The notes: generated by a model from the letters alone, not told the origin. A DNA stretch of 64,000 nt from Candidatus Bathyarchaeota archaeon (GCA_017883615.1 JADGNF010000034.1:1-64000); one strand, 5' to 3'; numbered from the stretch's first letter, positions 1 through 64,000 are shown. Numbers and translations are program-made.

Positions 1-549
1 AGAGTCATCAACGACCTACGATTAGTCAACAAAGACTTCTTCATGGTAGCCGACCTCAAAACGCTGGACGTTGGTAAAGTTGAAGCAGACATAGCCTATG
101 AAGACACTGCAGACTCCGTTGTCGCCTCAGGACTCGCCCCGCCAGAAACACTAGACGCATTCGTTCATGAAGCAAAACGCATGGGCATATACGCTTTCAT
201 AGACATGCTCAATGTGGAAGACATCATGGGCAAACTCAAATCCCTCAAAGAATTCCCAGACGTCATCATCCTGCACCGCGGCATCGATCAAGAAACAGGC
301 AGAAGCAGCGGACTCGAACGCATAGTCATGATTCGCCAGGCCTTCCCGGACAAGAAAGTCCTCATCGCAGTCGCAGGTGGAATCGTTCCGGAAACAGCCA
401 AAGAAGCCCTAGAGAAAGGCGCAGACATCCTCATCGTCGGCAGATACATCACGCAGAGCAAAGACATCGAACGCTCAGTAAGAGACTTCCTTGAACTGAC
501 CCCAAGCATGCGCGAAGACGTCGACTTGTACAGAGTCCACGTGGAATAA
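1..549 (+). CDS. 3-hexulose-6-phosphate synthase / OMP decarboxylase-superfamily (Hps) domain, 5' truncated by window edge
   Basis: Frame is open from base 1 (RVINDLRLVNKDFFMVADLKTLDVGKVEADIAYEDTADSVVASG); TIM-barrel motifs DMLNVED, AVAGGI, GADILIVGRYIT. Confidence 0.8.
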   Translation, partial: RVINDLRLVNKDFFMVADLKTLDVGKVEADIAYEDTADSVVASGLAPPETLDAFVHEAKRMGIYAFIDMLNVEDIMGKLKSLKEFPDVIILHRGIDQETGRSSGLERIVMIRQAFPDKKVLIAVAGGIVPETAKEALEKGADILIVGRYITQSKDIERSVRDFLELTPSMREDVDLYRVHVE

Positions 550-601
550 ACCCCCCACAACCGAGCGAAAACTTCGCTCTTTCTTTATTTTTTTCACTAA
601 T

Positions 602-1849
602 TTATCTTGAGGACAACTTTAGTGCGATGAATGCAACAAGAAAGATTGCTCCAGCAATTAAGAAGGTAAGAAGATAGAATTGTCTTATATGCATGTTAGA
701 GAAGAGGTCGCAGAGAAATGGGCCGACAAACGCGCCTACTGCAGCGCCTAATCCGACGAGTCCGTCAAAGAAGCCGGCTTTTCCCTCAGGTATGAGCTCC
801 ATGGAAAGCGAAAGCATCATGATGTAATACATGGCGTATGCGAATCCTAGACCCATAAGGAACAGACCCGTGAAGATATTGGGGAAAATAGCGAATTGTG
901 TGACTCCCACTAGCAAAAAGACGAGTCCACCTCGGAGGAGGATGAAGCGGGGCATCTGATTTCGGAGATTCATTGAGCGAGCGCGGCTTCGCATGATGAG
1001 GTACCCGGCTGTAGCTCCAACGGAATTCAAAATGTAAGCCACGTATACCCAGCTTCTGGAGAGGCCCAACCCTTGATTGAGGAAAATCGGAAGCGGCGTG
1101 AAAAAGAGGCTTGTAGCCAAAGAGAACATAACGATTGCTAAAGCGAAACCTACGAAGCTGTCCCTTTTAAGAGCGCCATCGTAGGGTAAGCCATCCATCA
1201 TTCTTCCCGAGGATTCTAACCCGCGGGTTGTGAAATCTATACGCTTCTCAATGCCTACCAGTCTTCTTTCAAAAATCATCAAAGGGTCTGCTATGAGAGC
1301 AACAGCCAAGACAAGCGCCACGACATTTAAGCTGCTGCACAAGTAAAGCGTGTAAGTGGTTATGGCACCGAAAGTAAGGCTGGAGGCAAACGCCACCAAC
1401 CCAATGGCTAAGCCAATTATAAACCCGACTTCAGTAAGCGCCTCATACCAGCCGTAAGATTTCTCCCAGTCCTCGCGACTATAATGTTCGGCAATGAGGA
1501 CGTTTTTGGGTGCCTCATGCGCTACATGGAGCACTTGCATAGCGACGTATAGGGCAACGAATAGGAGGATGTTTTGGGCAAACGGCAACGTCATTAGGAA
1601 CAGAATGGCTGCGCATGAGGAGAAAGAAAGCATAATGAAGATTTTGTAGTGCCGCGTGGAATCGCAAAGATAGCCCCACAGGAAGGAGCCGGGAATGGCA
1701 CAAAACAGAGCTATCGAAGTCATGACACCCAATGCGACTAGTGGACCGCCTAGGAGATCCGTGTGCTGGAAAGTTACAATGTACAGTGGGATGAAGACGC
1801 TAAGTAGCCCGAACGCTATTTCGTGAAAGAAGAACCCCAGTCGCCACAT
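602..1849 (-). CDS. MFS-type transporter
   Basis: 415 aa, about 12 hydrophobic segments, MFS-like loop organisation. Confidence 0.8.
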   Translation of the reverse strand: MWRLGFFFHEIAFGLLSVFIPLYIVTFQHTDLLGGPLVALGVMTSIALFCAIPGSFLWGYLCDSTRHYKIFIMLSFSSCAAILFLMTLPFAQNILLFVALYVAMQVLHVAHEAPKNVLIAEHYSREDWEKSYGWYEALTEVGFIIGLAIGLVAFASSLTFGAITTYTLYLCSSLNVVALVLAVALIADPLMIFERRLVGIEKRIDFTTRGLESSGRMMDGLPYDGALKRDSFVGFALAIVMFSLATSLFFTPLPIFLNQGLGLSRSWVYVAYILNSVGATAGYLIMRSRARSMNLRNQMPRFILLRGGLVFLLVGVTQFAIFPNIFTGLFLMGLGFAYAMYYIMMLSLSMELIPEGKAGFFDGLVGLGAAVGAFVGPFLCDLFSNMHIRQFYLLTFLIAGAIFLVAFIALKLSSR

Positions 1850-1998
1850 AGCAAAACCACTGTTTCCTAGGTTGAATTAAAACTTTTACCCCCAAGATAG
1901 GAAAACGGTAAAGTTTCTTTTGCGAGAAAAATCTTGCGGCTCATAAATCCTTAATAGAGAGAGTTCCACTTTTTACTGCGCTAGAGAGTTGACTTTAA

Positions 1999-2418
1999 AT
2001 GGCGAAGTTCAAGGTAATAGTGTCTGACCCTCAAACGGGAACCTCCAAAGTTATTGAATTGGAAGAAGCCCGCGCAGCCCCGTTCATTGGAAGAAAAATC
2101 GGAGAAGTCATGGACGGCGCAGCCGTTGATATGCCCTCAACTAAAGTGCAGATTATGGGCGGATCAGACAAAGATGGTGTCCCAATGAAACCAAACGTTC
2201 ACGGAGGAGTCCGAAGAAAAGTCGTTTTAGGCGGCGGAGTCGGATTCAAAGCCAAAAAAAGCGGCGAACGGAGACGCAAAGCAGTCCGCGGTAACATTTT
2301 AACCGACGAGATTGTGCAGATTAACATGAAGCTTGTAGATCAGCCCGCTAAGCCTAAAGAGGCAAAAGCAGAAGCCAAACCCCAAACTCCAGCTGTAAGC
2401 CCAGTAACCCCTGCTTAG
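1999..2418 (+). CDS. rps6e: 30S ribosomal protein S6e
   Basis: FKVIVSDPQTGTSKVIELEE...GRKIGEVMDG...GGSDKDGVPMKPNVHGGVRRKVVL. Confidence 0.95.
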   Translation: MAKFKVIVSDPQTGTSKVIELEEARAAPFIGRKIGEVMDGAAVDMPSTKVQIMGGSDKDGVPMKPNVHGGVRRKVVLGGGVGFKAKKSGERRRKAVRGNILTDEIVQINMKLVDQPAKPKEAKAEAKPQTPAVSPVTPA

Positions 2419-2504
2419 CCTTTCTTCTTTATTTAACCCGTTTCTTTAACCCTCTTGATTTATTAGTTCCTCAACATTTATTCCTCAGTGATTCATAGTT
2501 ACTT

Positions 2505-3785
2505 GTGGAAATTAATATGAGCACAGAAACCAAAGCCCTGCCAAAGCAGCCAGAAGTTAACATTGGCACGATAGGACACGTAGACCACGGAAAAACGACG
2601 TTGGTTCAATCTTTGACCGGTGTTTGGGCGTCAAGGCACAGCGAGGAACTCAAAAGAGGCATTACAATTAAACTGGGCTACGCTGACCTGCCAATTTACA
2701 AATGCCCCACATGTCCCACGCCCAAGAATTACTCCACAAAACCAGTTTGTCCAGTTTGCGGCGAACAAGGAGTTTTTGTTAGGGCCATAAGTTTTGTTGA
2801 CGCTCCAGGACATGAAGCGCTGATGGCTACAATGCTTTCTGGTGCCGCTATCATGGACGGAGCCATACTCGTCATAGCTGCTGATGAACCCTGCCCGCAA
2901 CCTCAGACTCGGGAACACTTGGCGGCGGCTGAAGTCATCGGCATAAAAAATGTCATAATCGTCCAAAACAAAATCGACATAGTCGACGAGCGAAGGGCGA
3001 GACAGAGTTACCAAGAAATCAAGAACTTCGTAAAGGGAACCATAGCAGAGAATGCCCCAATTATTCCGATTTCTGCGCAGCGGGGAATAAACATCGACGT
3101 CCTCTTGAACGCCATAGAGGAAATTATACCCACACCGAAAAGGGATGAAACAAAACCACCCTTCATGTACATCATCCGAAGCTTCGACGTCAACAAACCC
3201 GGAACACTCATCGAAGAGATGGATGGAGGAATTGTCGGCGGAACCATCGCACAGGGTAAATTCGCGGTGGGCGAAGAAATCGAAATCCGCCCAGGCGTCA
3301 TGAGTGAACGGGAAGGCAAAACAGTCTATGACCCTCTAATCAGCGAAATCGTAACCTTACAAGCTGGCGAACAATACGTTAAAGAAGCATCCAGCGGCGG
3401 ACTCGTAGGCGTCGGAACCCAACTTGACCCCGCATACTCAAAAGCAGACGGCTTAACTGGAAACATAGCAGGCAAAGCAGGATTGCTCCCACCAACTCTA
3501 ACTGAACTAACTTTAGAAACACACGTTTTGGAACGCGCGGTTGGAACAAAGGACCTCCTGAAAGTTGAAAAAATCAACCTCGAAGAACAACTGTTGCTTC
3601 ACGTCGGCGCAGCCGTCAACGTGGGAAAAGTTACAGCCGCCAAAGCTAATCTCATAAGAGTCAAATTGAACAGACCAGTTTGCGTGTTGCCAGGTTCGCG
3701 GGTATCCATAAGCCGGAAAATCACGTCTCGTTGGCGACTCATCGGCTATGGCTTGATAGTGGAGAATAAAGGCAGTAAACTCTAA
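2505..3785 (+). CDS. eif2g: Translation initiation factor aIF2 subunit gamma
   Basis: NIGTIGHVDHGKTTL G1 motif, DAPGHE, NKID, zinc knuckle CPTCPTPKNY...CPVCG. Confidence 0.97.
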   Translation: MEINMSTETKALPKQPEVNIGTIGHVDHGKTTLVQSLTGVWASRHSEELKRGITIKLGYADLPIYKCPTCPTPKNYSTKPVCPVCGEQGVFVRAISFVDAPGHEALMATMLSGAAIMDGAILVIAADEPCPQPQTREHLAAAEVIGIKNVIIVQNKIDIVDERRARQSYQEIKNFVKGTIAENAPIIPISAQRGINIDVLLNAIEEIIPTPKRDETKPPFMYIIRSFDVNKPGTLIEEMDGGIVGGTIAQGKFAVGEEIEIRPGVMSEREGKTVYDPLISEIVTLQAGEQYVKEASSGGLVGVGTQLDPAYSKADGLTGNIAGKAGLLPPTLTELTLETHVLERAVGTKDLLKVEKINLEEQLLLHVGAAVNVGKVTAAKANLIRVKLNRPVCVLPGSRVSISRKITSRWRLIGYGLIVENKGSKL

Positions 3786-4216
3786 ACTATTTTTCTGTCT
3801 GTCCCCTGTTTCTTTAGGAAATCGTCAGCTTTCTGCAAGACATCTTTGGCATTCTTGAAGGTAAGTTTCCGCATAGAACCCTCGTAGTTTGACCAGTCGA
3901 AGCTTATATGCTCAAAAGAAAGTTTTACGTCGGTGGTTCTTGTTTCCATGAGAAAGAAAACGACTTCTTTGTAAACGGTTGCGCCTTGGCGCTTGTAGAA
4001 GTAACTGATTTTCTCCTTAAAGCCGTTAATGAATTGAGCGTCGACTATACCGGTTTCTTCCCGCAGTTCGCGGACGGTGGTTTCCTGCTCGGATTCGCCT
4101 TCTTCAACGTTGCCTTTAACGAAGTCCCAATGGCCAGCTTCATATTGGAGAAGGAGGTATTTTACATCCGAGTTTTTAGCGTAAACAACAGCCCCGCAAG
4201 ATTTCTCATTCAGCAT
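3782..4216 (-). CDS. NUDIX hydrolase
   Basis: Nudix box GNVEEGESEQETTVRELREETGI; internal Met (MLNEKSCGAVVY) preferred as start over the ORF-track start at 4297. Confidence 0.85.
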   Translation of the reverse strand: MLNEKSCGAVVYAKNSDVKYLLLQYEAGHWDFVKGNVEEGESEQETTVRELREETGIVDAQFINGFKEKISYFYKRQGATVYKEVVFFLMETRTTDVKLSFEHISFDWSNYEGSMRKLTFKNAKDVLQKADDFLKKQGTDRKIV

Positions 4217-4571
4217 AATCGCTCCACTCACGCAACACCCATGCCCCATACTAACGGGGTCAACCCTTAAAAGCGATTCTAAACCATCCGATTTCATCTC
4301 AAAAAGAAACCGAATAATTACCCTGCAGACCCCGCCTATTCCTGTTCAAGGGCACCCCAAAATTACCCAATTTGACTCAACACAACCCATTTTAGCCCAT
4401 TTTAACCCCTGGGAAAAACCCAAACTAAGCCCAAAGTCAAAAAATCATCCCGAAATGGGCTCTGCAGAAAAGAGGGGTTTAGACTGAAGAGAGCATTATA
4501 CACCACCAACCTTAAAGCTCCAAAAGAAAACACTTATCATAGAATCCAACCAGAACGATGGCAAACCTCAA

Positions 4572-4994
4572 ATGGCAATACCCACCAAAAGGCAACCCCT
4601 GAAAATAATTGTAGACTCCAACGCGCTGTTTGTGCCGCTTCAATTCAAGATAGATATCTTCGTGGAACTCGAACAGCTCTTAAGAAGAAGTTTTGAGTTA
4701 ATTCTTATTTCCCCGGTGAAACAGGAACTTGAAACGTTGACGCAGAAAAGTAGCCCCAAAACGCGCAAAAATGCTGCCTTCGCATTGACCTTTGCCTTAA
4801 ACTGCACGTATGTGAAGGTCATGGAGAAAAAAGGTGAACAAACAGACGACGCAATCGTCCGCGTAGCCAATGCGTGGAAGGCATCCGTGTTCACGAATGA
4901 TAAATTGCTTAGAAAGAAGCTAAGAGATATAAGTACCCCGGTGATTTATGTGAGAGAAAAATCACGTCTAGAAATTGACGGGTTGATATCGTAG
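4572..4994 (+). CDS. PIN-domain protein (Fcf1/Utp24-like)
   Basis: IIVDSNALFVP...; DDAIVRVAN; VFTNDKLLRKKLR. Confidence 0.75.
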   Translation: MAIPTKRQPLKIIVDSNALFVPLQFKIDIFVELEQLLRRSFELILISPVKQELETLTQKSSPKTRKNAAFALTFALNCTYVKVMEKKGEQTDDAIVRVANAWKASVFTNDKLLRKKLRDISTPVIYVREKSRLEIDGLIS

Positions 4995-5615
4995 ATGTTT
5001 AAACTTATCACACTTCAAGATACCATCCGCATTCCACCAGACACCTTCGGCAACCCACTGGAAGCAGTAGGCAAAGAACAAGTCAAAGCCAAATACGAAG
5101 GCGTAGTGGACGAAGAACTCGGCTACGTAATAGCCGTAAGCAAAGTCCAAGTCAGTCCCATCGGCAAGATCATCCCAGGCGACGGCGCCACATACCACAA
5201 AGTAAACTTCTCCCTCCTCACATTCTACCCAGTCATCCAAGAAATCGTCGAAGGCGACGTTGTCGAAATCGCAGATTTCGGCGCATTCGTCCGCATAGGA
5301 CCAGTAGACGCATTGCTCCACGTCTCCCAACTAATGGATGACTTCATCAGCTACGACGAAAAACAAGGCGTCCTCTTGGGTAAAGAAACCAAACGCAAAC
5401 TCGCCACCGGCGACCACGTAAGAGTAAGAATAACCGCCGTTTCACTTGGCAGAGCAGGAAGCAGTGGCAAAATCGGTGTAACCGCAAGACAACCTTTCCT
5501 AGGCAAGCTGGATTGGGTGAAAGAAGATTTAGCAGGCGGAAAACCCGAGCCTGAAAAGAAACCCGGAGAGGAAAAAGAAGGCGCAAAACCTGAAAGGAAG
5601 GCGAAAGCCGCATGA
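4995..5615 (+). CDS. rpoE1: DNA-directed RNA polymerase subunit Rpo7 (E')
   Basis: MFKLITLQDTIRIPPDTFG...S1 domain GDVVEIADFGAFVRIGPVDALLHVSQ. Confidence 0.95.
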   Translation: MFKLITLQDTIRIPPDTFGNPLEAVGKEQVKAKYEGVVDEELGYVIAVSKVQVSPIGKIIPGDGATYHKVNFSLLTFYPVIQEIVEGDVVEIADFGAFVRIGPVDALLHVSQLMDDFISYDEKQGVLLGKETKRKLATGDHVRVRITAVSLGRAGSSGKIGVTARQPFLGKLDWVKEDLAGGKPEPEKKPGEEKEGAKPERKAKAA

Positions 5616-5797
5616 GTGAGAAAGCCTGCGCAAACTGCCACTTCGTCACTAAAGAGAACGTATGCCCAAAATGCAGGTCTACAAGCCTAAGCGAAGATTT
5701 CGGCGGCATAGTTATCGTGTTTGATCCAGAAACCTCTGCGGTAGCAAAAGCTATGAAGATCAAGGATAAAGGGCGTTACGCACTCAAAGTCCGATAA
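5612..5797 (+). CDS. spt4: Transcription elongation factor Spt4 (RpoE'')
   Basis: KACANCHFVTKENVCPKCRSTSLSEDFGGIVIVFDPE; overlaps the upstream rpoE1 stop. Confidence 0.95.
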   Translation: MSEKACANCHFVTKENVCPKCRSTSLSEDFGGIVIVFDPETSAVAKAMKIKDKGRYALKVR

Positions 5798-5869
5798 ACC
5801 ATATAACAACCATTCCTACTTTTTAGCATTAAGCAGCTCTCCAAGATCGAGGAAAAGCTGCCACAATTC

Positions 5870-6409
5870 ATGGATGAAAAAATGCCCGTCTCCTACATTG
5901 TTACTCCTGAAGTACTTTCTAAATTCAAAGAACCCTTCGGCTTACTAATCGAAGGCTCCTTCTCACAAACCACAAACCAACTAAAAGAAATACTTGCACA
6001 AGAAAAACCTTCTACGATAATAACAGTTGGCGACACAGTCTCGCGCAACCTCCACAACCACCATGTCAGACCACAACTATCAATCACTGACAACCAAAGC
6101 ATGAGAAAAAAACTTCAGCCCAAAATCTTTCCGGACAAAAAAATTGTACAAATCAAAAATCCTCAAGGATTCATAACCCAAGAAGCCATAAGTGTAATTC
6201 AAGAAGCGCTAAAAAGCGAAAACCAGGTTCAGATAGTTGTTGACGGAGAAGAAGACCTTTTGACGCTCATAGTTGTCTTGTATGCGCCTGAAAACGCCTT
6301 AGTCATTTATGGACAACCAAAAACGGGGATTGTGGTCGTGAAGGTCACACCTGAAAAGAGGGCTGAAGCCCAGAAAATCTGGAACGCTATGGAACCCGTG
6401 AAAAAATAA
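5870..6409 (+). CDS. DUF359-family protein (GTP-dependent dephospho-CoA kinase family)
   Basis: TIITVGDTVSRNL...VDGEEDLLTLIVVLYAPENALVIYGQPKTGIVVVKVT. Confidence 0.85.
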   Translation: MDEKMPVSYIVTPEVLSKFKEPFGLLIEGSFSQTTNQLKEILAQEKPSTIITVGDTVSRNLHNHHVRPQLSITDNQSMRKKLQPKIFPDKKIVQIKNPQGFITQEAISVIQEALKSENQVQIVVDGEEDLLTLIVVLYAPENALVIYGQPKTGIVVVKVTPEKRAEAQKIWNAMEPVKK

Positions 6410-6426
6410 TATATTTAGGTTTACGC

Positions 6427-6855
6427 TTAAGCGCTGTAATCTCTTCCTGCTGGTTTTGTTTCAACAGGTTTGCCTGCCTCAGGAATAACGGGCAGTGGAA
6501 TCGGTGGAGGAATACCCAGAATCCTAGAAATAATAATTGACTCCGTGAAAACCACGTTCGAGATTGACTGCAAAATAATCTGAGCCGGCGGCTTCTTTTG
6601 CTCGTAATCTTTAACGATTTTTTCTATTTCAGCTTTGTCGCCCTGAACAAAAGCGCTGCCCTTAAGGCTCAACTGCGCCAAAGAAGGGTTATAGTTGATT
6701 GTCAAAACGAATGGAACTTCGAGCGAATCATCAGCTTTCTTATCGATGTTCACAACATTAATGTTTGTCGCAATCTGGACGTTGGGAGAAGGTTTCCGGT
6801 TATCCCAGAAACGCTCCGCAGAAATGTTACTTATGGACACGTTGACTCTGATCAT
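6427..6855 (-). CDS. Conserved hypothetical protein (possibly SecB-like fold)
   Basis: 142 aa beta-rich sequence, VPFVLTINYNPSLAQLSLKGSAFV; SecB-like resemblance is a weak impression only. Confidence 0.5.
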   Translation of the reverse strand: MIRVNVSISNISAERFWDNRKPSPNVQIATNINVVNIDKKADDSLEVPFVLTINYNPSLAQLSLKGSAFVQGDKAEIEKIVKDYEQKKPPAQIILQSISNVVFTESIIISRILGIPPPIPLPVIPEAGKPVETKPAGRDYSA

Positions 6856-6906
6856 GCTCTCATCAGAGAAAATATCAGCGTGTCAACCGCTTATAACTGT
6901 TCTTGC

Positions 6907-7221
6907 CTAAGCCCGTTTGTACCTTGTGAAGCCGCAGTGTCCGCACGTGAATCGGTCGTGGTGGTCAGCCATGAAGTAGCCTGGTCCGCACCTTTCGCAA
7001 GTTGGACGTAACCGGGAGACTTTGTCGCCTTCGATCTTGTAGATGGAGTAGATGCCTTTCTCTTCTTTCTTTGGCTTCTTTTCAGCTTTTGGGGCTGCTG
7101 CTGGTTTTGCCGATTTTGCTTCTTCTTTCTTTGGCTCCTCTGTTTTTGGTGCTTCTTTAGCTGGTGCGCCTTTTGCGGGGGCTGCTGCTTTCTCGTCTTT
7201 CTTGTCTACTTTCTTTGACAT
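6907..7221 (-). CDS. rps27ae: 30S ribosomal protein S27ae with K/A/E/P-rich N-terminal extension
   Basis: GDKVSRLRPTCERCGPGYFMADHHDRFTCGHCGFTRYK; about 55-residue low-complexity N-terminus. Confidence 0.92.
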   Translation of the reverse strand: MSKKVDKKDEKAAAPAKGAPAKEAPKTEEPKKEEAKSAKPAAAPKAEKKPKKEEKGIYSIYKIEGDKVSRLRPTCERCGPGYFMADHHDRFTCGHCGFTRYKRA

Positions 7222-7529
7222 TATTCCTTCGCCTCTTCCTTAGGTTTCTCCGGTGGAACATTGCGTTTCATGATGTACGCTGGTTCGATAAGTTTAGCTT
7301 GTGCTTCTGATTCGTAAGCGTTTGCTTCTCCGACAGTAGTGTTGGTGCCAGTCATAGTTTTCATTTTCTTAATGAAGACTAATTTGTCACTGATCTGCAG
7401 TTCGCTTGCTATGGTGCGCTTGATATCTAACCTTGCGGGCGTTTTACTTTGTGTATGCACGACTGTGAACTGGACTTCTTTCCGTTTGAGGAGAGGGTTT
7501 TGTTTTTGTGAGACTATTTTGAGTTCCAT
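7221..7529 (-). CDS. rps24e: 30S ribosomal protein S24e
   Basis: MELKIVSQKQNPLLKRKEVQFTVVHTQSKTPARLDIKRTIA. Confidence 0.95.
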   Translation of the reverse strand: MELKIVSQKQNPLLKRKEVQFTVVHTQSKTPARLDIKRTIASELQISDKLVFIKKMKTMTGTNTTVGEANAYESEAQAKLIEPAYIMKRNVPPEKPKEEAKE

Positions 7530-7542
7530 ACGTTTTCCCTTT

Positions 7543-7947
7543 CTACTTCAGTGGCACGTACATTGACGACCTGGATGCACCGATACCTGGAGTTCCATGC
7601 CGCACCGGTTTGTTAGTGATGGCAAATTCGCCTATGTAGTGTCCGATCATTTCTGGCTTGATGTCTAGGGCAACGAATTCTTTGCCGTTGTGAACATGAA
7701 CCTTGGCGCCAATCATTTCGGGTAAGATTAGCATGTCGCGCACGTGGGTTTTCACTGTTGTTTCTTTTCCCTTCTTTTGGTCTTCTTGGGCAGCTCGCAT
7801 CTTTTCGAGCAGGATGCGCTGTTCAGGCGTTAAGCCACGTTGTAGACTTCGGCGTTGTCGAGAGGGAAGTAGATTTATGAATTCATCCATAGACATACCT
7901 TGTAGACTGACGAGCGAATGGCCGCGGTAAAGGAATTCTTTTGGCAT
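7543..7947 (-). CDS. rps19: 30S ribosomal protein S19
   Basis: [63 protein letters not shown]. Confidence 0.96.
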
Positions 7948-7992
7948 TTTTCTTCAACCTTCAAATATTTTTTTGGTGCTATAAACGTTCTC

Positions 7993-8733
7993 CTAACGTA
8001 TAGCTCGTTTCTTTTTCTGACCTGGACCTCTGGCAGCGATTAAGCCTACTTTCTGTCCTGGTGGTGCGCCGTGTGAGGTTGTTGTGCATCTGCGTGAGCT
8101 GCGTTTGCTGCTGCCGAATGGGTGTACAGCTGGAACCATTTTACGTCCGCTGGTTCTTGGATACTTGTGACCTTTAGCTTTCATCCAGTGGAACATCTCG
8201 CCTGCTTTCAGGAATGGTTTGTCGGTTCTGCCAGCAGCGGCAATTACGCCGATGGTTGCCATGCAGTAATCATTAACGTATCTTGTGCGTCCAGATGGCA
8301 AACGGATCATGGTGCCTTGCGGTGTGTGGCCAACTACTGTTGCGTATGCGCCTGAGGATTTAGCGAGTTTTCCTCTGTCTCCGGGGCGTAGTTCAAGATT
8401 GCAAACAAGAACACCTTCAGGGATTTTTCCTAAAGGTAAGATGTTGCCGATGTCGGCGGGAGCTTTTCCGCCTATGATTATTTGTTGGCCCTCGTGTGCG
8501 CCTTCAGGGGAGGCGATGTAGCAGTCTTGACCGTTTTCGAACTTTATTAGTGCTAAGGGTGCGCCGCGTCCGGGGTCATGAACGAGAGATTTTATGACTC
8601 CGTTTATTGAAGTTTCAAATACTTCTTTTGGTGTCATAGCTGGATATTGGGCTGCTGCGACTCTTTTATGAGTGGATGCTCGATAAGTTGAACCGCCACG
8701 CCCACGTCTTTGAACACGAATTCTTTTTCCCAT
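7993..8733 (-). CDS. rpl2: 50S ribosomal protein L2
   Basis: MGKRIRVQRRGRGGSTYRASTHKR...VPAVHPFGSSKRSSRRCTTTSHGAPPGQKVGLIAARGPGQ. Confidence 0.97.
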   Translation of the reverse strand: MGKRIRVQRRGRGGSTYRASTHKRVAAAQYPAMTPKEVFETSINGVIKSLVHDPGRGAPLALIKFENGQDCYIASPEGAHEGQQIIIGGKAPADIGNILPLGKIPEGVLVCNLELRPGDRGKLAKSSGAYATVVGHTPQGTMIRLPSGRTRYVNDYCMATIGVIAAAGRTDKPFLKAGEMFHWMKAKGHKYPRTSGRKMVPAVHPFGSSKRSSRRCTTTSHGAPPGQKVGLIAARGPGQKKKRAIR

Positions 8734-8753
8734 AAACAGTCCTCCATGTGAGT

Positions 8754-9014
8754 TTACAAAATACCTAGTTTGATAGCGACGTCAGATGCCTTGTATTCGG
8801 GGGTAAGTTTTACGAAGGCTTTCTTTTGTCCCTGCGGAGTGATGAGTATTGTTATCTTGGCTACTCTGACTTCGTAGAGTTCTTCAACTGCCTTCTTGAC
8901 GTCGGTTTTGCCTGCTTTCAAGTTGACTATGAAGATTAGTTTGTTATCTTTTTCAACCATGAGGCTGGCTGATTCAGTCATGAGGGGATAGAATATTACG
9001 TCGGTTGATTCCAT
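8754..9014 (-). CDS. rpl23: 50S ribosomal protein L23
   Basis: YPLMTESASLMVEKDNKLIFIVNLKAGKTDVKKAVEELYEV. Confidence 0.95.
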   Translation of the reverse strand: MESTDVIFYPLMTESASLMVEKDNKLIFIVNLKAGKTDVKKAVEELYEVRVAKITILITPQGQKKAFVKLTPEYKASDVAIKLGIL

Positions 9015-9802
9015 TATGCTTCTTCTCCTTCACCGTAAAGTTTGCCAAGCTGCTGTATGGCGCTTTTAGTCCACAGTGTTAATCTGCCGGGGTGGGTGCC
9101 TGGGGCAAGAATTTCTGCGTTTAGGTTTTGGACTGCGACTATGTCTACGCCTGGGAGGTTGCTTGCTGCCTCGATTACGCCTTTGTTTTCTGAGATTACT
9201 ATGAGTGGTCCGACTGCGTGTTTCATTTTTCTGCCGCGGTGTTTGCCTTTTCCTGCTCGGATGCTTATGCTATCTCTTACGCGGTAAACGTCTGTTAGTA
9301 AACCCAAGTGGGTCAGTGCTTCTTCGACATCTTTGGTTTTGGTGAGTTCTTGAATGCTATCTTCCACGATTAGTGGGATTTCTGGAACGCTTTCAATTTC
9401 GTGCCCGCGTAAAGCTACGGTTTCTTTTGATGCGGTGGCTGCAATCGCGGAGATTAGTGCGAGGTGTTTTTCTTTCTTGGGTATTTCTTTGACGATTCGA
9501 GTGTCTGCTCTTGGTGGGTGAGCTTGTCGTCCACCTACTGTTCCTGGAGCAAACGCTGCACCACCAGCGCCTTTTTCTCGTGGAATACGGGCTGTTCCGC
9601 TGCCTGTTCCGCGGCTTTCTGCGCTGGTTCTTTTTCCAGCCATGGGATCTCTGCCCTGACGTTGGATGCTGTGAGATTGAATTGAGAGGACAGCACGTTT
9701 GATTACGTCTGGTCGAAGGGGTGTGTCAAAGACGGCGGGAAGGTTGGTTTTTCCTGTTGGTTTTCCTTCGAGGTTGTAGATTTGTGCGGTTTTAGTTGGC
9801 AT
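9014..9802 (-). CDS. rpl4: 50S ribosomal protein L4
   Basis: LPAVFDTPLRPDVIKRAVLSIQSHSIQRQGRDPMAGKRTSAESRGTGSGTARIPR. Confidence 0.96.
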   Translation of the reverse strand: MPTKTAQIYNLEGKPTGKTNLPAVFDTPLRPDVIKRAVLSIQSHSIQRQGRDPMAGKRTSAESRGTGSGTARIPREKGAGGAAFAPGTVGGRQAHPPRADTRIVKEIPKKEKHLALISAIAATASKETVALRGHEIESVPEIPLIVEDSIQELTKTKDVEEALTHLGLLTDVYRVRDSISIRAGKGKHRGRKMKHAVGPLIVISENKGVIEAASNLPGVDIVAVQNLNAEILAPGTHPGRLTLWTKSAIQQLGKLYGEGEEA

Positions 9803-9814
9803 TGTATTTCACCG

Positions 9815-10828
9815 TTATTTTCCTTGCGGGGATTCGAGCGAAACATATGTGATTTGTGGTGGTGCTTCGGGAACTTGGCTTGGTGGACGTGCTGGAACTC
9901 TTAGTTTGATGGTTCGTTTTTCGGTTCCTGGAACGCTTCCCTCGATGATTACGTATGGTGATTTGATGTTACCGTACCTGATGAAGCCACCTTTAACGTT
10001 GACTTCTTTGCCGTCTTTCCCGATTTTTAGGATGCGTTTGTTGTATTCTATGCGTTGGTGGTATCCCATTTGGCCTGCACGTGCTACTGAGTACATGAGG
10101 TGGTGTGGGTTCCATGGACCCAACGTTGCGATGCCGCGTTTTGTTTTGCGGCCTTTAGCTTGAAGGACGGTTACGCCCCAACGTTTTACTGGTCCTTGCC
10201 AGCCTTTTCCAGTGGTTATTGCGGCGATGTCTATGTATTGTCCGGTTTTGAAGACTTCTTCGGGTGTGACGGTTTTGCCAAGTATCGATTTGGCGTATTC
10301 TAGTTGCTGAGGGATTGTTCCTCCGCCAATCTCAATTTCCGTGATTTCCGGTTTCTTCTTGGCCATGTTTGCCTGGTTTGGTTGGGTGGCTATGATGGCG
10401 CGAATGTTTGTGGCATTTTCGGCGCTTTCGTCTATTTTTTGTAGCATACCTTCGGTATTGAAGGTTTCTGGCATAACGGTTGCGCGGTCAAGGTTTTCCG
10501 GCGGGTTTTTCATCCAGCATTCTGTCAGTTGCTGGAGTCCGTAGGAATCGCGCGTATAGGTGCGTATGCCGCATATGATAATTGGGGGTGTTTCTAGAAT
10601 GGTCGCTGCTTTCATTATTTCTTTACCGAAGTTTGGTGAACGTTTCTTGTCTTCTATGGTGAAGACGTAGGTCATGCCTGCTTTGTAGCCTGCAAAACCC
10701 AAAAGCTTCGGTGTTTCCGCGGTTATTTTTGGCCAGTAGCGTATTCTTGCCATTGGACTTTTAGCGCGGTGTCTAGGTAAATATGCTAATGATCCATGTC
10801 TTGGAGCATGATGTTTTCGGTGACCCAT
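9815..10828 (-). CDS. rpl3: 50S ribosomal protein L3
   Basis: MGHRKHHAPRHGSLAYLPR...GFAGYKAGMTYV...KGWQGPVKRWGV. Confidence 0.97.
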   Translation of the reverse strand: MGHRKHHAPRHGSLAYLPRHRAKSPMARIRYWPKITAETPKLLGFAGYKAGMTYVFTIEDKKRSPNFGKEIMKAATILETPPIIICGIRTYTRDSYGLQQLTECWMKNPPENLDRATVMPETFNTEGMLQKIDESAENATNIRAIIATQPNQANMAKKKPEITEIEIGGGTIPQQLEYAKSILGKTVTPEEVFKTGQYIDIAAITTGKGWQGPVKRWGVTVLQAKGRKTKRGIATLGPWNPHHLMYSVARAGQMGYHQRIEYNKRILKIGKDGKEVNVKGGFIRYGNIKSPYVIIEGSVPGTEKRTIKLRVPARPPSQVPEAPPQITYVSLESPQGK

Positions 10829-11357
10829 CTTACTTCCGCTTCGCGAAGGTTAGCAATGAGAAATTAGAGTTATAAACGTTACCGTTACGATTCGCATTTT
10901 AAACCGCAGTTTCGCAAATGCGCTTTTTGATTGTTAAATTGCTATGGCTCAGGTTTCTTAAGAGGTTTTCTGAAGATACGGTTTTTCTGTTTGTAGTTGT
11001 AGGAAAGTTGCTATACGCAACTGGCGTCTTTTGGATAGGCTCAGTTTGCTGCGTTTTGTGGGTGGGTTGGTTTTGGTTTACTTTTTGGTTGTGCGTGTGT
11101 TGGCAAGCTGAGTGTTTTTTGTTTTCTGACTTTGGAGGCTTTTGTGTTGCTCTCTGTTGCGATTTTTTGTCTATAGCCCCCTTATTTAAAGGCAAGAAAC
11201 AGGCCAACGCAAAGCGTAAAATTTTTACCGGAGTCATAAACTTGGGCCTTGAACCCTTTAGTCAGTTTACTGTCACGGGTTTTCCTCAGGATCAATCTGG
11301 CTTTTTTCTATAAAAAGAATGTTTGTAAATGTTTATTGTGTCAAAAAATTTTTGGCT

Positions 11358-11972
11358 CTATGCCCAAACTGCTTCCAGAATTACCAACTTTTCAAAGAAG
11401 GGCAAATACCGTTCGGCTGCGATGGTTGTTTTCATTTGGAGTTTTGTGAATCTTGAAAGAGTTTCCTCGACGTTTGAAAGTGTTGATTGTAGCAGAAGAA
11501 TCCTGCCTGAGCTTTGGAGGTGGCTGGGTGCTTGGGAGATGAATCGGTCTATGACGTCTCTGCCTGTTGTGCCCCCTGCCCAGGCGCGTCCTAGCCAAGA
11601 GTCCTCTTCGCCTTTTTCGGAGGGCAAGTAGGGCGAGTTAAACAGGATTAAGTCGAATTTTGCGGCTTGGGCTAGCGAAGCAAAGAGGTCCCCTTGCAGG
11701 AAAGCTATGTCGCTGACGCTGTTGTGTTTGCTGTTTTGTTTGGCGCATCGAATAGCGTAGGGATTCACGTCCAAACACAGGACCTTGCCTCCTTGCTTCG
11801 CGGCGAGTATCCCTAAAATCCCCGTGCCGGTCCCCACATCGAGCACCCGCACGCCCGGTTTCAGGTGGAGGTTTTCCGCGAACAGGAACGAATCCTCCGA
11901 GGGTTCGTATACGTTCTCGCAAACCTCAAACGCATAGTCTCCAAAGAACGTACGTTTATTGGCAGAGTGCAT
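11358..11972 (-). CDS. HemK2/PrmC-type N5-glutamine methyltransferase
   Basis: VYEPSEDSFLFAENL; VLDVGTGTGILGI; NSPYLP. Confidence 0.88.
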   Translation of the reverse strand: MHSANKRTFFGDYAFEVCENVYEPSEDSFLFAENLHLKPGVRVLDVGTGTGILGILAAKQGGKVLCLDVNPYAIRCAKQNSKHNSVSDIAFLQGDLFASLAQAAKFDLILFNSPYLPSEKGEEDSWLGRAWAGGTTGRDVIDRFISQAPSHLQSSGRILLLQSTLSNVEETLSRFTKLQMKTTIAAERYLPFFEKLVILEAVWA

Positions 11973-12774
11973 CGGCTATTGCCCCGAAATCTTTTGGTGC
12001 CAGTTCCCTTGCGCGCTTTTCTCGCTGCGGAAATGAAGCACCTATTTCTGCGGTTTTTTTCTTGTCCAGTTTGAGTTCGCTTCTGATGAACGGTGTTATG
12101 GCGTTTTCGAGTTTTTTGTTGCGTTGGGTGAAAAGCCATTTTGCCATCCGCCTGAAGAACACCTTGTTTTTCACAGTGAACGGTGGCTTTGTCCATGGCT
12201 TCATTGTCATAATAACCGAGTCAACTTCGGGCTGGGGATGGAACATCCATTTCGAAACCTCATCTAGCAGCTGCACATCGGCGGCTTGCTGCGAAATTAC
12301 TGTGAGCCATCCATATTGTTCGCTTCCCACGGGTGCCACGAGGCGGTTTGCGAACTCTTTTTGAACGATAAGCACTGAACAGTCTAAGCTGCGGTCCAGC
12401 AGCCAGACGACGAGTTGAGAGCTGAGATAATATGGCGGGATAGAAACAGCTTTGTTGAAGGGCGGAAGGTCAACTTTTAGCATATCGCCTTGGATGACGG
12501 TGACGTTTGCTAATTCTTTGACTTGTTCTCGCAAAACGAGTGTCAAATGTGAGTCCTTTTCTACGGCTATCACGCGTTTGCATTTTCCCGCGAGAAACCG
12601 TGTGAGGAATCCGAAGCCGGCTCCGGCATCCAAAACAATGTCGTCTGCGGTCAGGGTTGCGTGTTTGGTTAATATGGGATAAATGGAGGAGTCCACCATA
12701 AAGTTTTGTCCCAGAAGCTTATTGGGAACAATCTGGTGGGTTTTAAGAAGACTTTTTGCTTCTTCAAGACTCAT
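11956..12774 (-). CDS. ksgA: rRNA small subunit adenine dimethyltransferase KsgA/Dim1
   Basis: LGQNFMVD...VLDAGAGFGFLTRFLA...IPPYYLSS. Confidence 0.93.
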   Translation of the reverse strand: MSLEEAKSLLKTHQIVPNKLLGQNFMVDSSIYPILTKHATLTADDIVLDAGAGFGFLTRFLAGKCKRVIAVEKDSHLTLVLREQVKELANVTVIQGDMLKVDLPPFNKAVSIPPYYLSSQLVVWLLDRSLDCSVLIVQKEFANRLVAPVGSEQYGWLTVISQQAADVQLLDEVSKWMFHPQPEVDSVIMTMKPWTKPPFTVKNKVFFRRMAKWLFTQRNKKLENAITPFIRSELKLDKKKTAEIGASFPQREKRARELAPKDFGAIADALCQ

Positions 12775-12799
12775 CTAGGCGTGAAGCATCCTTGAACGG

Positions 12800-13366
12800 T
12801 TAATGGAATCGGGTAAAGAGGCGATATTTGCTTTCGCCCCCAAGCTCTTCCATCACGCGTTTCGTGATTAGCTTAACGGGGTCGGGGCGCTCGGTTCGTT
12901 TTTTGATGTCTTCGTAGTTTAGGAAGGGCTTTTTTTCGCGTTCGTTAATGACTTGCCACATGTATTTTTTGCCTATTCCCGGAATCAGCTCTAAAGCGTG
13001 CATACGAGGTGTGATCGCTCGCGTTGTGTTGAAGAAGTTCACGAACCAGGCTTCGCGGTTTTGCACTATTTTGGCTACGGTTGAGGGTAATTCTGCTTTG
13101 GCTGAAGCGGTTAATTCTTCGTAGCCGATTCTACCGATTATGTAGGTGACTTCTTCTCGACTGTCTTTGCCTACGTAAACGCGGTCTTGGGGTTTTAGAA
13201 TTAGTTCCTCTCGCACTAGGGCTTCTAGAAGCGTAAAGAACTCTTCGCCGACACATTGGATCAGAGCGCCTGCTCGGTATCCTGCACGTCCAGTTGGGCG
13301 AAAGCCGGGTTTGCCGTGTTGCAGGAAGTCAAGTACGTAAGCGTACTCCTCGTATTGCTTCTCCAT
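12800..13366 (-). CDS. DUF655 family protein (putative RNA/DNA-binding, HhH motif)
   Basis: YEEYAYVLDFLQHG...LELIPGIGKKYMWQVINERE. Confidence 0.88.
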   Translation of the reverse strand: MEKQYEEYAYVLDFLQHGKPGFRPTGRAGYRAGALIQCVGEEFFTLLEALVREELILKPQDRVYVGKDSREEVTYIIGRIGYEELTASAKAELPSTVAKIVQNREAWFVNFFNTTRAITPRMHALELIPGIGKKYMWQVINEREKKPFLNYEDIKKRTERPDPVKLITKRVMEELGGESKYRLFTRFH

Positions 13367-13421
13367 AGTGTTCCCTCTATGTTATCCGTTTTACTGCTTA
13401 AAAAGACTTGTATGATTTACC

Positions 13422-13760
13422 CTACTTTAGGGTCCTCTTTTCATTCAAGAGGTTCACAATTGTGGTTAGTTTTTGGGTTTCGATTATTTTTCGTCCACCA
13501 GCCAAGAATATTCGCAGCTCATCCACAGTTTCTGGCATGCAGTTTATTATCTGAACCGCTTCGTCCTCGTCTAAACCGTATTCTTTCACGAGTTTTTCTA
13601 GAAGAAACTCCGCGCCAGCAGGATCGACTTTCACGAATTTCGAAACGTAATCTAGCGTACGGCGCTGGAACTGATCGAGGTTTTCTTCGCCTACGGATTC
13701 GAGCGTCTGTTTCACCTGGGGCAATGTGAGCTTGCTTGAGCTTATTTCTTTCTTGCTCAT
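13422..13760 (-). CDS. rpoF: RNA polymerase subunit Rpo4 (RpoF)
   Basis: RRTLDYVSKFVKVDPAGAEFLLEKLVKEYGLDEDEAVQIINCMPETVDELR; adjacent to L21e as in many archaea. Confidence 0.9.
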   Translation of the reverse strand: MSKKEISSSKLTLPQVKQTLESVGEENLDQFQRRTLDYVSKFVKVDPAGAEFLLEKLVKEYGLDEDEAVQIINCMPETVDELRIFLAGGRKIIETQKLTTIVNLLNEKRTLK

Positions 13761-13771
13761 GGGTTTGCCTT

Positions 13772-14068
13772 CTAAGTTCCCTTATATGGTTCCAGATGTT
13801 CAGTTCGGACGATAAGTTCGCGTATCGAATCGCCTTGAGCAACGCGAACAATGTAGCCGCGTCCACGTTTATCAATTACTTTGCCGATTTTACCATGGAA
13901 CCTTCTGTGGGGTAAAGCCTTTTGTTGGCTAGAATCTATCTTTATTATGACGCTTGCGCCGTTCTCGTATTCGTAAAGAAACTTTGTGAGCTTTGGTTTG
14001 CCTTTCTCTCGAACTGGCTTTCGCATGAGGCTGCGGGTTCCCGCACAATATCCTTTTGATGGTCTCAT
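13772..14068 (-). CDS. rpl21e: 50S ribosomal protein L21e
   Basis: MRPSKGYCAGTRSLMRKPVREKGKPKLTKFLYEYENGASVIIKID. Confidence 0.95.
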   Translation of the reverse strand: MRPSKGYCAGTRSLMRKPVREKGKPKLTKFLYEYENGASVIIKIDSSQQKALPHRRFHGKIGKVIDKRGRGYIVRVAQGDSIRELIVRTEHLEPYKGT

Positions 14069-14079
14069 TCATTTTTCAC

Positions 14080-15414
14080 CTATTGGTCATCCATAATAAC
14101 TTTCAAAACGTCAAGCTTTGTAATCTTCGCTGGGTTTTTGAGTAATTCCGCAACGCTGGGCACTGTTCGTCCTTCATCGCCTGACACCAATTCTTTAACA
14201 TAGAGGCCTCCTTGACAACGTATTTCCATCAAGGTCTCTTTAGCGGATATCTTCTTTACTTTAAGCTTATATATGTACCTTTCTCGGGTTAAATCTGCCC
14301 TTCTATGCATAACGCGCGTGGGCGTTTGCTGCTTGATTGTTGTTTGGTTGAGTTTCTCTTCTATCGTTTGCATGTCAGCGTTTGATATTTCGTTCTCAAA
14401 GGCTATTAGAGCGCGATATTCTTTTTGGGCGTTTTCGGATTTTTTGAGTTTTCGCACGTTTTCCCGGCTGGTAAATCGCAATCTGGAAATTTGCACTTTG
14501 TCTACTGCACCAAGGTTTATGGTTTCTTCGATTTGTTTGAGGTCCAAACTTCGTTTTTTGGGCTTTGAGATTTCAACTACGAATGGACGTCCTGTCCCTA
14601 GCATGCGGGCATCGATGTCTTCTCTGCCTGAAGCGTGAAACGCCGAGTCTGAACCTTGGGCTGCATTCAAAATAGGCTGCGAAACAAAGGCTTCCACCGA
14701 CTCGGGATATAGTAAACCTGTCCCGCCACATTTTGAGCATCCTCTGCCACGACAGCTGGAACAGAACCATCTGGATTGGGAAACATCTCTAACAAGTTTC
14801 CTGTATCGCCCCGCAACGAAAAGAGGGTTTACTTGAAGCTTAATGTTTTCAGAAAACGGGTTAATTATTACCATCACGTCGGGTTTTCGGAACTCCACCG
14901 TCTTACCCGTCACTGATTCTACGCGTTTGCCTAAAACTCGTCCGAATTCGTGTTTTATGCTTTCGCCGCAGCCCACTGCGAAGACGGCTTTGAATTCGTC
15001 TTCTCGCTCAACCACCGAAACGGGCAATTCTACACCCATAAGGAAAGTACTGTACTCAAAGGGTTCGAGAGATGCGGTAATTTTCTGAGTTAAGTTGTCG
15101 ATCTGAAGGAATTTTCCGTCACACAAAAAACACGTTGAAGGGCCAGTTTTCGGGAGGCGTTTTTTGAGATGTTTCAGTGAGGATAGGGCTAGTTGAGAAA
15201 AACCATTCGTTGCCAAAACTTTGAGTGCTTTGACGCCTTGAAGCTTTGGTTTCGACGTATCAGATGCGGCTTGTAGTGCCCATGTTAGTTTTATGGCTTC
15301 GCCTCTTTGGTTGTTCTCTAAGCCGTAGCCTAAAAGAGCGAATTGCCTGCCCAAGCAGTTATCGCATAAAGGGTGCTGCTCAAGCATCGATTGGGCTTTT
15401 TCAAGAACATCCAT
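14080..15414 (-). CDS. pus10: tRNA pseudouridine synthase Pus10
   Basis: CDNCLGRQFALLGYG; GTGRPFVVEISKPKKR; ASGREDIDARMLG; YVKELVSGDEGRTVPSVAELL. Confidence 0.94.
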   Translation of the reverse strand: MDVLEKAQSMLEQHPLCDNCLGRQFALLGYGLENNQRGEAIKLTWALQAASDTSKPKLQGVKALKVLATNGFSQLALSSLKHLKKRLPKTGPSTCFLCDGKFLQIDNLTQKITASLEPFEYSTFLMGVELPVSVVEREDEFKAVFAVGCGESIKHEFGRVLGKRVESVTGKTVEFRKPDVMVIINPFSENIKLQVNPLFVAGRYRKLVRDVSQSRWFCSSCRGRGCSKCGGTGLLYPESVEAFVSQPILNAAQGSDSAFHASGREDIDARMLGTGRPFVVEISKPKKRSLDLKQIEETINLGAVDKVQISRLRFTSRENVRKLKKSENAQKEYRALIAFENEISNADMQTIEEKLNQTTIKQQTPTRVMHRRADLTRERYIYKLKVKKISAKETLMEIRCQGGLYVKELVSGDEGRTVPSVAELLKNPAKITKLDVLKVIMDDQ

Positions 15415-15427
15415 CGCATCGTCGACC

Positions 15428-16774
15428 CTATTTCATGTCGGGGAAGCCTTGTCCGCCCATGCCTGGCATGAAGGGCATTTTTCCCTTTTTGCGTTTCATC
15501 ATCTTTAGCATTCGCCGCATCATAACGTACTGTTTGAGGAGTTCTTTGACATCTTTTTCGTTTGTACCTGATCCGCGGGCGATTCTTCGGGCGCGGCTGA
15601 AGTTGATTATTTTGGGGTTCTCTTTCTCCTCTGGCGTCATAGATTGGATTAGGACACGCCACTTTTCCAAACGATCCTCCGCGACGTTGAGCATGTCATC
15701 AGACATTTTGTTAGCCATGCCGGGCAGCATTTGCATAACTTTCTTGAACGGGCCCATGCCTTTTACGGCTTCAAACTGCTCGTACATGTCTGTTAAGGTG
15801 AATTTGCCGCTCATGATCTGCTTGGCTTTTTTCTGTGGGACTTTGATCTCGGCTTCCTGAACCTTCTCCAAAAGCGTTTCCAAATCGCCCATGCCAAGCA
15901 AGCGTCCGACAAAGCGGGAGGGTATGAACTGTTCGATGTCTTCGACTTTTTCGCCTGTACCGATAAACTTTATTGGGGCACCCGTTGCTGCAACTGCGGA
16001 GAGTGCGCCGCCGCCTCTAGCGGAGCCGTCGAGTTTGGTTACTAAGATGGAGCCTATCGGGGTGGCTTCGTGGAAGGTTTTAGCTTGAGCTAGTGCTTGT
16101 TGTCCGATGGTGCCGTCTATGACCATCATGATTTCGTTGGGTTTAATGTGGTGCTCGAGATCTTTCATTTCTTTGATGAGGTCTTTCTCTTCTTTGTGGC
16201 GACCTGATGTATCAACGATTATTATGTCTTTGTCTGGAAACTGTTTGAGTCCTTCATTAACGACTTTCACGGGGTCTTTGGCTTTGGGGTCGCCGTAAAT
16301 GGGAACGTTAATTCTCGCGGCTAATTGCTGCAGTTGCGCGTAGGCGCCGGGGCGGAAGGTGTCTGCGCAAATCAATGCGGGTTTGAGTCCTTTCTTTTGG
16401 AGGTATCTTGCTATTTTTGCGGCGTGGGTGGTTTTTCCTGAGCCCTGAATGCCAACAAGCATCAGGATATATTTTTTGCCGGGCTCCAATTTTAATGGGA
16501 CAGGTTTGTCGCCGACGAATCGAGTGAGTTCTTCGTAAACAACTTTGATGACATGTTCGCGTCTGGAAATTCCAGGAGGCATTTTCTCTTTGAGAGCGCG
16601 TTCTTCGATGCTTTTACTGATGCCCAAAACAAGTTGAACGTTAACGTCCGCTTGAAGAAGAGCACGCTGGATGTCGCGGACGAGTTCCTTAACCGTAGCT
16701 TCATCTACCACGGATGATTTGAAGATTTTTTTTATGGCGTCAGTAAGCGAGGATCCTAAGCGGTCTAAAGCCAT
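15428..16774 (-). CDS. srp54: Signal recognition particle 54 kDa protein
   Basis: [48 protein letters not shown]; Met-rich C-terminal M domain. Confidence 0.97.
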
Positions 16775-17267
16775 CGGTTGTCTCCGAACCTAAAAAGCCC
16801 ATAGCGCGCTTAAATATATAACGCAGCAAGAATAATCAACCTATGCGGTTTTGGGGTGGTTATGTTTTGTTGAAGCCTCAGGTTCCCCATAAATAATAGC
16901 CTCATCATAGATCAGACGGCTCTTCATGCATCATTGGCTTCACTTCATGTACAGCAATCGACGCATAAGAGGATGATGGCGGCAGATAGCGAGTTTCCAT
17001 TCAATAACGTCGTGCTTGGGAGGTACCTGTTGATTCATTGGGAGCGTCGGCAGGTTGACTACTTTTTGGCCTACTCCTATCTCTCTATGTTTTTCCAAGG
17101 TTCTTTTTGACGACTACCTGTCGCGTGCAAAGCCTACCCCCTCCCTTATTTAAAGACGCCAAAAACTTTGAACCTCTTCATTTAAGGCAAGTTACTGCCT
17201 ACCTCTTGTCCCTACCTTTTCCCAGCACGCTAATGGAAGAAAAAACAGCCAATAGCGCCCCTCTCCC

Positions 17268-17317
17268 TATAGGTCTGTGCAACGAGTCACTAATAGGCCC
17301 CAAACATGATGGCGCTT
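17268..17317 (+). repeat. Dispersed intergenic repeat, copy 1
   Basis: CTATAGGTCTGTGCAACGAGTCACTAATAGGCCCCAAACATG; a related half-copy ATTAGGCGCCAAACATGAATTGCGCTG is at 17386..17412. Confidence 0.65.
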
Positions 17318-17469
17318 GCTATGTATCCGCGGCTGCAACTGTGCTTTTGACCTACCCCCCTCCCCCTTTTCTGCATACATCAAATATTAGGCGCCAAACA
17401 TGAATTGCGCTGTAACAGAAAATCTTTTATCAACCCACCAGCCAAAGCATAGTTATAGGGGAATTTGCA

Positions 17470-17667
17470 TTGACAGCTGAACGCTTCATACACGCAGCCG
17501 TTTTCGTCTTGCTGCTCGTCGGGTTATGCACAGTCACTGGATGGGCAAGCCTCAAATTCATAAACGATTTTGTTCTAAAACTAGCAGGGGTCACAATCAG
17601 CTGGGGAATAATCCTGCTTGCGCTATATCTGGGATTCAGAAAACTAGATTGGCGCTGGTGGAGTTAA
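17470..17667 (+). CDS. Small two-TM membrane protein
   Basis: 65 aa with two hydrophobic segments; no recognised family. Confidence 0.45.
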   Translation: MTAERFIHAAVFVLLLVGLCTVTGWASLKFINDFVLKLAGVTISWGIILLALYLGFRKLDWRWWS

Positions 17668-17723
17668 CTCCCCAAACGCACGCGCGATTACTTTTGGATA
17701 AAGAAAGAGGCCCAAAAGGCGAG

Positions 17724-18122
17724 TTAAGTTTTAACTCGTGTGATCTTCACTTTGCCCAGAATCCGCCAATACTCTATTTCGGCGCCAGAAATCAGTTTGG
17801 CTTTGGGGACTTCTTCTTCCTCTGGGAACGGTGCATCTATGTATTCGTAGGTTTCCAAATCCATGATTTGGACGCCGCTTGGGTTTAGTGCAAAGACTTG
17901 CCCGGTTCGTTTGTCGATTATGGGCACTTCTGCGCCGCAGTCTACGGGCTTCACGAATTGCCTTTTCTGGTTGTCGAATACGCCTATCGCGACGATTCTT
18001 GCTTTTGCCGACCCGTGTTTTCCGGGTTTGGATTTGGATATGTCCATTATCTTGCAAGGTTCGCCCTCTATCATCATGTAGCCGCCGACGCGTAATTCTC
18101 CAACGTCCACTGGTTTAGTCAT
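17724..18122 (-). CDS. eif5a: Translation initiation factor 5A
   Basis: GYMMIEGEPCKIMDISKSKPGKHGSAKARIVAIGVFD (hypusine loop). Confidence 0.96.
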   Translation of the reverse strand: MTKPVDVGELRVGGYMMIEGEPCKIMDISKSKPGKHGSAKARIVAIGVFDNQKRQFVKPVDCGAEVPIIDKRTGQVFALNPSGVQIMDLETYEYIDAPFPEEEEVPKAKLISGAEIEYWRILGKVKITRVKT

Positions 18123-18214
18123 GTTCTTACTCTCACGGATTATTCTCTAGTCTAATTAGAAGCAATTCTGAACAACACCCATATATAGATTAAGGTATCG
18201 CTAATTACTGAACG

Positions 18215-19063
18215 GTGCAAAACTTGCCCAAAACCGTCGGAATAATCGCTAGATACGACAAGAAAGAAGCGTTAACTCTGGCGACTGAGCTTTCTGAGTA
18301 CCTCACGAAGCGGGGCTTGGAGGTTTTTTTGGAAAACACTCTTGAGGGCAAGGTGAAAGCCGATGGCAAATTTGTTCCGCTCAAGGACCTGAAAACTGAT
18401 TTCATAATCACGATAGGCGGGGATGGAACTATCCTGCGAAGTTGCCTCTCACTACCTAAGCCTGAGCCGCCGATTTTGGCTGTGAACATGGGTGTTCGGG
18501 GGTTCCTTACTGAAGTTGGTCCCAAAGACGCCTGCGGCGTGTTGGATAAAATTTTGAAGGGAAACGCCCATATCGAAAAATGCAGCAAACTCAAGGCGTC
18601 CGCCAATGGAGAAAATCTGCCCGACGCACTAAACGATGTTGTAGTTTCTGGTGGTGAACCCTCAAAGATCGTTTACTTGCAAGTTTACAAGGACGATGTG
18701 CCGGTTCTATCGCTGGAAGCCGATGGAATCATTGTTGCCACACAAACTGGTTCCACTGGCTACTCACTTTCAGCAGGCGGCCCAGTATTGGATCCTAAGT
18801 TAGACGTCATCGTGGTGACGCCGATTTGCTCACTAACGACTGTACGTTCAATGGTTTTTCCTGCAAACTCTAAAATCCGAATCGAATCTGTCCGACCTAA
18901 AGACATGCTAGTTTTGGTCGACGGCAACTATCGCATATCGCTACCCTCTAAATGTTCATCGGTGACGGTTGAGCAGTCAAAAGAAGTATCTTCATTCATC
19001 CGGTTTAAGTCCGAATTCTACGGTCGCCTTCAGGGTAGGCTGTTCTTTAAGGGAACGGGATAA
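18215..19063 (+). CDS. nadK: NAD kinase
   Basis: FIITIGGDGTILR; NMGVRGFLTEVGP; TQTGSTGYSLSAGGP. Confidence 0.95.
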   Translation: MQNLPKTVGIIARYDKKEALTLATELSEYLTKRGLEVFLENTLEGKVKADGKFVPLKDLKTDFIITIGGDGTILRSCLSLPKPEPPILAVNMGVRGFLTEVGPKDACGVLDKILKGNAHIEKCSKLKASANGENLPDALNDVVVSGGEPSKIVYLQVYKDDVPVLSLEADGIIVATQTGSTGYSLSAGGPVLDPKLDVIVVTPICSLTTVRSMVFPANSKIRIESVRPKDMLVLVDGNYRISLPSKCSSVTVEQSKEVSSFIRFKSEFYGRLQGRLFFKGTG

Positions 19064-19095
19064 ACATAGAAAAAAGCAGTATACCTAAACGCGTC

Positions 19096-19638
19096 ATGGT
19101 TCTAGATACGTCGGCATTTGTCGGCGGTTTAGACCCTTTCACCGTCCGTGAAGAGCAAGTTGCACCTCCTATGGTGGAGAAAGAAGTGAAAAAAAACAAC
19201 ATGACTTTGCTGCGTTTCAGTACGGCAGTTGAAAGTGGCAGGCTAAAGATTTTTGCACCCGAACAACAGTTCCTGGAACAGGTAAAAGCATGTGCGACTT
19301 CATTGGGCGACTCTTTCTTCCTATCAGAGACCGATATGCAGGTTCTTGCGATCGCCTTACAGGTTAAAGCCCGAGGTGACATCCCGCAGATAATGACTGA
19401 CGACTACTCCATTCAGAACGTCGCAACTAAGTTGGGCGTGCAATTTGTTTCCTTGGGGACCCTTGGCATAAAACGTGTTCTATGCTGGATTAGGTACTGC
19501 CCCGCATGCCACAAAACCTACCCCGCTAATTTCAAAGCAACGGACTGCTCAATTTGCGGAACGGAACTCAAACGTAAACCTCAACGCAACTTCCAGGCTG
19601 GAAGCTTACAAAAGAACAAGCAGCAAAATCAGAAGTAA
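19096..19638 (+). CDS. nob1: rRNA maturation endonuclease Nob1 (PIN + zinc ribbon)
   Basis: VLDTSAFVGG; MTDDYSIQNVA; RYCPACHKTYP...CSICGTELKRK. Confidence 0.92.
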   Translation: MVLDTSAFVGGLDPFTVREEQVAPPMVEKEVKKNNMTLLRFSTAVESGRLKIFAPEQQFLEQVKACATSLGDSFFLSETDMQVLAIALQVKARGDIPQIMTDDYSIQNVATKLGVQFVSLGTLGIKRVLCWIRYCPACHKTYPANFKATDCSICGTELKRKPQRNFQAGSLQKNKQQNQK

Positions 19639-21420
19639 CCCTTCAACGCCGAAAACAGGCGCGACAATCCGTTTTGCTTTCTGAATTGTTTGGTCGATGA
19701 GGACAGAGATAACACCTAAGCTTCCTCCGCCTATGACTCGGATTTTGGGTACGATGAATCGTTTATAGCCTGCTTTACAGGGTTCAAGGTTATCAGCAGC
19801 CGACTTAGCAGCCTTCGTAATTTGGCTAATCAGTACATCGTGATCCATGGCTTCGCCGACAGGGTGATAGCCACGTCGACCAACAACAACTGCGCTTACG
19901 GCGTGAGTGTCAGTTGTGAAAACTTCGCTTTCCGAGAAACCCGCCGACCCTAGGGCGCTGAGGATTTTTTCTCGAAGCCCGCTGACCATGTTGTTGCCGT
20001 CTATGACAACATAAACGGTTTTTTGGTCCCCGACTTTGACGACTATTGCCGTCATTCCTCCGCTTGCCAAGCCAGTCTTTAACGTGAACTCGGCGGGATG
20101 AAGGGTGGCTGAGCCCACTTCAAAAGGATACTCCGGCATTGAAATTGCTTTCTTGAGACATTTTACAGCAACAGATCGGAGGGTTTCTATCGAAGCCTCA
20201 ATTTCATTGCTCTCAGTCAAACTGTTATGAGCGTTAATGACTACAACATCCAAACCCAGTTTCCCGGCTTCTTCACGGACAATTTTCCCAAGTTCTTGAG
20301 GCAGGTCTTCTGTTGTTTTCGGTGCAAGAGTGAAAGAGAGGAAAGCGGTTTTGCCGAAAAGCTGGCAAGATGCGCCAACAAAACCTTCCGAAACCCGGAC
20401 AAAAGCCGTGGCTCTATCTAGCGAAGCCTGGAAGCTAGTTGCCCCGATTATGTTGTTGATTATTTTGTGGTTTTGCCCTTGAGAAGCTGCATCCAATTCG
20501 TGTCCGAGTAAGCCCAGCGGAACGCAGGCGTCACAGTTGTAGGCTTTCTCGTATTCCGCTTTGAGGATTGAGGGAAGGACGCTGCTGCCTATGTTTTTGA
20601 AGGGACCTGGGTGGACAAGCGGAACGATAACGGCGGCTTTGGGTTTTGAGGAGTCGAACTTGAGGAAAGAAACTTCAATGTCGGTGTCTTCGCCAATCTT
20701 TTCGAGAAATGATTCTAAGGGTGCGTTCTGTGCAGTAACCCAGTTAAGCATGAACGCTTTGAAAATGTTTATTGAAGGAATTTTGTAGTTTTTCTTCCCG
20801 ATGTTGTCCAACATGTGAGCAAATAAGTAGGCTGAAAGGACAGCAATGAAGGGCGAGACAACAAGGAAGGGAACGTAATCTATGGGTGCAATGTTTTGGC
20901 TTGCCCAGAACGCGACGAATAGAAAGATGCAAGCGATTGGTGTAAGTAAAATAGCCACGAGTCGCCGCCCTAAACTTGAGGAGGAAACAAAGGTTAACAC
21001 GACTGTGCGTAGAGTTATCAAAGTGGCAAATCCCAGAAGGCAAAGTTTAGTCCACCAGATTGAACCAAAAACTGCACTTAACCCGGCCGCTATAATGATG
21101 AAGATAAACCAGATGACCCAGCTGAAAAGGGAAAGAACCAACATTCTTCTAAGAACAAAGATGGCGTCCTTGAGGATAACTTTGCTTAGGACAAAATCAA
21201 TCCCTAAGGTAACTGCAAAAAGGGTGGTTCCCAACAAGAGCCCGCTAACTAATCCGTTTGACGAAGAGAAAACTTCCGAAGACAGTCCCGTGACTATACA
21301 GATGGCGGCTATGGCAACAATAGTTTGTGACAGTGAAGGTAGGAAGAACAGGGATGAGTAATGCCTTTGAGCTTTGTTCATTGACTGGTTTAGGGAACCG
21401 TCAGTTGCCAAACCCATCAT
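19606..21420 (-). CDS. DUF2070 family multi-TM protein
   Basis: 604 aa with N-terminal TM domain and soluble C-terminus (VIPLVHPGPFKNIGSSVLPSILKAEYEKAYNCDACVPLGLLGHELDAASQ); convergent overlap with nob1. Confidence 0.85.
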   Translation of the reverse strand: MMGLATDGSLNQSMNKAQRHYSSLFFLPSLSQTIVAIAAICIVTGLSSEVFSSSNGLVSGLLLGTTLFAVTLGIDFVLSKVILKDAIFVLRRMLVLSLFSWVIWFIFIIIAAGLSAVFGSIWWTKLCLLGFATLITLRTVVLTFVSSSSLGRRLVAILLTPIACIFLFVAFWASQNIAPIDYVPFLVVSPFIAVLSAYLFAHMLDNIGKKNYKIPSINIFKAFMLNWVTAQNAPLESFLEKIGEDTDIEVSFLKFDSSKPKAAVIVPLVHPGPFKNIGSSVLPSILKAEYEKAYNCDACVPLGLLGHELDAASQGQNHKIINNIIGATSFQASLDRATAFVRVSEGFVGASCQLFGKTAFLSFTLAPKTTEDLPQELGKIVREEAGKLGLDVVVINAHNSLTESNEIEASIETLRSVAVKCLKKAISMPEYPFEVGSATLHPAEFTLKTGLASGGMTAIVVKVGDQKTVYVVIDGNNMVSGLREKILSALGSAGFSESEVFTTDTHAVSAVVVGRRGYHPVGEAMDHDVLISQITKAAKSAADNLEPCKAGYKRFIVPKIRVIGGGSLGVISVLIDQTIQKAKRIVAPVFGVEGLLLILLLVLL

Positions 21421-21668
21421 CTCAATTTAAATTCAGTATGTGGACAAACGTCCCTATTAAAGGATAGCAAGAAAAAGCGTTTTCACTTTGCCGCAAAAAA
21501 CAGCGTCCAGACAACTTGAAAAAAGGAAATTGGGGCTTTTGACATGAAACATGCAAGAAAGAGTGCTCTAATATATCTAAATCGATCGAAAGAAACATGT
21601 ACCCATTAGCTTTTGTAAGGGCAACTGTTTTATCGTAAAGTACACATAATAGTCGTTTTGCGAAGGCA

Positions 21669-21959
21669 ATGCCAGATCAAGAATTACCCCCGTCCATATT
21701 TCATATGCTGGAAAGGAACGTGGGCAAAAAAGTCCGAATCATCCTCGACCCGTCCTACGGTTTCGACGGCACGTTAATAGCCGTTACGGGTGAACCCGCT
21801 GGAATTTGGCTTTCAGACGCTGAGGCTATTGTTTTGCGTTCAACGATGGCGCAGCCAATACCCCAAGTTGCAAGTAGAGAAGAAAGAAGCGAGATATTCC
21901 TTAACCTACATTCAGTTCAACGGATAGAAGTCTTACACCCGACGCCTTCAAGACGATAA
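21669..21959 (+). CDS. Small conserved protein, possible Sm/LSm-like beta-barrel
   Basis: LERNVGKKVRIILDPSYGFDGTLIAVTGEPAGIWLSDAE resembles an Sm1 strand pattern. Confidence 0.5.
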   Translation: MPDQELPPSIFHMLERNVGKKVRIILDPSYGFDGTLIAVTGEPAGIWLSDAEAIVLRSTMAQPIPQVASREERSEIFLNLHSVQRIEVLHPTPSRR

Positions 21960-21970
21960 GCACTAAGAAC

Positions 21971-22135
21971 TTAGAAAATTCTGCCCAGAACCGAAACTAC
22001 TACTAGCCCTACCGCGAGGATCATAAGAAGTTCAGGTCTAATTTTAATGCCTTCGGTTTCTTCCTCAAAGAACCGTAACAATCCGGCGCTTGCAGCGGGC
22101 ATTGGACCTTGACTGTCTTTCTTTTTACGACTCAT
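21971..22135 (-). CDS. Preprotein translocase Sec61 subunit beta (SecG)
   Basis: MSRKKKDSQGPMPAASAGLLRFFEEETEGIKIRPELLMILAVGLVVVSVLGRIF; start moved to the internal Met at 22135. Confidence 0.92.
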   Translation of the reverse strand: MSRKKKDSQGPMPAASAGLLRFFEEETEGIKIRPELLMILAVGLVVVSVLGRIF

Positions 22136-22316
22136 ACTGATCAGCTTGTGTGGTATCAAGCAATACAAATATTCATTATTTAATGTTGCGCAAACGAACA
22201 ACGAAAGGAGAAAGCTGTATACAAAAGCATCAACCAAACCACCCGAAAAACGCCCTGCCAATTCAAACGGAAAAGGAAGCACGTTTAAACTCAAACCAAC
22301 TACAATAAGGTGAAAG

Positions 22317-22610
22317 ATGGAGCCCATGCACATAAGTGAATTTCAGGAAATGATGAAAACGCTCTACATTCACCGAGACAAAGAACGCGGCGTGAAAGGA
22401 ACCTACGAATGGTTAAAAGAAGAGGTAGAAGAACTTGGCGAAGCCCTCCAAGGAACTGACAAGGAAGCAACGGAGAAAGAGTTCGCCGATGTAATAGCCT
22501 GGCTCTCATCCCTCGCCAACCTTGTAAACGTTGACCTAGAAAAGGCCGCACTCAACAAGTACCCGCACAAATGCCCCAAATGCCAGCAAACTCCCTGCCA
22601 GTGCGTTTAG
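22317..22610 (+). CDS. MazG-like nucleotide pyrophosphohydrolase
   Basis: WLKEEVEELGEALQ...EKEFADVIAWLSSLANL; C-terminal CPKCQQTPCQC. Confidence 0.9.
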   Translation: MEPMHISEFQEMMKTLYIHRDKERGVKGTYEWLKEEVEELGEALQGTDKEATEKEFADVIAWLSSLANLVNVDLEKAALNKYPHKCPKCQQTPCQCV

Positions 22611-22879
22611 GAGACAAGCCTTTTCTGACCCATCCCAGTCATGAGCCATATACAGGGTCTTTTTCCTCTGCGGCTAACGGTTTCCTCCGTTTCCAGAAGA
22701 CGCAGATGATGCATCACAGCGTCGTACGTGGCATCTGTTTTCTTAGCAATGGAGCTTGCGCTTCCTGGCTGCTCATCAAGCCCGTTTAGGATTTTGGTTC
22801 GAGCTTTCAACCCGCTCTTCACATTCTTGACGTGCTGCAGGTATGCGTTTGGGTGGTATGTCTCTTTGATAGGATACAC
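22607..22879 (-). CDS. Winged-helix DNA-binding protein (ArsR-like)
   Basis: RTKILNGLDEQPGSASSIAKKTDATYDAVMHHLRLLETEETVSRRGKRPCIWLMT. Confidence 0.82.
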   Translation of the reverse strand: MYPIKETYHPNAYLQHVKNVKSGLKARTKILNGLDEQPGSASSIAKKTDATYDAVMHHLRLLETEETVSRRGKRPCIWLMTGMGQKRLVS

Positions 22880-22915
22880 CAGAAGAATAAATTAAGGCAT
22901 CTATGTTGAAAAGCT

Positions 22916-25900
22916 TTAGGTTTTTCCTTTCCCGAAATCGAAGAGCGTTGTTTGTATTGGTTTCTTGTTGTCGAACATTGAGTGGATTTCTTCCCGGATA
23001 AGGACCAAACGTTGAGTGTAATATTTGGGCAATCCGTATTTGTCCACGAGCTCTTGAGCAGCGTTCAGGTACTTTTCGATGTTTCCGCGGTAAACAGTCA
23101 ATGTTAATTGTCCTCCGCAGAGGCATTTCCCATTAAGCGGCATACGCCGATATTTCTTGTTGCAAGATTTGCACCGGAAAGTCTGAGTCGAAAAAGCACG
23201 CAAATTCCCCGAGATGTCGCGGAGAAAATGCTTCGTGAGCACCTTCATGGCGACGCTACGAACGTCAACGGCGTCTATTCTGGCGCCCAAATCCAACTGC
23301 AGATGCAATTTCTCAACCATGGATTTAAGAAGTTTGTAGCTGCTTTCGTCGTTTCCCATGCTGATGTCTGAAACGGGCGTTGTATAGTTGAAACCTTCAA
23401 ACTGTGCCTCTGTTCCCAAGCGGTGGCTAATGACATCCATGATTCCGCTGACATGCTTGGCTTCCGCCTTTTCAAGGGTTTTCGCGTAGAACTCCTCGGG
23501 GTAGATGGCGTCGACGTCAAAGTCGTGGGCTTGCCGCTGCACTTCCTTAGTATTCACAAACGGAATGACGAGTATGGGGGCATCCATGATACCGCCTATT
23601 TGCGCGGGCAAATACTTGTTGCTAAAGTTAAGCAACGTGTCCAGCGCGAGCATGATAGCGTCTTCGTCTCCGTCGCAGTCCCGACGCTTAGCCGAATGCC
23701 AAAGCGGATGAGCATAAATCAGCTTGAGGTTCGTAAAGCCAACGACGCGCCCCAAAATGCCCACACAAGTATGTGGGGCCAACCCGAAAATGAGTTGTCC
23801 AACGAGGTCTTGGGGTTTCTTAATGTTGTAGTAGGCGGGGAGCTTATAGACACGGGTTAAGAGCTCATCGAGGAATCCTGCTATCTGGACAAAATAGTCT
23901 CCGGCATTCCATGGGATGACAACGTCTTGGACCTTGAGCTCCAGAACTTGATTTGGCTCAGTTAGAGGAGCACCGTAAATGTCGGAAAGATAACCCATCT
24001 CCCTCATTTTGTCAACGGAGACGCCGATTTCGCCGGGCTTAATATGGGTTAGAGGCGCGTTAGTGGCGTCAAACCGAATCGTCCCGTCTTTGTACACTGA
24101 AAGCCCATACTTGGCTCTCAGAATGCCTTTCTCAATAATCTCTGGGGTTTTGTCAGCATTAGTTAACCCTTTCACGCCGCGCAGCATCTTGGGCGGAGGA
24201 ATACCAAGGTTTTTGGTTGCTTCCTCGATGAGGTCTTTGAAGTTTATCGACTGCCGCTGATAGAGCACAGCGTCTGCTTTGCAGGTAGGGCAAGTGTTCC
24301 CTTGAAGGGGCCGGGCGCATCTGGGACAACTTTTTTCGTGGGTCGTCTCCAACCTGCAGGTTGGGCATCGGATGCGGTAAGTGTAGTTTTTGCACTCAGG
24401 ACACTTGCGCTTAACAACGCTAACGAAAGCGGGGCCGTGTTTTCCGGCTTCTACGAGGTCGCGGTGGGACCCGCCTGAAAGGCTGACAGGAAAAAGGACC
24501 TGCACCAGCGGTTTCATCTCCCGTTGCTTCGCCTTTTCGGGCCGTCCCATGCGCGCCCCAACAAACGAAGGCGCCTTATCGCGAACCTCGACTCCTGACA
24601 AGCAGCAAAGAGCTTTGAGAACAGCATCCGCCGCAATCCCATCGACCTTTCTGTCTGTGGCGTAACCTAAAGTGAAAGCCAAAGCCAACGCGTCAGCGCC
24701 CTCCAACGAAATCTTCCCATCTACCACTCTGTGGGGGGCGTAGATTTTGCGCAGAACACGACTCACTTCCGGATCAAATCTACCAATGATGCATCTAGCG
24801 AAGCCGCTGTCGCAGGTTACTTCAGATTTGGTCAGCCAATCCTTCAGCAAAGTCACATCTTGGACTGCGGATAAATTAGACCAAAAGAAAGTGAACCTTG
24901 GATGCAAGGGAACTTGCAGAGTTTGCGATAATGCAATTGCTTGCCTATCGGTGATTTCCTCGCTGAAAGGGTCTCCCAGAATTCGCTCCATCAACTTGGC
25001 ATCGAATCCAACTGATGCAGCTGCCTTTGCAGTATCCCCGTCGAATTGCAGTTTGATCGCTTTCTTGAGGTCCTTGACCCACCATTCTTCAACGTACCCT
25101 GAAGGGTTAAGGCTCTTGTTGCAATAGAGGAAGTCGCCAAAGCTGATGAGCATATCGCCCAGAAACAGGATTTTCTCAATTTTGCCCTTCACGCTTGGAA
25201 AGTTTTCTAGAGTTACCTTGATCACGGAGCCGTCTTTGAGCAGCACAACCGGCGGCTCAAGCGAATCGACTGGCATGCTGACCCCTCCTTTCCCAGGTAG
25301 CTCCAGGCGCATCTGGGTTCCTGCCGCCAGAAAGCTCTCCACCACCAGCATCGTCGCAGGATGAATCCCTACAGCAGACAGCCCTGTGTTCCGGGACCTG
25401 CCATACCTAAGCCGAAAGCCGCCCCTTCTGGAAGGGAAAGCGAAGATTGGACGTCCAGCGATAACGTCATCCATGAAGCCTGCCGATTTCTTTTCGGATT
25501 TTTTCTTGAATTCGCGCAGCCAATCCCAACCCTGGAGCCCGATCTTCTCGACTATAACGTGAACTTTGAGGGCGCGTCCTACGATGCCATCGTTTACTAC
25601 TCGAAGGGCGCCACCTCGAACGCGGTTTGTTTCTATGCGGGGCAGGTTGCGATAAGAGGAAACTTCGATAGGATCGGACTCTGTGCCCGTAACCTCCACG
25701 GTCAGGTAGTCGAATGCTTTTTTGATCTCTTCATCCGGAATGTGGTACTGGAAGTGCCCCACGGACCGTTCGAAAGTGCGCAGTTCCTCGATGAAGCGAG
25801 CAACCTCCTCGGGCGTTGCTTTGTAACGGTCCAAACCCAAAAGCCGTCTCACGAAGTCGCCGACAACCAAGGTTAAGGCTTGGTCTGTTCCCCCTGCTGA

Positions 25901-26350
25901 TCGGATGGGTCCGGCAAAATAGATTGCCAAGTACTTGGTGTGGTCAAGGTTGGTTTTAATTTTTACCTGGGCCACGCCTTGAATGGGAGCAGCCGTTAAG
26001 CCTTCGGTAAAAATGGCAAGCGCTGTTCGTATTGCCTGCTCAGCTGCGGATTCAGGATCGAGTTCCCCGAATTTGCCAGTAACTATTTGCTCGGCTACTT
26101 TGAAGGCGATTTCTTCCCGCCCCATCTTAAAGTTGAGGTCCCGAATGCTCTCTGCCACGCCTTTAGGCCCTACGAGTCCTTCGACGAGGTCCGCAATGTC
26201 TTGAGCGATTATGCTTTCCGTCTTCAAAGAAGGGTCTAAACCTTTTTGCCGCGCGCTCTCGCTTATACCATACAATATGCTGAGCTCGCTGCCCATAGAG
26301 TCAACATAGCTGCGGTAAGAATCGCTCATCTTAGTTGTGACACGCGGCAC
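22916..26350 (-). CDS. polC: DNA polymerase D large subunit (DP2), intein-free
   Basis: 1144 aa; YFAGPIRSAGGTDQALTLVVGD; HPLWHSAKRRDCDGDEDAIMLALD; zinc-finger cysteine clusters; C-terminal PIP-like QTTLFDF. Confidence 0.97.
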   Translation of the reverse strand: MPRVTTKMSDSYRSYVDSMGSELSILYGISESARQKGLDPSLKTESIIAQDIADLVEGLVGPKGVAESIRDLNFKMGREEIAFKVAEQIVTGKFGELDPESAAEQAIRTALAIFTEGLTAAPIQGVAQVKIKTNLDHTKYLAIYFAGPIRSAGGTDQALTLVVGDFVRRLLGLDRYKATPEEVARFIEELRTFERSVGHFQYHIPDEEIKKAFDYLTVEVTGTESDPIEVSSYRNLPRIETNRVRGGALRVVNDGIVGRALKVHVIVEKIGLQGWDWLREFKKKSEKKSAGFMDDVIAGRPIFAFPSRRGGFRLRYGRSRNTGLSAVGIHPATMLVVESFLAAGTQMRLELPGKGGVSMPVDSLEPPVVLLKDGSVIKVTLENFPSVKGKIEKILFLGDMLISFGDFLYCNKSLNPSGYVEEWWVKDLKKAIKLQFDGDTAKAAASVGFDAKLMERILGDPFSEEITDRQAIALSQTLQVPLHPRFTFFWSNLSAVQDVTLLKDWLTKSEVTCDSGFARCIIGRFDPEVSRVLRKIYAPHRVVDGKISLEGADALALAFTLGYATDRKVDGIAADAVLKALCCLSGVEVRDKAPSFVGARMGRPEKAKQREMKPLVQVLFPVSLSGGSHRDLVEAGKHGPAFVSVVKRKCPECKNYTYRIRCPTCRLETTHEKSCPRCARPLQGNTCPTCKADAVLYQRQSINFKDLIEEATKNLGIPPPKMLRGVKGLTNADKTPEIIEKGILRAKYGLSVYKDGTIRFDATNAPLTHIKPGEIGVSVDKMREMGYLSDIYGAPLTEPNQVLELKVQDVVIPWNAGDYFVQIAGFLDELLTRVYKLPAYYNIKKPQDLVGQLIFGLAPHTCVGILGRVVGFTNLKLIYAHPLWHSAKRRDCDGDEDAIMLALDTLLNFSNKYLPAQIGGIMDAPILVIPFVNTKEVQRQAHDFDVDAIYPEEFYAKTLEKAEAKHVSGIMDVISHRLGTEAQFEGFNYTTPVSDISMGNDESSYKLLKSMVEKLHLQLDLGARIDAVDVRSVAMKVLTKHFLRDISGNLRAFSTQTFRCKSCNKKYRRMPLNGKCLCGGQLTLTVYRGNIEKYLNAAQELVDKYGLPKYYTQRLVLIREEIHSMFDNKKPIQTTLFDFGKGKT

Positions 26351-26444
26351 CTCCCCTCAATCAGTGTGAATTAAACAACGCATCTATTTTGGCTTTCTTA
26401 CACAAAACAGAAACAAGAAGATTCCTAAGAAAACCAGATAAAAG

Positions 26445-26705
26445 CTAAGCGCCTTTCAAAGGCACAGATCTTCTGGTTTTCCCATAGATTTTATCAGTGA
26501 ACATGCAATAAACGTCGACATCACCCTGCGCCGGCTTAATTGGAAACTCCGCTTGAAGCCCACAACTGCTACATCCAACTGCAGCATTGCTTTCTTCACG
26601 CAAAATATCGACCCGAACAGTTTCTTTTCCACATCTTGGGCAAGAGAAGAATTTTGGCAACTTTTTCTTTGGAACGTGAATAACTTTTTTCCTTCTTCGG
26701 CCCAT
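26445..26705 (-). CDS. Elf1-like zinc-ribbon transcription elongation factor
   Basis: MGRRRKKVIHVPKKKLPKFFSCPRCGKETVRVDILREESNAAVGCSSCGLQAEF. Confidence 0.85.
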   Translation of the reverse strand: MGRRRKKVIHVPKKKLPKFFSCPRCGKETVRVDILREESNAAVGCSSCGLQAEFPIKPAQGDVDVYCMFTDKIYGKTRRSVPLKGA

Positions 26706-26790
26706 CTTGACAATCCTCGGATGATAAGTATGGTCTTTTAGTATTTATCTTTGCCCTTAAATACTTGCCTACAACCATAAATGAATATGG

Positions 26791-27645
26791 ATGCCTGACC
26801 TCTTGGAGCTTAAACCTTCAGTTCTTGACTTGAATTTGCCCGACGTTGAGATTAGAATCAAACGCTTCATACGGACCTACATTGAAAACGCAGGAGCCAA
26901 AGGAATAGTTTTGGGGATGTCAGGCGGAATCGACAGCAACACCATAGCGGCTCTATCCGCAGGTGCAATCGGAGGAGACAAGGTACTTGGACTCATGCTT
27001 CCCGAAAGAGAAACCTACGACTCCAAAGACGTCGAGGACGCAAAAGTGGTAGCTGACAAATTCGGCATTCAAACACAGGTCTGCGATATCACACCTGCTT
27101 TGGAAGGCATCTACAAATCAATACCCATATTTGACCCTACAGACAGACTCTGCAAGGGCAACATAAAAGCTCGAACTAGAATGGTATACATCTACTACCA
27201 TGCCAACAAGCTCAACAAAATCGTTTGTGGAAGCAGCGACAAGTCCGAGACGATGATGGGCTACTTTACAAAGTGGGGAGATGTAGCCTCAGATATAGCG
27301 CCTATAATGGATCTATATAAAACTCAGGTCCGCAAACTTGCCGAACACATCGGTATCCCAACGGAGTTGGCAATCAAACCGTCAACGCCTGCTCTCTGGC
27401 CAAACCAATCTGCCGAAGGAGAACTGGGAATAAAGTATGATATTTTGGACCTTATCCTTTTCGGGATTGAACGCTTCATGGCAACGAAAGAAATCGCGAA
27501 GCAACTGGGCGTCGAAGAGACTCTGGTTGAGGGTGTGAAACGAAGGTGGCTCGGAGTTGAGCATAAGAGACGGATGCCACTTACCCCTAAACTTGAATAC
27601 CGCACCGTTGGAACAGACTTCAGGCTGCCACATAGCACATACTAA
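26791..27645 (+). CDS. nadE: NAD+ synthase (NH3-dependent)
   Basis: GIVLGMSGGIDSNTIAALSA; CGSSDKSETMMGYFTKWGD. Confidence 0.95.
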   Translation: MPDLLELKPSVLDLNLPDVEIRIKRFIRTYIENAGAKGIVLGMSGGIDSNTIAALSAGAIGGDKVLGLMLPERETYDSKDVEDAKVVADKFGIQTQVCDITPALEGIYKSIPIFDPTDRLCKGNIKARTRMVYIYYHANKLNKIVCGSSDKSETMMGYFTKWGDVASDIAPIMDLYKTQVRKLAEHIGIPTELAIKPSTPALWPNQSAEGELGIKYDILDLILFGIERFMATKEIAKQLGVEETLVEGVKRRWLGVEHKRRMPLTPKLEYRTVGTDFRLPHSTY

Positions 27646-27657
27646 AAGGCGGAAAAA

Positions 27658-28491
27658 ATGAAGGAAAAAATTAGACTCGCATTGGCCCAGATGGCAAGCA
27701 AACGGGAAAATAAGCGTGAAAACATCAAGAAGATAGAAGAATTCGCAGTTAAGGCAAAAGATCAGGGCGCGGACCTAGTCATTTTTCCTGAACTCTTCTT
27801 AACCGGGTACGTTGTTAGAGATCAAATCTATGAGTTAGCCGAAACCATCCCTGGACCCTCAACGCAAGAAATAGAGCAAATCGCAAAGGAAACTGGAGTG
27901 CACATAATCTTTGGGATGCCTGAACTGAGCGAAAAAACAAAGGCAACCATATTTAACACTGCGGTCTTTGTCGGACCAACGGGCTTAATCGGCAAGTATC
28001 GAAAAATGTATTTGCCTACTCACAGCGTCTTCGAAGAAAAAAGGCACTTCAGACCTGGATATCAAGCAGCAGCTTTTGACACCCCCATCGGCAAAATTGG
28101 GCTTTGTATATGCTACGACATATTCTTCCCTGAAATCACCCGCCTTATCCGTTTGCATGGTTCACAGCTGATAGTTTGCATTTCAGCATCTCCGGCCGTT
28201 CGCAGAAGTTACTTTGAAATCCTTACCGCGGCGAGAGCCTTGGAAAACACCGCTTTTCTAGCTTACGTTAACTTAGTCGGCGTTCAAGATGGCCTCCTGT
28301 TCTGGGGTGGAAGCCGACTTGTAAGCCCGACCGGGGACGTAATAGTAAAAGCGAAGTATGATGAAGAGGACTTTGTGTTATGTGATGTTGACTTCAGTGA
28401 TATCAGACCAGCTGAAACTTTCATCCCGACGCTTCGAGATTTGCGTCCGGAACTCTTTGATGAGCTAAAGAAAGCGGCAGAACTCCTTTAA
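27658..28491 (+). CDS. Carbon-nitrogen hydrolase (nitrilase superfamily)
   Basis: LVIFPELFLTGY; KYRKMYLPT; IGLCICYDIFFPE (Glu-Lys-Cys triad). Confidence 0.93.
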   Translation: MKEKIRLALAQMASKRENKRENIKKIEEFAVKAKDQGADLVIFPELFLTGYVVRDQIYELAETIPGPSTQEIEQIAKETGVHIIFGMPELSEKTKATIFNTAVFVGPTGLIGKYRKMYLPTHSVFEEKRHFRPGYQAAAFDTPIGKIGLCICYDIFFPEITRLIRLHGSQLIVCISASPAVRRSYFEILTAARALENTAFLAYVNLVGVQDGLLFWGGSRLVSPTGDVIVKAKYDEEDFVLCDVDFSDIRPAETFIPTLRDLRPELFDELKKAAELL

Positions 28492-28526
28492 AATTGGTCT
28501 TAAACGGAAAATTTCCGATTTAATGC

Positions 28527-28578
28527 CCGAACTAAGCCGAGAACATCCGCCAAACTCATGAAGAGACTCTACGAAGAC
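28527..28578 (+). pseudogene. Frameshifted remnant of the winged-helix C-terminus of the gene at 29930..30724
   Basis: CCGAACTAAGCCGAGAACATCCGCCAAACTCATGAAGAGACTCTACGAAGA aligns with CCAACTAAGTCGAGAACATACCGCCAGACTCATGAAGAGACTCTATGAAGA near 30571..30620, with a 1-nt deletion breaking the frame. Confidence 0.75.
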
Positions 28579-28591
28579 ATAGATTTGTTGC

Positions 28592-28714
28592 GTCACAGGC
28601 TTCATTCTAGAATCACAGATGCATCACAAAGATGTGACATCATGAAATTCGTGTGAGAATCACGCGTGATTCTACCGTGATTTCGATGTGATTCCTCGTG
28701 AGGGGTGATGTCAC
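28592..28714. repeat. Left GTGAT/ATCAC motif array with 11-bp phasing and an 18-bp perfect palindrome
   Basis: GTGAT at 28666, 28677, 28688 (11-bp steps); AGAATCACGCGTGATTCT palindrome 28656..28673; further ATCACA at 28612 and 28623, TGTGAC at 28633, GTGATGTCAC at 28705. Confidence 0.8.
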
Positions 28715-29115
28715 GATACAAAACCAATAAAAAAAGTCATTGATTGCAATGACCAAAAAATGTTTACAAGGGAGGCTTGGCATGGGAATTCAATTAATGT
28801 TGAAGTGAAACAATTGATGTGAAAACGGCGAAATTAGCACAGCGCTACCTCTTTGTTAACAGAAAGAATGTTAAGAGGCTCTAGACGGGCTATACTACCC
28901 CAGTGTTATATGCTCAAATTGAGGTACTATATCCATTTAAGTCACTAATGCAGCTTTAAATTTAAAAATAATAGATTGTAGAGCGTTTTGTGCGTTTTAA
29001 GGCGTTAATATCCGGTTTTAAGCAGTGATTTTTGATCGAATGTTGTGAAATTCTTTTTAAAGACCTTATAGTATACAAAACTGTATCCATTCAACATGAC
29101 GGAAGGAACGTAAGA

Positions 29116-29595
29116 ATGAAGCTAAAAGACAACGTACAACTGTGGCTAAACGGCGCGTTAAATGATCCTATTGTTAAAATCCTCTCTAAAAACAGCCAAC
29201 TAACGAAAACGCAACTTGAAACACTGCTAATAGACATTTTAGCTGAAAATATGGCCGGTAAACAGTTAAACTACGACGAAAAAGCCAAATTACGCCTAAC
29301 TAAGGCCAAACTAAGCCGCGGTTCCTTCAATAGGACACTACGTCAGTCTAAAGAAAACGTAATAAAATCAATCTACACGGTGCTCCTACTCGGGTATCTA
29401 GGAGTTTTTGAGAGTACAACTCTTGACCCGTACCTTGAAATAGCGAATAAATTGAAGGAGTACATGGAGGCACACAAAGACCTCCCAAACAACCTAGAAG
29501 GTGTAGAGGAACATCTGAAAGTCATAGAACTCATCAGAGATGAGCTAGAAACGAGCCTAAAACGGCTTTCTAGCCCCTCAGAAGATAGTTTGTGA
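29116..29595 (+). CDS. Hypothetical protein, possibly nucleic-acid binding
   Basis: ORF open from 29032; internal Met (MKLKDNVQLWLNGALNDPIVKILSKNSQLTKTQLETLLIDIL) preferred; SRGSFNRTLRQSKENVIKSIYTVLLLGYLG looks HTH-like. Confidence 0.6.
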   Translation: MKLKDNVQLWLNGALNDPIVKILSKNSQLTKTQLETLLIDILAENMAGKQLNYDEKAKLRLTKAKLSRGSFNRTLRQSKENVIKSIYTVLLLGYLGVFESTTLDPYLEIANKLKEYMEAHKDLPNNLEGVEEHLKVIELIRDELETSLKRLSSPSEDSL

Positions 29596-29917
29596 CGTCA
29601 CAAATCACAAAAAAATGCTCAAAATCGATTCAAATCACTAGTGACGAAGCACATCACTAAGGAGTTGAAAAGAACATCAGCTAACTCTTTAATTATAGGA
29701 GATTACGTGGAAATAAACTCAATTCTGAACTATTTTGAAGACCTAAAGTAACATGGCAATATTTAATGAGAATTAAGAAGTTTTGTGATGTGTGACATCA
29801 TAGAACCTGTGACGAAATGAGCGACCATAAACCTTAAATTTCCCATGGATAACTGTGATATGTGATGCAACACCATAAGTCACTTGCAAATCACGGACGA
29901 ATCACGTTAAAATCACA
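29589..29917. repeat. Right GTGAT/ATCAC motif array upstream of the membrane-wHTH gene
   Basis: Palindrome TTTGTGACGTCACAAA 29589..29604; TCACTAGTGA 29635..29644; GTGAT/GTGAC pairs at 29785/29792 and GTGAT pair at 29855/29862; ATCAC at 29890, 29901, 29912 (11-bp steps). Confidence 0.8.
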
Positions 29918-29929
29918 GGGGAAGAAAAA

Positions 29930-30724
29930 ATGGTAGACTTCACGCTAATACTAATAACCGCAATTTCATCCGCCCTTCTTGTAGCAACAACATACGTAGC
30001 AGTCGAATATTACCGACAGCTCCGCAAAGCACAAAAAGAATATGAAAAAGCCAAAGATTTCGTCGAAGACATAGTGCTAAGTTTCAACAGAGAACTCAAA
30101 CGGGAAGCGGAAAAAATAGAAAAAGTATCCTACAAGGTAGAAGTGAGCGCATCAAAAGCCGACTCAGGCCTCGATAAGGCAGAAAGCATTGAAAAAAGAG
30201 TTGCACCTCTCGAAACCCAAATTAGCCAAATCGGCACCCAAGTCGAATCATTAACCAATACCATAGGTGCCCTCTCGGAAGCCAACGCGAAAACCGTTGA
30301 AAAACTATCTAATCTTGAGATCCCCAGTCTTGACGAAAAAATGTACAATATTGAATCAGCTCAGGAAATGCTAAAAACTAAGATTTCAAGCTTGGAGGAA
30401 CAGATGCAAAAGTTTTCCTTCAGCCCAGAAGTGAAATCTGAAAATCCTTTTCCAGTAATGCCAATCAAACGGGATAAAGCCTTAGCAGCGCTGACCGAAA
30501 CCGAGGTGTCAGTTCTGGAATTCCTCTCGACGGAAGGACCGAAAACCGCTCCTGAAATCAAAGAAAAAGTCCAACTAAGTCGAGAACATACCGCCAGACT
30601 CATGAAGAGACTCTATGAAGAAGGTTATCTGGAAAGGGAAACGGGAAAACTACCCTTTAAGTACAGCGTTAAGAAAGAAATGGAAAAACTCCTAAGGAAA
30701 CCCGAAGCGCCAGCTTCGGCATAG
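29930..30724 (+). CDS. Membrane-anchored coiled-coil protein with C-terminal winged helix (MarR/TrmB-like)
   Basis: N-terminal TM MVDFTLILITAISSALLVATTYVAV, long heptad-like coil, then LTETEVSVLEFLSTEGPKTAPEIKEKVQLSREHTARLMKRLYEEGYLERETGKLPFKYSV. Confidence 0.8.
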   Translation: MVDFTLILITAISSALLVATTYVAVEYYRQLRKAQKEYEKAKDFVEDIVLSFNRELKREAEKIEKVSYKVEVSASKADSGLDKAESIEKRVAPLETQISQIGTQVESLTNTIGALSEANAKTVEKLSNLEIPSLDEKMYNIESAQEMLKTKISSLEEQMQKFSFSPEVKSENPFPVMPIKRDKALAALTETEVSVLEFLSTEGPKTAPEIKEKVQLSREHTARLMKRLYEEGYLERETGKLPFKYSVKKEMEKLLRKPEAPASA

Positions 30725-30838
30725 ATTACTTGGGAAAAAAATCAGCCTGCTTGATTTGATTAACGGGTTATAGCTGATGGCAGGCAACCCATCAAAATGC
30801 AAAAGTCATCGCGGCTTCGCTATAGTCTCTATCTTTGG

Positions 30839-31270
30839 CTATTTTAGTTTCTGCTTTATGATCGCTTGCGGAGTCGCTGTAGAAATCTTGTATTTCAAAT
30901 CATTGGCGCCGCCATTTCTGAGAAGGAACCCTTTGCCTGCAAGCCGCGAAAGGTAAGTTGAAACTGTGCTCAAACTAATCGGCTCCTTAAGCTCCTGCTC
31001 ATAATAGGATTGGATTTCCTTAGATGAAAACCACACCATGGGAAAGTTTTTCAGGATAACCCCTCGAACCTTATCAAATCTGGAAGAGCTACCAACTGAA
31101 TTCACGTTTCCCCCGCCGGGGCTCGGGTTTTCTCCCGGCATGCCGCCGAGCAATTCCACAAGGTCCAGAAGACGCATAGCTTTATCCCTAGTAATTTGCC
31201 CTTCGAATGCGACAGTGTATCGGTTACCTTCACTGTCGAATAGCTCCACACGCATCTTCCGAGCAGGCAT
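30839..31270 (-). CDS. Winged-helix DNA-binding protein next to the putative origin
   Basis: IQSYYEQELKEPISLSTVSTYLSRLAGKGFLLRNGGANDLKYKIS. Confidence 0.75.
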   Translation of the reverse strand: MPARKMRVELFDSEGNRYTVAFEGQITRDKAMRLLDLVELLGGMPGENPSPGGGNVNSVGSSSRFDKVRGVILKNFPMVWFSSKEIQSYYEQELKEPISLSTVSTYLSRLAGKGFLLRNGGANDLKYKISTATPQAIIKQKLK

Positions 31271-31290
31271 CTAGGGTGTACACCTTAAGG

Positions 31291-31661
31291 GTTCACAACT
31301 TTACACTTCACATCTTATAGCTGTTATGGTGAAACAAGTCAATGTGAAAAGCCCAATTTCAACCTATTTTCATCAATAGACTGAAATGTGTAGATAATAT
31401 GGAATTACAGGCTTCACATGTTTTCAAACTTGCAAAATCTATTCAAGACCAGCTTGGTTTTGTATCTCCAGTAGAAGCGTAGGGGTGTGAGGTTCACTGT
31501 AAACAAGCAAGATTATGCCATTTTTGGATAAAACTGGCGAATTAACGAACAGTTTTCTAGCTAACTTCACATGTCGTTCACAATAATGTGAACCAAAGTC
31601 ACAAACCAAGACAAATTTGATAATTGATGGTCCCTACGAAAGAACTCTTCATAGTATCACA
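31291..31661. repeat. TTCACA/TGTGAA motif cluster including dyad GTTCACA-N4-TGTGAAC
   Basis: TTCACA at 31292, 31307, 31413, 31566, 31577 (the last two 11 bp apart); TGTGAA at 31343 and 31587; dyad 31576..31593. Confidence 0.75.
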
Positions 31662-32069
31662 ATTTCCAGAAACAAATTTTCAACGTTAGGATCCCCATGA
31701 TTTCTCAAATATTCACGACAAAAAGGGACACCCCTTCATTTCCTCTCCAACACTTTTTTGCAAGCAGTCACTTGACAAGGTCAGAAAAATATTTTACAGT
31801 TTACTTATCTAAAATCTTTAACAATCATTATTAATATAGTTCAAAATATATAACCACGCAGAGTATTCTTCTTCTATAACATAATCTTACATATTCTCGC
31901 AAGAGTATTAAAGAGTTGAATAGAGTTCCAGTAGAAATTTTGGGGTGTGCCTCTTGAGACTTAATCGGTAACTGCGAAGCATTTCCATCTGGTTTTAGGA
32001 TTGTTAAGCTCTCCAACTATTTTTTTGTACTGTAGTCTTTATCTGTTCCACGCGAAATAACGGTGTTAC
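31466..32069. promoter_or_regulatory. Putative chromosomal replication origin (oriC) with ORB-like elements and AT-rich core
   Basis: CTCCAGTAGAAGCGTAGGGGTGTG 31466..31489; TTCCAGTAGAAATTTTGGGGTGTG 31926..31949; inverted matches 31727..31750 and (weaker) 31689..31712; degenerate TTCCACGCGAAATAACGGTGTT from 32046; AT-rich about 31780..31890; orc1/cdc6 starts at 32079. Confidence 0.75.
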
Positions 32070-32078
32070 CTCTGGGAA

Positions 32079-33326
32079 ATGATGACATTGGGCAACCCAA
32101 ACATACTTGACGACGTGTTCGAAAAATTCATAAACGAAGCTAAACTCTTCAAAGACCGAGAAGTCTTAAGGCATGACTATTTGCCCGAGAAGCTTCCCCA
32201 TCGCGAAGAACAAATCCGGCTACTTGGCCAGGTGGTTGCTCCGGTTCTGAAAGATTCTCGTTGCTCTAACATTTTCATATACGGAAAGACCGGAACAGGA
32301 AAAACCGCAGTAACAAAATTTGTTGTTAGCCATCTGGAATCCAAAGCTAAGGAGTACGGTGCACCGGTAAAGTTTTGCTACATAAACTGTCGAATGACCG
32401 GATCGGAGTACCGAGTTTTCGCAAGCTTGAGCCAAAGTCTTGGCTTATCCATTCCCTTTACTGGTTTGTCTGTGGGTGAAGTATTTGACAGATTCCAAGC
32501 AGGATTGGATAGCACCCGAACCCTTTTCATTATTATTCTAGACGAAATAGACGCTTTAATTAAAGACCGAGGCGACGGAATTCTCTATGAGTTAACTCGG
32601 ATAAACGAATCTTTGCATAAGAGCAAAGTTGCCCTCATCGGAATATCCAACGACTTGCGACTAAAAGAGTTCCTTGATCCACGTGTTTTCAGTTCCTTAA
32701 GCGAGGAAGAAATGGTCTTCAGACCGTACGACGCAGGCGAGCTCCGAAACATCTTGCAGGAAAGGTCGAGACTTGGCTTTTTTGAGGGGGTTCTTTCGGA
32801 AGCCGCGTTGAGTATCTGTTCTGCGTTAGCCGCTGCGGAGCATGGGGACGCGCGGCGTGCTTTAGATCTTTTGCGCGTTGCTGGAGAAGTGGCGGAGCGG
32901 CAAGGTTCCGCGACTATAACGGAAGAACATGTTCGAGAAGCAGAAAAACACATCGAACACAATAAGGTAGTCGAAGCCCTGAAGAACTCAACGTTGCACT
33001 CCAAGCTTGTGCTGCTAAGCGTGTATCATCTAGGTAAAGCATGCAGCGGTAGCGCGACCACCGGCGAAATCTATGATGTCTACAATGAGCTTTGCGGAGA
33101 ACTGGGCGTGAGCATGCTTACTCAAAGGCGACTTGGAACCTTGATTAACGAACTTGACGCGATGGGACTTCTAAACTCAAAAGTCGTGAGCATGGGCAGA
33201 TACGGACGCACAAAAAAGATACGCTTAGAAATCGCGCGCTCACTCATCCAAGATGTCTTCGCAACTGACGGAAGGCTCGGGCATTTAATGGAATATACAC
33301 CCAAGCTTGTCTCCAAAAAACAATAG
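32079..33326 (+). CDS. cdc6: Orc1/Cdc6 replication initiator
   Basis: NIFIYGKTGTGKTAVTKFV Walker A; LFIIILDEIDALI Walker B; C-terminal winged helix. Confidence 0.97.
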   Translation: MMTLGNPNILDDVFEKFINEAKLFKDREVLRHDYLPEKLPHREEQIRLLGQVVAPVLKDSRCSNIFIYGKTGTGKTAVTKFVVSHLESKAKEYGAPVKFCYINCRMTGSEYRVFASLSQSLGLSIPFTGLSVGEVFDRFQAGLDSTRTLFIIILDEIDALIKDRGDGILYELTRINESLHKSKVALIGISNDLRLKEFLDPRVFSSLSEEEMVFRPYDAGELRNILQERSRLGFFEGVLSEAALSICSALAAAEHGDARRALDLLRVAGEVAERQGSATITEEHVREAEKHIEHNKVVEALKNSTLHSKLVLLSVYHLGKACSGSATTGEIYDVYNELCGELGVSMLTQRRLGTLINELDAMGLLNSKVVSMGRYGRTKKIRLEIARSLIQDVFATDGRLGHLMEYTPKLVSKKQ

Positions 33327-33356
33327 CCTCACGCAGCTCTTCTTTTTTTGGTGCCT

Positions 33357-34931
33357 TTAGAGGAAGGAAAGCACTGATGCTTCCATTGTTTGTAAGTTGA
33401 CAACAGGCACTTTTCCTGGAGTTGGCATCAACCCGAGTTTTGCCATGTAGTCGGTTTGTTCTTGCCAACCTCCAGAATTTACAACCAAAACTCCACGGTG
33501 ATTACACATGCCTACAACGTGGATATGTCCTGCGTGGAAAATGTCTGGCACCCGATCTACCACTAGGAAGTCTCGGTTTTCCGGAGACAGAGTTGTCTTG
33601 CCGCCATAAATTGGTGCCAAGTGGCGTCCTTGCATGAGGAGTCTCATAGCTTTCTCGGGGTGCGCATGGTCTAAGCCTGGAACCGCGCCGATTATGTCGT
33701 CTAAGCTCCGGCCGTGGTACATGAGGACTTCAACGTTGTGAAGGCCAACTGTGCATGGGTTTCCGAGAGAGTATATTCTTCTTTTTCCCTGGAGCGTTGG
33801 TAAGTAGTCCTCTGATATTGCTGGTTGGGGTAGGGATTTCCTGGGGGCATCGTGGTTTCCGGGGGAAACTACGATTTCGATGTGTTCTGGGATCCTCGCA
33901 AGCGCTCTGGCAGCCATTTTGTATTGCTTGTGGACGTCTCGAATGTTTAATTCCAACGCTTGCCCTGGGAAAACTCCAACTCCGTCAACAACATCTCCGG
34001 CAATTAAGCAGTATTTTACGTGACTGGCGATATCCCGCATGGATTCGTTTCCGTAGTTGCCGTTTAGCCACTGTATAAAACGTTTGAAGGCATCTTTTGT
34101 GAATTTGTTGCTCCCAATATGGATGTCTGATGTGAGAACTGCGTAAATGGGTTCTGCAGCTCTTCGCATGGGTTTTTGCCCGACCTCGGGAAAGATTATA
34201 TCTTCCGCTAGAAACAGGTGCCCTCGAGTTTTTGCTACCGCGAAGCATACAATTTGGTCTTGGAGAAGTAGTTGGGCTTTCTTCTGGACTTCTTCAGGAG
34301 CTTTAGTTGGGACTAGAATAGTGGCGGTTGCATTAAGGTCTTCGATTGTGATTAGTTGTTGCTGCTTTGCTTCGCGCTTTTCGGTGACCATACCGATTAT
34401 TTTCATTTTTGTTTTCGGTTGGGATTTAAGTGCTTCCGAAATTGGGGTAGCGGCTTTAACATCCATTCTTTGCCGCAAGATTTTTTCTACGCGTTTAAAT
34501 CGGTCCTGGAAGTATTCGAGGAATTCTTCTATGGTTCCATTAGAGCTCAGTTTTTCAGTAGGGTCTTCGAGTACTTCAATTTGTGACTCCACATCTTTTG
34601 CATAAGGCCGAAATTGACTGCTTGCAGCTGGGAATTGTCTTTCCGGTCGTTGGGGCTCCTCTTCCGCTTCACTTTGAATCGTGAACTGGGCTGGACTTTG
34701 GACCTCTTCGGGCTGTTCGTGTTGTTGTAGAACGGATTCTAAGAGGCATTTCCCGATAAACATGGGTTTCTCTTGGAGGCAGTCACATTTTTTCAGCGCC
34801 TTCGTCATTAATTCGGTTGGATCCTGAAGAGTTGATACCGTAGTTAAGTATTCGAAAGCTTCTCTGTCGATTTGGTAACCTGCTGCCATTGTGATTTCTA
34901 TAGCCTTTTGAAGCCTTCCAGATGCGCTCAT
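33357..34931 (-). CDS. polB: DNA polymerase D small subunit (DP1)
   Basis: AVLTSDIHIGSNKF; VVSPGNHDAPRKSLPQPAI; IFHAGHIHVVG metallophosphatase motifs. Confidence 0.96.
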   Translation of the reverse strand: MSASGRLQKAIEITMAAGYQIDREAFEYLTTVSTLQDPTELMTKALKKCDCLQEKPMFIGKCLLESVLQQHEQPEEVQSPAQFTIQSEAEEEPQRPERQFPAASSQFRPYAKDVESQIEVLEDPTEKLSSNGTIEEFLEYFQDRFKRVEKILRQRMDVKAATPISEALKSQPKTKMKIIGMVTEKREAKQQQLITIEDLNATATILVPTKAPEEVQKKAQLLLQDQIVCFAVAKTRGHLFLAEDIIFPEVGQKPMRRAAEPIYAVLTSDIHIGSNKFTKDAFKRFIQWLNGNYGNESMRDIASHVKYCLIAGDVVDGVGVFPGQALELNIRDVHKQYKMAARALARIPEHIEIVVSPGNHDAPRKSLPQPAISEDYLPTLQGKRRIYSLGNPCTVGLHNVEVLMYHGRSLDDIIGAVPGLDHAHPEKAMRLLMQGRHLAPIYGGKTTLSPENRDFLVVDRVPDIFHAGHIHVVGMCNHRGVLVVNSGGWQEQTDYMAKLGLMPTPGKVPVVNLQTMEASVLSFL

Positions 34932-35180
34932 TCTACAGTATTTCTCCGCAGTTTAATTGCTTGTATGCTTTTCTCCTGTATTAGTCTATTCACTTTTGCC
35001 AAGTCTGCTCCAGTTTTTTGCTTTGTGAAGAAACTGGGGGCGTTCTTGCTTTCGTTGGAGTCTATACGAATTAGACATTGCGGTGTTAATTGTAACATTA
35101 TACTTCAAGTTTATATAAGCCAATTTATCATTTGATATGTATCTCTTTCCAAGACTGGATGCCGAACCGGAAGTGTATTT

Positions 35181-36152
35181 ATGGCTGATCTGCGTAAGGT
35201 GCAACGAACTCCAACCGGTACTTTCTTTGTTTGTCTTCCGCGTGGTTGGTCCGAAAAAAGCGGGCTCAAGAAAGGTGTGTTGGTTGCATTAAACGAAACT
35301 GCTGAGGGGAAGCTTTGTGTTGACCCAAAATACAACGATGACCCCGCACCAAAAATTACTTCACTAACTGTGAGCTCATTTTTGGGTCGCGAAATCGTAG
35401 GTCGCTACTTGTTGGGTTCAGACATCATCCGAATTGAAGCTAAGGAACGCATCGATTTAGACACTAGAAAAGTGGTTAAAGCAACCGTGGGGTCGCTGAT
35501 TGGACTCGAAATTGTTGAGGAAAACTATTCTCAAATTGTTCTGCAATGTCTGCTAGAGCCTTCAGGGTTTCCTCCGGAAAAGATTCTGCGACGAAACTAT
35601 GCAATAGTTGCAGGAATGCATCGGGATGCTGTTAACTCTTTCATTGATGCAGATTTGCAGCTTGCCAAAAGTGTAATAGCCAGAGATGACGAGAACAACA
35701 GACTCTATTTCCTATTGGTCCGAATCTTGCGCACGATAATTCAGAATCCACGTTTGAGTGAAAAGCTTGGCTTAACAGCGATTGAATGTTTAGATTACCG
35801 TTTGGCTGCGAGTCTTGTGGAGACTATGGGTGATGCATGTGCGCAAGTTGCTGCGAAAACTTTAGAGTTAAACGGTGCGAAGCCATCGGATGAGTTGAGG
35901 AACTTGTTGTCAAATTTGCAGACCGTTTGTTATGACGCGCATGAGCAGGCTTTGAAGTCCTTTGTTAACAAAGATATCACTTCAGCGGAGAATGTGCGGC
36001 AAATGCGGGAAAAAGTCCAAACTTTGTCTGTTGAAATAGAGAACGAGGCTAAAGATCAACCGTTGGATGTTATGCCGCAGATGTTGGCGACAACAGCAAT
36101 TCTTAGGCAAATTTACGAGCATAGTGTGGACCTGGCGGATTTGGTTGTCTAA
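35181..36152 (+). CDS. AbrB-like + PhoU domain protein
   Basis: N-terminal VQRTPTGTFFVCLPRGWSEKSGLKKGVLVAL (SpoVT/AbrB-like); C-terminal helical PhoU-like repeats. Confidence 0.85.
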   Translation: MADLRKVQRTPTGTFFVCLPRGWSEKSGLKKGVLVALNETAEGKLCVDPKYNDDPAPKITSLTVSSFLGREIVGRYLLGSDIIRIEAKERIDLDTRKVVKATVGSLIGLEIVEENYSQIVLQCLLEPSGFPPEKILRRNYAIVAGMHRDAVNSFIDADLQLAKSVIARDDENNRLYFLLVRILRTIIQNPRLSEKLGLTAIECLDYRLAASLVETMGDACAQVAAKTLELNGAKPSDELRNLLSNLQTVCYDAHEQALKSFVNKDITSAENVRQMREKVQTLSVEIENEAKDQPLDVMPQMLATTAILRQIYEHSVDLADLVV

Positions 36153-36442
36153 CCCAAGTTTGCATCTGTTGTTTGAAAACTCCCGCATCTTTTTGTCGCT
36201 AGAAATGGACGCTGTTTGCTCTCAGCGACCTATCCCCCCTCTACTTATAGCCTCGACATTTGTGGCGCCGCAGTTTGACTCTTGGCACGATTGTTGACTT
36301 ACCTTTTTAAAGTATTGTGCGAACCCTCATGGAGCGATATTTTCCTTCAACATTTGTGGTTGTGACATTTGCAGGCTGCGTGTGTTATCTCTTGTCAGGG
36401 ACTGAAACGTTTTTAGCCCAAAGCCGCAATCCTTACTGGTAA

Positions 36443-36572
36443 GCCGGGGTGGCGGAGTGGTTATCGCGCTGGCCTCGAGATCCAAACTTGCACAGAGAAG
36501 GGCCGTGCCAAAATGGGCAAGCCAGCCAGTGGGCCTTGGCCCGCAGGGGTTCGAGTCCCTTCCCCGGCGCCA
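36443..36572 (+). tRNA. tRNA-Ser(CGA) with 44-nt intron; CCA encoded
   Basis: Acceptor GCCGGGG/CCCCGGC, anticodon loop CTCGAGA, long variable arm GGGCCTTGGCCC, T-loop GGGGTTCGAGTCCC; proposed intron 36480..36523 after position 37. Confidence 0.9.
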
Positions 36573-36580
36573 CCTCCCGC

Positions 36581-37294
36581 TTAGTTTAGTCTGAAGTAGA
36601 TACGTCGGTTGTTTTTGCCCTTATTTTCAGTTTTTATGAGTTCGACTTTTCCGACTTCTTTCAGGTTCCGTACATGAGTGCCGCCGTCCGCCTGCCTATC
36701 TATGCCTTCGATTTCGACGATTCTTAGGACTGGGAGGTCGGGTGGGAACGCTTCTGCCATTTTGACGATGCCGGGAATTTTCAGCGCTTTTTCCCGGGGC
36801 AGTTCGAACCATTTCACGAGGACATCGGTGCCGAAAAGCTGATTCGCCTTCGCAAGGTAACCTTCCAGAAGGGATTTGTCAAATTTTTCTAGGCTGAAGT
36901 CGAAGCGGACGTAATCCTCTTCCAACTGGTTGCCCGTGATAAGTGCACCTGTGCCTTTGTTAAGGAGGGATGCTATGACGTGGGCGGCAGTGTGACTGCG
37001 CATGAGTTTGTATCTTCTTTCCCAATTGAGAATGCATTGAACTTTATCTCCAGGCTGAAGCCCTGGGCGGTCGACTTCATGGCTGATTTCACCCGAAAAC
37101 TTACCTGCATAAATGACTCTGAAAGCTTCGGTGCCTTTGATTAGCTTGCCTGTATCGCAGGGTTGTCCCCCGCCCTTGGCGTAGAAAATCGTCTGATCCA
37201 AAATCACGTACTTTTCGTCTTTCACTGAAACAACAATGGCGGGACCTTCTTTGAGATAACTGTCTGCTAAGAATAATGCTTTAGTCATTGACAT
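36581..37294 (-). CDS. Alanyl-tRNA editing protein (AlaX family)
   Basis: FYAKGGGQPCDTG; MRSHTAAHVIASLLN; DRQADGGTHVRNLKEVG. Confidence 0.93.
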   Translation of the reverse strand: MSMTKALFLADSYLKEGPAIVVSVKDEKYVILDQTIFYAKGGGQPCDTGKLIKGTEAFRVIYAGKFSGEISHEVDRPGLQPGDKVQCILNWERRYKLMRSHTAAHVIASLLNKGTGALITGNQLEEDYVRFDFSLEKFDKSLLEGYLAKANQLFGTDVLVKWFELPREKALKIPGIVKMAEAFPPDLPVLRIVEIEGIDRQADGGTHVRNLKEVGKVELIKTENKGKNNRRIYFRLN

Positions 37295-37371
37295 ATCCCC
37301 TCGGGATTTGTTGTCTCTTCTTGCAAAAGTCTATATCAGCTTTTGCGTAAGAAAGTATTGAGTCGGATAAA

Positions 37372-38052
37372 GTGACGTTTGAAGAGCTATCAAAAAAGTA
37401 CTCAAATTTCTTTTCGCCCAAGTGCCAAATCACCCTGAACACTCAAGATCTGGTTCAAAAATATGAGGCAAACCCATTAGCTGTCACAGTAGAAAAGACA
37501 TCAAACTCGCTTGACAAATTCTTCTTCACGCTTAGCGACCCACAGCTAACTTTGATTAACGGAGAAATTCTTAACCCCGGCACTAAAGTCCAAATCAAAA
37601 TGGGATACGCGAATTCGCTCGAATCGTTGACGACAGGAGAGATAAAGTTAACAAAAACAAGTTTTCAATCAAATCAAGCGCCCAACATAGAGGTCAGTGG
37701 AGAAAACCAAACGCTCCAGACCTTGTCAACGTCGTCAAACTTGGTCTTTCAGCCTGTAGCAATACTTCAGTATGGAAAAAGCCTTCTAAATTTCAACTCA
37801 GAAATAACCGCCGAAAACCAAGCCCTGGAAACTTCGCCCAAAGAACCGCTTCTAGCGAGGCAATCCCTCAAGAAGTTACTAAATGTCCGTTGCAGCGGGG
37901 TATGTGTAGGGCTACCTGAAATCAAACCCGGCGTAGTTTTAGCTTTGACTGGTCTGGGTAGCAAATTCAGCCTGAGCTACGTTGTTGAGAAATCCGTGCA
38001 TCGGCTCGGGAGTTCAGGATACATAACGGTTTTCGATGCCCGAACCTGCTAA
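37372..38052 (+). CDS. Phage late-control gpD / contractile-injection-system hub-like protein (compact, orphan)
   Basis: LNPGTKVQIKMGYANSLESLTTGEIKLTKTSFQSNQAPNIEVSGEN and C-terminal SGVCVGLPEIKPGVVLALTGLGSKFSLSYVVEKSVHRLGSSGYITVFDAR; GTG start. Confidence 0.75.
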   Translation: MTFEELSKKYSNFFSPKCQITLNTQDLVQKYEANPLAVTVEKTSNSLDKFFFTLSDPQLTLINGEILNPGTKVQIKMGYANSLESLTTGEIKLTKTSFQSNQAPNIEVSGENQTLQTLSTSSNLVFQPVAILQYGKSLLNFNSEITAENQALETSPKEPLLARQSLKKLLNVRCSGVCVGLPEIKPGVVLALTGLGSKFSLSYVVEKSVHRLGSSGYITVFDARTC

Positions 38053-38093
38053 ATTATCAGAAAGCCAAAAATGGATTTGGGCGCCAGACAACT

Positions 38094-38438
38094 TTACATG
38101 TCAAACATGGACATTTGCTTCTTGTCTTTCTTCCCTTCTTCTCCGTGTTCATGCTCGTCTTCTTCCGAAATATGATGGGCCACATGAAATGCTAAGCCTG
38201 TTGCGGCGCCGGCTGAAAGCCCAAGTACCAGGTTAGTGAGCCACGCAAACTGAGGTGACCCCGCTATTGCTACAACCACGATTAAGTCGAACACAACTGA
38301 GACGCCAAGGTAACCGAAGCACCAGGTCTTAACGCTCATTCCTCTTGGCTTGTTTATGCCTATGCCAACGAGGTACCCGAACATTATAAGGAAACCGACT
38401 AAAGCATAAATCCAGTCGAAACTCACGTTGATCACCAT
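38094..38438 (-). CDS. Small multi-TM membrane protein with His/Glu-rich tail
   Basis: Hydrophobic segments plus HVAHHISEEDEHEHGEEGKKDKKQ. Confidence 0.65.
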   Translation of the reverse strand: MVINVSFDWIYALVGFLIMFGYLVGIGINKPRGMSVKTWCFGYLGVSVVFDLIVVVAIAGSPQFAWLTNLVLGLSAGAATGLAFHVAHHISEEDEHEHGEEGKKDKKQMSMFDM

Positions 38439-38767
38439 GTGAATGTCTATGCTTTGGTTTCACCGGTTTAATAGTTTATCTGAAGCACATACCGCTTTCC
38501 AGTGAAGCCAATAGTCATGAAGCTTGTTGCTTAAGCACCGTTACCTTTTTTACCAAACCCATCGTGTAATACCGTTCTAGATGGTGGTTTCAGGTTACAA
38601 ATTACGATGATAGGCACTGCCACAAATGGGCCCTTCTCCTCCGTCAGAGACGCGAAAAACTAAACCACCTTCAAAACAAAATCAAAAACGGAGATTACTT
38701 AGACGCTAAACGTTTACTCCAAGAAATTGTTTACGGTGTCCCTAAAGGTAAAGAGGCGGAGCCAGGA

Positions 38768-40663
38768 ATGTCAGGTTCCCTTCTCTATCATATGGCTATG
38801 GTTTCAAAGATGGAGACCGAAACCCGAATCCTCCTTGAAGCCCTAAATGTGGAAGCACCAGATGTGGACGCGAATTTGTGGCGGTTCTACAGCGACTTCA
38901 ACCAAGACGCAGCCCAGCTCACCACTGAGATTAATCTGAACATAAAACCGCGTAAAATAGCAGCGGCGCCAAGCTTAACCAGCAAAGAAAAAATCGAACT
39001 ATTCAACAACCTCAACAAAAAAACCCGCGGAGCAATAGGTATGCTTAACGCCAAAAACCCAGATGCCTCGGTTGTAGTTGAAGCCTTATTCAATGAATGG
39101 GCTAATCAGGTTACGGAGACGCGGTTCCGGCAAGAATATCAGACCATTAAGGGGTTATTGACTCTTTCATCGCTTTCAAAGATTTTTGGTGTTCAGCGCT
39201 TAAGTGATGAAATGCAGAGAGTTCAGGAGAAGTTTGGGCGCGAAACCGTTAGCATCGCTTTGGACGTCACACTTAAAGTGGGCATGCGTCGTGAGAAGTT
39301 GCAGTCAGTTATGCTTAGCGACCACTACATCAACTACAATATGAGCATTGATACGCTTGATGGGCACATGCAGTTCCTTAACTGCCCTATATACGGCGGA
39401 CACAACTACATTGGAGGCAAAATCGGAATCACCGACGATGTGGCTTCGCTATTTTGTAAGCACTTCTGCTTCGCACATGCCAATGCCATGTTGGAAACCG
39501 TGTTGCCCTTCACTTTTGAGCTAACGCAGCCGAAGCGAATGGCAACAGACGGCAAATGCGACTTCTACATGAGGCTCGGGTACTCTCCAACTGCAACCTC
39601 ACACGAGAAGTTCATTCCGCTCGTTGTTTCATATAATCTCACTCGGAAATGCAACTTGAAATGCAGCCACTGCTACATCAACGCCTCCCAAAAGGAACTC
39701 GATGGCGAACTGAACACAGAGGAATCTAAGAGGCTCATCGACCAAATCGCTGACATCAGTCGACCCCTCCTGATTTTGAGCGGCGGCGAACCCCTGCTAA
39801 GAAAAGATGTCTACGAGCTCGTTCGCTACGGCACTGAGAAGGGTCTGCGGATGGGATTGGGAAGCAACGGCGGCTTAATCGACCAGAAAGCAGCATGGAG
39901 TCTCAAGGAAGCAGGCATAAAAACCGTCTCCATTAGCTTAGACTCAAACTTGCCCAAGCAGCATGACGAGTTCCGCGGGGTCGCGGGGTCTTGGAACAAA
40001 GCTATAGGCGCTATAAAAGCACTAAGGGACAACGAAATCTTGGTTCAAGTTAACACGACGCTTACTCAGCAGAATTACGACCAAATCGACGACATTATGA
40101 CTCTAACTGAGGAGATTGGCGTCGAAAACTTCCATCTTTTCTTCCTAGTTCCCACAGGTCGAGGCGCAAAAATGGCTGACATTTCCCCCGCTATGTATGA
40201 AGACATGATCAAGGGAACATTTGCCAAAACCCACAAACACCATCTTAACGTTCGCCCTAGCTGTGCACCCCAGTTCATGCGCATAGCAAAAGACATGGGT
40301 TTGGATATGCGGCAATGGATTCGCGGCTGCATCGCCGGAATGTACTACTGCCGAGTTTACCCCAACGGAGACATCACGCCCTGCCCTTACCTTCCTCTAA
40401 AACTTGGTAACGTCCGCGAGAAAACCTTCGGGGAAATCTGGTTCAACAGTCCCGTTTTCAAAGCTTTGAGAAACCCAGATACTTTGAAAGGCAAATGCGG
40501 CGCCTGTGAGTACAAAACGGTTTGCGGAGGATGCCGCGCACGCGCATACGGTCTATCCAGCGACTTCATCGACTACTGTGGAGATCTGCATGAACCAGCC
40601 GAACTGAAAGGAGACTATTTGACTGAGGACCCCTGGTGCATCTACCAGCCGAAAAAACCTTAA
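38768..40663 (+). CDS. Two-domain protein: N-terminal putative ligand-binding/hydrolase-like domain + radical SAM/SPASM domain
   Basis: RKCNLKCSHCYIN (CxxxCxxC), SGGEPLL, SPASM CGACEYKTVCGGCRARAYG; coding-like sequence extends upstream to about 38582 without an in-frame start. Confidence 0.9.
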   Translation: MSGSLLYHMAMVSKMETETRILLEALNVEAPDVDANLWRFYSDFNQDAAQLTTEINLNIKPRKIAAAPSLTSKEKIELFNNLNKKTRGAIGMLNAKNPDASVVVEALFNEWANQVTETRFRQEYQTIKGLLTLSSLSKIFGVQRLSDEMQRVQEKFGRETVSIALDVTLKVGMRREKLQSVMLSDHYINYNMSIDTLDGHMQFLNCPIYGGHNYIGGKIGITDDVASLFCKHFCFAHANAMLETVLPFTFELTQPKRMATDGKCDFYMRLGYSPTATSHEKFIPLVVSYNLTRKCNLKCSHCYINASQKELDGELNTEESKRLIDQIADISRPLLILSGGEPLLRKDVYELVRYGTEKGLRMGLGSNGGLIDQKAAWSLKEAGIKTVSISLDSNLPKQHDEFRGVAGSWNKAIGAIKALRDNEILVQVNTTLTQQNYDQIDDIMTLTEEIGVENFHLFFLVPTGRGAKMADISPAMYEDMIKGTFAKTHKHHLNVRPSCAPQFMRIAKDMGLDMRQWIRGCIAGMYYCRVYPNGDITPCPYLPLKLGNVREKTFGEIWFNSPVFKALRNPDTLKGKCGACEYKTVCGGCRARAYGLSSDFIDYCGDLHEPAELKGDYLTEDPWCIYQPKKP

Positions 40664-40877
40664 TACGGGGCGGCTTTTTGCAGATTAAGGCAAATAGGGC
40701 TCTTTCTTTCAATTAGAAGCAAGACTTTCCGATTTAATTTAGAAACCTATTTAAACGATGACCTTTCTCCTGAATAGAAATTTAGGGTGCCAGTTGATGT
40801 GGCGCTAACAAGCCATAAAACAAAAGCGCCGGTGTCTCCTCAACCCCGCAGGTGCCCTCACAGGGAGGCAACTTGGA

Positions 40878-42089
40878 ATGACCCACACTGGCAGGACAAG
40901 TTTCTCAAGAACGTTAAGAGAGACTTTTTCGGCTTTCATATTCGATTTAGGTGGCCTAGTCGCTGGGTTCCTAATTGCTTACCAGCTTAATCTTTTTGAG
41001 AAAGCGCCTTGGGTAATAGCTCTGTACCCTGCGGTTCTAGGTGCAAAAGGCGTAATGGAAGGTTTGCTCAGCGGCCGCTTAAGCACTTCTCTTCACCTCG
41101 GAACCGTTCACCCGGGATTTTCCAAAAACACCAAATCCTTCTACAACCTAATCGAAGCCGTGGTCTTCTTAACTTTAGTAACAAGTTTGGCAGCAAGCGC
41201 GTTTTCCATGGTTTTCGCAAGCTTCTGGGGCATAACGTTTGTCGACTTCCCGAACATCTTGGCAGTGGTTGTTGGTACGATGGCTTTGGGACTTGTTCTT
41301 CTGTTTGTCACTGTTAAAGTTGCGTTTCTCTCCTTCAAAAAAGGAATAGACCCTGATATAGTGGTTTATCCCGTGATGTCTGCTGTTTCCTCAATCTTCA
41401 TAACCCTTTGTTACGTCGTAGTGCTAAACCTGTTCTTTTCTTTCGGCAGCTTTGGGACCGCGACCGTTGTAGTTTTGGGAATAGCTAACGCTGTTTTGGC
41501 TCTCTTCCTTGTCCAAAAAAATCTGTGTGAAGCGGAATTCACCAAGACTGTACGCGAATCGTTGGCGTCGCTGATGATTGTCGCTGTCGTGGTCAACGTC
41601 ACGGGAACCTTCCTTAAAGGAATAAGCAGATTTGCACACGCGCGAATCGAATTCTACACAGTCTATCCTGCATTGATTGGCTTAGTGAGTGACGTCGGAG
41701 CAGTCGTCGGGTCAACTGCCACTACCAAATTAGCTTTGGGCATGCTTAAACCCAAGCTTTCCTCGATTTTTCACCATTCAAAAAACATTCTTAGCGCTTG
41801 GATTGCTTCAGTTACGATGTTTGTGGTTTTGGCTTTTGCGGCTTTGTTGATTCACGGAATTTTCACGCCCGCAGCCTTCTACAGTCACGTAGCAGTTTTG
41901 TTGGCGGCAAATGTAATCGCAGTTACGTTAATTGTGATTTTATCCTTTGCCATATCTATTTTGACTTTCCAAAAAGGTCTAGACCCCGGTAACTTTGTTA
42001 TACCAATCGAGAACGCGTTTGCTGCTAGCGTGACTTCGTTTGCTTTGCTTGTGGCTCTTACCCTGTTAAATGCTGTTTCCGTGATATAG
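40878..42089 (+). CDS. SLC41/MgtE-type divalent cation transporter
   Basis: FDLGGLVAGFLIAYQL...ALYPAVLGAKGVMEGLLSGRLSTSLHLGTV; duplicated TM domain with VYPALIGLVSDVGAVVGSTATTKLALG. Confidence 0.88.
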   Translation: MTHTGRTSFSRTLRETFSAFIFDLGGLVAGFLIAYQLNLFEKAPWVIALYPAVLGAKGVMEGLLSGRLSTSLHLGTVHPGFSKNTKSFYNLIEAVVFLTLVTSLAASAFSMVFASFWGITFVDFPNILAVVVGTMALGLVLLFVTVKVAFLSFKKGIDPDIVVYPVMSAVSSIFITLCYVVVLNLFFSFGSFGTATVVVLGIANAVLALFLVQKNLCEAEFTKTVRESLASLMIVAVVVNVTGTFLKGISRFAHARIEFYTVYPALIGLVSDVGAVVGSTATTKLALGMLKPKLSSIFHHSKNILSAWIASVTMFVVLAFAALLIHGIFTPAAFYSHVAVLLAANVIAVTLIVILSFAISILTFQKGLDPGNFVIPIENAFAASVTSFALLVALTLLNAVSVI

Positions 42090-42142
42090 CATGATTAAAA
42101 TATTCCACATCCAATACATAACGTTGGAGCGTCTCTGACTTT

Positions 42143-42763
42143 ATGCCTCGCCACTTTGAGAAAATAGCTTACAAACCCATTCCAGTCCGCGAGCTTCTTA
42201 TAGAGATGAAGAACCTCTCCGAACTCATGATTGACTTGGCTTATTCGGCAGCCTTATTTAACGACAAAGAACTTGCCGAAGATGTTATAGCTCTGGAAGA
42301 ACACATCGACACGCTTGGCTATCTTCTTGGTATAGAAATCATGGTTGCCGCAAGGGGGGACCTTAAGGACGCGCAAGCCCTCATTGGGGTCTCAACGGTT
42401 GCAGGTGCAACAGACAAAATTTCCGATGCTGCAGGAGACATAGCTGCTATAGTGACTCGTGGTATAGGTGTTCACCCAATCGTAAGCTCTATTTTCGAAA
42501 AAGTCGAAGAACGTCTCATGAAAGCTACTGTGAAAGAAGGTTCAGTTATCATCGGCAAGAAAATCGGCAAACTCGACTTAGCCCCAAGGATGGGCGTCGA
42601 CATTATAGCCATCCGCCGCAACAAAGAGTGGATAATTAACCCAAAAGAAACAGATCGAATCGTTGTCGGGGACACTCTCATAACTCGGGGAGCTCCCTTA
42701 GGAATTAAGGAGTTCAAAGATCTAGCGGAAGGAAACACAAGGCAACTGGAGGAACAGTATTGA
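42143..42763 (+). CDS. PhoU-like + RCK_C (TrkA-C) regulatory protein
   Basis: ELLIEMKNLSELMIDLAYSAALFNDKELAEDVIALEEHID; C-terminal MGVDIIAIRRNKEWIINPKETDRIVVGDTLITRG. Confidence 0.88.
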   Translation: MPRHFEKIAYKPIPVRELLIEMKNLSELMIDLAYSAALFNDKELAEDVIALEEHIDTLGYLLGIEIMVAARGDLKDAQALIGVSTVAGATDKISDAAGDIAAIVTRGIGVHPIVSSIFEKVEERLMKATVKEGSVIIGKKIGKLDLAPRMGVDIIAIRRNKEWIINPKETDRIVVGDTLITRGAPLGIKEFKDLAEGNTRQLEEQY

Positions 42764-43353
42764 CCGAACAAAAGCAATTCGAGGAAATTGTCGCTCGCTT
42801 CGTGGAGCTTAAAGACACTTCGGAACTCATGATGGACCTAGCTTATTCCTCCCTCTTGCTAAACAGCAGAGAACTCGCCGAGGAAGTTGAACGCTTAGAA
42901 GAGTACATGGATAAGTTGCACACGGACTTCGAACTGTTAGCCTTAAACAGCGACTTTAAACCCGAAGAAGCTTCGGGGTTCCTTGGGCTTATCAGGCTTG
43001 GCGTGGCGACCGAAAAAATCGCGGATGCTGCAGCAGAGATGGCTGAGGTAGTGCTCAGAGGAATAGAACCACATCCGATTCTCAAGCTCACCATTAAAGA
43101 GGCAGAAGAAACCGTTACTCAAGCGTGCGTAAGTGCAGACTCACTGCTTGCGGAAAAGACGCTGAAGGAAGCCCGAGTGCATGAGGAAACGGGCATGTGG
43201 ATTTTAGCCATTAAAAGATCTGAGAAAACTCTGCGTCCGAAAGGTGATTCAAAGATCCAGTCCGGCGACATTCTGATAGCGTCCGGGTACGCTGAAGGCG
43301 TACCAGACTTTAAGAAGTTGGCCTCTCCGAAAGAAACCTGCTCCATTGAGTAA
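42760..43353 (+). CDS. PhoU-like + RCK_C regulatory protein, tandem paralogue
   Basis: ELKDTSELMMDLAYSSLLLNSRELAEEVERLEEYMD; overlaps previous ORF by 4 nt. Confidence 0.88.
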   Translation: MTEQKQFEEIVARFVELKDTSELMMDLAYSSLLLNSRELAEEVERLEEYMDKLHTDFELLALNSDFKPEEASGFLGLIRLGVATEKIADAAAEMAEVVLRGIEPHPILKLTIKEAEETVTQACVSADSLLAEKTLKEARVHEETGMWILAIKRSEKTLRPKGDSKIQSGDILIASGYAEGVPDFKKLASPKETCSIE

Positions 43354-43459
43354 TTTGGCTAATGATTTTGGATACATCAATACTATAAGCTCGAACTATC
43401 TTTAGATTGAGCGAGGAGGGTAAGTTATCCCGCAGCCAGATGAAACAACAAAAGAGGCA

Positions 43460-43792
43460 ATGAGCTACGTTTGTCCGAATCCGTCATGCCGCAGAGTTTT
43501 CGCTAAATCCCTTAAGACAATTAACATAGGGGTTTCAAAAGTAGCCTACGATGCTTGCCCCTTCTGTTTAACTGAAATTCCCAAAGGCTCCGTGCCAACA
43601 CATCTGGTTCCTAACAAGCAAGAAACTGCACAAGAAACAGTTGTTGCAATGCAAAGCGATCTTCCAAATACCCCTCCAGACTGCAAAAAAGAATTCGGTT
43701 TCCTCGGTCGTAGAGCTCCTAAAGAGCCGATACCCGACGACTGCCTTACCTGCAACGTAATCGTTCTATGTATGCGTAAGACTAAGCCTTAA
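43460..43792 (+). CDS. Cys-rich putative zinc-binding protein
   Basis: YVCPNPSCRRVF...YDACPFCLTEIP and C-terminal DDCLTCNVIVLCM. Confidence 0.6.
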   Translation: MSYVCPNPSCRRVFAKSLKTINIGVSKVAYDACPFCLTEIPKGSVPTHLVPNKQETAQETVVAMQSDLPNTPPDCKKEFGFLGRRAPKEPIPDDCLTCNVIVLCMRKTKP

Positions 43793-43992
43793 TTCGTCTA
43801 TAATTTATGGGCCCTGCCGCATTTCCTCTAGACATTCAACGACTTTTAAAAAGCGATTAGAAGACAGGTTTGTTGCTAAGAGCATCTAAGTACTTTTGTA
43901 AAACAACATCGGGTCTACAGCTAATTTACATAGCGACAAGAAGACGTTAAAGAGAAAAACTTTAGAAACGAAAATAAGAAAAAAAGATTTGA

Positions 43993-44352
43993 TTACTGGC
44001 CCTTTTTCTTCTTTTCAGCTGGAGCTGCTGGTTCTTCTGCTGGAGCTGAGGGGGCTTCTTCTTTCTTTTCTTCCATTTCAGTTGTGATTTCTTCGATTGG
44101 CTTTGGTGGGGGTGTCGTTGCCATTGTCCATCCTATCCACGCACCAATCGCTAGAATCGCGATAAATGCTATGGAGACAAGAATCAATACCATGTCTAGC
44201 CTGATGTTATTGCCAGTATCATTTGTGACAGTCCCGATAACTCCGTAAAGCTGGGCTGGGAAGATTGCCAGTAACGCATAGACTAATGCTACGATAACGC
44301 ATACAGCTAGTATTGCTCCACCTATTGCTTGATCTTTGCTCATTAAGGTCAC
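43993..44352 (-). CDS. Small membrane protein with charged low-complexity C-terminus
   Basis: Two TM segments, then EEKKEEAPSAPAEEPAAPAEKKKKGQ. Confidence 0.6.
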   Translation of the reverse strand: MTLMSKDQAIGGAILAVCVIVALVYALLAIFPAQLYGVIGTVTNDTGNNIRLDMVLILVSIAFIAILAIGAWIGWTMATTPPPKPIEEITTEMEEKKEEAPSAPAEEPAAPAEKKKKGQ

Positions 44353-44423
44353 TCACTTTATAGAATCATGTTTATAGTCTTAGTCCTTTTAAAGTTTACC
44401 GTCGTATTCGACTGCCTGTATGT

Positions 44424-45680
44424 TTATGTGGTTCCCATTTCCCATGTCGAGAGGTACTTTTTCTGCTCCGCGGTTAGCTTGTCGATTTTTACGCCCATAG
44501 ATTTCAACTTTAGCTCGGCGACGCCTTCGTCTATCTCTTTTGGAACAGTGTAAACTTTCGGCTCCATTTTGGCTCCTTTGGCGATGTTTTCGGCGCATAA
44601 TGCTTGGTTCGCAAAAGACATATCCATGACTTCTGAGGGGTGTCCTTCAGCGGCTGCAAGGTTTACAAGTCTGCCTTCTGCGAGCAAGAAGAGTTTTCTA
44701 CCATCTTTAAGCGCATATTCTTCCATGTTTGGTCGCATCGTTCTCTTAGCTTTCGTGAGTGACTCTAGGTCGGGTATGCTGATTTCTACGTTGAAGTGAC
44801 CGCTGTTGCACAAGATGGCGCCATCTTTCATTTTCTGCATGTGTTCTTTGCGGATGACGTTTAGGTCGCCTGTAGCCGTGACGAATATGTCTCCGATTGC
44901 TGCAGCTTCAGACATAGGCATTACGCGTAAGCCGTTCATTGCCGCTTCTAAGGCTCGAGTTGGCTGAACTTCAGTAACTATGACATTTGCGCCCATTCCC
45001 TGCGCTCTCATGGCTATGCCTCTGCTGCACCAGCCGTAGCCTGCAACTACAAAGTTTTTGCCGGCTATGAGGACGGATGTTGCGCGTAGAATGCCGTCCA
45101 TGGTGCTTTGTCCTGTGCCGTAGCGGTTGTCGAATAAGTATTTGGTGTAGGCGTCGTTGACGGCGATAATTGCGTATTTGAGGCTGCCGTCGCATTCCAT
45201 TGCCCGGAGTCGGACTACGCCGGTGGTGGTTTCTTCGGTTCCGCCTTTGACGTTCTTGATTAGTTCGGGGTGTTTGCTGTGGATGGTTCCGATGACGTCT
45301 GCGCCGTCGTCGAGGGTAATTTGTGGCTTGAACTGAAGGACTTTCTCAATGCAATCGTAATATTCTTGGGTGTTTTGTCCACGCCATGCGAAGACGTTTA
45401 TGCCTTCATCCGCTAACGCGGCGGCGACGTCGTCTTGAGTGGAAAGAGGGTTAGATCCGCATAGCGCGACTTTTGCCCCTCCCGCTGCCAGAGCTTCTAC
45501 CAAGACAGCGGTTTCTTTGGTCACATGCAGGCAAGCTGCCAAAGTTAAACCTTTGAACGGTTTTTCTTTGGCAAACCTGTTTTTGATTTCGCATAGAACG
45601 GGCATGTGTGCTGCAGCCCACTCAATATTGAGCTTGCCTTGCGGCGCTAACGATTTATCTTTAACTTGAAAGTTTTCCAT
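44424..45680 (-). CDS. ahcY: S-adenosyl-L-homocysteine hydrolase
   Basis: [36 protein letters not shown]; start moved to [15 protein letters not shown]. Confidence 0.95.
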
Positions 45681-45835
45681 AATCATTTCCCTTCTTTTTA
45701 AGGGTTGGACAGGATTAATTAAATGTTTCCAGCTAAAAAACCATCTGAAACGGGTTGGTTGGTTTCGTGGTTTGGGTTTCGGAGGCAAATTCTAAATAGG
45801 AAGTTTAGGTTTAACGTGAGAATAGAGGGTTTGAG

Positions 45836-46441
45836 TTGAAGGAACCTTTCATCGAATTTGTAAGAAACCAGTTGGGTCCCAAGACTTTACTAATTACATG
45901 CGGGTTGCCCGCAAGCTACAAAACCGAAACGGCAGAGGTTGTTGCAAAACTTAAGGGATATACGATTTTGCGAAGCGACTTGATCCGCCTGGAAGTTCTC
46001 AAGAACGAAGATGTTTTCGATGTGAAAGTTGCTGGCAACATGAACAAGCGACTTTCAGTCTACGATGAGGTTTTTCGCAGAGCAGACGAGCTCGCAAAGA
46101 AAAGCAAGGATGGCATGATTTTGGACGCCACATTCGTCACCCAGGAACTGAGGCGCAAAGCGGCGGAAATTGCAGCGAAAAACAACTTCACCTTTATCAT
46201 TATGGAGACCCAGTGCCCTCAGGAAGTGTCTCTGGCAAGAATCGCTAGACGCACCAAAGAAAAATACGAATCAAACGCCCTCACCCCCGACGCTTACCTT
46301 GCCAACAAAGCCAAGTTCGAAGCTGTTGACCTACCAAATCTAAAGAAGCTATATCCGAAACTTATCGTTGTGCATTTAACTGTGGATACTTGCCGCGACG
46401 AAACCGACCACTGGTTCGTAGTCGGCGAAGAAAAACGCTGA
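45836..46441 (+). CDS. P-loop kinase/ATPase (COG0645-like)
   Basis: LLITCGLPASYKTETAEVVAKL Walker-A-like (GLPASYKT); LRSDLIR; ILDATF. Confidence 0.78.
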   Translation: MKEPFIEFVRNQLGPKTLLITCGLPASYKTETAEVVAKLKGYTILRSDLIRLEVLKNEDVFDVKVAGNMNKRLSVYDEVFRRADELAKKSKDGMILDATFVTQELRRKAAEIAAKNNFTFIIMETQCPQEVSLARIARRTKEKYESNALTPDAYLANKAKFEAVDLPNLKKLYPKLIVVHLTVDTCRDETDHWFVVGEEKR

Positions 46442-46459
46442 AGCAGGCGCATTGGCGCA

Positions 46460-47326
46460 ATGATTACGGATCTGCATATCCACTCGAAAAACTCCGACGG
46501 GAAATTCTCCGTTGAAGAAATTGTTCAAGAAGCCAAAACCAGAAACATCGGGTTCTTGGCGATTACGGACCACGATTCCATCGTTTGCCAAACCCACGCG
46601 CGCGAAACAGCAAAGGCGGCAGGAATCCACTATCTATGCGGCGTTGAGTTAAACGTCACCTTCTCTCATCCCCGCTACCGCGAGGGTAAACCCGCTTCTT
46701 TAGACTTTTTGGGTTACCAGTTTGACCCAGAAAACGCCGCGTTACGTAGTAAATTGGATTTGATGGCGAAGTACCGAGAGGAACGCGCCGCAAAAATCCT
46801 CGACAACCTCAACGCCGAATTTGCCAAAGAAGGCATCGAGTTGTTGACTACGGCGGACTTGGCTGAAATTGAAGCATCGGTCGATGGAGTGTTGGGTAGA
46901 CCACACATCGCGGATTATCTGGTGAAAAAGAAAATCGTGGCTTCGCGGCAAGAAGCCTTTGACAAGTATCTCGTGAAATGCGACGTTGCCAAGTATCCAC
47001 TTTTCCTCGAAGATGCTTCCAAGCTGGTCAGGGAAGCGGGCGGGAAACTGGTATTGGCGCATCCTAACGATCCACATGGAACCTCACTCAATGCTTTTAC
47101 CAAGCTGCTGCTCGAGCAGACAGGAATAATTCAGGATTCCATGTTTAGCTTCATCGATGGCGTGGAGTGCTGGCACAGCCGAAATAACCCCGCAACAACC
47201 CAGCACTACACAAATTTCGCGAAAGAACGCGGCTTACTAATGACTGGGGGAAGCGATTGCCACCAGAAACCCATCTTGATGGGGACGGTGCAGATTCCCG
47301 ACTGGGTCGCCAGTCAATTCCGGTAA
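46460..47326 (+). CDS. PHP-domain phosphoesterase
   Basis: MITDLHIHSKNSDGKFSVEEIVQEAKTRNIGFLAITDHDS; GGSDCHQ. Confidence 0.93.
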   Translation: MITDLHIHSKNSDGKFSVEEIVQEAKTRNIGFLAITDHDSIVCQTHARETAKAAGIHYLCGVELNVTFSHPRYREGKPASLDFLGYQFDPENAALRSKLDLMAKYREERAAKILDNLNAEFAKEGIELLTTADLAEIEASVDGVLGRPHIADYLVKKKIVASRQEAFDKYLVKCDVAKYPLFLEDASKLVREAGGKLVLAHPNDPHGTSLNAFTKLLLEQTGIIQDSMFSFIDGVECWHSRNNPATTQHYTNFAKERGLLMTGGSDCHQKPILMGTVQIPDWVASQFR

Positions 47327-47332
47327 GCGCTT

Positions 47333-48343
47333 TTAGAGTTTTCCTGAGTATTTGGCTGCCAGCTTCATGTACGCTTTGGCTTCTTGGGTGGCTTTGGCTT
47401 TTTCTTTGTCGCAAACGTTTGGGTCGCCCAGCTTGAACCCGACAACTTTTCCCCGCACGTACGCGCGGTAGCACTTGTAGAACGGCAAAAGCTTCAGGAG
47501 CTCCGTGTCTTTGGAGTATTGGATGTATTTTTTGACGAAGAACTCCGACAAATCCGCCCTCCCCTTAAAGTCCAAATCCATCGCCAAGAACGCCATGTCC
47601 GCCGCAACGTCGCTGTATCGGAAGCGTTCGTTAAACTCGATGGCGTCGAAAATGTAGATTTTGTCGGCGATGAAGATGTTGCCCGAATGGATGTCTCCGT
47701 GGCAGTCCCGGACCTTGCCCTCAGCGGTTCGCTTGTCAAAAAGCATTTTATTGTTCTTTATGAAGGAACCCACTTTGTCGCTGATTAACCTGAATTCTTC
47801 GGGGGAAATTGTTTTGCCGATGACGTTTCGGGTTTGTTCAAAGTTCTCGTCCCAGTTTGTCTTCACGGTCGCCAACGAGCCAATTTCGTTGATTTGCTTG
47901 TTGGTTTCTGCTTTGGCATGGAATTCGGCGATGATTTTGGCTATTTGGTCAATGAGTTTCGCGTCCACTTTGCCCTCTTCGAGGAGTTTTGTCATGATTT
48001 TGTCTTGGGGCAGCCGCCTCATTTTGAGGGCATATTCTACGGTTTCTCCTTCACCGTTAATTTTGATGTTTCTTCCTTTTTGGTTGATGGCCGCGACTTC
48101 TAGGTACATATCGGGGCATAGACGCCTGTTGAGTTCCATTTCTTTTTCGCAGAAGAAACGCCTTTTTTCAAGGGTTTCGAAGTCGAGGAACCCGAAGTTC
48201 ACGGGTTTCTTAACTTTGTAAACGTATTTTTCAGTGAGGAAAACGAAGGATATGTGGGTTTGTACGAGTTCGATAGGTCCTGGGTTTTCATCGTACGCTT
48301 GTGGCGTCATTAAGGCTTCTATAACTTGTTTTTGTAACTGCAT
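47333..48343 (-). CDS. Aminoglycoside-phosphotransferase-family kinase (COG2187-like)
   Basis: THISFVFLTEKYVYKVKKPVNFGFLDFETLEKRRFFCEKEMELNRRL; VRDCHGDIHSGNIFI; FDAIEFNERFRY. Confidence 0.88.
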   Translation of the reverse strand: MQLQKQVIEALMTPQAYDENPGPIELVQTHISFVFLTEKYVYKVKKPVNFGFLDFETLEKRRFFCEKEMELNRRLCPDMYLEVAAINQKGRNIKINGEGETVEYALKMRRLPQDKIMTKLLEEGKVDAKLIDQIAKIIAEFHAKAETNKQINEIGSLATVKTNWDENFEQTRNVIGKTISPEEFRLISDKVGSFIKNNKMLFDKRTAEGKVRDCHGDIHSGNIFIADKIYIFDAIEFNERFRYSDVAADMAFLAMDLDFKGRADLSEFFVKKYIQYSKDTELLKLLPFYKCYRAYVRGKVVGFKLGDPNVCDKEKAKATQEAKAYMKLAAKYSGKL

Positions 48344-48497
48344 AATCCTTCAGCTGCCGTTTGAACAAAACTTCACAGAGCGATATAGGGGTATCTGAAG
48401 CTGAATCTAAACAGGTTTCTTATCGGACATATTCCTAAACTGGAATTAACCGTTAAATAGCGCTCGGTTAAAGTAAAAGCTGTTAGGGGAGAGATCC

Positions 48498-48593
48498 GTG
48501 GAAAGAAAGGAAACTGCAGAATTGACGAAGCTTATTAGAGAACAAGGGTATTCGCAGAAAATAACCGAAACAATCCTAAACTGGTATAAGTAA
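48498..48593 (+). CDS. Possible 31-aa micro-protein (GTG start)
   Basis: MERKETAELTKLIREQGYSQKITETILNWYK; preceded by purine-rich GGGGAGAG and an upstream AT-rich element. Confidence 0.35.
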   Translation: MERKETAELTKLIREQGYSQKITETILNWYK

Positions 48594-48596
48594 ACA

Positions 48597-49217
48597 TTAT
48601 TTTTTGATGTACGCCAAAACCGCGTCTGCCTGCGCTTTCGAAATACTTCCTGAAATGTAAAGCGAATCCACAACTTCAGAGATTTTCGCCAACTCATGTA
48701 CCTGGAAGCCAAGTTTTTCGAGGTTTTCTTTGCCTCCCTGTTCCCTGTTAACAACCACTAGCAAGTGTTTCACGTTTGCTCCCAACTCCTGTAGCGGTTT
48801 TACGCCTTCGATTTTGGATAAGCCTTCACTGACTACGTCGTCGAAGAACAAAATGTTGTCCCCTTTGGCTACGTCGGCACCCGCAATTCTGCCCGTGACT
48901 CCGTAAGCTTTCTCTTCTTTTCGAACGATAATGCATGGCAGATCCAGTTTGCAGCCTATGCTGGGCACAATCAAAGCCCCTTTCAATTCTATAGAAGCCA
49001 ACTTGTTTATGTGGTCTGAAGCTGAGATGATTTTGATTTTTTCTGCAGCGGCGTCCACGATAACGCGGAGTTCTTTAGGTGCAGAGAGCAAACGCGCCAT
49101 GTCAATATAATAGGGGCTTTGGGCGCCTGATTTGATTTTGAAGGTTCCAAATTTTATGCACCCTGATCTGAATAGTGCACCCGCGACTTTGTCTGCCATC
49201 GCATTCATTGGATTCAC
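48597..49217 (-). CDS. pyrE: Orotate phosphoribosyltransferase
   Basis: FKIKSGAQSPYYIDMARLLSAP; KGDNILFFDDVVSEGLSK PRPP-loop. Confidence 0.93.
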   Translation of the reverse strand: MNPMNAMADKVAGALFRSGCIKFGTFKIKSGAQSPYYIDMARLLSAPKELRVIVDAAAEKIKIISASDHINKLASIELKGALIVPSIGCKLDLPCIIVRKEEKAYGVTGRIAGADVAKGDNILFFDDVVSEGLSKIEGVKPLQELGANVKHLLVVVNREQGGKENLEKLGFQVHELAKISEVVDSLYISGSISKAQADAVLAYIKK

Positions 49218-49344
49218 AGATTTGAGTGTGCTGGCATAGATTTAACCGTTTACCGACTTTTAGACATACGTGCATGATTGCGGAAAATCTTACTGCGGAA
49301 CCGCTACAGTCAAAAGCTCCAAAACAAATCTAAACTTGAAACAC

Positions 49345-50661
49345 ATGTCTATCACACCAAAGAACGTTTACTGCTTCATTTCGGGCAAAAACTGGAAACT
49401 CTCTCTCGCAGAGTTAACCTCGTATTTCGATGCGCGAGCTTGCTCTTTTGAGGTTTCTGAGTTTTGCCGAAGCTTCTTCATCATCAAAACCCAAACTCCT
49501 CTAGACTGGTCCATAATCGACGAGTTGGGTGGAACCTTAAAAATTGTTGAGGCCACTGCTTTTGTTCCTACCGAACATGTAGTCGACGCTTTTATCAAAG
49601 AAGACAAAGCAGCAAAGCGGCAGCTAAAATTTGATTTTCCGCTCGATGTTGTGGCTGAAGGGATGTCGCGTGCCGACTCTGGCAAGTCCGTTTTCGGGGT
49701 GAGCGTGTACTGGGCAGATCCCGAGTTCCGGCATGCAGCACGATTGGCCCAGCGTTACATTGGCAGCGCAATGAAAGACGAGTTAAAGGAGCAGGACAAG
49801 AAGGCCCGGTTCATGGGATTCCCAAAGGACCGCGACAACCCACAACTCACCGCTGTCGAAGTTATCAAGCAGAACTTAGTTGAAAACCGCGCCGAAGTCG
49901 TCGTCTGCATCGGCAAAACCCAAACCGCTCTGGGCGTAACCGCGGCTGTCCATGACCCGTTTGAATTCCAGAAACGCGACGTCGAAAAACCCGTGCAACG
50001 CAAGATGTTCGCCATCCCGCCCCGCTTATCCAAAATCATGATAAACCTGACCTGGTGCACGCCTGGAAAAACCTTTTTGGATCCGTTTTGCGGCGTAGGT
50101 ACAATTCTTCAGGAAGCGCTACTTTCCAAAGCCACGGTTATTGGGTTAGACATTAACCGTTGGTGTGTGGACGCGGCTAAGCGGAATTTGGATTGGATTG
50201 CCTATGAGTATTCGCTCCAAGATGCCCAGTTCACGGTTGTACAGGGTGACGTTCGGGATATGCCGCCCAAGATTCACAGGGGCATTGACTGCATCGCAAC
50301 CGAACCGGACCTGGGTCCTGCACTGCGTGAATTGCCAACTGTGGAGTATGCACAGGAAATCATTGACCACCTCAACCCCCTATTCGAAGGCTTCTTGAGC
50401 GAGTCATTTCAGGTTTTGCGAGAAGGCGGTCGTTTGGCGGTTGTAACGCCCTACATCAAGGTGCGCTTAGGCAAACCTGTTCGGATGGAAGTTCAAAGGA
50501 TGGCGGAAAACGTCGGGTTCACAACAATAACGCCCTTCTCGGAAACGGCATTTGTGGAATCCGCCGAGGATTTTCCGTTGCGGGACATGACAGCTTTTGT
50601 GGAAGTGGACGAGCGCCACATGGTTGGTCGCGAAATCTCGGTGTTTCAGAAACCGACGTGA
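49345..50661 (+). CDS. tRNA guanosine-2-N methyltransferase (Trm11/TrmG10-like)
   Basis: FLDPFCGVGTILQEALLSKATVIGLDIN; TEPDLGPAL motif IV; internal Met preferred. Confidence 0.85.
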   Translation: MSITPKNVYCFISGKNWKLSLAELTSYFDARACSFEVSEFCRSFFIIKTQTPLDWSIIDELGGTLKIVEATAFVPTEHVVDAFIKEDKAAKRQLKFDFPLDVVAEGMSRADSGKSVFGVSVYWADPEFRHAARLAQRYIGSAMKDELKEQDKKARFMGFPKDRDNPQLTAVEVIKQNLVENRAEVVVCIGKTQTALGVTAAVHDPFEFQKRDVEKPVQRKMFAIPPRLSKIMINLTWCTPGKTFLDPFCGVGTILQEALLSKATVIGLDINRWCVDAAKRNLDWIAYEYSLQDAQFTVVQGDVRDMPPKIHRGIDCIATEPDLGPALRELPTVEYAQEIIDHLNPLFEGFLSESFQVLREGGRLAVVTPYIKVRLGKPVRMEVQRMAENVGFTTITPFSETAFVESAEDFPLRDMTAFVEVDERHMVGREISVFQKPT

Positions 50662-50671
50662 GCGGGAATGG

Positions 50672-50717
50672 CCATATTTGGCGCCTAATAGTGACTAATT
50701 TGCAGAAACCTATAGGG
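50672..50717 (-). repeat. Dispersed intergenic repeat, copy 2 (inverted)
   Basis: Minus strand CTATAGGTTTCTGCAAATTAGTCACTATTAGGCGCCAAATATG; about 35 of 41 aligned positions match the 17.27-kb copy by hand alignment. Confidence 0.65.
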
Positions 50718-50800
50718 GCGGTGTTAGGATATTGGGGTTTTTCAAGCCAAAAGAACTTGATCTCCTAATTGTCAGAGAAAGGTGTTCAGAGCAAAAAGGG

Positions 50801-51286
50801 TTATTGCCCCTCGTACTTCTCAACTGTATTGTTCATAACTTTTAGGGCAACGCCTGCCTCAGTGAACATGTTGATAGTGTCCTGATCTGCATGGTACCGT
50901 TTCTCGCAGACCACCCGTTTGATGCCTGCGTTGATTATCATCATGGCGCATGTGCGGCACGGCGTCATCTTGCAGTAAAGAGTTCCGCCCTCCAGAGCAA
51001 TGCCAAAGCGGGCCGCTTGGATAATAGCGTTTTGCTCCGCGTGCAAAGTCCGCACGCAATGCTGGCTGATTTTGTCATCTTGGGTTATCACTTTGCGCAT
51101 GTCATGCCCTGCTTCGTCACAGTGGGGCAATCCCGCGGGTGCACCAACATATCCAGTAGTCATGATGCGTTTGTCCTTCACAACAACGCAACCCGCTCTG
51201 CCTCGGTCGCAAGTTGCACGCTTCGAAACGGCTTCGCAAAGATCCAAGAAGTACCTATCCCAATCAGGTCGTCCAATGTCAGCCAA
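50801..51286 (-). CDS. dCMP deaminase
   Basis: LHAEQNAIIQAARFG...CKMTPCRTCAMMIINAGIKRVV. Confidence 0.95.
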   Translation of the reverse strand: MADIGRPDWDRYFLDLCEAVSKRATCDRGRAGCVVVKDKRIMTTGYVGAPAGLPHCDEAGHDMRKVITQDDKISQHCVRTLHAEQNAIIQAARFGIALEGGTLYCKMTPCRTCAMMIINAGIKRVVCEKRYHADQDTINMFTEAGVALKVMNNTVEKYEGQ

Positions 51287-51523
51287 GTTATCATGTCCTT
51301 CGTGTTTGGAGATAGTCTACGGAACAAATTAATAAACGTAAAGCGACAAACCCCGAAGACCTGCAACTAAGATTCCGCTAAGGAGGAACCGGTGAGCGCA
51401 CAAACTTGCATATCCAGCAGCATCCATGGCATGGCATTTTGTAAGTTTCTCAGTTTTTCCAGAAGTGACGTTACAAATCGTTTAAATACACCCAGAAAGT
51501 TATCTCCTAAACCGGGATTATCA

Positions 51524-52078
51524 ATGAAGGCGAAGAATTACGGACCTGTCAAGGGACAGGCCTACACACGCAAAGAATACGTTAAAGGTTTTCCTCCGCC
51601 AAAGATAGTAAAATTCACTATGGGCGACACAAAGGGCGTATGGGATTATGAAGCAAGGCTCATTGCTAACGAAAGAAAGCAAATTCGCCACGTTGCCCTT
51701 GAAGCAACACGAGTTGCCACTAATCGTGTTCTGATTGACAAACTTGTTAACGATTACCTGATGCAGGTTTTGCCTTTCCCACATATTATTCTGAGAGAAA
51801 ACAAAATGATTTTCGGCGCGCATGCAGACCGACTTCAACAAGGTATGCGTCGGTCATTTGGCAGAACCATAGGCACAGCAGCCCGAATAGAACCAGGTCA
51901 AACTATCATAACTGTTAGAGTTAAAGCAAAAGACGTCGAAGTCGCCAAGGAATCTCTTAAACGCGGACTCGCGAAACTACCCCTCACCTGTAGAATAGTC
52001 ATCGAGAAACTCGAACCTAAAGTCGAAGCAAAAGAGGTCGAAACAGAAGATGACGCAGGCGAGGTGGACGCAGAGTGA
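51524..52078 (+). CDS. rpl10e: 50S ribosomal protein L10e (L16 family)
   Basis: MKAKNYGPVKGQAYTRKEYVKGFPPPKIVKFTMGD...FPHIILRENKM; TATA-like TTTAAATA near 51481. Confidence 0.93.
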   Translation: MKAKNYGPVKGQAYTRKEYVKGFPPPKIVKFTMGDTKGVWDYEARLIANERKQIRHVALEATRVATNRVLIDKLVNDYLMQVLPFPHIILRENKMIFGAHADRLQQGMRRSFGRTIGTAARIEPGQTIITVRVKAKDVEVAKESLKRGLAKLPLTCRIVIEKLEPKVEAKEVETEDDAGEVDAE

Positions 52079-54522
52079 GTGACGAGAAAAAGGACCTTGT
52101 AAGTTGGTTTGAAACTCTCCGAGTAACTGATATTCCCGTTGTTGGCGGCAAAAACGCCAGCTTAGGCGAAATGATTAATGCGGGGCTGCCTGTTCCTCCA
52201 GGCTTTGCTATAACGGCTTATTCTTATGAAAAATTTATTAATGAAACACGTATAGTCGACAAGATTTACGAAGTTATCAACGCCGTTATTACGGACAAGA
52301 ACGACCCCAAACTGTACGACGTTGCTTCTAAGAAGATCCGTGAACTTGTCGAGAAAACTCCAATTCCCAAAGAGATTGAGACTGCCATAAGAGCCGCTTA
52401 CAAAGAAATGAACAAACGTCTCAACCTCAAAGATTCTTTTGTTGCAGTACGGTCAAGCGCAACCGCTGAAGACCTGCCAGACGCCTCATTTGCGGGGCAA
52501 CAGGAAACCTTCCTGAACATTCATGGCGCCGACGACCTCATGGATAAAGTCCGCAAGTGCTGGTCCAGCTTGTTCACCCCACGTGCCATATTTTACCGCA
52601 ACGAGAAAGGCTTTGCACACGAGAAAGTTTTCATCAGCGTTGGCGTCCAAAAGATGGTGAACAGCCGAGCTGCCGGTGTTATGTTCACAATAAACCCTGT
52701 AACAGGCGAAACTGACGAAATCATGATTGAAGGCAACTTTGGTTTAGGCGAAACCGTAGTTTCTGGCATAGTCAATCCCGACAACTTCCTTGTTGACAAA
52801 AACACCACAGACATTAAGGAACGAAGACTATCCAAGAAAACAGTCATGTACGTTCGCGATCCTAAGACAGGCAACACAATCCATCTGGATGTTCCAGAAG
52901 ATAAACAGAAATTGCAATGCGTGAGCGACGAGGAAGTTCTGAAACTCGCTGAACTCGCCAAACGAATTGAACGACATTATGGGAAAGCTATGGATATCGA
53001 GTGGGCAATAGATCAAGATTTGCCGTTCCCAGGTAACATTTTCATTGTTCAGGCTCGACCAGAAACTGTATGGGGTTCGAAATCAGGTGGAGCGCCAGAG
53101 AAAGCTGAAGAAGGAAAAGGTGAAGATCAATTGAAGGTAGTTGTGAGAGGAATTTCGGCAGGAAGAAAAGGGTATGGTGCAGGCGTGGCCAAAGTAGTCC
53201 TTAGTCGCGATGAAGCAAACCGCGAAATGAAGAAGGGCGATATCCTCGTAACCGTCATGACCGACCCCGACTTTGTTCCCTTTATGAAACTCGCAAGCGC
53301 CATAGTGACTGACAGAGGCGGTGCAACATCACATGCCGCTATCGTAAGCCGCGAACTCAACATTCCCTGCGTCGTAGGCACTGAAACCGCCACCCAAGTC
53401 ATGAAGACGGGTCAACAATACACGGTTGATTCGCGAAGCGGCGTCATATACGAAGGCGTTTTAGCTCAAGCCATTCAACCTCCGCCAGGCTCTCCTAACG
53501 GAGCTGCAACAGCAGCCATGGTGGCTAATATTGCAGAATCTGCGCCTGTAACCGCCACAAAAATCTACATGAACCTAGCTGCCCCCGAGATGATAGAGCA
53601 GTACAAGAACCTCCCCTTCCAAGGCATTGGCTTAATGCGCACAGAATTCATCTTTCTCAACTACGTTGGAGAACACCCGTTGCATCTCATAGAAACGGGT
53701 CAAAGTCAGAAGCTTATAGACAAATTCGCTGAAGCCGTATCCAAAGTGGCTAGGGCTATTGAACCACGTCCCGTTGTAGTTAGGTTTAGCGACTTCAAAA
53801 CTAACGAGTACCGCAACTTGAAAGGCGGTGCCAAGTATGAAATCGTCGAAGAAAACCCAATGCTAGGCTGGAGAGGCTGCAGCCGTTACATAAGCAAATG
53901 GTACATTGAAGCTTTCAAGCTAGAATGCCAAGCCATAGTGAAGTGCCGCACCGAATGGGGGCTCAAGAACGTCTGGGTCATGCTTCCGATGGTCCGAACA
54001 ATGTGGGAAGCTAAGAAAGTTCTTGAAATCATGAAGGAACAAGGCTTAGAGCGTAGTCGCGACTTCAAGATTTGGTTCATGGCAGAAACCCCGTCAATCG
54101 CGATAATGGCGGACGAATTCAGCAAAATAGTTGATGGTTTCAGCATAGGCTCCAACGACATGACCCAAGGCATACTCATGATTGATCGAGACAGTGAACG
54201 CTTAGGGCAAATGGGGTACTTCGATGAACGCGACCCGGCCGTGAAACGAATCATATCGCGCCTTATCAGAGTCGCCCACGAAAACGGATGCACTGTAAGC
54301 ATATGCGGCGAAGGGCCATCTAACTTGCCTGATTTCGCAGAATTCCTCGTTCGAGCAGGTATCGACAGCATCTCCGTGAACAACGACGCCGTCATAGCCA
54401 CAAAGCAAAACGTTGCCGCAGTAGAACAGAAGATTATCCTGGAGCGCCTCGCCGAAGCCGCCGCCATATCCGCTGGAAAACCACTTAAAAAACCAATACC
54501 CGACTGGGCTTGGGACCAATAG
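52075..54522 (+). CDS. ppsA: Phosphoenolpyruvate synthase
   Basis: VVGGKNASLGEMINAGLPVPPGFAIT; DRGGATSHAAIVSRELNIPCVVGT; GSNDMTQ. Confidence 0.97.
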   Translation: MSDEKKDLVSWFETLRVTDIPVVGGKNASLGEMINAGLPVPPGFAITAYSYEKFINETRIVDKIYEVINAVITDKNDPKLYDVASKKIRELVEKTPIPKEIETAIRAAYKEMNKRLNLKDSFVAVRSSATAEDLPDASFAGQQETFLNIHGADDLMDKVRKCWSSLFTPRAIFYRNEKGFAHEKVFISVGVQKMVNSRAAGVMFTINPVTGETDEIMIEGNFGLGETVVSGIVNPDNFLVDKNTTDIKERRLSKKTVMYVRDPKTGNTIHLDVPEDKQKLQCVSDEEVLKLAELAKRIERHYGKAMDIEWAIDQDLPFPGNIFIVQARPETVWGSKSGGAPEKAEEGKGEDQLKVVVRGISAGRKGYGAGVAKVVLSRDEANREMKKGDILVTVMTDPDFVPFMKLASAIVTDRGGATSHAAIVSRELNIPCVVGTETATQVMKTGQQYTVDSRSGVIYEGVLAQAIQPPPGSPNGAATAAMVANIAESAPVTATKIYMNLAAPEMIEQYKNLPFQGIGLMRTEFIFLNYVGEHPLHLIETGQSQKLIDKFAEAVSKVARAIEPRPVVVRFSDFKTNEYRNLKGGAKYEIVEENPMLGWRGCSRYISKWYIEAFKLECQAIVKCRTEWGLKNVWVMLPMVRTMWEAKKVLEIMKEQGLERSRDFKIWFMAETPSIAIMADEFSKIVDGFSIGSNDMTQGILMIDRDSERLGQMGYFDERDPAVKRIISRLIRVAHENGCTVSICGEGPSNLPDFAEFLVRAGIDSISVNNDAVIATKQNVAAVEQKIILERLAEAAAISAGKPLKKPIPDWAWDQ

Positions 54523-54614
54523 GATTTCTCAGTAAGAATCCGTCGCCGTTTTTTCGGCAAACTTTTTCTCTTCCTTTCCATTATCTTTTTGTCAACTAGT
54601 TGAGGGACTATGCG

Positions 54615-55616
54615 ATGAAGGGTTTTGATTTTGAAGAAGAAAGAATAAAACAAGAAATAACCCACCTAAACGGGAAACGTGTTCTCCTCCAAATGCCAGA
54701 GGGGCTAAAACCTGAAGCTCCACGACTGGCAAAGCTCGTCGAGAAAGCCGGCGCCTTGCCCATAATCTCTGCTGATCCCTGCTATGGTGCCTGCGACTTG
54801 GCAACTGCAGAGGCAGAAAACTTGGACGCTGATCTAATAATCCATTTTGGACATGCAAAACTACTCAAACACGAAAAAGTACCCACTCTGTACTTGGAGG
54901 CAAGAGCGACCCTTACGGTTGACGCAGCTGTTACCGCGGCTATTCCGCTATTAGCTGGATTCAACAGAATAGGGCTAGCCACCACTGTGCAGCATATACA
55001 GACTCTTGATGCGGTTAGAGAGATCTTGGTCAGGGCGGGAAAAACTATCGAAGTAGGCGATGCCAGACGGCTTCCTTATCCCGGGCAGGTTGTGGGATGC
55101 GATTTCAGTAACGTAAAATCGGTCGCTAAAGACGTGGAAGCGTTTCTGTTTATAGGTGGTGGCAAATTTCACGCTTTGGGAGTGGCGTTAGCCTCATCTA
55201 AACCTACCATAGTCGCGGACCCCTACGGCGGAGCGGCATACTCTGTGCAAGATGAAGCCCAGAAAATCCTAAAACAACGCTACGCAAGCATCGAAGAAGC
55301 TAAACGCGCCAAAACCTATGGTGTCTTCATAAGTCTCAAACCGGGACAGAAACACCTGGTTGAAGCCTTAAAAATCAAGGACGATATTGAAAAAATGAGC
55401 AAAACCGCCTGCCTGTTGGCGATACGAGAAATTCAACCCGAAGTCCTTTTAGAGTTCCCGACTTTGGACGCATACGTGAATACCGCTTGCCCAAGAATTT
55501 CATTGGATGACGCGTCAAAATTCGCCAAGCCAATGCTTACCGTTCAGGAGTTTAGAGTGGTTTCTGGAGAGTCCACATGGGAGTGCCTACTCAAAAGCGG
55601 ATTATTCGAAAACTAG
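54615..55616 (+). CDS. dph2: Diphthamide biosynthesis enzyme Dph2 (radical SAM-like)
   Basis: VLLQMPEGLKPEAPRLAKLVE; DPCYGACDLA; NTACPRISLDD. Confidence 0.94.
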   Translation: MKGFDFEEERIKQEITHLNGKRVLLQMPEGLKPEAPRLAKLVEKAGALPIISADPCYGACDLATAEAENLDADLIIHFGHAKLLKHEKVPTLYLEARATLTVDAAVTAAIPLLAGFNRIGLATTVQHIQTLDAVREILVRAGKTIEVGDARRLPYPGQVVGCDFSNVKSVAKDVEAFLFIGGGKFHALGVALASSKPTIVADPYGGAAYSVQDEAQKILKQRYASIEEAKRAKTYGVFISLKPGQKHLVEALKIKDDIEKMSKTACLLAIREIQPEVLLEFPTLDAYVNTACPRISLDDASKFAKPMLTVQEFRVVSGESTWECLLKSGLFEN

Positions 55617-56278
55617 ACTTGGAACGGTTCCTGTCGCAGGTTAAGCCTCACCCGTTTCCCAACGTGAATTTGGAGCAGTATACTCTTTCAGAATCCACCG
55701 CCGCAACCATGCTTTACTTGGCAGCTTACACTTTCGGCGGCATCGTGGGCAAAAGGGTTCTGGACTTGGGATGCGGAACCGGCAGACTCGCACTCGGAGC
55801 AGCTTTTTTGGGTGCAAAATCCGTGGTGGGTGTAGACATCGATGAAACTGCTATCAAAGTGGCCTCCGAAAACTCAGCCAATGTCGGGATGCGGGCTAAG
55901 GTATCATGGGTTGAGACAGATATAGATGCCATCGCAGGCAAATTCGACACTGTACTGCAGAACCCGCCTTTCGGCGTGCAAAAACGAACCGCAGACCGCA
56001 AATTCTTAGAAAAAGCGTTGGAAGTGGCGGACTCTGTTTTCTCTCTACATAATCATCCTTCAACCGACAAACGACTCATCAGCGTACTGAAGTCGGGCGG
56101 CGGGCAGCCGGTTCTGGTTGAGGCAAACCCGTTCCTCAGAAAATTCATCGGAGAACTCGGTGGACAGGTGGAGGCAGTTTACGCGTTGCCTCTAGTAATT
56201 CCCAAAATGTTCGATTTCCACACTAAAGCTATGCACGAAATCGCGATAGACTTGTACGTAATAGGGAAAAAGGAATAG
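55577..56278 (+). CDS. METTL5-like methyltransferase
   Basis: LEQYTLSESTAATMLYLA; VLDLGCGTGRLALGAAFLGAKSVVGVDID; VLQNPPFGVQ; overlaps dph2 end by 40 nt. Confidence 0.9.
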   Translation: MGVPTQKRIIRKLDLERFLSQVKPHPFPNVNLEQYTLSESTAATMLYLAAYTFGGIVGKRVLDLGCGTGRLALGAAFLGAKSVVGVDIDETAIKVASENSANVGMRAKVSWVETDIDAIAGKFDTVLQNPPFGVQKRTADRKFLEKALEVADSVFSLHNHPSTDKRLISVLKSGGGQPVLVEANPFLRKFIGELGGQVEAVYALPLVIPKMFDFHTKAMHEIAIDLYVIGKKE

Positions 56279-56295
56279 ATCTCTCTTGGGGTTTA

Positions 56296-56710
56296 TGTTA
56301 TTTCCATTCCCAGATTTTGCCCGTCCAGTTATCCGTCATATCCGTTTCGAACTCGCTTAGGCAGAACGTTTTGTTTAGCCGCACGAGTTTCGGTGCTTGG
56401 GTCATTGAGATGGATGCGCCTCGTGTTATCCTCCGTTAGCTGATGGGTAACCCACAGCGTTGCCCTTCAATCATCACCGACTCGCCCTCTTTGGTAGTTA
56501 TGAGGACGTTTACTTCGCCGACGAAAACCACGTTCGCCATGGTGCCGGTATCTGTTGACATGATGAAGGCATCTGCGCCCATGAACTTCCCTGTTCCCTG
56601 ACCCATAACCTCAACTTTTCCGTCTGGCAGCACTCAGTATGCCATGTTTTTGCCCGTAAATTCACCGATTGACTCATCTTGCAAGAACTTCAACTCCAAG
56701 CTAACAGGAA
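56296..56710 (-). pseudogene. Decayed gene remnant with in-frame TGA (56634..56636)
   Basis: Minus strand reads ELKFLQDESIGEFTGKNMAY*VLPDGKVEVMGQGTGKFMGADAFIMSTDTGTMANVVFVGEVNVLITTKEGESVMIEGQRCGLPIS*, followed by MTQAPKLVRLNKTFCLSEFETDMTDNWTGKIWEWK*. Confidence 0.55.
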
Positions 56711-56956
56711 ATCGGGTTTTAATTAGCCTAGGTGACTGTGACTCAATAACCACCTGTATTCTAAAACTGCCTTAAAGTATCTCAAATCACAAAAAGTTAC
56801 AAGAAATAACGAATTTGTTTTTCCAAAGGACCACAATCCAATACGGACGCATGGTTAACGCTTAATCAAAAGGTTTATTGCACCGATTGAAATCTATGGA
56901 ATGTACTCGTTCGGCGAACGTCTAACTCGCTTATACTCAAAACTAAGGGAAACGCT

Positions 56957-57562
56957 ATGACTTTGAAAAACGACCAGAGAAGCGGCACACTCGTAGTGCC
57001 AGGAGAACGCTTAGGCGTCATCGAAGAGTTCATCCCAGACGCAGGCACCTACGTCAAAGACGGCGTAATCTACAGCAAAATTATCGGACGAGCCCTCATG
57101 GACATGCTCAACCGGCGTGTCTCAGTTTATCCACTAACAAAAGGACCAGTTGTTCCTAAAGCAGGCGTCACAGTCGTTGGCCAAGTTGGCAACGCGCAAT
57201 CCGACAACGTTCTTGTCCGTATCTTCGAAGTAGGCGCCAAAAAGAAGATGTCTGGCGTCTTTGGCGGAATTCTTCACATAAGCGACGCCTCAGACAGGTA
57301 CATTGACTCTATGAATGAAGTTTGCAGACCTGGTGACATAATCCGGGCCAAAGTCATAAGCGAAAAAAACCAGATATTCCATCTAACAACAGACGACAAA
57401 AATCTGGGCGTTATCTACGCTTTTTGCTCAGTATGCGGTAATCTCCTTGAGCAAACACGAAATGAGATGCACTGCGCAAAATGCGGGAACATCGAAAGAC
57501 GAAAAACCACCTTTAACTACGGAAAAGAAGAAATCCCAGTCGTGGAGACAGTTCAACCATGA
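56957..57562 (+). CDS. csl4: Exosome complex RNA-binding protein Csl4
   Basis: TLVVPGERLGVIEEFIPDAGTYVKDGVIYS; S1 domain; C-terminal Zn ribbon CSVCGNLLEQTRNEMHCAKCGNIE. Confidence 0.94.
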   Translation: MTLKNDQRSGTLVVPGERLGVIEEFIPDAGTYVKDGVIYSKIIGRALMDMLNRRVSVYPLTKGPVVPKAGVTVVGQVGNAQSDNVLVRIFEVGAKKKMSGVFGGILHISDASDRYIDSMNEVCRPGDIIRAKVISEKNQIFHLTTDDKNLGVIYAFCSVCGNLLEQTRNEMHCAKCGNIERRKTTFNYGKEEIPVVETVQP

Positions 57563-57840
57563 AAGTTAAAATCCTAAAACAAACGGACAATGAACTCAAA
57601 ATCGAAATTGAAGGCGCAGGACACGGCATATGCAATCTACTGCAAAAGAAGCTGTTGGAAAACAAAAACGTGGACCAAGCAGGCTACGATGTCCCTCATC
57701 CATTGGCATCCAGCCCCGTAATCTACGTACGCATGAAGGGAAAAGCAAAGCCCAAAGACGCCTTATTGGAAGCTGCTCAGGAAGCACGCGAATCCAACCA
57801 GAGTTTCAGCAAAGCTCTTGAAGCAGTCCTAAAATCTTAA
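57559..57840 (+). CDS. rpoL: RNA polymerase subunit Rpo11 (RpoL)
   Basis: LKIEIEGAGHGICNLLQKKLLENKNVDQAGYDVPHPLASSPVIYVR. Confidence 0.93.
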   Translation: MKVKILKQTDNELKIEIEGAGHGICNLLQKKLLENKNVDQAGYDVPHPLASSPVIYVRMKGKAKPKDALLEAAQEARESNQSFSKALEAVLKS

Positions 57841-57998
57841 CTTCATACAGCTTTTCTTTTTAGGTCCGCTTCCCTTAACGGAAGTTGCTTTAAAGCAACA
57901 CAAAAATTTCCCGGAATAACTGCTCAACTACGTGAAGCCATATCTTTGGTTATCTATTCACACATTTTTAATACTAGAACATTCTAACACAATAAGCG

Positions 57999-58346
57999 GT
58001 GGACAACTTGTTTGGGCACAAGAGCAAGCCGCAAGTCGACTTAGGCGACTTACTTAAAGAAAAGGAAGAAAAAGACCGTCTCATCAATTTCTTGCAGGCA
58101 AACCTGAAAGCTCCAACTACCCTTATCGGGAACAAGTTAACCATCGAGTCCGACAAAGTGACCGCGCCAGACCTGCAGCATCTAGTTACCAAATTCATTT
58201 ACAAACGCAACATCAACAACACATACTATGTTTCGATTGACGGTAGCACAGTGAAAATACACATATTCGAAGGCGCCAAAAAGAAAACAGAAAAAGAAAA
58301 GAAAAGCGCAGTGCACCAGACCGCTACCCAAAGCTGGGGTCTATAA
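57999..58346 (+). CDS. Conserved hypothetical protein
   Basis: 115 aa; LLKEKEEKDRLINFLQANLKAPTTLIGNKLTIESDKVTAPDLQHLVTKFIYKRNINNTYYVS; no family recognised. Confidence 0.55.
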   Translation: MDNLFGHKSKPQVDLGDLLKEKEEKDRLINFLQANLKAPTTLIGNKLTIESDKVTAPDLQHLVTKFIYKRNINNTYYVSIDGSTVKIHIFEGAKKKTEKEKKSAVHQTATQSWGL

Positions 58347-58390
58347 CAAAACAAGTTTCTATTTGACAGAGAACGAGAGGTAAAAGGGAA

Positions 58391-58468
58391 TGGTGCTCCG
58401 GCCGGGATTCGAACCCGGGTCACCGGCTCGAAAGGCCGGAATACTTGACCGGACTATACTACCGGAGC
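58391..58468 (-). tRNA. tRNA-Glu(TTC); CCA encoded
   Basis: Minus-strand GCTCCGGTAGTATAGTCCGGTCAAGTATTCCGGCCTTTCGAGCCGGTGACCCGGGTTCGAATCCCGGCCGGAGCACCA; anticodon loop CTTTCGA. Confidence 0.95.
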
Positions 58469-58542
58469 CTACATTTTGCAGAGAGCACAAGCAGAATGCT
58501 TTTTCCCTCGAATAAACCTTACCCTTCACTTGGGTATAGTGC

Positions 58543-58818
58543 TCATGTAGGCTGAGGTTTTTCTTTGAACAAAAACCCTGTTATCTGCTCAACCAGCTTG
58601 ACAGTTGATTGAACTTTCTCCTCTAAGGCGACTACCCGCTTCTCGACATCCTTAGAACTGATTTTGCCTTCAATTCGGTTAGCTGAACGAAACATCAGGA
58701 GCATCCGAAAAACGTCTTTGACGGCTTTTTCCTGTTCTTCCTCAGATGCCTGCTTGATTCCCGCACAAACCATCAGCAAATCCACGTAGTGTTCCTTGAT
58801 TTTCAATTCTTCGTTCAC
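58543..58818 (-). CDS. Hypothetical protein (coding-like frame continues upstream to about 59085)
   Basis: SVNEELKIKEHYVDLLMVCAGIKQ...; upstream frame reads HSGVQPTEKTTKEIPENNKVIKVRVRKGKQEQQPENTLFSQKDIHRIVTEFISAWIRGDIIIRFPTAAELSKKNPLAITFPTDPS with no stop. Confidence 0.6.
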   Translation of the reverse strand: MNEELKIKEHYVDLLMVCAGIKQASEEEQEKAVKDVFRMLLMFRSANRIEGKISSKDVEKRVVALEEKVQSTVKLVEQITGFLFKEKPQPT

Positions 58819-59137
58819 AGAGGGGTCTGTGGGAAACGTGATAGCTAGAGGATTTTTCTTGCTGAGTTCAGCTGCGGTTGGGAAGCGGATGATAATGTCG
58901 CCTCTAATCCAAGCTGAAATAAATTCTGTTACAATGCGATGAATGTCTTTTTGAGAGAATAATGTGTTTTCTGGTTGTTGCTCCTGTTTGCCTTTGCGGA
59001 CTCTTACTTTGATGACTTTATTGTTTTCTGGGATTTCTTTTGTTGTTTTCTCCGTTGGCTGTACCCCCGAATGAAACCTGCTTGCCTATGTGTCACACCT
59101 TTAAAGGTGGATTAAACGTTTTCGATTGCAGATGCGG

Positions 59138-60418
59138 TTAGTAGGAGATTTTGGCAGTGGACGGAATCTTCCCAAGCACCTTCGATGTTGCCTTCTCCAC
59201 CTGTTCGCGGTTTTGGGCGTCGGTGTAAACTCGCAGAATGTTGATGAAACCTTTGAGGGTTTCAAAGATTTTGGAGATGTCGCTCATGCGGTACATGGTT
59301 TTGGCACCTGTGCTTGACCTGCTGAACACTGGAATCTCCATGTTTTCCATCAATGCCGAATGATGATATGGTACCGACGGCACCGTGGGCACATCAATAA
59401 TAACGACCTCAGGCGCGACTCCAGCTTCATGGGCAATCTCTGTTTGAACCTGAATCCTGTAAGCATCTCGACTGAAAATATTTGAGATCATTGTGTCTTT
59501 GTCATAGAAAGTTCGTTCGTAGGCACATTTGAGCATGCGACGTCGCTCCAAATCATCAATGATTCGCCTTGATTTTTCGCATTTTTTGGCAGCGGACCAA
59601 ACGGTGTAATCGTCCATGACGAGGTATTCTTCGGGCGTTTTGAAGGCGGTTAGGCCGAGTTCCTCGTTTGCTTTCTCCATCGCCATCGCCAGCATGATCT
59701 GAGCTGCTCTGCCAACGCGATGGAAGTAGATGCTCTTGAAGGATTCAATGCGGGCAATGATGAAGGACTCCAAAGCTGAAAGTGCACCCAGCTCAACTGC
59801 CAAGTTTTCCCCCAAAACATCTAACGCGTGGATAAGCCGAAAAATGTCTATGAAGCCGTATTCGGCGCCCGTGTGGTAAGTATCCCGCACGATGAAGTCC
59901 TGTTTGTCCACATCCACCGCGCTGCTGATTATCTGGTCCAGAAACGCCCTGCCGGGTTTGTGGAGTTTGCCCACGGCAAGTTGGCTGATTTCTTCGGGGC
60001 GATACCCCATCTTACCCAGTTTGTCGCCAACTTCACTTTTTTCGATGAGCCACGAAGTGATGTCCTCATGGGTTTTGTCTAGATCCCTGATTAGAAGATG
60101 CTCAAACACGTGCGAGAAAGGTCCGTGCCCAACGTCGTGGAGCAAGGCGGCTAATCGGGCCACTTCCGTTTCTTGGTCGGTGACGACTCGGCTGATGTTT
60201 GGGTTCTCCAGAACCTTGCCTGCGAGGTACATGACGCCGACACAGTGTTCAAAACGCGTGTGGTTCGCTCCTGGATATACATATTCGGAGCCTGCCAGCT
60301 GCCGTAGCCGTCGCAGTCTCTGCATCGGGTAAGAGTCAATGATGTTTTTTTCCGATTCGGTTATGTAGATGTATCCGTGGACGGGATCCTTGATTTCGCC
60401 CCAATAAGCCTTCGGCAT
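59138..60418 (-). CDS. HD-domain phosphohydrolase (SAMHD1/dNTPase-like)
   Basis: IKDPVHGYIYITESE; RFEHCVGVMYLAG; ALLHDVGHGPFSHVFE. Confidence 0.92.
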   Translation of the reverse strand: MPKAYWGEIKDPVHGYIYITESEKNIIDSYPMQRLRRLRQLAGSEYVYPGANHTRFEHCVGVMYLAGKVLENPNISRVVTDQETEVARLAALLHDVGHGPFSHVFEHLLIRDLDKTHEDITSWLIEKSEVGDKLGKMGYRPEEISQLAVGKLHKPGRAFLDQIISSAVDVDKQDFIVRDTYHTGAEYGFIDIFRLIHALDVLGENLAVELGALSALESFIIARIESFKSIYFHRVGRAAQIMLAMAMEKANEELGLTAFKTPEEYLVMDDYTVWSAAKKCEKSRRIIDDLERRRMLKCAYERTFYDKDTMISNIFSRDAYRIQVQTEIAHEAGVAPEVVIIDVPTVPSVPYHHSALMENMEIPVFSRSSTGAKTMYRMSDISKIFETLKGFINILRVYTDAQNREQVEKATSKVLGKIPSTAKISY

Positions 60419-60503
60419 GTCTGTCGCACCTGTATGTAGAATAATATTTATGCGCCCTGCACATTAATGCTTAACCATTATTTCCAAACGAGTAGAGTAA
60501 AAA

Positions 60504-61103
60504 ATGGTTACAAAAGGTGCTTTCATAGTCCTTGAGGGCTTAGACGGTTCAGGAAAAAGTACCCAAGCAAAAATCTTAGCAGCTAAACTGAAAAGAAGCC
60601 ACGCTGCAGTTTACACCGCCGAACCCAGCCACGAAAAAATCGGTGTGTTCATCCGAAATCGCATTCTCTACGGCGAGATCCGCCCGCCGACCAGCGTGGA
60701 AGCGCTGCTCTTCGCAGCAGACCGTATCGAACACATCCAAAACGAAGTCCAACCCTTATTAAACGAAGGGTGCTTGGTGGTTTCTGACCGCTACGTCTAC
60801 AGCTCGCTGGCATATCAGGGAAGCGCGGGGCTCAGCTTAGAATGGATTCAAGCCGTCAACTTTTACTCCCTAAAACCTGACCTTGCGCTCTTTGTGGATG
60901 TCGCTCCCGAAACTGTCCTCGCGCGGCTCAAACGCAAAAAGTCAGTCATGGAGACCCTCGAAACCCAGCGAAAAGTTCGCGAAGTCTACCTAAAATACGT
61001 CAAAGCAGGAGACCTCAAACGAATAGATGGTGAGAAACCCAAAAAAGAAGTCGCGACAGACATCCTCTCCGCAGTCATGGCTTTTCTAATAGCGCGCTGC
61101 TAG
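60504..61103 (+). CDS. tmk: Thymidylate kinase
   Basis: FIVLEGLDGSGKSTQAKILAAKLK; VVSDRYVYSSLAYQG. Confidence 0.95.
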   Translation: MVTKGAFIVLEGLDGSGKSTQAKILAAKLKRSHAAVYTAEPSHEKIGVFIRNRILYGEIRPPTSVEALLFAADRIEHIQNEVQPLLNEGCLVVSDRYVYSSLAYQGSAGLSLEWIQAVNFYSLKPDLALFVDVAPETVLARLKRKKSVMETLETQRKVREVYLKYVKAGDLKRIDGEKPKKEVATDILSAVMAFLIARC

Positions 61104-61606
61104 CTTGGTGTGCGTTTCAGCAGTTTTTTGGGCTGGTTAATTTTGTGTTCCACGAAGGCGACGAGGTCTTCAGGCGAAACATAACGTGGGCCTCGTTCGT
61201 GAAAGACTAAAAATTCTATTGCTCCCTTTTCGCCAAACCCCGCCCGAAGCATGTAATAATCGAATTTTAGGGGCGAACGTTTTCCGGCGGCGTTTTTGTA
61301 GTACCTGATACTGCAAAACCAGTCCATAACGTGCAGGGGTTCTTCGTCGTTTAAGGTTCCCCGTAGTTTCTTTGACTCTTCCGCGTCTAAATAACAGAAG
61401 TTTTCTGCGTCGGCGATGCCCAACTCAAAAATTACCTCGCCGTCTGGCACCGAAGGGTTTCCGATTTCTTCAAAGCTGAAACTCTTACAGTTGATTTCTT
61501 GGAAAACTTGAATGATTTTTTCCTGCAATTTCCTCTTCGAAAGCGGAGAAGAGTAGGTTTCAGTGAAGTGGACGCTGTGGGGAAAGTTTTCGTATAACCC
61601 AAGCAT
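61100..61606 (-). CDS. Hypothetical protein
   Basis: 168 aa; YYMLRAGFGEKGAIEFLVFHERGPRYVSPEDLVAFVEHKIN; no family recognised. Confidence 0.6.
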   Translation of the reverse strand: MLGLYENFPHSVHFTETYSSPLSKRKLQEKIIQVFQEINCKSFSFEEIGNPSVPDGEVIFELGIADAENFCYLDAEESKKLRGTLNDEEPLHVMDWFCSIRYYKNAAGKRSPLKFDYYMLRAGFGEKGAIEFLVFHERGPRYVSPEDLVAFVEHKINQPKKLLKRTPS

Positions 61607-61611
61607 CGGTT

Positions 61612-61992
61612 TTAGCTCTTCTTCATGTTCTTGATTTTTTCAAGGCTGTTAAGAAGTTCGGTAAGGGCGTTCGTCAGTTTTGTGATTTCTTCAACGTTGT
61701 CGGTTTTCTCAATTTTAACCTGCAAATCCTGCACTTTTACCATGAGGACTGCTTCAAGCTTATCCATAGCTGGGTTGTTTGCGGCGGTTCTTGGAGCTTC
61801 TTGTCCTTCTTTAACTACTACAACTTTTTTCTCGTCTTTGCCACACCATAAAGTTCCATCCTGGAGTCTGAACAGTGGGGAAGAGCAGTTTGGGCATGCT
61901 AAATCGGTTAGGGTGGCACCTTGACGAAGCAAGTCAGCCATACGCTTAATGTGGTTGTCATTTGATTTGCTTTGCATTTTCCTTGACCCCAA
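61612..61992 (-). CDS. Sjogren's syndrome/scleroderma autoantigen 1 (p27)-like zinc-ribbon protein
   Basis: MADLLRQGATLTDLACPNCSSPLFRLQDGTLWCGKDEKKVVVVKE. Confidence 0.85.
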   Translation of the reverse strand: MGSRKMQSKSNDNHIKRMADLLRQGATLTDLACPNCSSPLFRLQDGTLWCGKDEKKVVVVKEGQEAPRTAANNPAMDKLEAVLMVKVQDLQVKIEKTDNVEEITKLTNALTELLNSLEKIKNMKKS

Positions 61993-62033
61993 AGTAAATA
62001 CGTATCAATCCTTATATAACTTGGTTACTGCGA

Positions 62034-62330
62034 TTGCAGTGGGTGCCATTTATGGTGCGAAAGAAAAAAACTGAAGAGTACGAAGAACGAATAAAGCAAG
62101 CGCTCGTTGTTCTCGGAGAAGTTTCCGAAGACAGCACAACGCCACGAAACATTAGGCGCGCCGCAAAAGATTCCATAAACGCGTTGCAGGGAGGAGAATA
62201 CACTGTCGCAGTGCGGGCCTCAAACGTCATTAGCATTTTGGATGAAATTCTACAGGACCCCAACATGCCAGCTTACACGCGGGTTAAACTGTGGAACATC
62301 ATGAGTCTTATCGAAGCCATAAAAGACTAA
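62034..62330 (+). CDS. UPF0147 family protein
   Basis: ALVVLGEVSEDSTTPRNIRRAAKDSINALQGGEYTVAVRASNVISILDEILQDPNMPAYTRVKLWNIMSLIE. Confidence 0.92.
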   Translation: MQWVPFMVRKKKTEEYEERIKQALVVLGEVSEDSTTPRNIRRAAKDSINALQGGEYTVAVRASNVISILDEILQDPNMPAYTRVKLWNIMSLIEAIKD

Positions 62331-62360
62331 CACTTTTCTATTTTTCGTTAAGTGAACTAA

Positions 62361-62708
62361 ATGGGCAAAGTTTTACCCAACACCGCTGTCAAAGCGGAAG
62401 ACGTTGCAATGGAAGGTTCCCTGCACGTTAAAGTTCGTTGGCTCATCACCAAAGAAATGGGCGCCAACAATTTTGCCATGCGCCTATTCGAAGTGGAACC
62501 CGAAGGCTACAGTCCACTGCACAAACATGCATGGGAACATGAAGTTTTCATTTTGGCGGGAAACGGCAATCTATTTGATGGGGAAAAAGAAACGCTCTTC
62601 AAAGCAGGAGATGCGGTTTTTGTTCCACCAAATGAAATGCATCAATTCGTAAACGGTGGAAAAACGTTGCTTAGATTTCTCTGTCTAATTCCACATCTAA
62701 AAGAATAA
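62361..62708 (+). CDS. Cupin-domain protein
   Basis: SPLHKHAWEHEVFILAGNGNLFDGEKETLFKAGDAVFVPPNEMHQFVN. Confidence 0.93.
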   Translation: MGKVLPNTAVKAEDVAMEGSLHVKVRWLITKEMGANNFAMRLFEVEPEGYSPLHKHAWEHEVFILAGNGNLFDGEKETLFKAGDAVFVPPNEMHQFVNGGKTLLRFLCLIPHLKE

Positions 62709-62761
62709 TTAAGCTCCCAAGCTCGATATCTTGAGGAAATCTTGTTTTCTGTTTTAGAATG

Positions 62762-63178
62762 CTATTCAGTTTCAGGCTTAAGATTTGGTGCAGGCTGATA
62801 ATGGCTTAATTCGTAGGCTCCACCGATAACTCCCAGAATTACTCCAGCCAGATAGCCGCCTCCCGCGAAAATCGTGAGCACGGAAAACGCAATTACGGTT
62901 ATTCCGCCTTCTCTTTCTCTTCCTTTTATCCGCATAAGAAAGGCGCCTAATAGGACCATAATTCCAAGAATTAAAGTCATTGTGCCAAGCACTTTGTAGT
63001 CTATTCCATGGAGCGAACGTCTGCCAAGTTCTCCCAATCCAAGTTCAAGTCCCCATTGACTACGGATTATGCGGAGCGCCCCCTGAATTGAAATTAGAAT
63101 ACCAGAGACCACCGATAGAATAAATCCAGTGCTAACTTGTCTTCTACGGAGGTCGAATCGCGCTTGCACAAAGTTCAC
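62762..63178 (-). CDS. Small membrane protein, about 4 TM
   Basis: Hydrophobic segments FILSVVSGILISIQGAL, VLGTMTLILGIMVLLGAF, ITVIAFSVLTIFAGGGYLAGVILGVIGGAY. Confidence 0.65.
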   Translation of the reverse strand: MNFVQARFDLRRRQVSTGFILSVVSGILISIQGALRIIRSQWGLELGLGELGRRSLHGIDYKVLGTMTLILGIMVLLGAFLMRIKGREREGGITVIAFSVLTIFAGGGYLAGVILGVIGGAYELSHYQPAPNLKPETE

Positions 63179-63292
63179 CTAAGTATAGTTACTCGCCTCC
63201 TCTAATAATTATTCTGATGCATCATCCTCACGTACCAATAAGCGATCCGGCGAACGCGACAAGTTAATCAAGGTTTAAAAAGTTGCAGCCCA

Positions 63293-64000
63293 ATGAGAAA
63301 TAGAAAACGCACGTTCAGCGATGAATCAGAAATGACTGGCCATTCCCGTTTAACGAAAAGCCTATTCCTGGCTGGCGTCGCATTGCTGATTCTTCTGAAC
63401 CTCTACACGTTCGTCATCGCGTACCCTGAGACCTATACGCTTACCCCCGGCATCAACACTTCAGGCAGTGTTTTAGCAAAGGATTTCTCTGCTTACTACA
63501 TCGGCGCTTGGCGGCTGTGGAACAATCCCTCCCACATTTACGCGCTGGGCGCTCTTCACGGAGCAGAACCAGCAATTCAGCCTTACCCAGAAGCCTACAA
63601 GTACCTCCCATCATTTCTCGTGCTTGTCTCACCTTTCCTTTCTTTGAATTATCAAGATGCCCTGACATCGTTTGACATAGTTCAATTTCTGCTTCTTCCC
63701 TTCATGGCTTTCATGCTTTATGGCATCCTGAGCAAGAAAGGTCTTGCAATCACATTTGTGTTAATGGCTATTTTGTTGCTGTTGCCTTTTCCAGCGCCAA
63801 ATGGAGGGTTCTCGCTGAGTTACTATTGGCAGTGGGGGGAAGGGCAAGCCAAAGTTTTCGGGACCTTCTTGCTGCTTCTCAGCTTTTACTTGGGCAATCG
63901 CGGAAAGCCCTATTTGTCAGGAATAGCTTTGGGGTTTGGCTTCTTCGACCCCAGATTTGGTCTCTTAGCTTTGCCTCTTTTCATAATGTACAATAGACCA
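63293..64000 (+). CDS. Multi-TM glycosyltransferase-87/DUF2029-like protein, 3' truncated by window edge
   Basis: Own translation: MRNRKRTFSDESEMTGHSRLTKSLFLAGVALLILLNLYTFVIAYPETYTLTPGINTSGSVLAKDFSAYYIGAWRLWNNPSHIYALGALHG...; open to the end, not in the ORF track. Confidence 0.7.
   Translation, partial: MRNRKRTFSDESEMTGHSRLTKSLFLAGVALLILLNLYTFVIAYPETYTLTPGINTSGSVLAKDFSAYYIGAWRLWNNPSHIYALGALHGAEPAIQPYPEAYKYLPSFLVLVSPFLSLNYQDALTSFDIVQFLLLPFMAFMLYGILSKKGLAITFVLMAILLLLPFPAPNGGFSLSYYWQWGEGQAKVFGTFLLLLSFYLGNRGKPYLSGIALGFGFFDPRFGLLALPLFIMYNRP

Follow-up and report, generated by a model that had tools for sequence, protein, structure and literature searches.

A helically phased GTGA/TCAC array inherited with a putative membrane winged-helix protein suggests an undescribed mechanism for tethering, segregating or regulating the origin region in Bathyarchaeia

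What a chromosomal centromere looks like in archaea is a listed open question (PMC5120986), and it arises in concrete form at a locus of Candidatus Bathyarchaeota (GCA_017883615.1, JADGNF010000034.1:1-64000), where a likely chromosome origin adjoins GTGA sites in helical phase and three genes that are uncharacterised: which protein would bind these sites, and what would the array do for the origin beside it? The DNA analysed, hereafter the window, is a stretch of 64,000 nucleotides and part of a MAG of 1.73 Mb; the labels unk, TMwH and wH2 for the three genes were coined in this analysis. The gene order is PolD large subunit (-), zinc protein (-), nadE (+), nitrilase (+), left array, unk (+), right array, TMwH (+), wH2 (-), origin-like gap, orc1/cdc6 (+), PolD small subunit (-) and PhoU-like (+), the flank genes other than cdc6 being named by reading their sequences (Table 1).

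Table 1. Features of the locus, numbered from the first nucleotide of the window.
Feature	Position	Strand	Remarks
Near copy (48 bp) of TMwH recognition-helix coding DNA	28530-28577	+	noncoding here; source 30573-30621; 92% over 49 bp
Left GTGA/TCAC array	28593-28714	.	12 half-sites; GTGA at 28666/28677/28688
Palindrome GTGATGTCAC	28705-28714		closes left array
Dyad GTATACAAAACTGTATCC	29071-29088	+	possible operator, before unk; sole match in window
unk	29116-29595	+	159 aa, uncharacterised protein family
Palindrome GTGACGTCAC	29592-29601	.	overlaps TGA stop codon of unk
Right GTGA/TCAC array	29592-29916	.	15 half-sites; composite elements at 29592, 29785, 29855; TCAC at 29880/29891/29902/29913
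ACCATAAACCTTAAATTTCC, BRE/TATA-like element of TMwH (putative)	29824-29843	+	conserved in alignment consensus
TMwH	29930-30724	+	264 aa; N-terminal TM, coiled coil, C-terminal MarR-like wHTH
wH2	30839-31270	-	143 aa; C-terminal winged helix
TTCAC/GTGAA array	31292-31592	.	covers wH2 promoter side and left half of origin
ORB-like element TCCAGTAGAAGCGTAGGGGTG	31467-31487	+	exact to pattern
ORB-like element, reverse orientation	31729-31749	-	3 mismatches to pattern
Candidate unwinding element	31780-31900	.	AT-rich (76%), between inverted ORBs
ORB-like element TCCAGTAGAAATTTTGGGGTG	31927-31947	+	exact to pattern
orc1/cdc6	32079-33326	+	NCBIfam NF001625 over cut-off, E 9e-151

The dense GTGAT/ATCAC arrays that an earlier note on this DNA had described on both sides of a small gene stand well above chance, with 7 copies in the left stretch (28590-28720) against a dinucleotide-shuffle mean of 1.26 (maximum 5 of 2000 shuffles) and 9 in the right stretch (29580-29925) against a mean of 1.22 (maximum 7), while equal-sized stretches elsewhere in the window hold at most 3, against the 7 of the left array. 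The TTCACA/TGTGAA array placed by the same note between wH2 and cdc6 likewise stands above chance (7 copies in 31285-31600, shuffle mean 0.50, maximum 3), and each of the three arrays exceeds both its dinucleotide shuffles and all same-size stretches elsewhere in the window. The proposed phasing is also borne out: the GTGA of the left array and four TCAC of the right array listed in Table 1 are set at steps of exactly 11 bp, and over 38 family genomes the spacings between half-sites on the same strand peak sharply at 7, 10-11 and 21-22 bp, those from GTGA to TCAC at 6 and 13 bp. The core element of the arrays is the palindrome GTGAYRTCAC, which is rare, with three sites in the 1.73-Mb genome, two of them inside the module, a distribution that leaves a genome-wide regulon of such palindromes unsupported in this genome; in other genomes it likewise clusters in the module. 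Its start keeps an identical offset to the unk stop in 62 of 91 loci and lies within +80 in 73 of 91. The palindrome at 29592-29601, the dyad before unk and the 48-bp copy of TMwH coding DNA had not been remarked upon earlier.

Conservation in relatives, on which the earlier note had staked its proposal, was found for the neighbourhood and the arrays wherever the contigs of the examined family genomes extend over them, and for the palindrome across most of the class, the compared genomes being MAGs. TMwH is present in 80 of 91 family genomes and in 52 of the 53 good ones, and in the 40 further family genomes that were fetched (23 genera, counting the window's own) the module order and strands are unchanged save where contigs end or one of a few flank genes is absent, and the right array occurs in every one; some family genomes carry an insertion of about 2.5 kb between TMwH and wH2. 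Where the contig covers it, the gap between wH2 and cdc6 measures 725-822 bp in the family (2.2 kb in one genome) and holds at least 4 TTCACA/TGTGAA in every genome; it can be aligned across the family, its conserved columns being the ORB and TTCACA blocks. The gene association reaches through the phylum: unk, TMwH and wH2 occur in 213, 203 and 182 of 257 genomes of the class, unk in 129 of 398 genomes of the phylum, the set of unk, TMwH, wH2 and cdc6 together at five loci outside the class (L159, L160, L169, L170, L171), and the protein families extend to Nitrososphaeria-like genomes.

The right array leads directly into TMwH, and the architecture previously read from this gene, a TM segment followed by a coil and a C-terminal wHTH, agrees with the profile and hydropathy results. 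The N-terminus is hydrophobic, with a TM predicted by hydropathy in 81 of 84 loci; the coil matches those of tropomyosin and chemotaxis receptors; and the wHTH lies over the curated cut-offs for MarR (32.6 bits vs 24.6) and TrmB (29 vs 25.6), its recognition helix LSREHTARLMK being nearly invariant in the family and mostly [ST]REH in relatives. The TM is missing from TMwH in L177 (f10), L143 (f14) and L171 (f32), the first two of which keep the palindrome nonetheless, a point against the tethering reading ranked first below. Such an architecture would also suit a membrane-bound transcription factor that controls its own gene and perhaps unk, the proximity to oriC being incidental synteny; this simple autoregulation had been put forward as the conservative alternative, and it is ranked second here, as an unlikely but substantial rival. 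It draws on the MarR/TrmB-type wHTH itself, on the XRE-CBS-like gene that in some lineages stands between the GTGA sites and TMwH in operon-like fashion, and on the position of the right array, which in most genomes spans TMwH's own promoter and here brackets the conserved TATA-like element ACCATAAACCTTAAATTTCC, with one composite element near the expected transcription start. Control of its own promoter by TMwH is probable, but autoregulation alone is weakened by a second array hundreds of base pairs 5' of unk in every family genome examined, by a number of half-sites far in excess of a usual operator, by the co-occurrence described below and, above all, by the arrays found within hypF.

In lineages of the families f14, f23 and f27, hypF lies on the opposite strand between unk and TMwH, and in the five genomes read closely the GTGA cluster is located inside this gene, at about +580 and at +890 to +990 from the unk stop; the 200 bp 5' of TMwH in five hypF-bearing genomes contain only 0-3 GTGA/TCAC. 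The sequence GTGAYRTCAY occurs in 6 of 6 embedded hypF genes vs 0 of 25 hypF genes elsewhere in relatives, and the gene-wide number of GTGA/TCAC exceeds that of synonymous-codon shuffles in 5 of the 6 (0-3 of 300 shuffles reach the counts), the sixth, L197, not being significant gene-wide (30 of 300) and L143 not being significant in the sub-region; the 25 control genes average 14.8 GTGA/TCAC vs 15.8 expected, with L219 and L223 also high. These counts suggest that DNA sites inside a coding gene are under selection, an unusual case, and, together with the scarcity of sites 5' of TMwH, they provide the strongest argument for a cis-acting locus and against autoregulation alone. The embedded hypF genes may stem from few insertions or from shared ancestry, and it is possible that sites within them act on TMwH from a distance.

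The distribution of the palindrome follows that of TMwH. Of the 73 Bathyarchaeial genomes in the tally that have TMwH, 72 carry it (the exception is L126), and it is absent in 12 of 15 without detected TMwH, all of which have unk; the families f11, f12, f13 and f15 possess unk, TMwH is not found in them by profile search (G116 gives a weak match only), and all 12 of their readable genomes are without the palindrome, which is retained without detected TMwH in G161, where the contig stops just after unk, and in G216 and G226. On the unk tree, which is poorly settled, the loss of TMwH takes about 3 changes (bootstrap 2-3), and since independent losses are so few, the link between TMwH and the palindrome is to be read as a correlation rather than as evidence of binding. 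The same genomes bear on the possibility that the GTGA sites are bound by unk instead of TMwH, to which the flanking of unk by the arrays and the overlap of the palindrome with its stop codon would lend themselves; unk is kept in the 12 genomes from which the palindrome has gone, which counts against it as the binder and makes this reading very improbable, and a poor structural model without a fold match and a conserved dyad of its own speak in the same direction. Searches with this protein gave no match in Pfam or PHROG, none over cut-off in NCBIfam and none of meaning in the PDB, and its AlphaFold model (mean pLDDT 58.6) gave no useful match in a fold search. The dyad, TATAC-N4..8-GTAT (GTATACAAAANTGTATCC), precedes unk in 74 of 91 loci, six of them outside the class, and may be unk's own operator; a coding role was rejected because the spacing from dyad to ATG does not keep to multiples of 3 from locus to locus and because one outgroup shows an in-frame stop.

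On the other side of TMwH, the gap before orc1/cdc6 resembles origins of the Orc1/Cdc6 type, as it adjoins that gene and has an AT-rich element bordered by ORBs, which occur in either orientation. The ORB-like elements, already noticed beside cdc6, number three and are the sole matches to the pattern in 64 kb (0.29 expected); no clear origin signal emerged from local GC skew, and Table 1 of PMC5333045 lists a single origin for the relative Nitrosopumilus maritimus. The gene across the gap, wH2, had been described as a second winged-helix gene, and a weak sequence match and a structure model (pLDDT 70.8) agree with a wHTH, the fold search returning generic wHTH matches alone (best E 2.6e-3). 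A role of wH2 as an origin factor fits its place next to cdc6 and the case of G211, in which wH2 was not found and a short cdc6 gap has ORB-like elements without TTCACA. The link is loose, and a strict tie between TTCACA and wH2 is not claimed, given that G212 has wH2 and zero TTCAC in the 900 bp counted, and that three outgroup loci have wH2 and no TTCACA/TGTGAA, their DNA being GTTAA-rich instead. With its TTCACA boxes, wH2 would provide a large class of uncultured archaea with a second origin component that is not an initiator.

The vicinity of ORBs, AT-rich stretch and cdc6, and the class-wide conservation of the palindrome, could also be explained if the GTGA arrays were replication-control iterons that titrate or handcuff the origin and set the timing of initiation, with TMwH reporting the state of the membrane. 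In the families f25, f26 and f27, nevertheless, TMwH and the palindrome persist although wH2 is mostly missing and the cdc6 matches are distant (about 30% identity), the exception being G239, whose cdc6 is close (47%) and in which wH2 is weakly matched; in f11, f12, f13 and f15, in turn, unk and wH2 are retained, as is cdc6 in the genomes inspected for it. The f25-f27 pattern indicates that the GTGA/TMwH half does not consist of initiator iterons of this origin, which renders the iteron reading improbable, and that the tie of the array to this origin is not obligatory. The single origin-linked module envisaged in the earlier note is accordingly retained as regards its conserved place beside the origin and replaced, as regards its unity, by two separable parts rather than one origin-dependent system.

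The inheritance of TMwH together with the GTGA sites suggests that archaea have an undescribed means to hold, sort or control the origin region, and the reading ranked first, with a probability of about 0.45, is that of a protein-DNA array tethered to the membrane, by which the origin-proximal region would be anchored, segregated or controlled. The GTGA arrays would constitute a chromosomal locus that acts in cis and to which TMwH binds through its C-terminal winged helix, while its N-terminal TM and its coiled coil would keep the resulting complex with DNA at the membrane and thereby anchor, segregate or fix in position the origin-proximal region; TMwH probably also controls its own promoter, the site of one of the arrays in most genomes, and wH2 would be a separate origin factor binding the TTCACA array beside the ORBs in most Bathyarchaeia. 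The binding of TMwH to the sites, the placement of the DNA at the membrane and its role in the cell are our inference. More tentatively, and more specifically, the module may be a centromere or an origin anchor of archaeal chromosomes, with a winged-helix protein integral to the membrane on a compact array in helical phase; the scope of this version includes the conservation through Bathyarchaeia and the related gene sets in Nitrososphaeria-like genomes. The locus offers a defined centromere candidate, consisting of GTGAYRTCAC and phased half-sites, a co-inherited candidate binder and natural losses for comparison.

Several known systems share parts of this arrangement. RacA of Bacillus subtilis, which acts in sporulation with DivIVA, has an N-terminal wHTH and a coiled coil, lacks a TM helix and recognises dispersed inverted repeats near oriC; the combination of wHTH and coiled coil, the clustering of repeats near oriC and the tethering to the envelope, which for TMwH is only proposed, are alike, whereas in TMwH the wHTH is C-terminal and the TM N-terminal, and the sites form one compact helically phased cluster. 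In the type III partition system TubR/tubC, a soluble wHTH protein, TubR, requires the tubulin-like TubZ, and the likeness lies in a wHTH protein with a short phased repeat array beside its own gene; neither a TubZ/FtsZ-like GTPase nor a ParA/SegA Walker ATPase partner was seen in the neighbourhood of the module or in the scan of 20 proteins of the window. AspA of the AspA-ParBA system of Sulfolobus pNOB8 is an archaeal wHTH protein that nucleates on a centromere (PMC5120986) and appears among the weak fold matches of wH2, a fold-level resemblance below significance; unlike that system, no ParB or ParA gene was seen in the window scan. The chromosomal SegAB system of Saccharolobus has palindromes 5' of its own genes, with the question of centromere or operator (PMC5120986) that the palindromes at the module's own genes raise here too, but SegA is a ParA-type ATPase, for which the window scan gave no counterpart, and SegB is unrelated by the tests made. 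As for wH2, a non-initiator role at an origin is known from UBP of Sulfolobus oriC1, which recognises a defined motif, ucm, inside the origin, although UBP is a beta-hairpin saddle with one motif at the origin and >300 genomic sites (PMC12141716), and wH2 is a winged helix facing a multi-copy array; WhiP, a winged-helix protein likewise encoded beside an archaeal origin, Sulfolobus oriC3, acts as initiator at an origin that lacks ORBs (PMC4010727), whereas wH2 is paired with cdc6 and ORBs. In the literature that could be searched, from which most subscription journals were left out, no description of the module was found, which fits its earlier designation as a candidate undescribed system.

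The arrays might finally be regarded as remnants of a mobile element or of a duplication, given that the 48-bp copy of TMwH coding DNA adjoins the left array; this is the least probable of the readings considered, because that copy is confined to this genome among the loci compared, while the arrays occupy conserved positions family-wide. The copy itself, just left of the left array, nearly reproduces the stretch that encodes the recognition helix.

The winged-helix gene wH2 and a close cdc6 are jointly absent from most of families f25-f27 (G226, G228, G229, G230-G253), where, with the exception of G239, the cdc6 matches are distant paralogues only, at about 30% identity. Outside Bathyarchaeia (L159, L160, L169, L170), the wH2-cdc6 gap carries TGGAAATAAAGGGGT-like ORBs, GTTAA/TTAAC is abundant and TTCACA nearly absent; the specificity of wH2 may have changed in these loci. 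The window's own genome also holds a second Cdc6-type gene, on a different contig.

In six loci of families f14, f23 and f27 (L139, L143, L196, L197, L198, L203), a minus-strand hypF lies between unk, the small uncharacterised gene, and TMwH, the gene for the predicted membrane-anchored winged-helix protein; the coding DNA of this intervening hypF contains GTGA sites and palindromes, and the GTGA-type palindrome is absent from the hypF genes located elsewhere in 25 relatives. No TM helix is predicted in the TMwH homologues of L177 (f10), L143 (f14) and L171 (f32), and L177 and L143 retain the palindrome after unk. Upstream of TMwH, or of its expected place, a regulator-like gene, assigned XRE-type HTH and CBS domains by eye from reading the sequence, was observed in L142, L200, L202, L205 and L171.

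A near copy of the DNA coding for the TMwH recognition helix is, among the loci compared, confined to the window's genome, which suggests a recent partial duplication.

Coordinates of the features (window positions unless a contig is given)
Feature	Position	Remark
48-bp near copy of TMwH recognition-helix coding DNA	28530-28577	beside left array; TMwH counterpart 30573-30621
tRNA match	36443-36569	
Second Cdc6-type gene	G000:C34:24394-24657	

Since the tRNA match covers 127 bp, the tRNA gene probably contains an intron.
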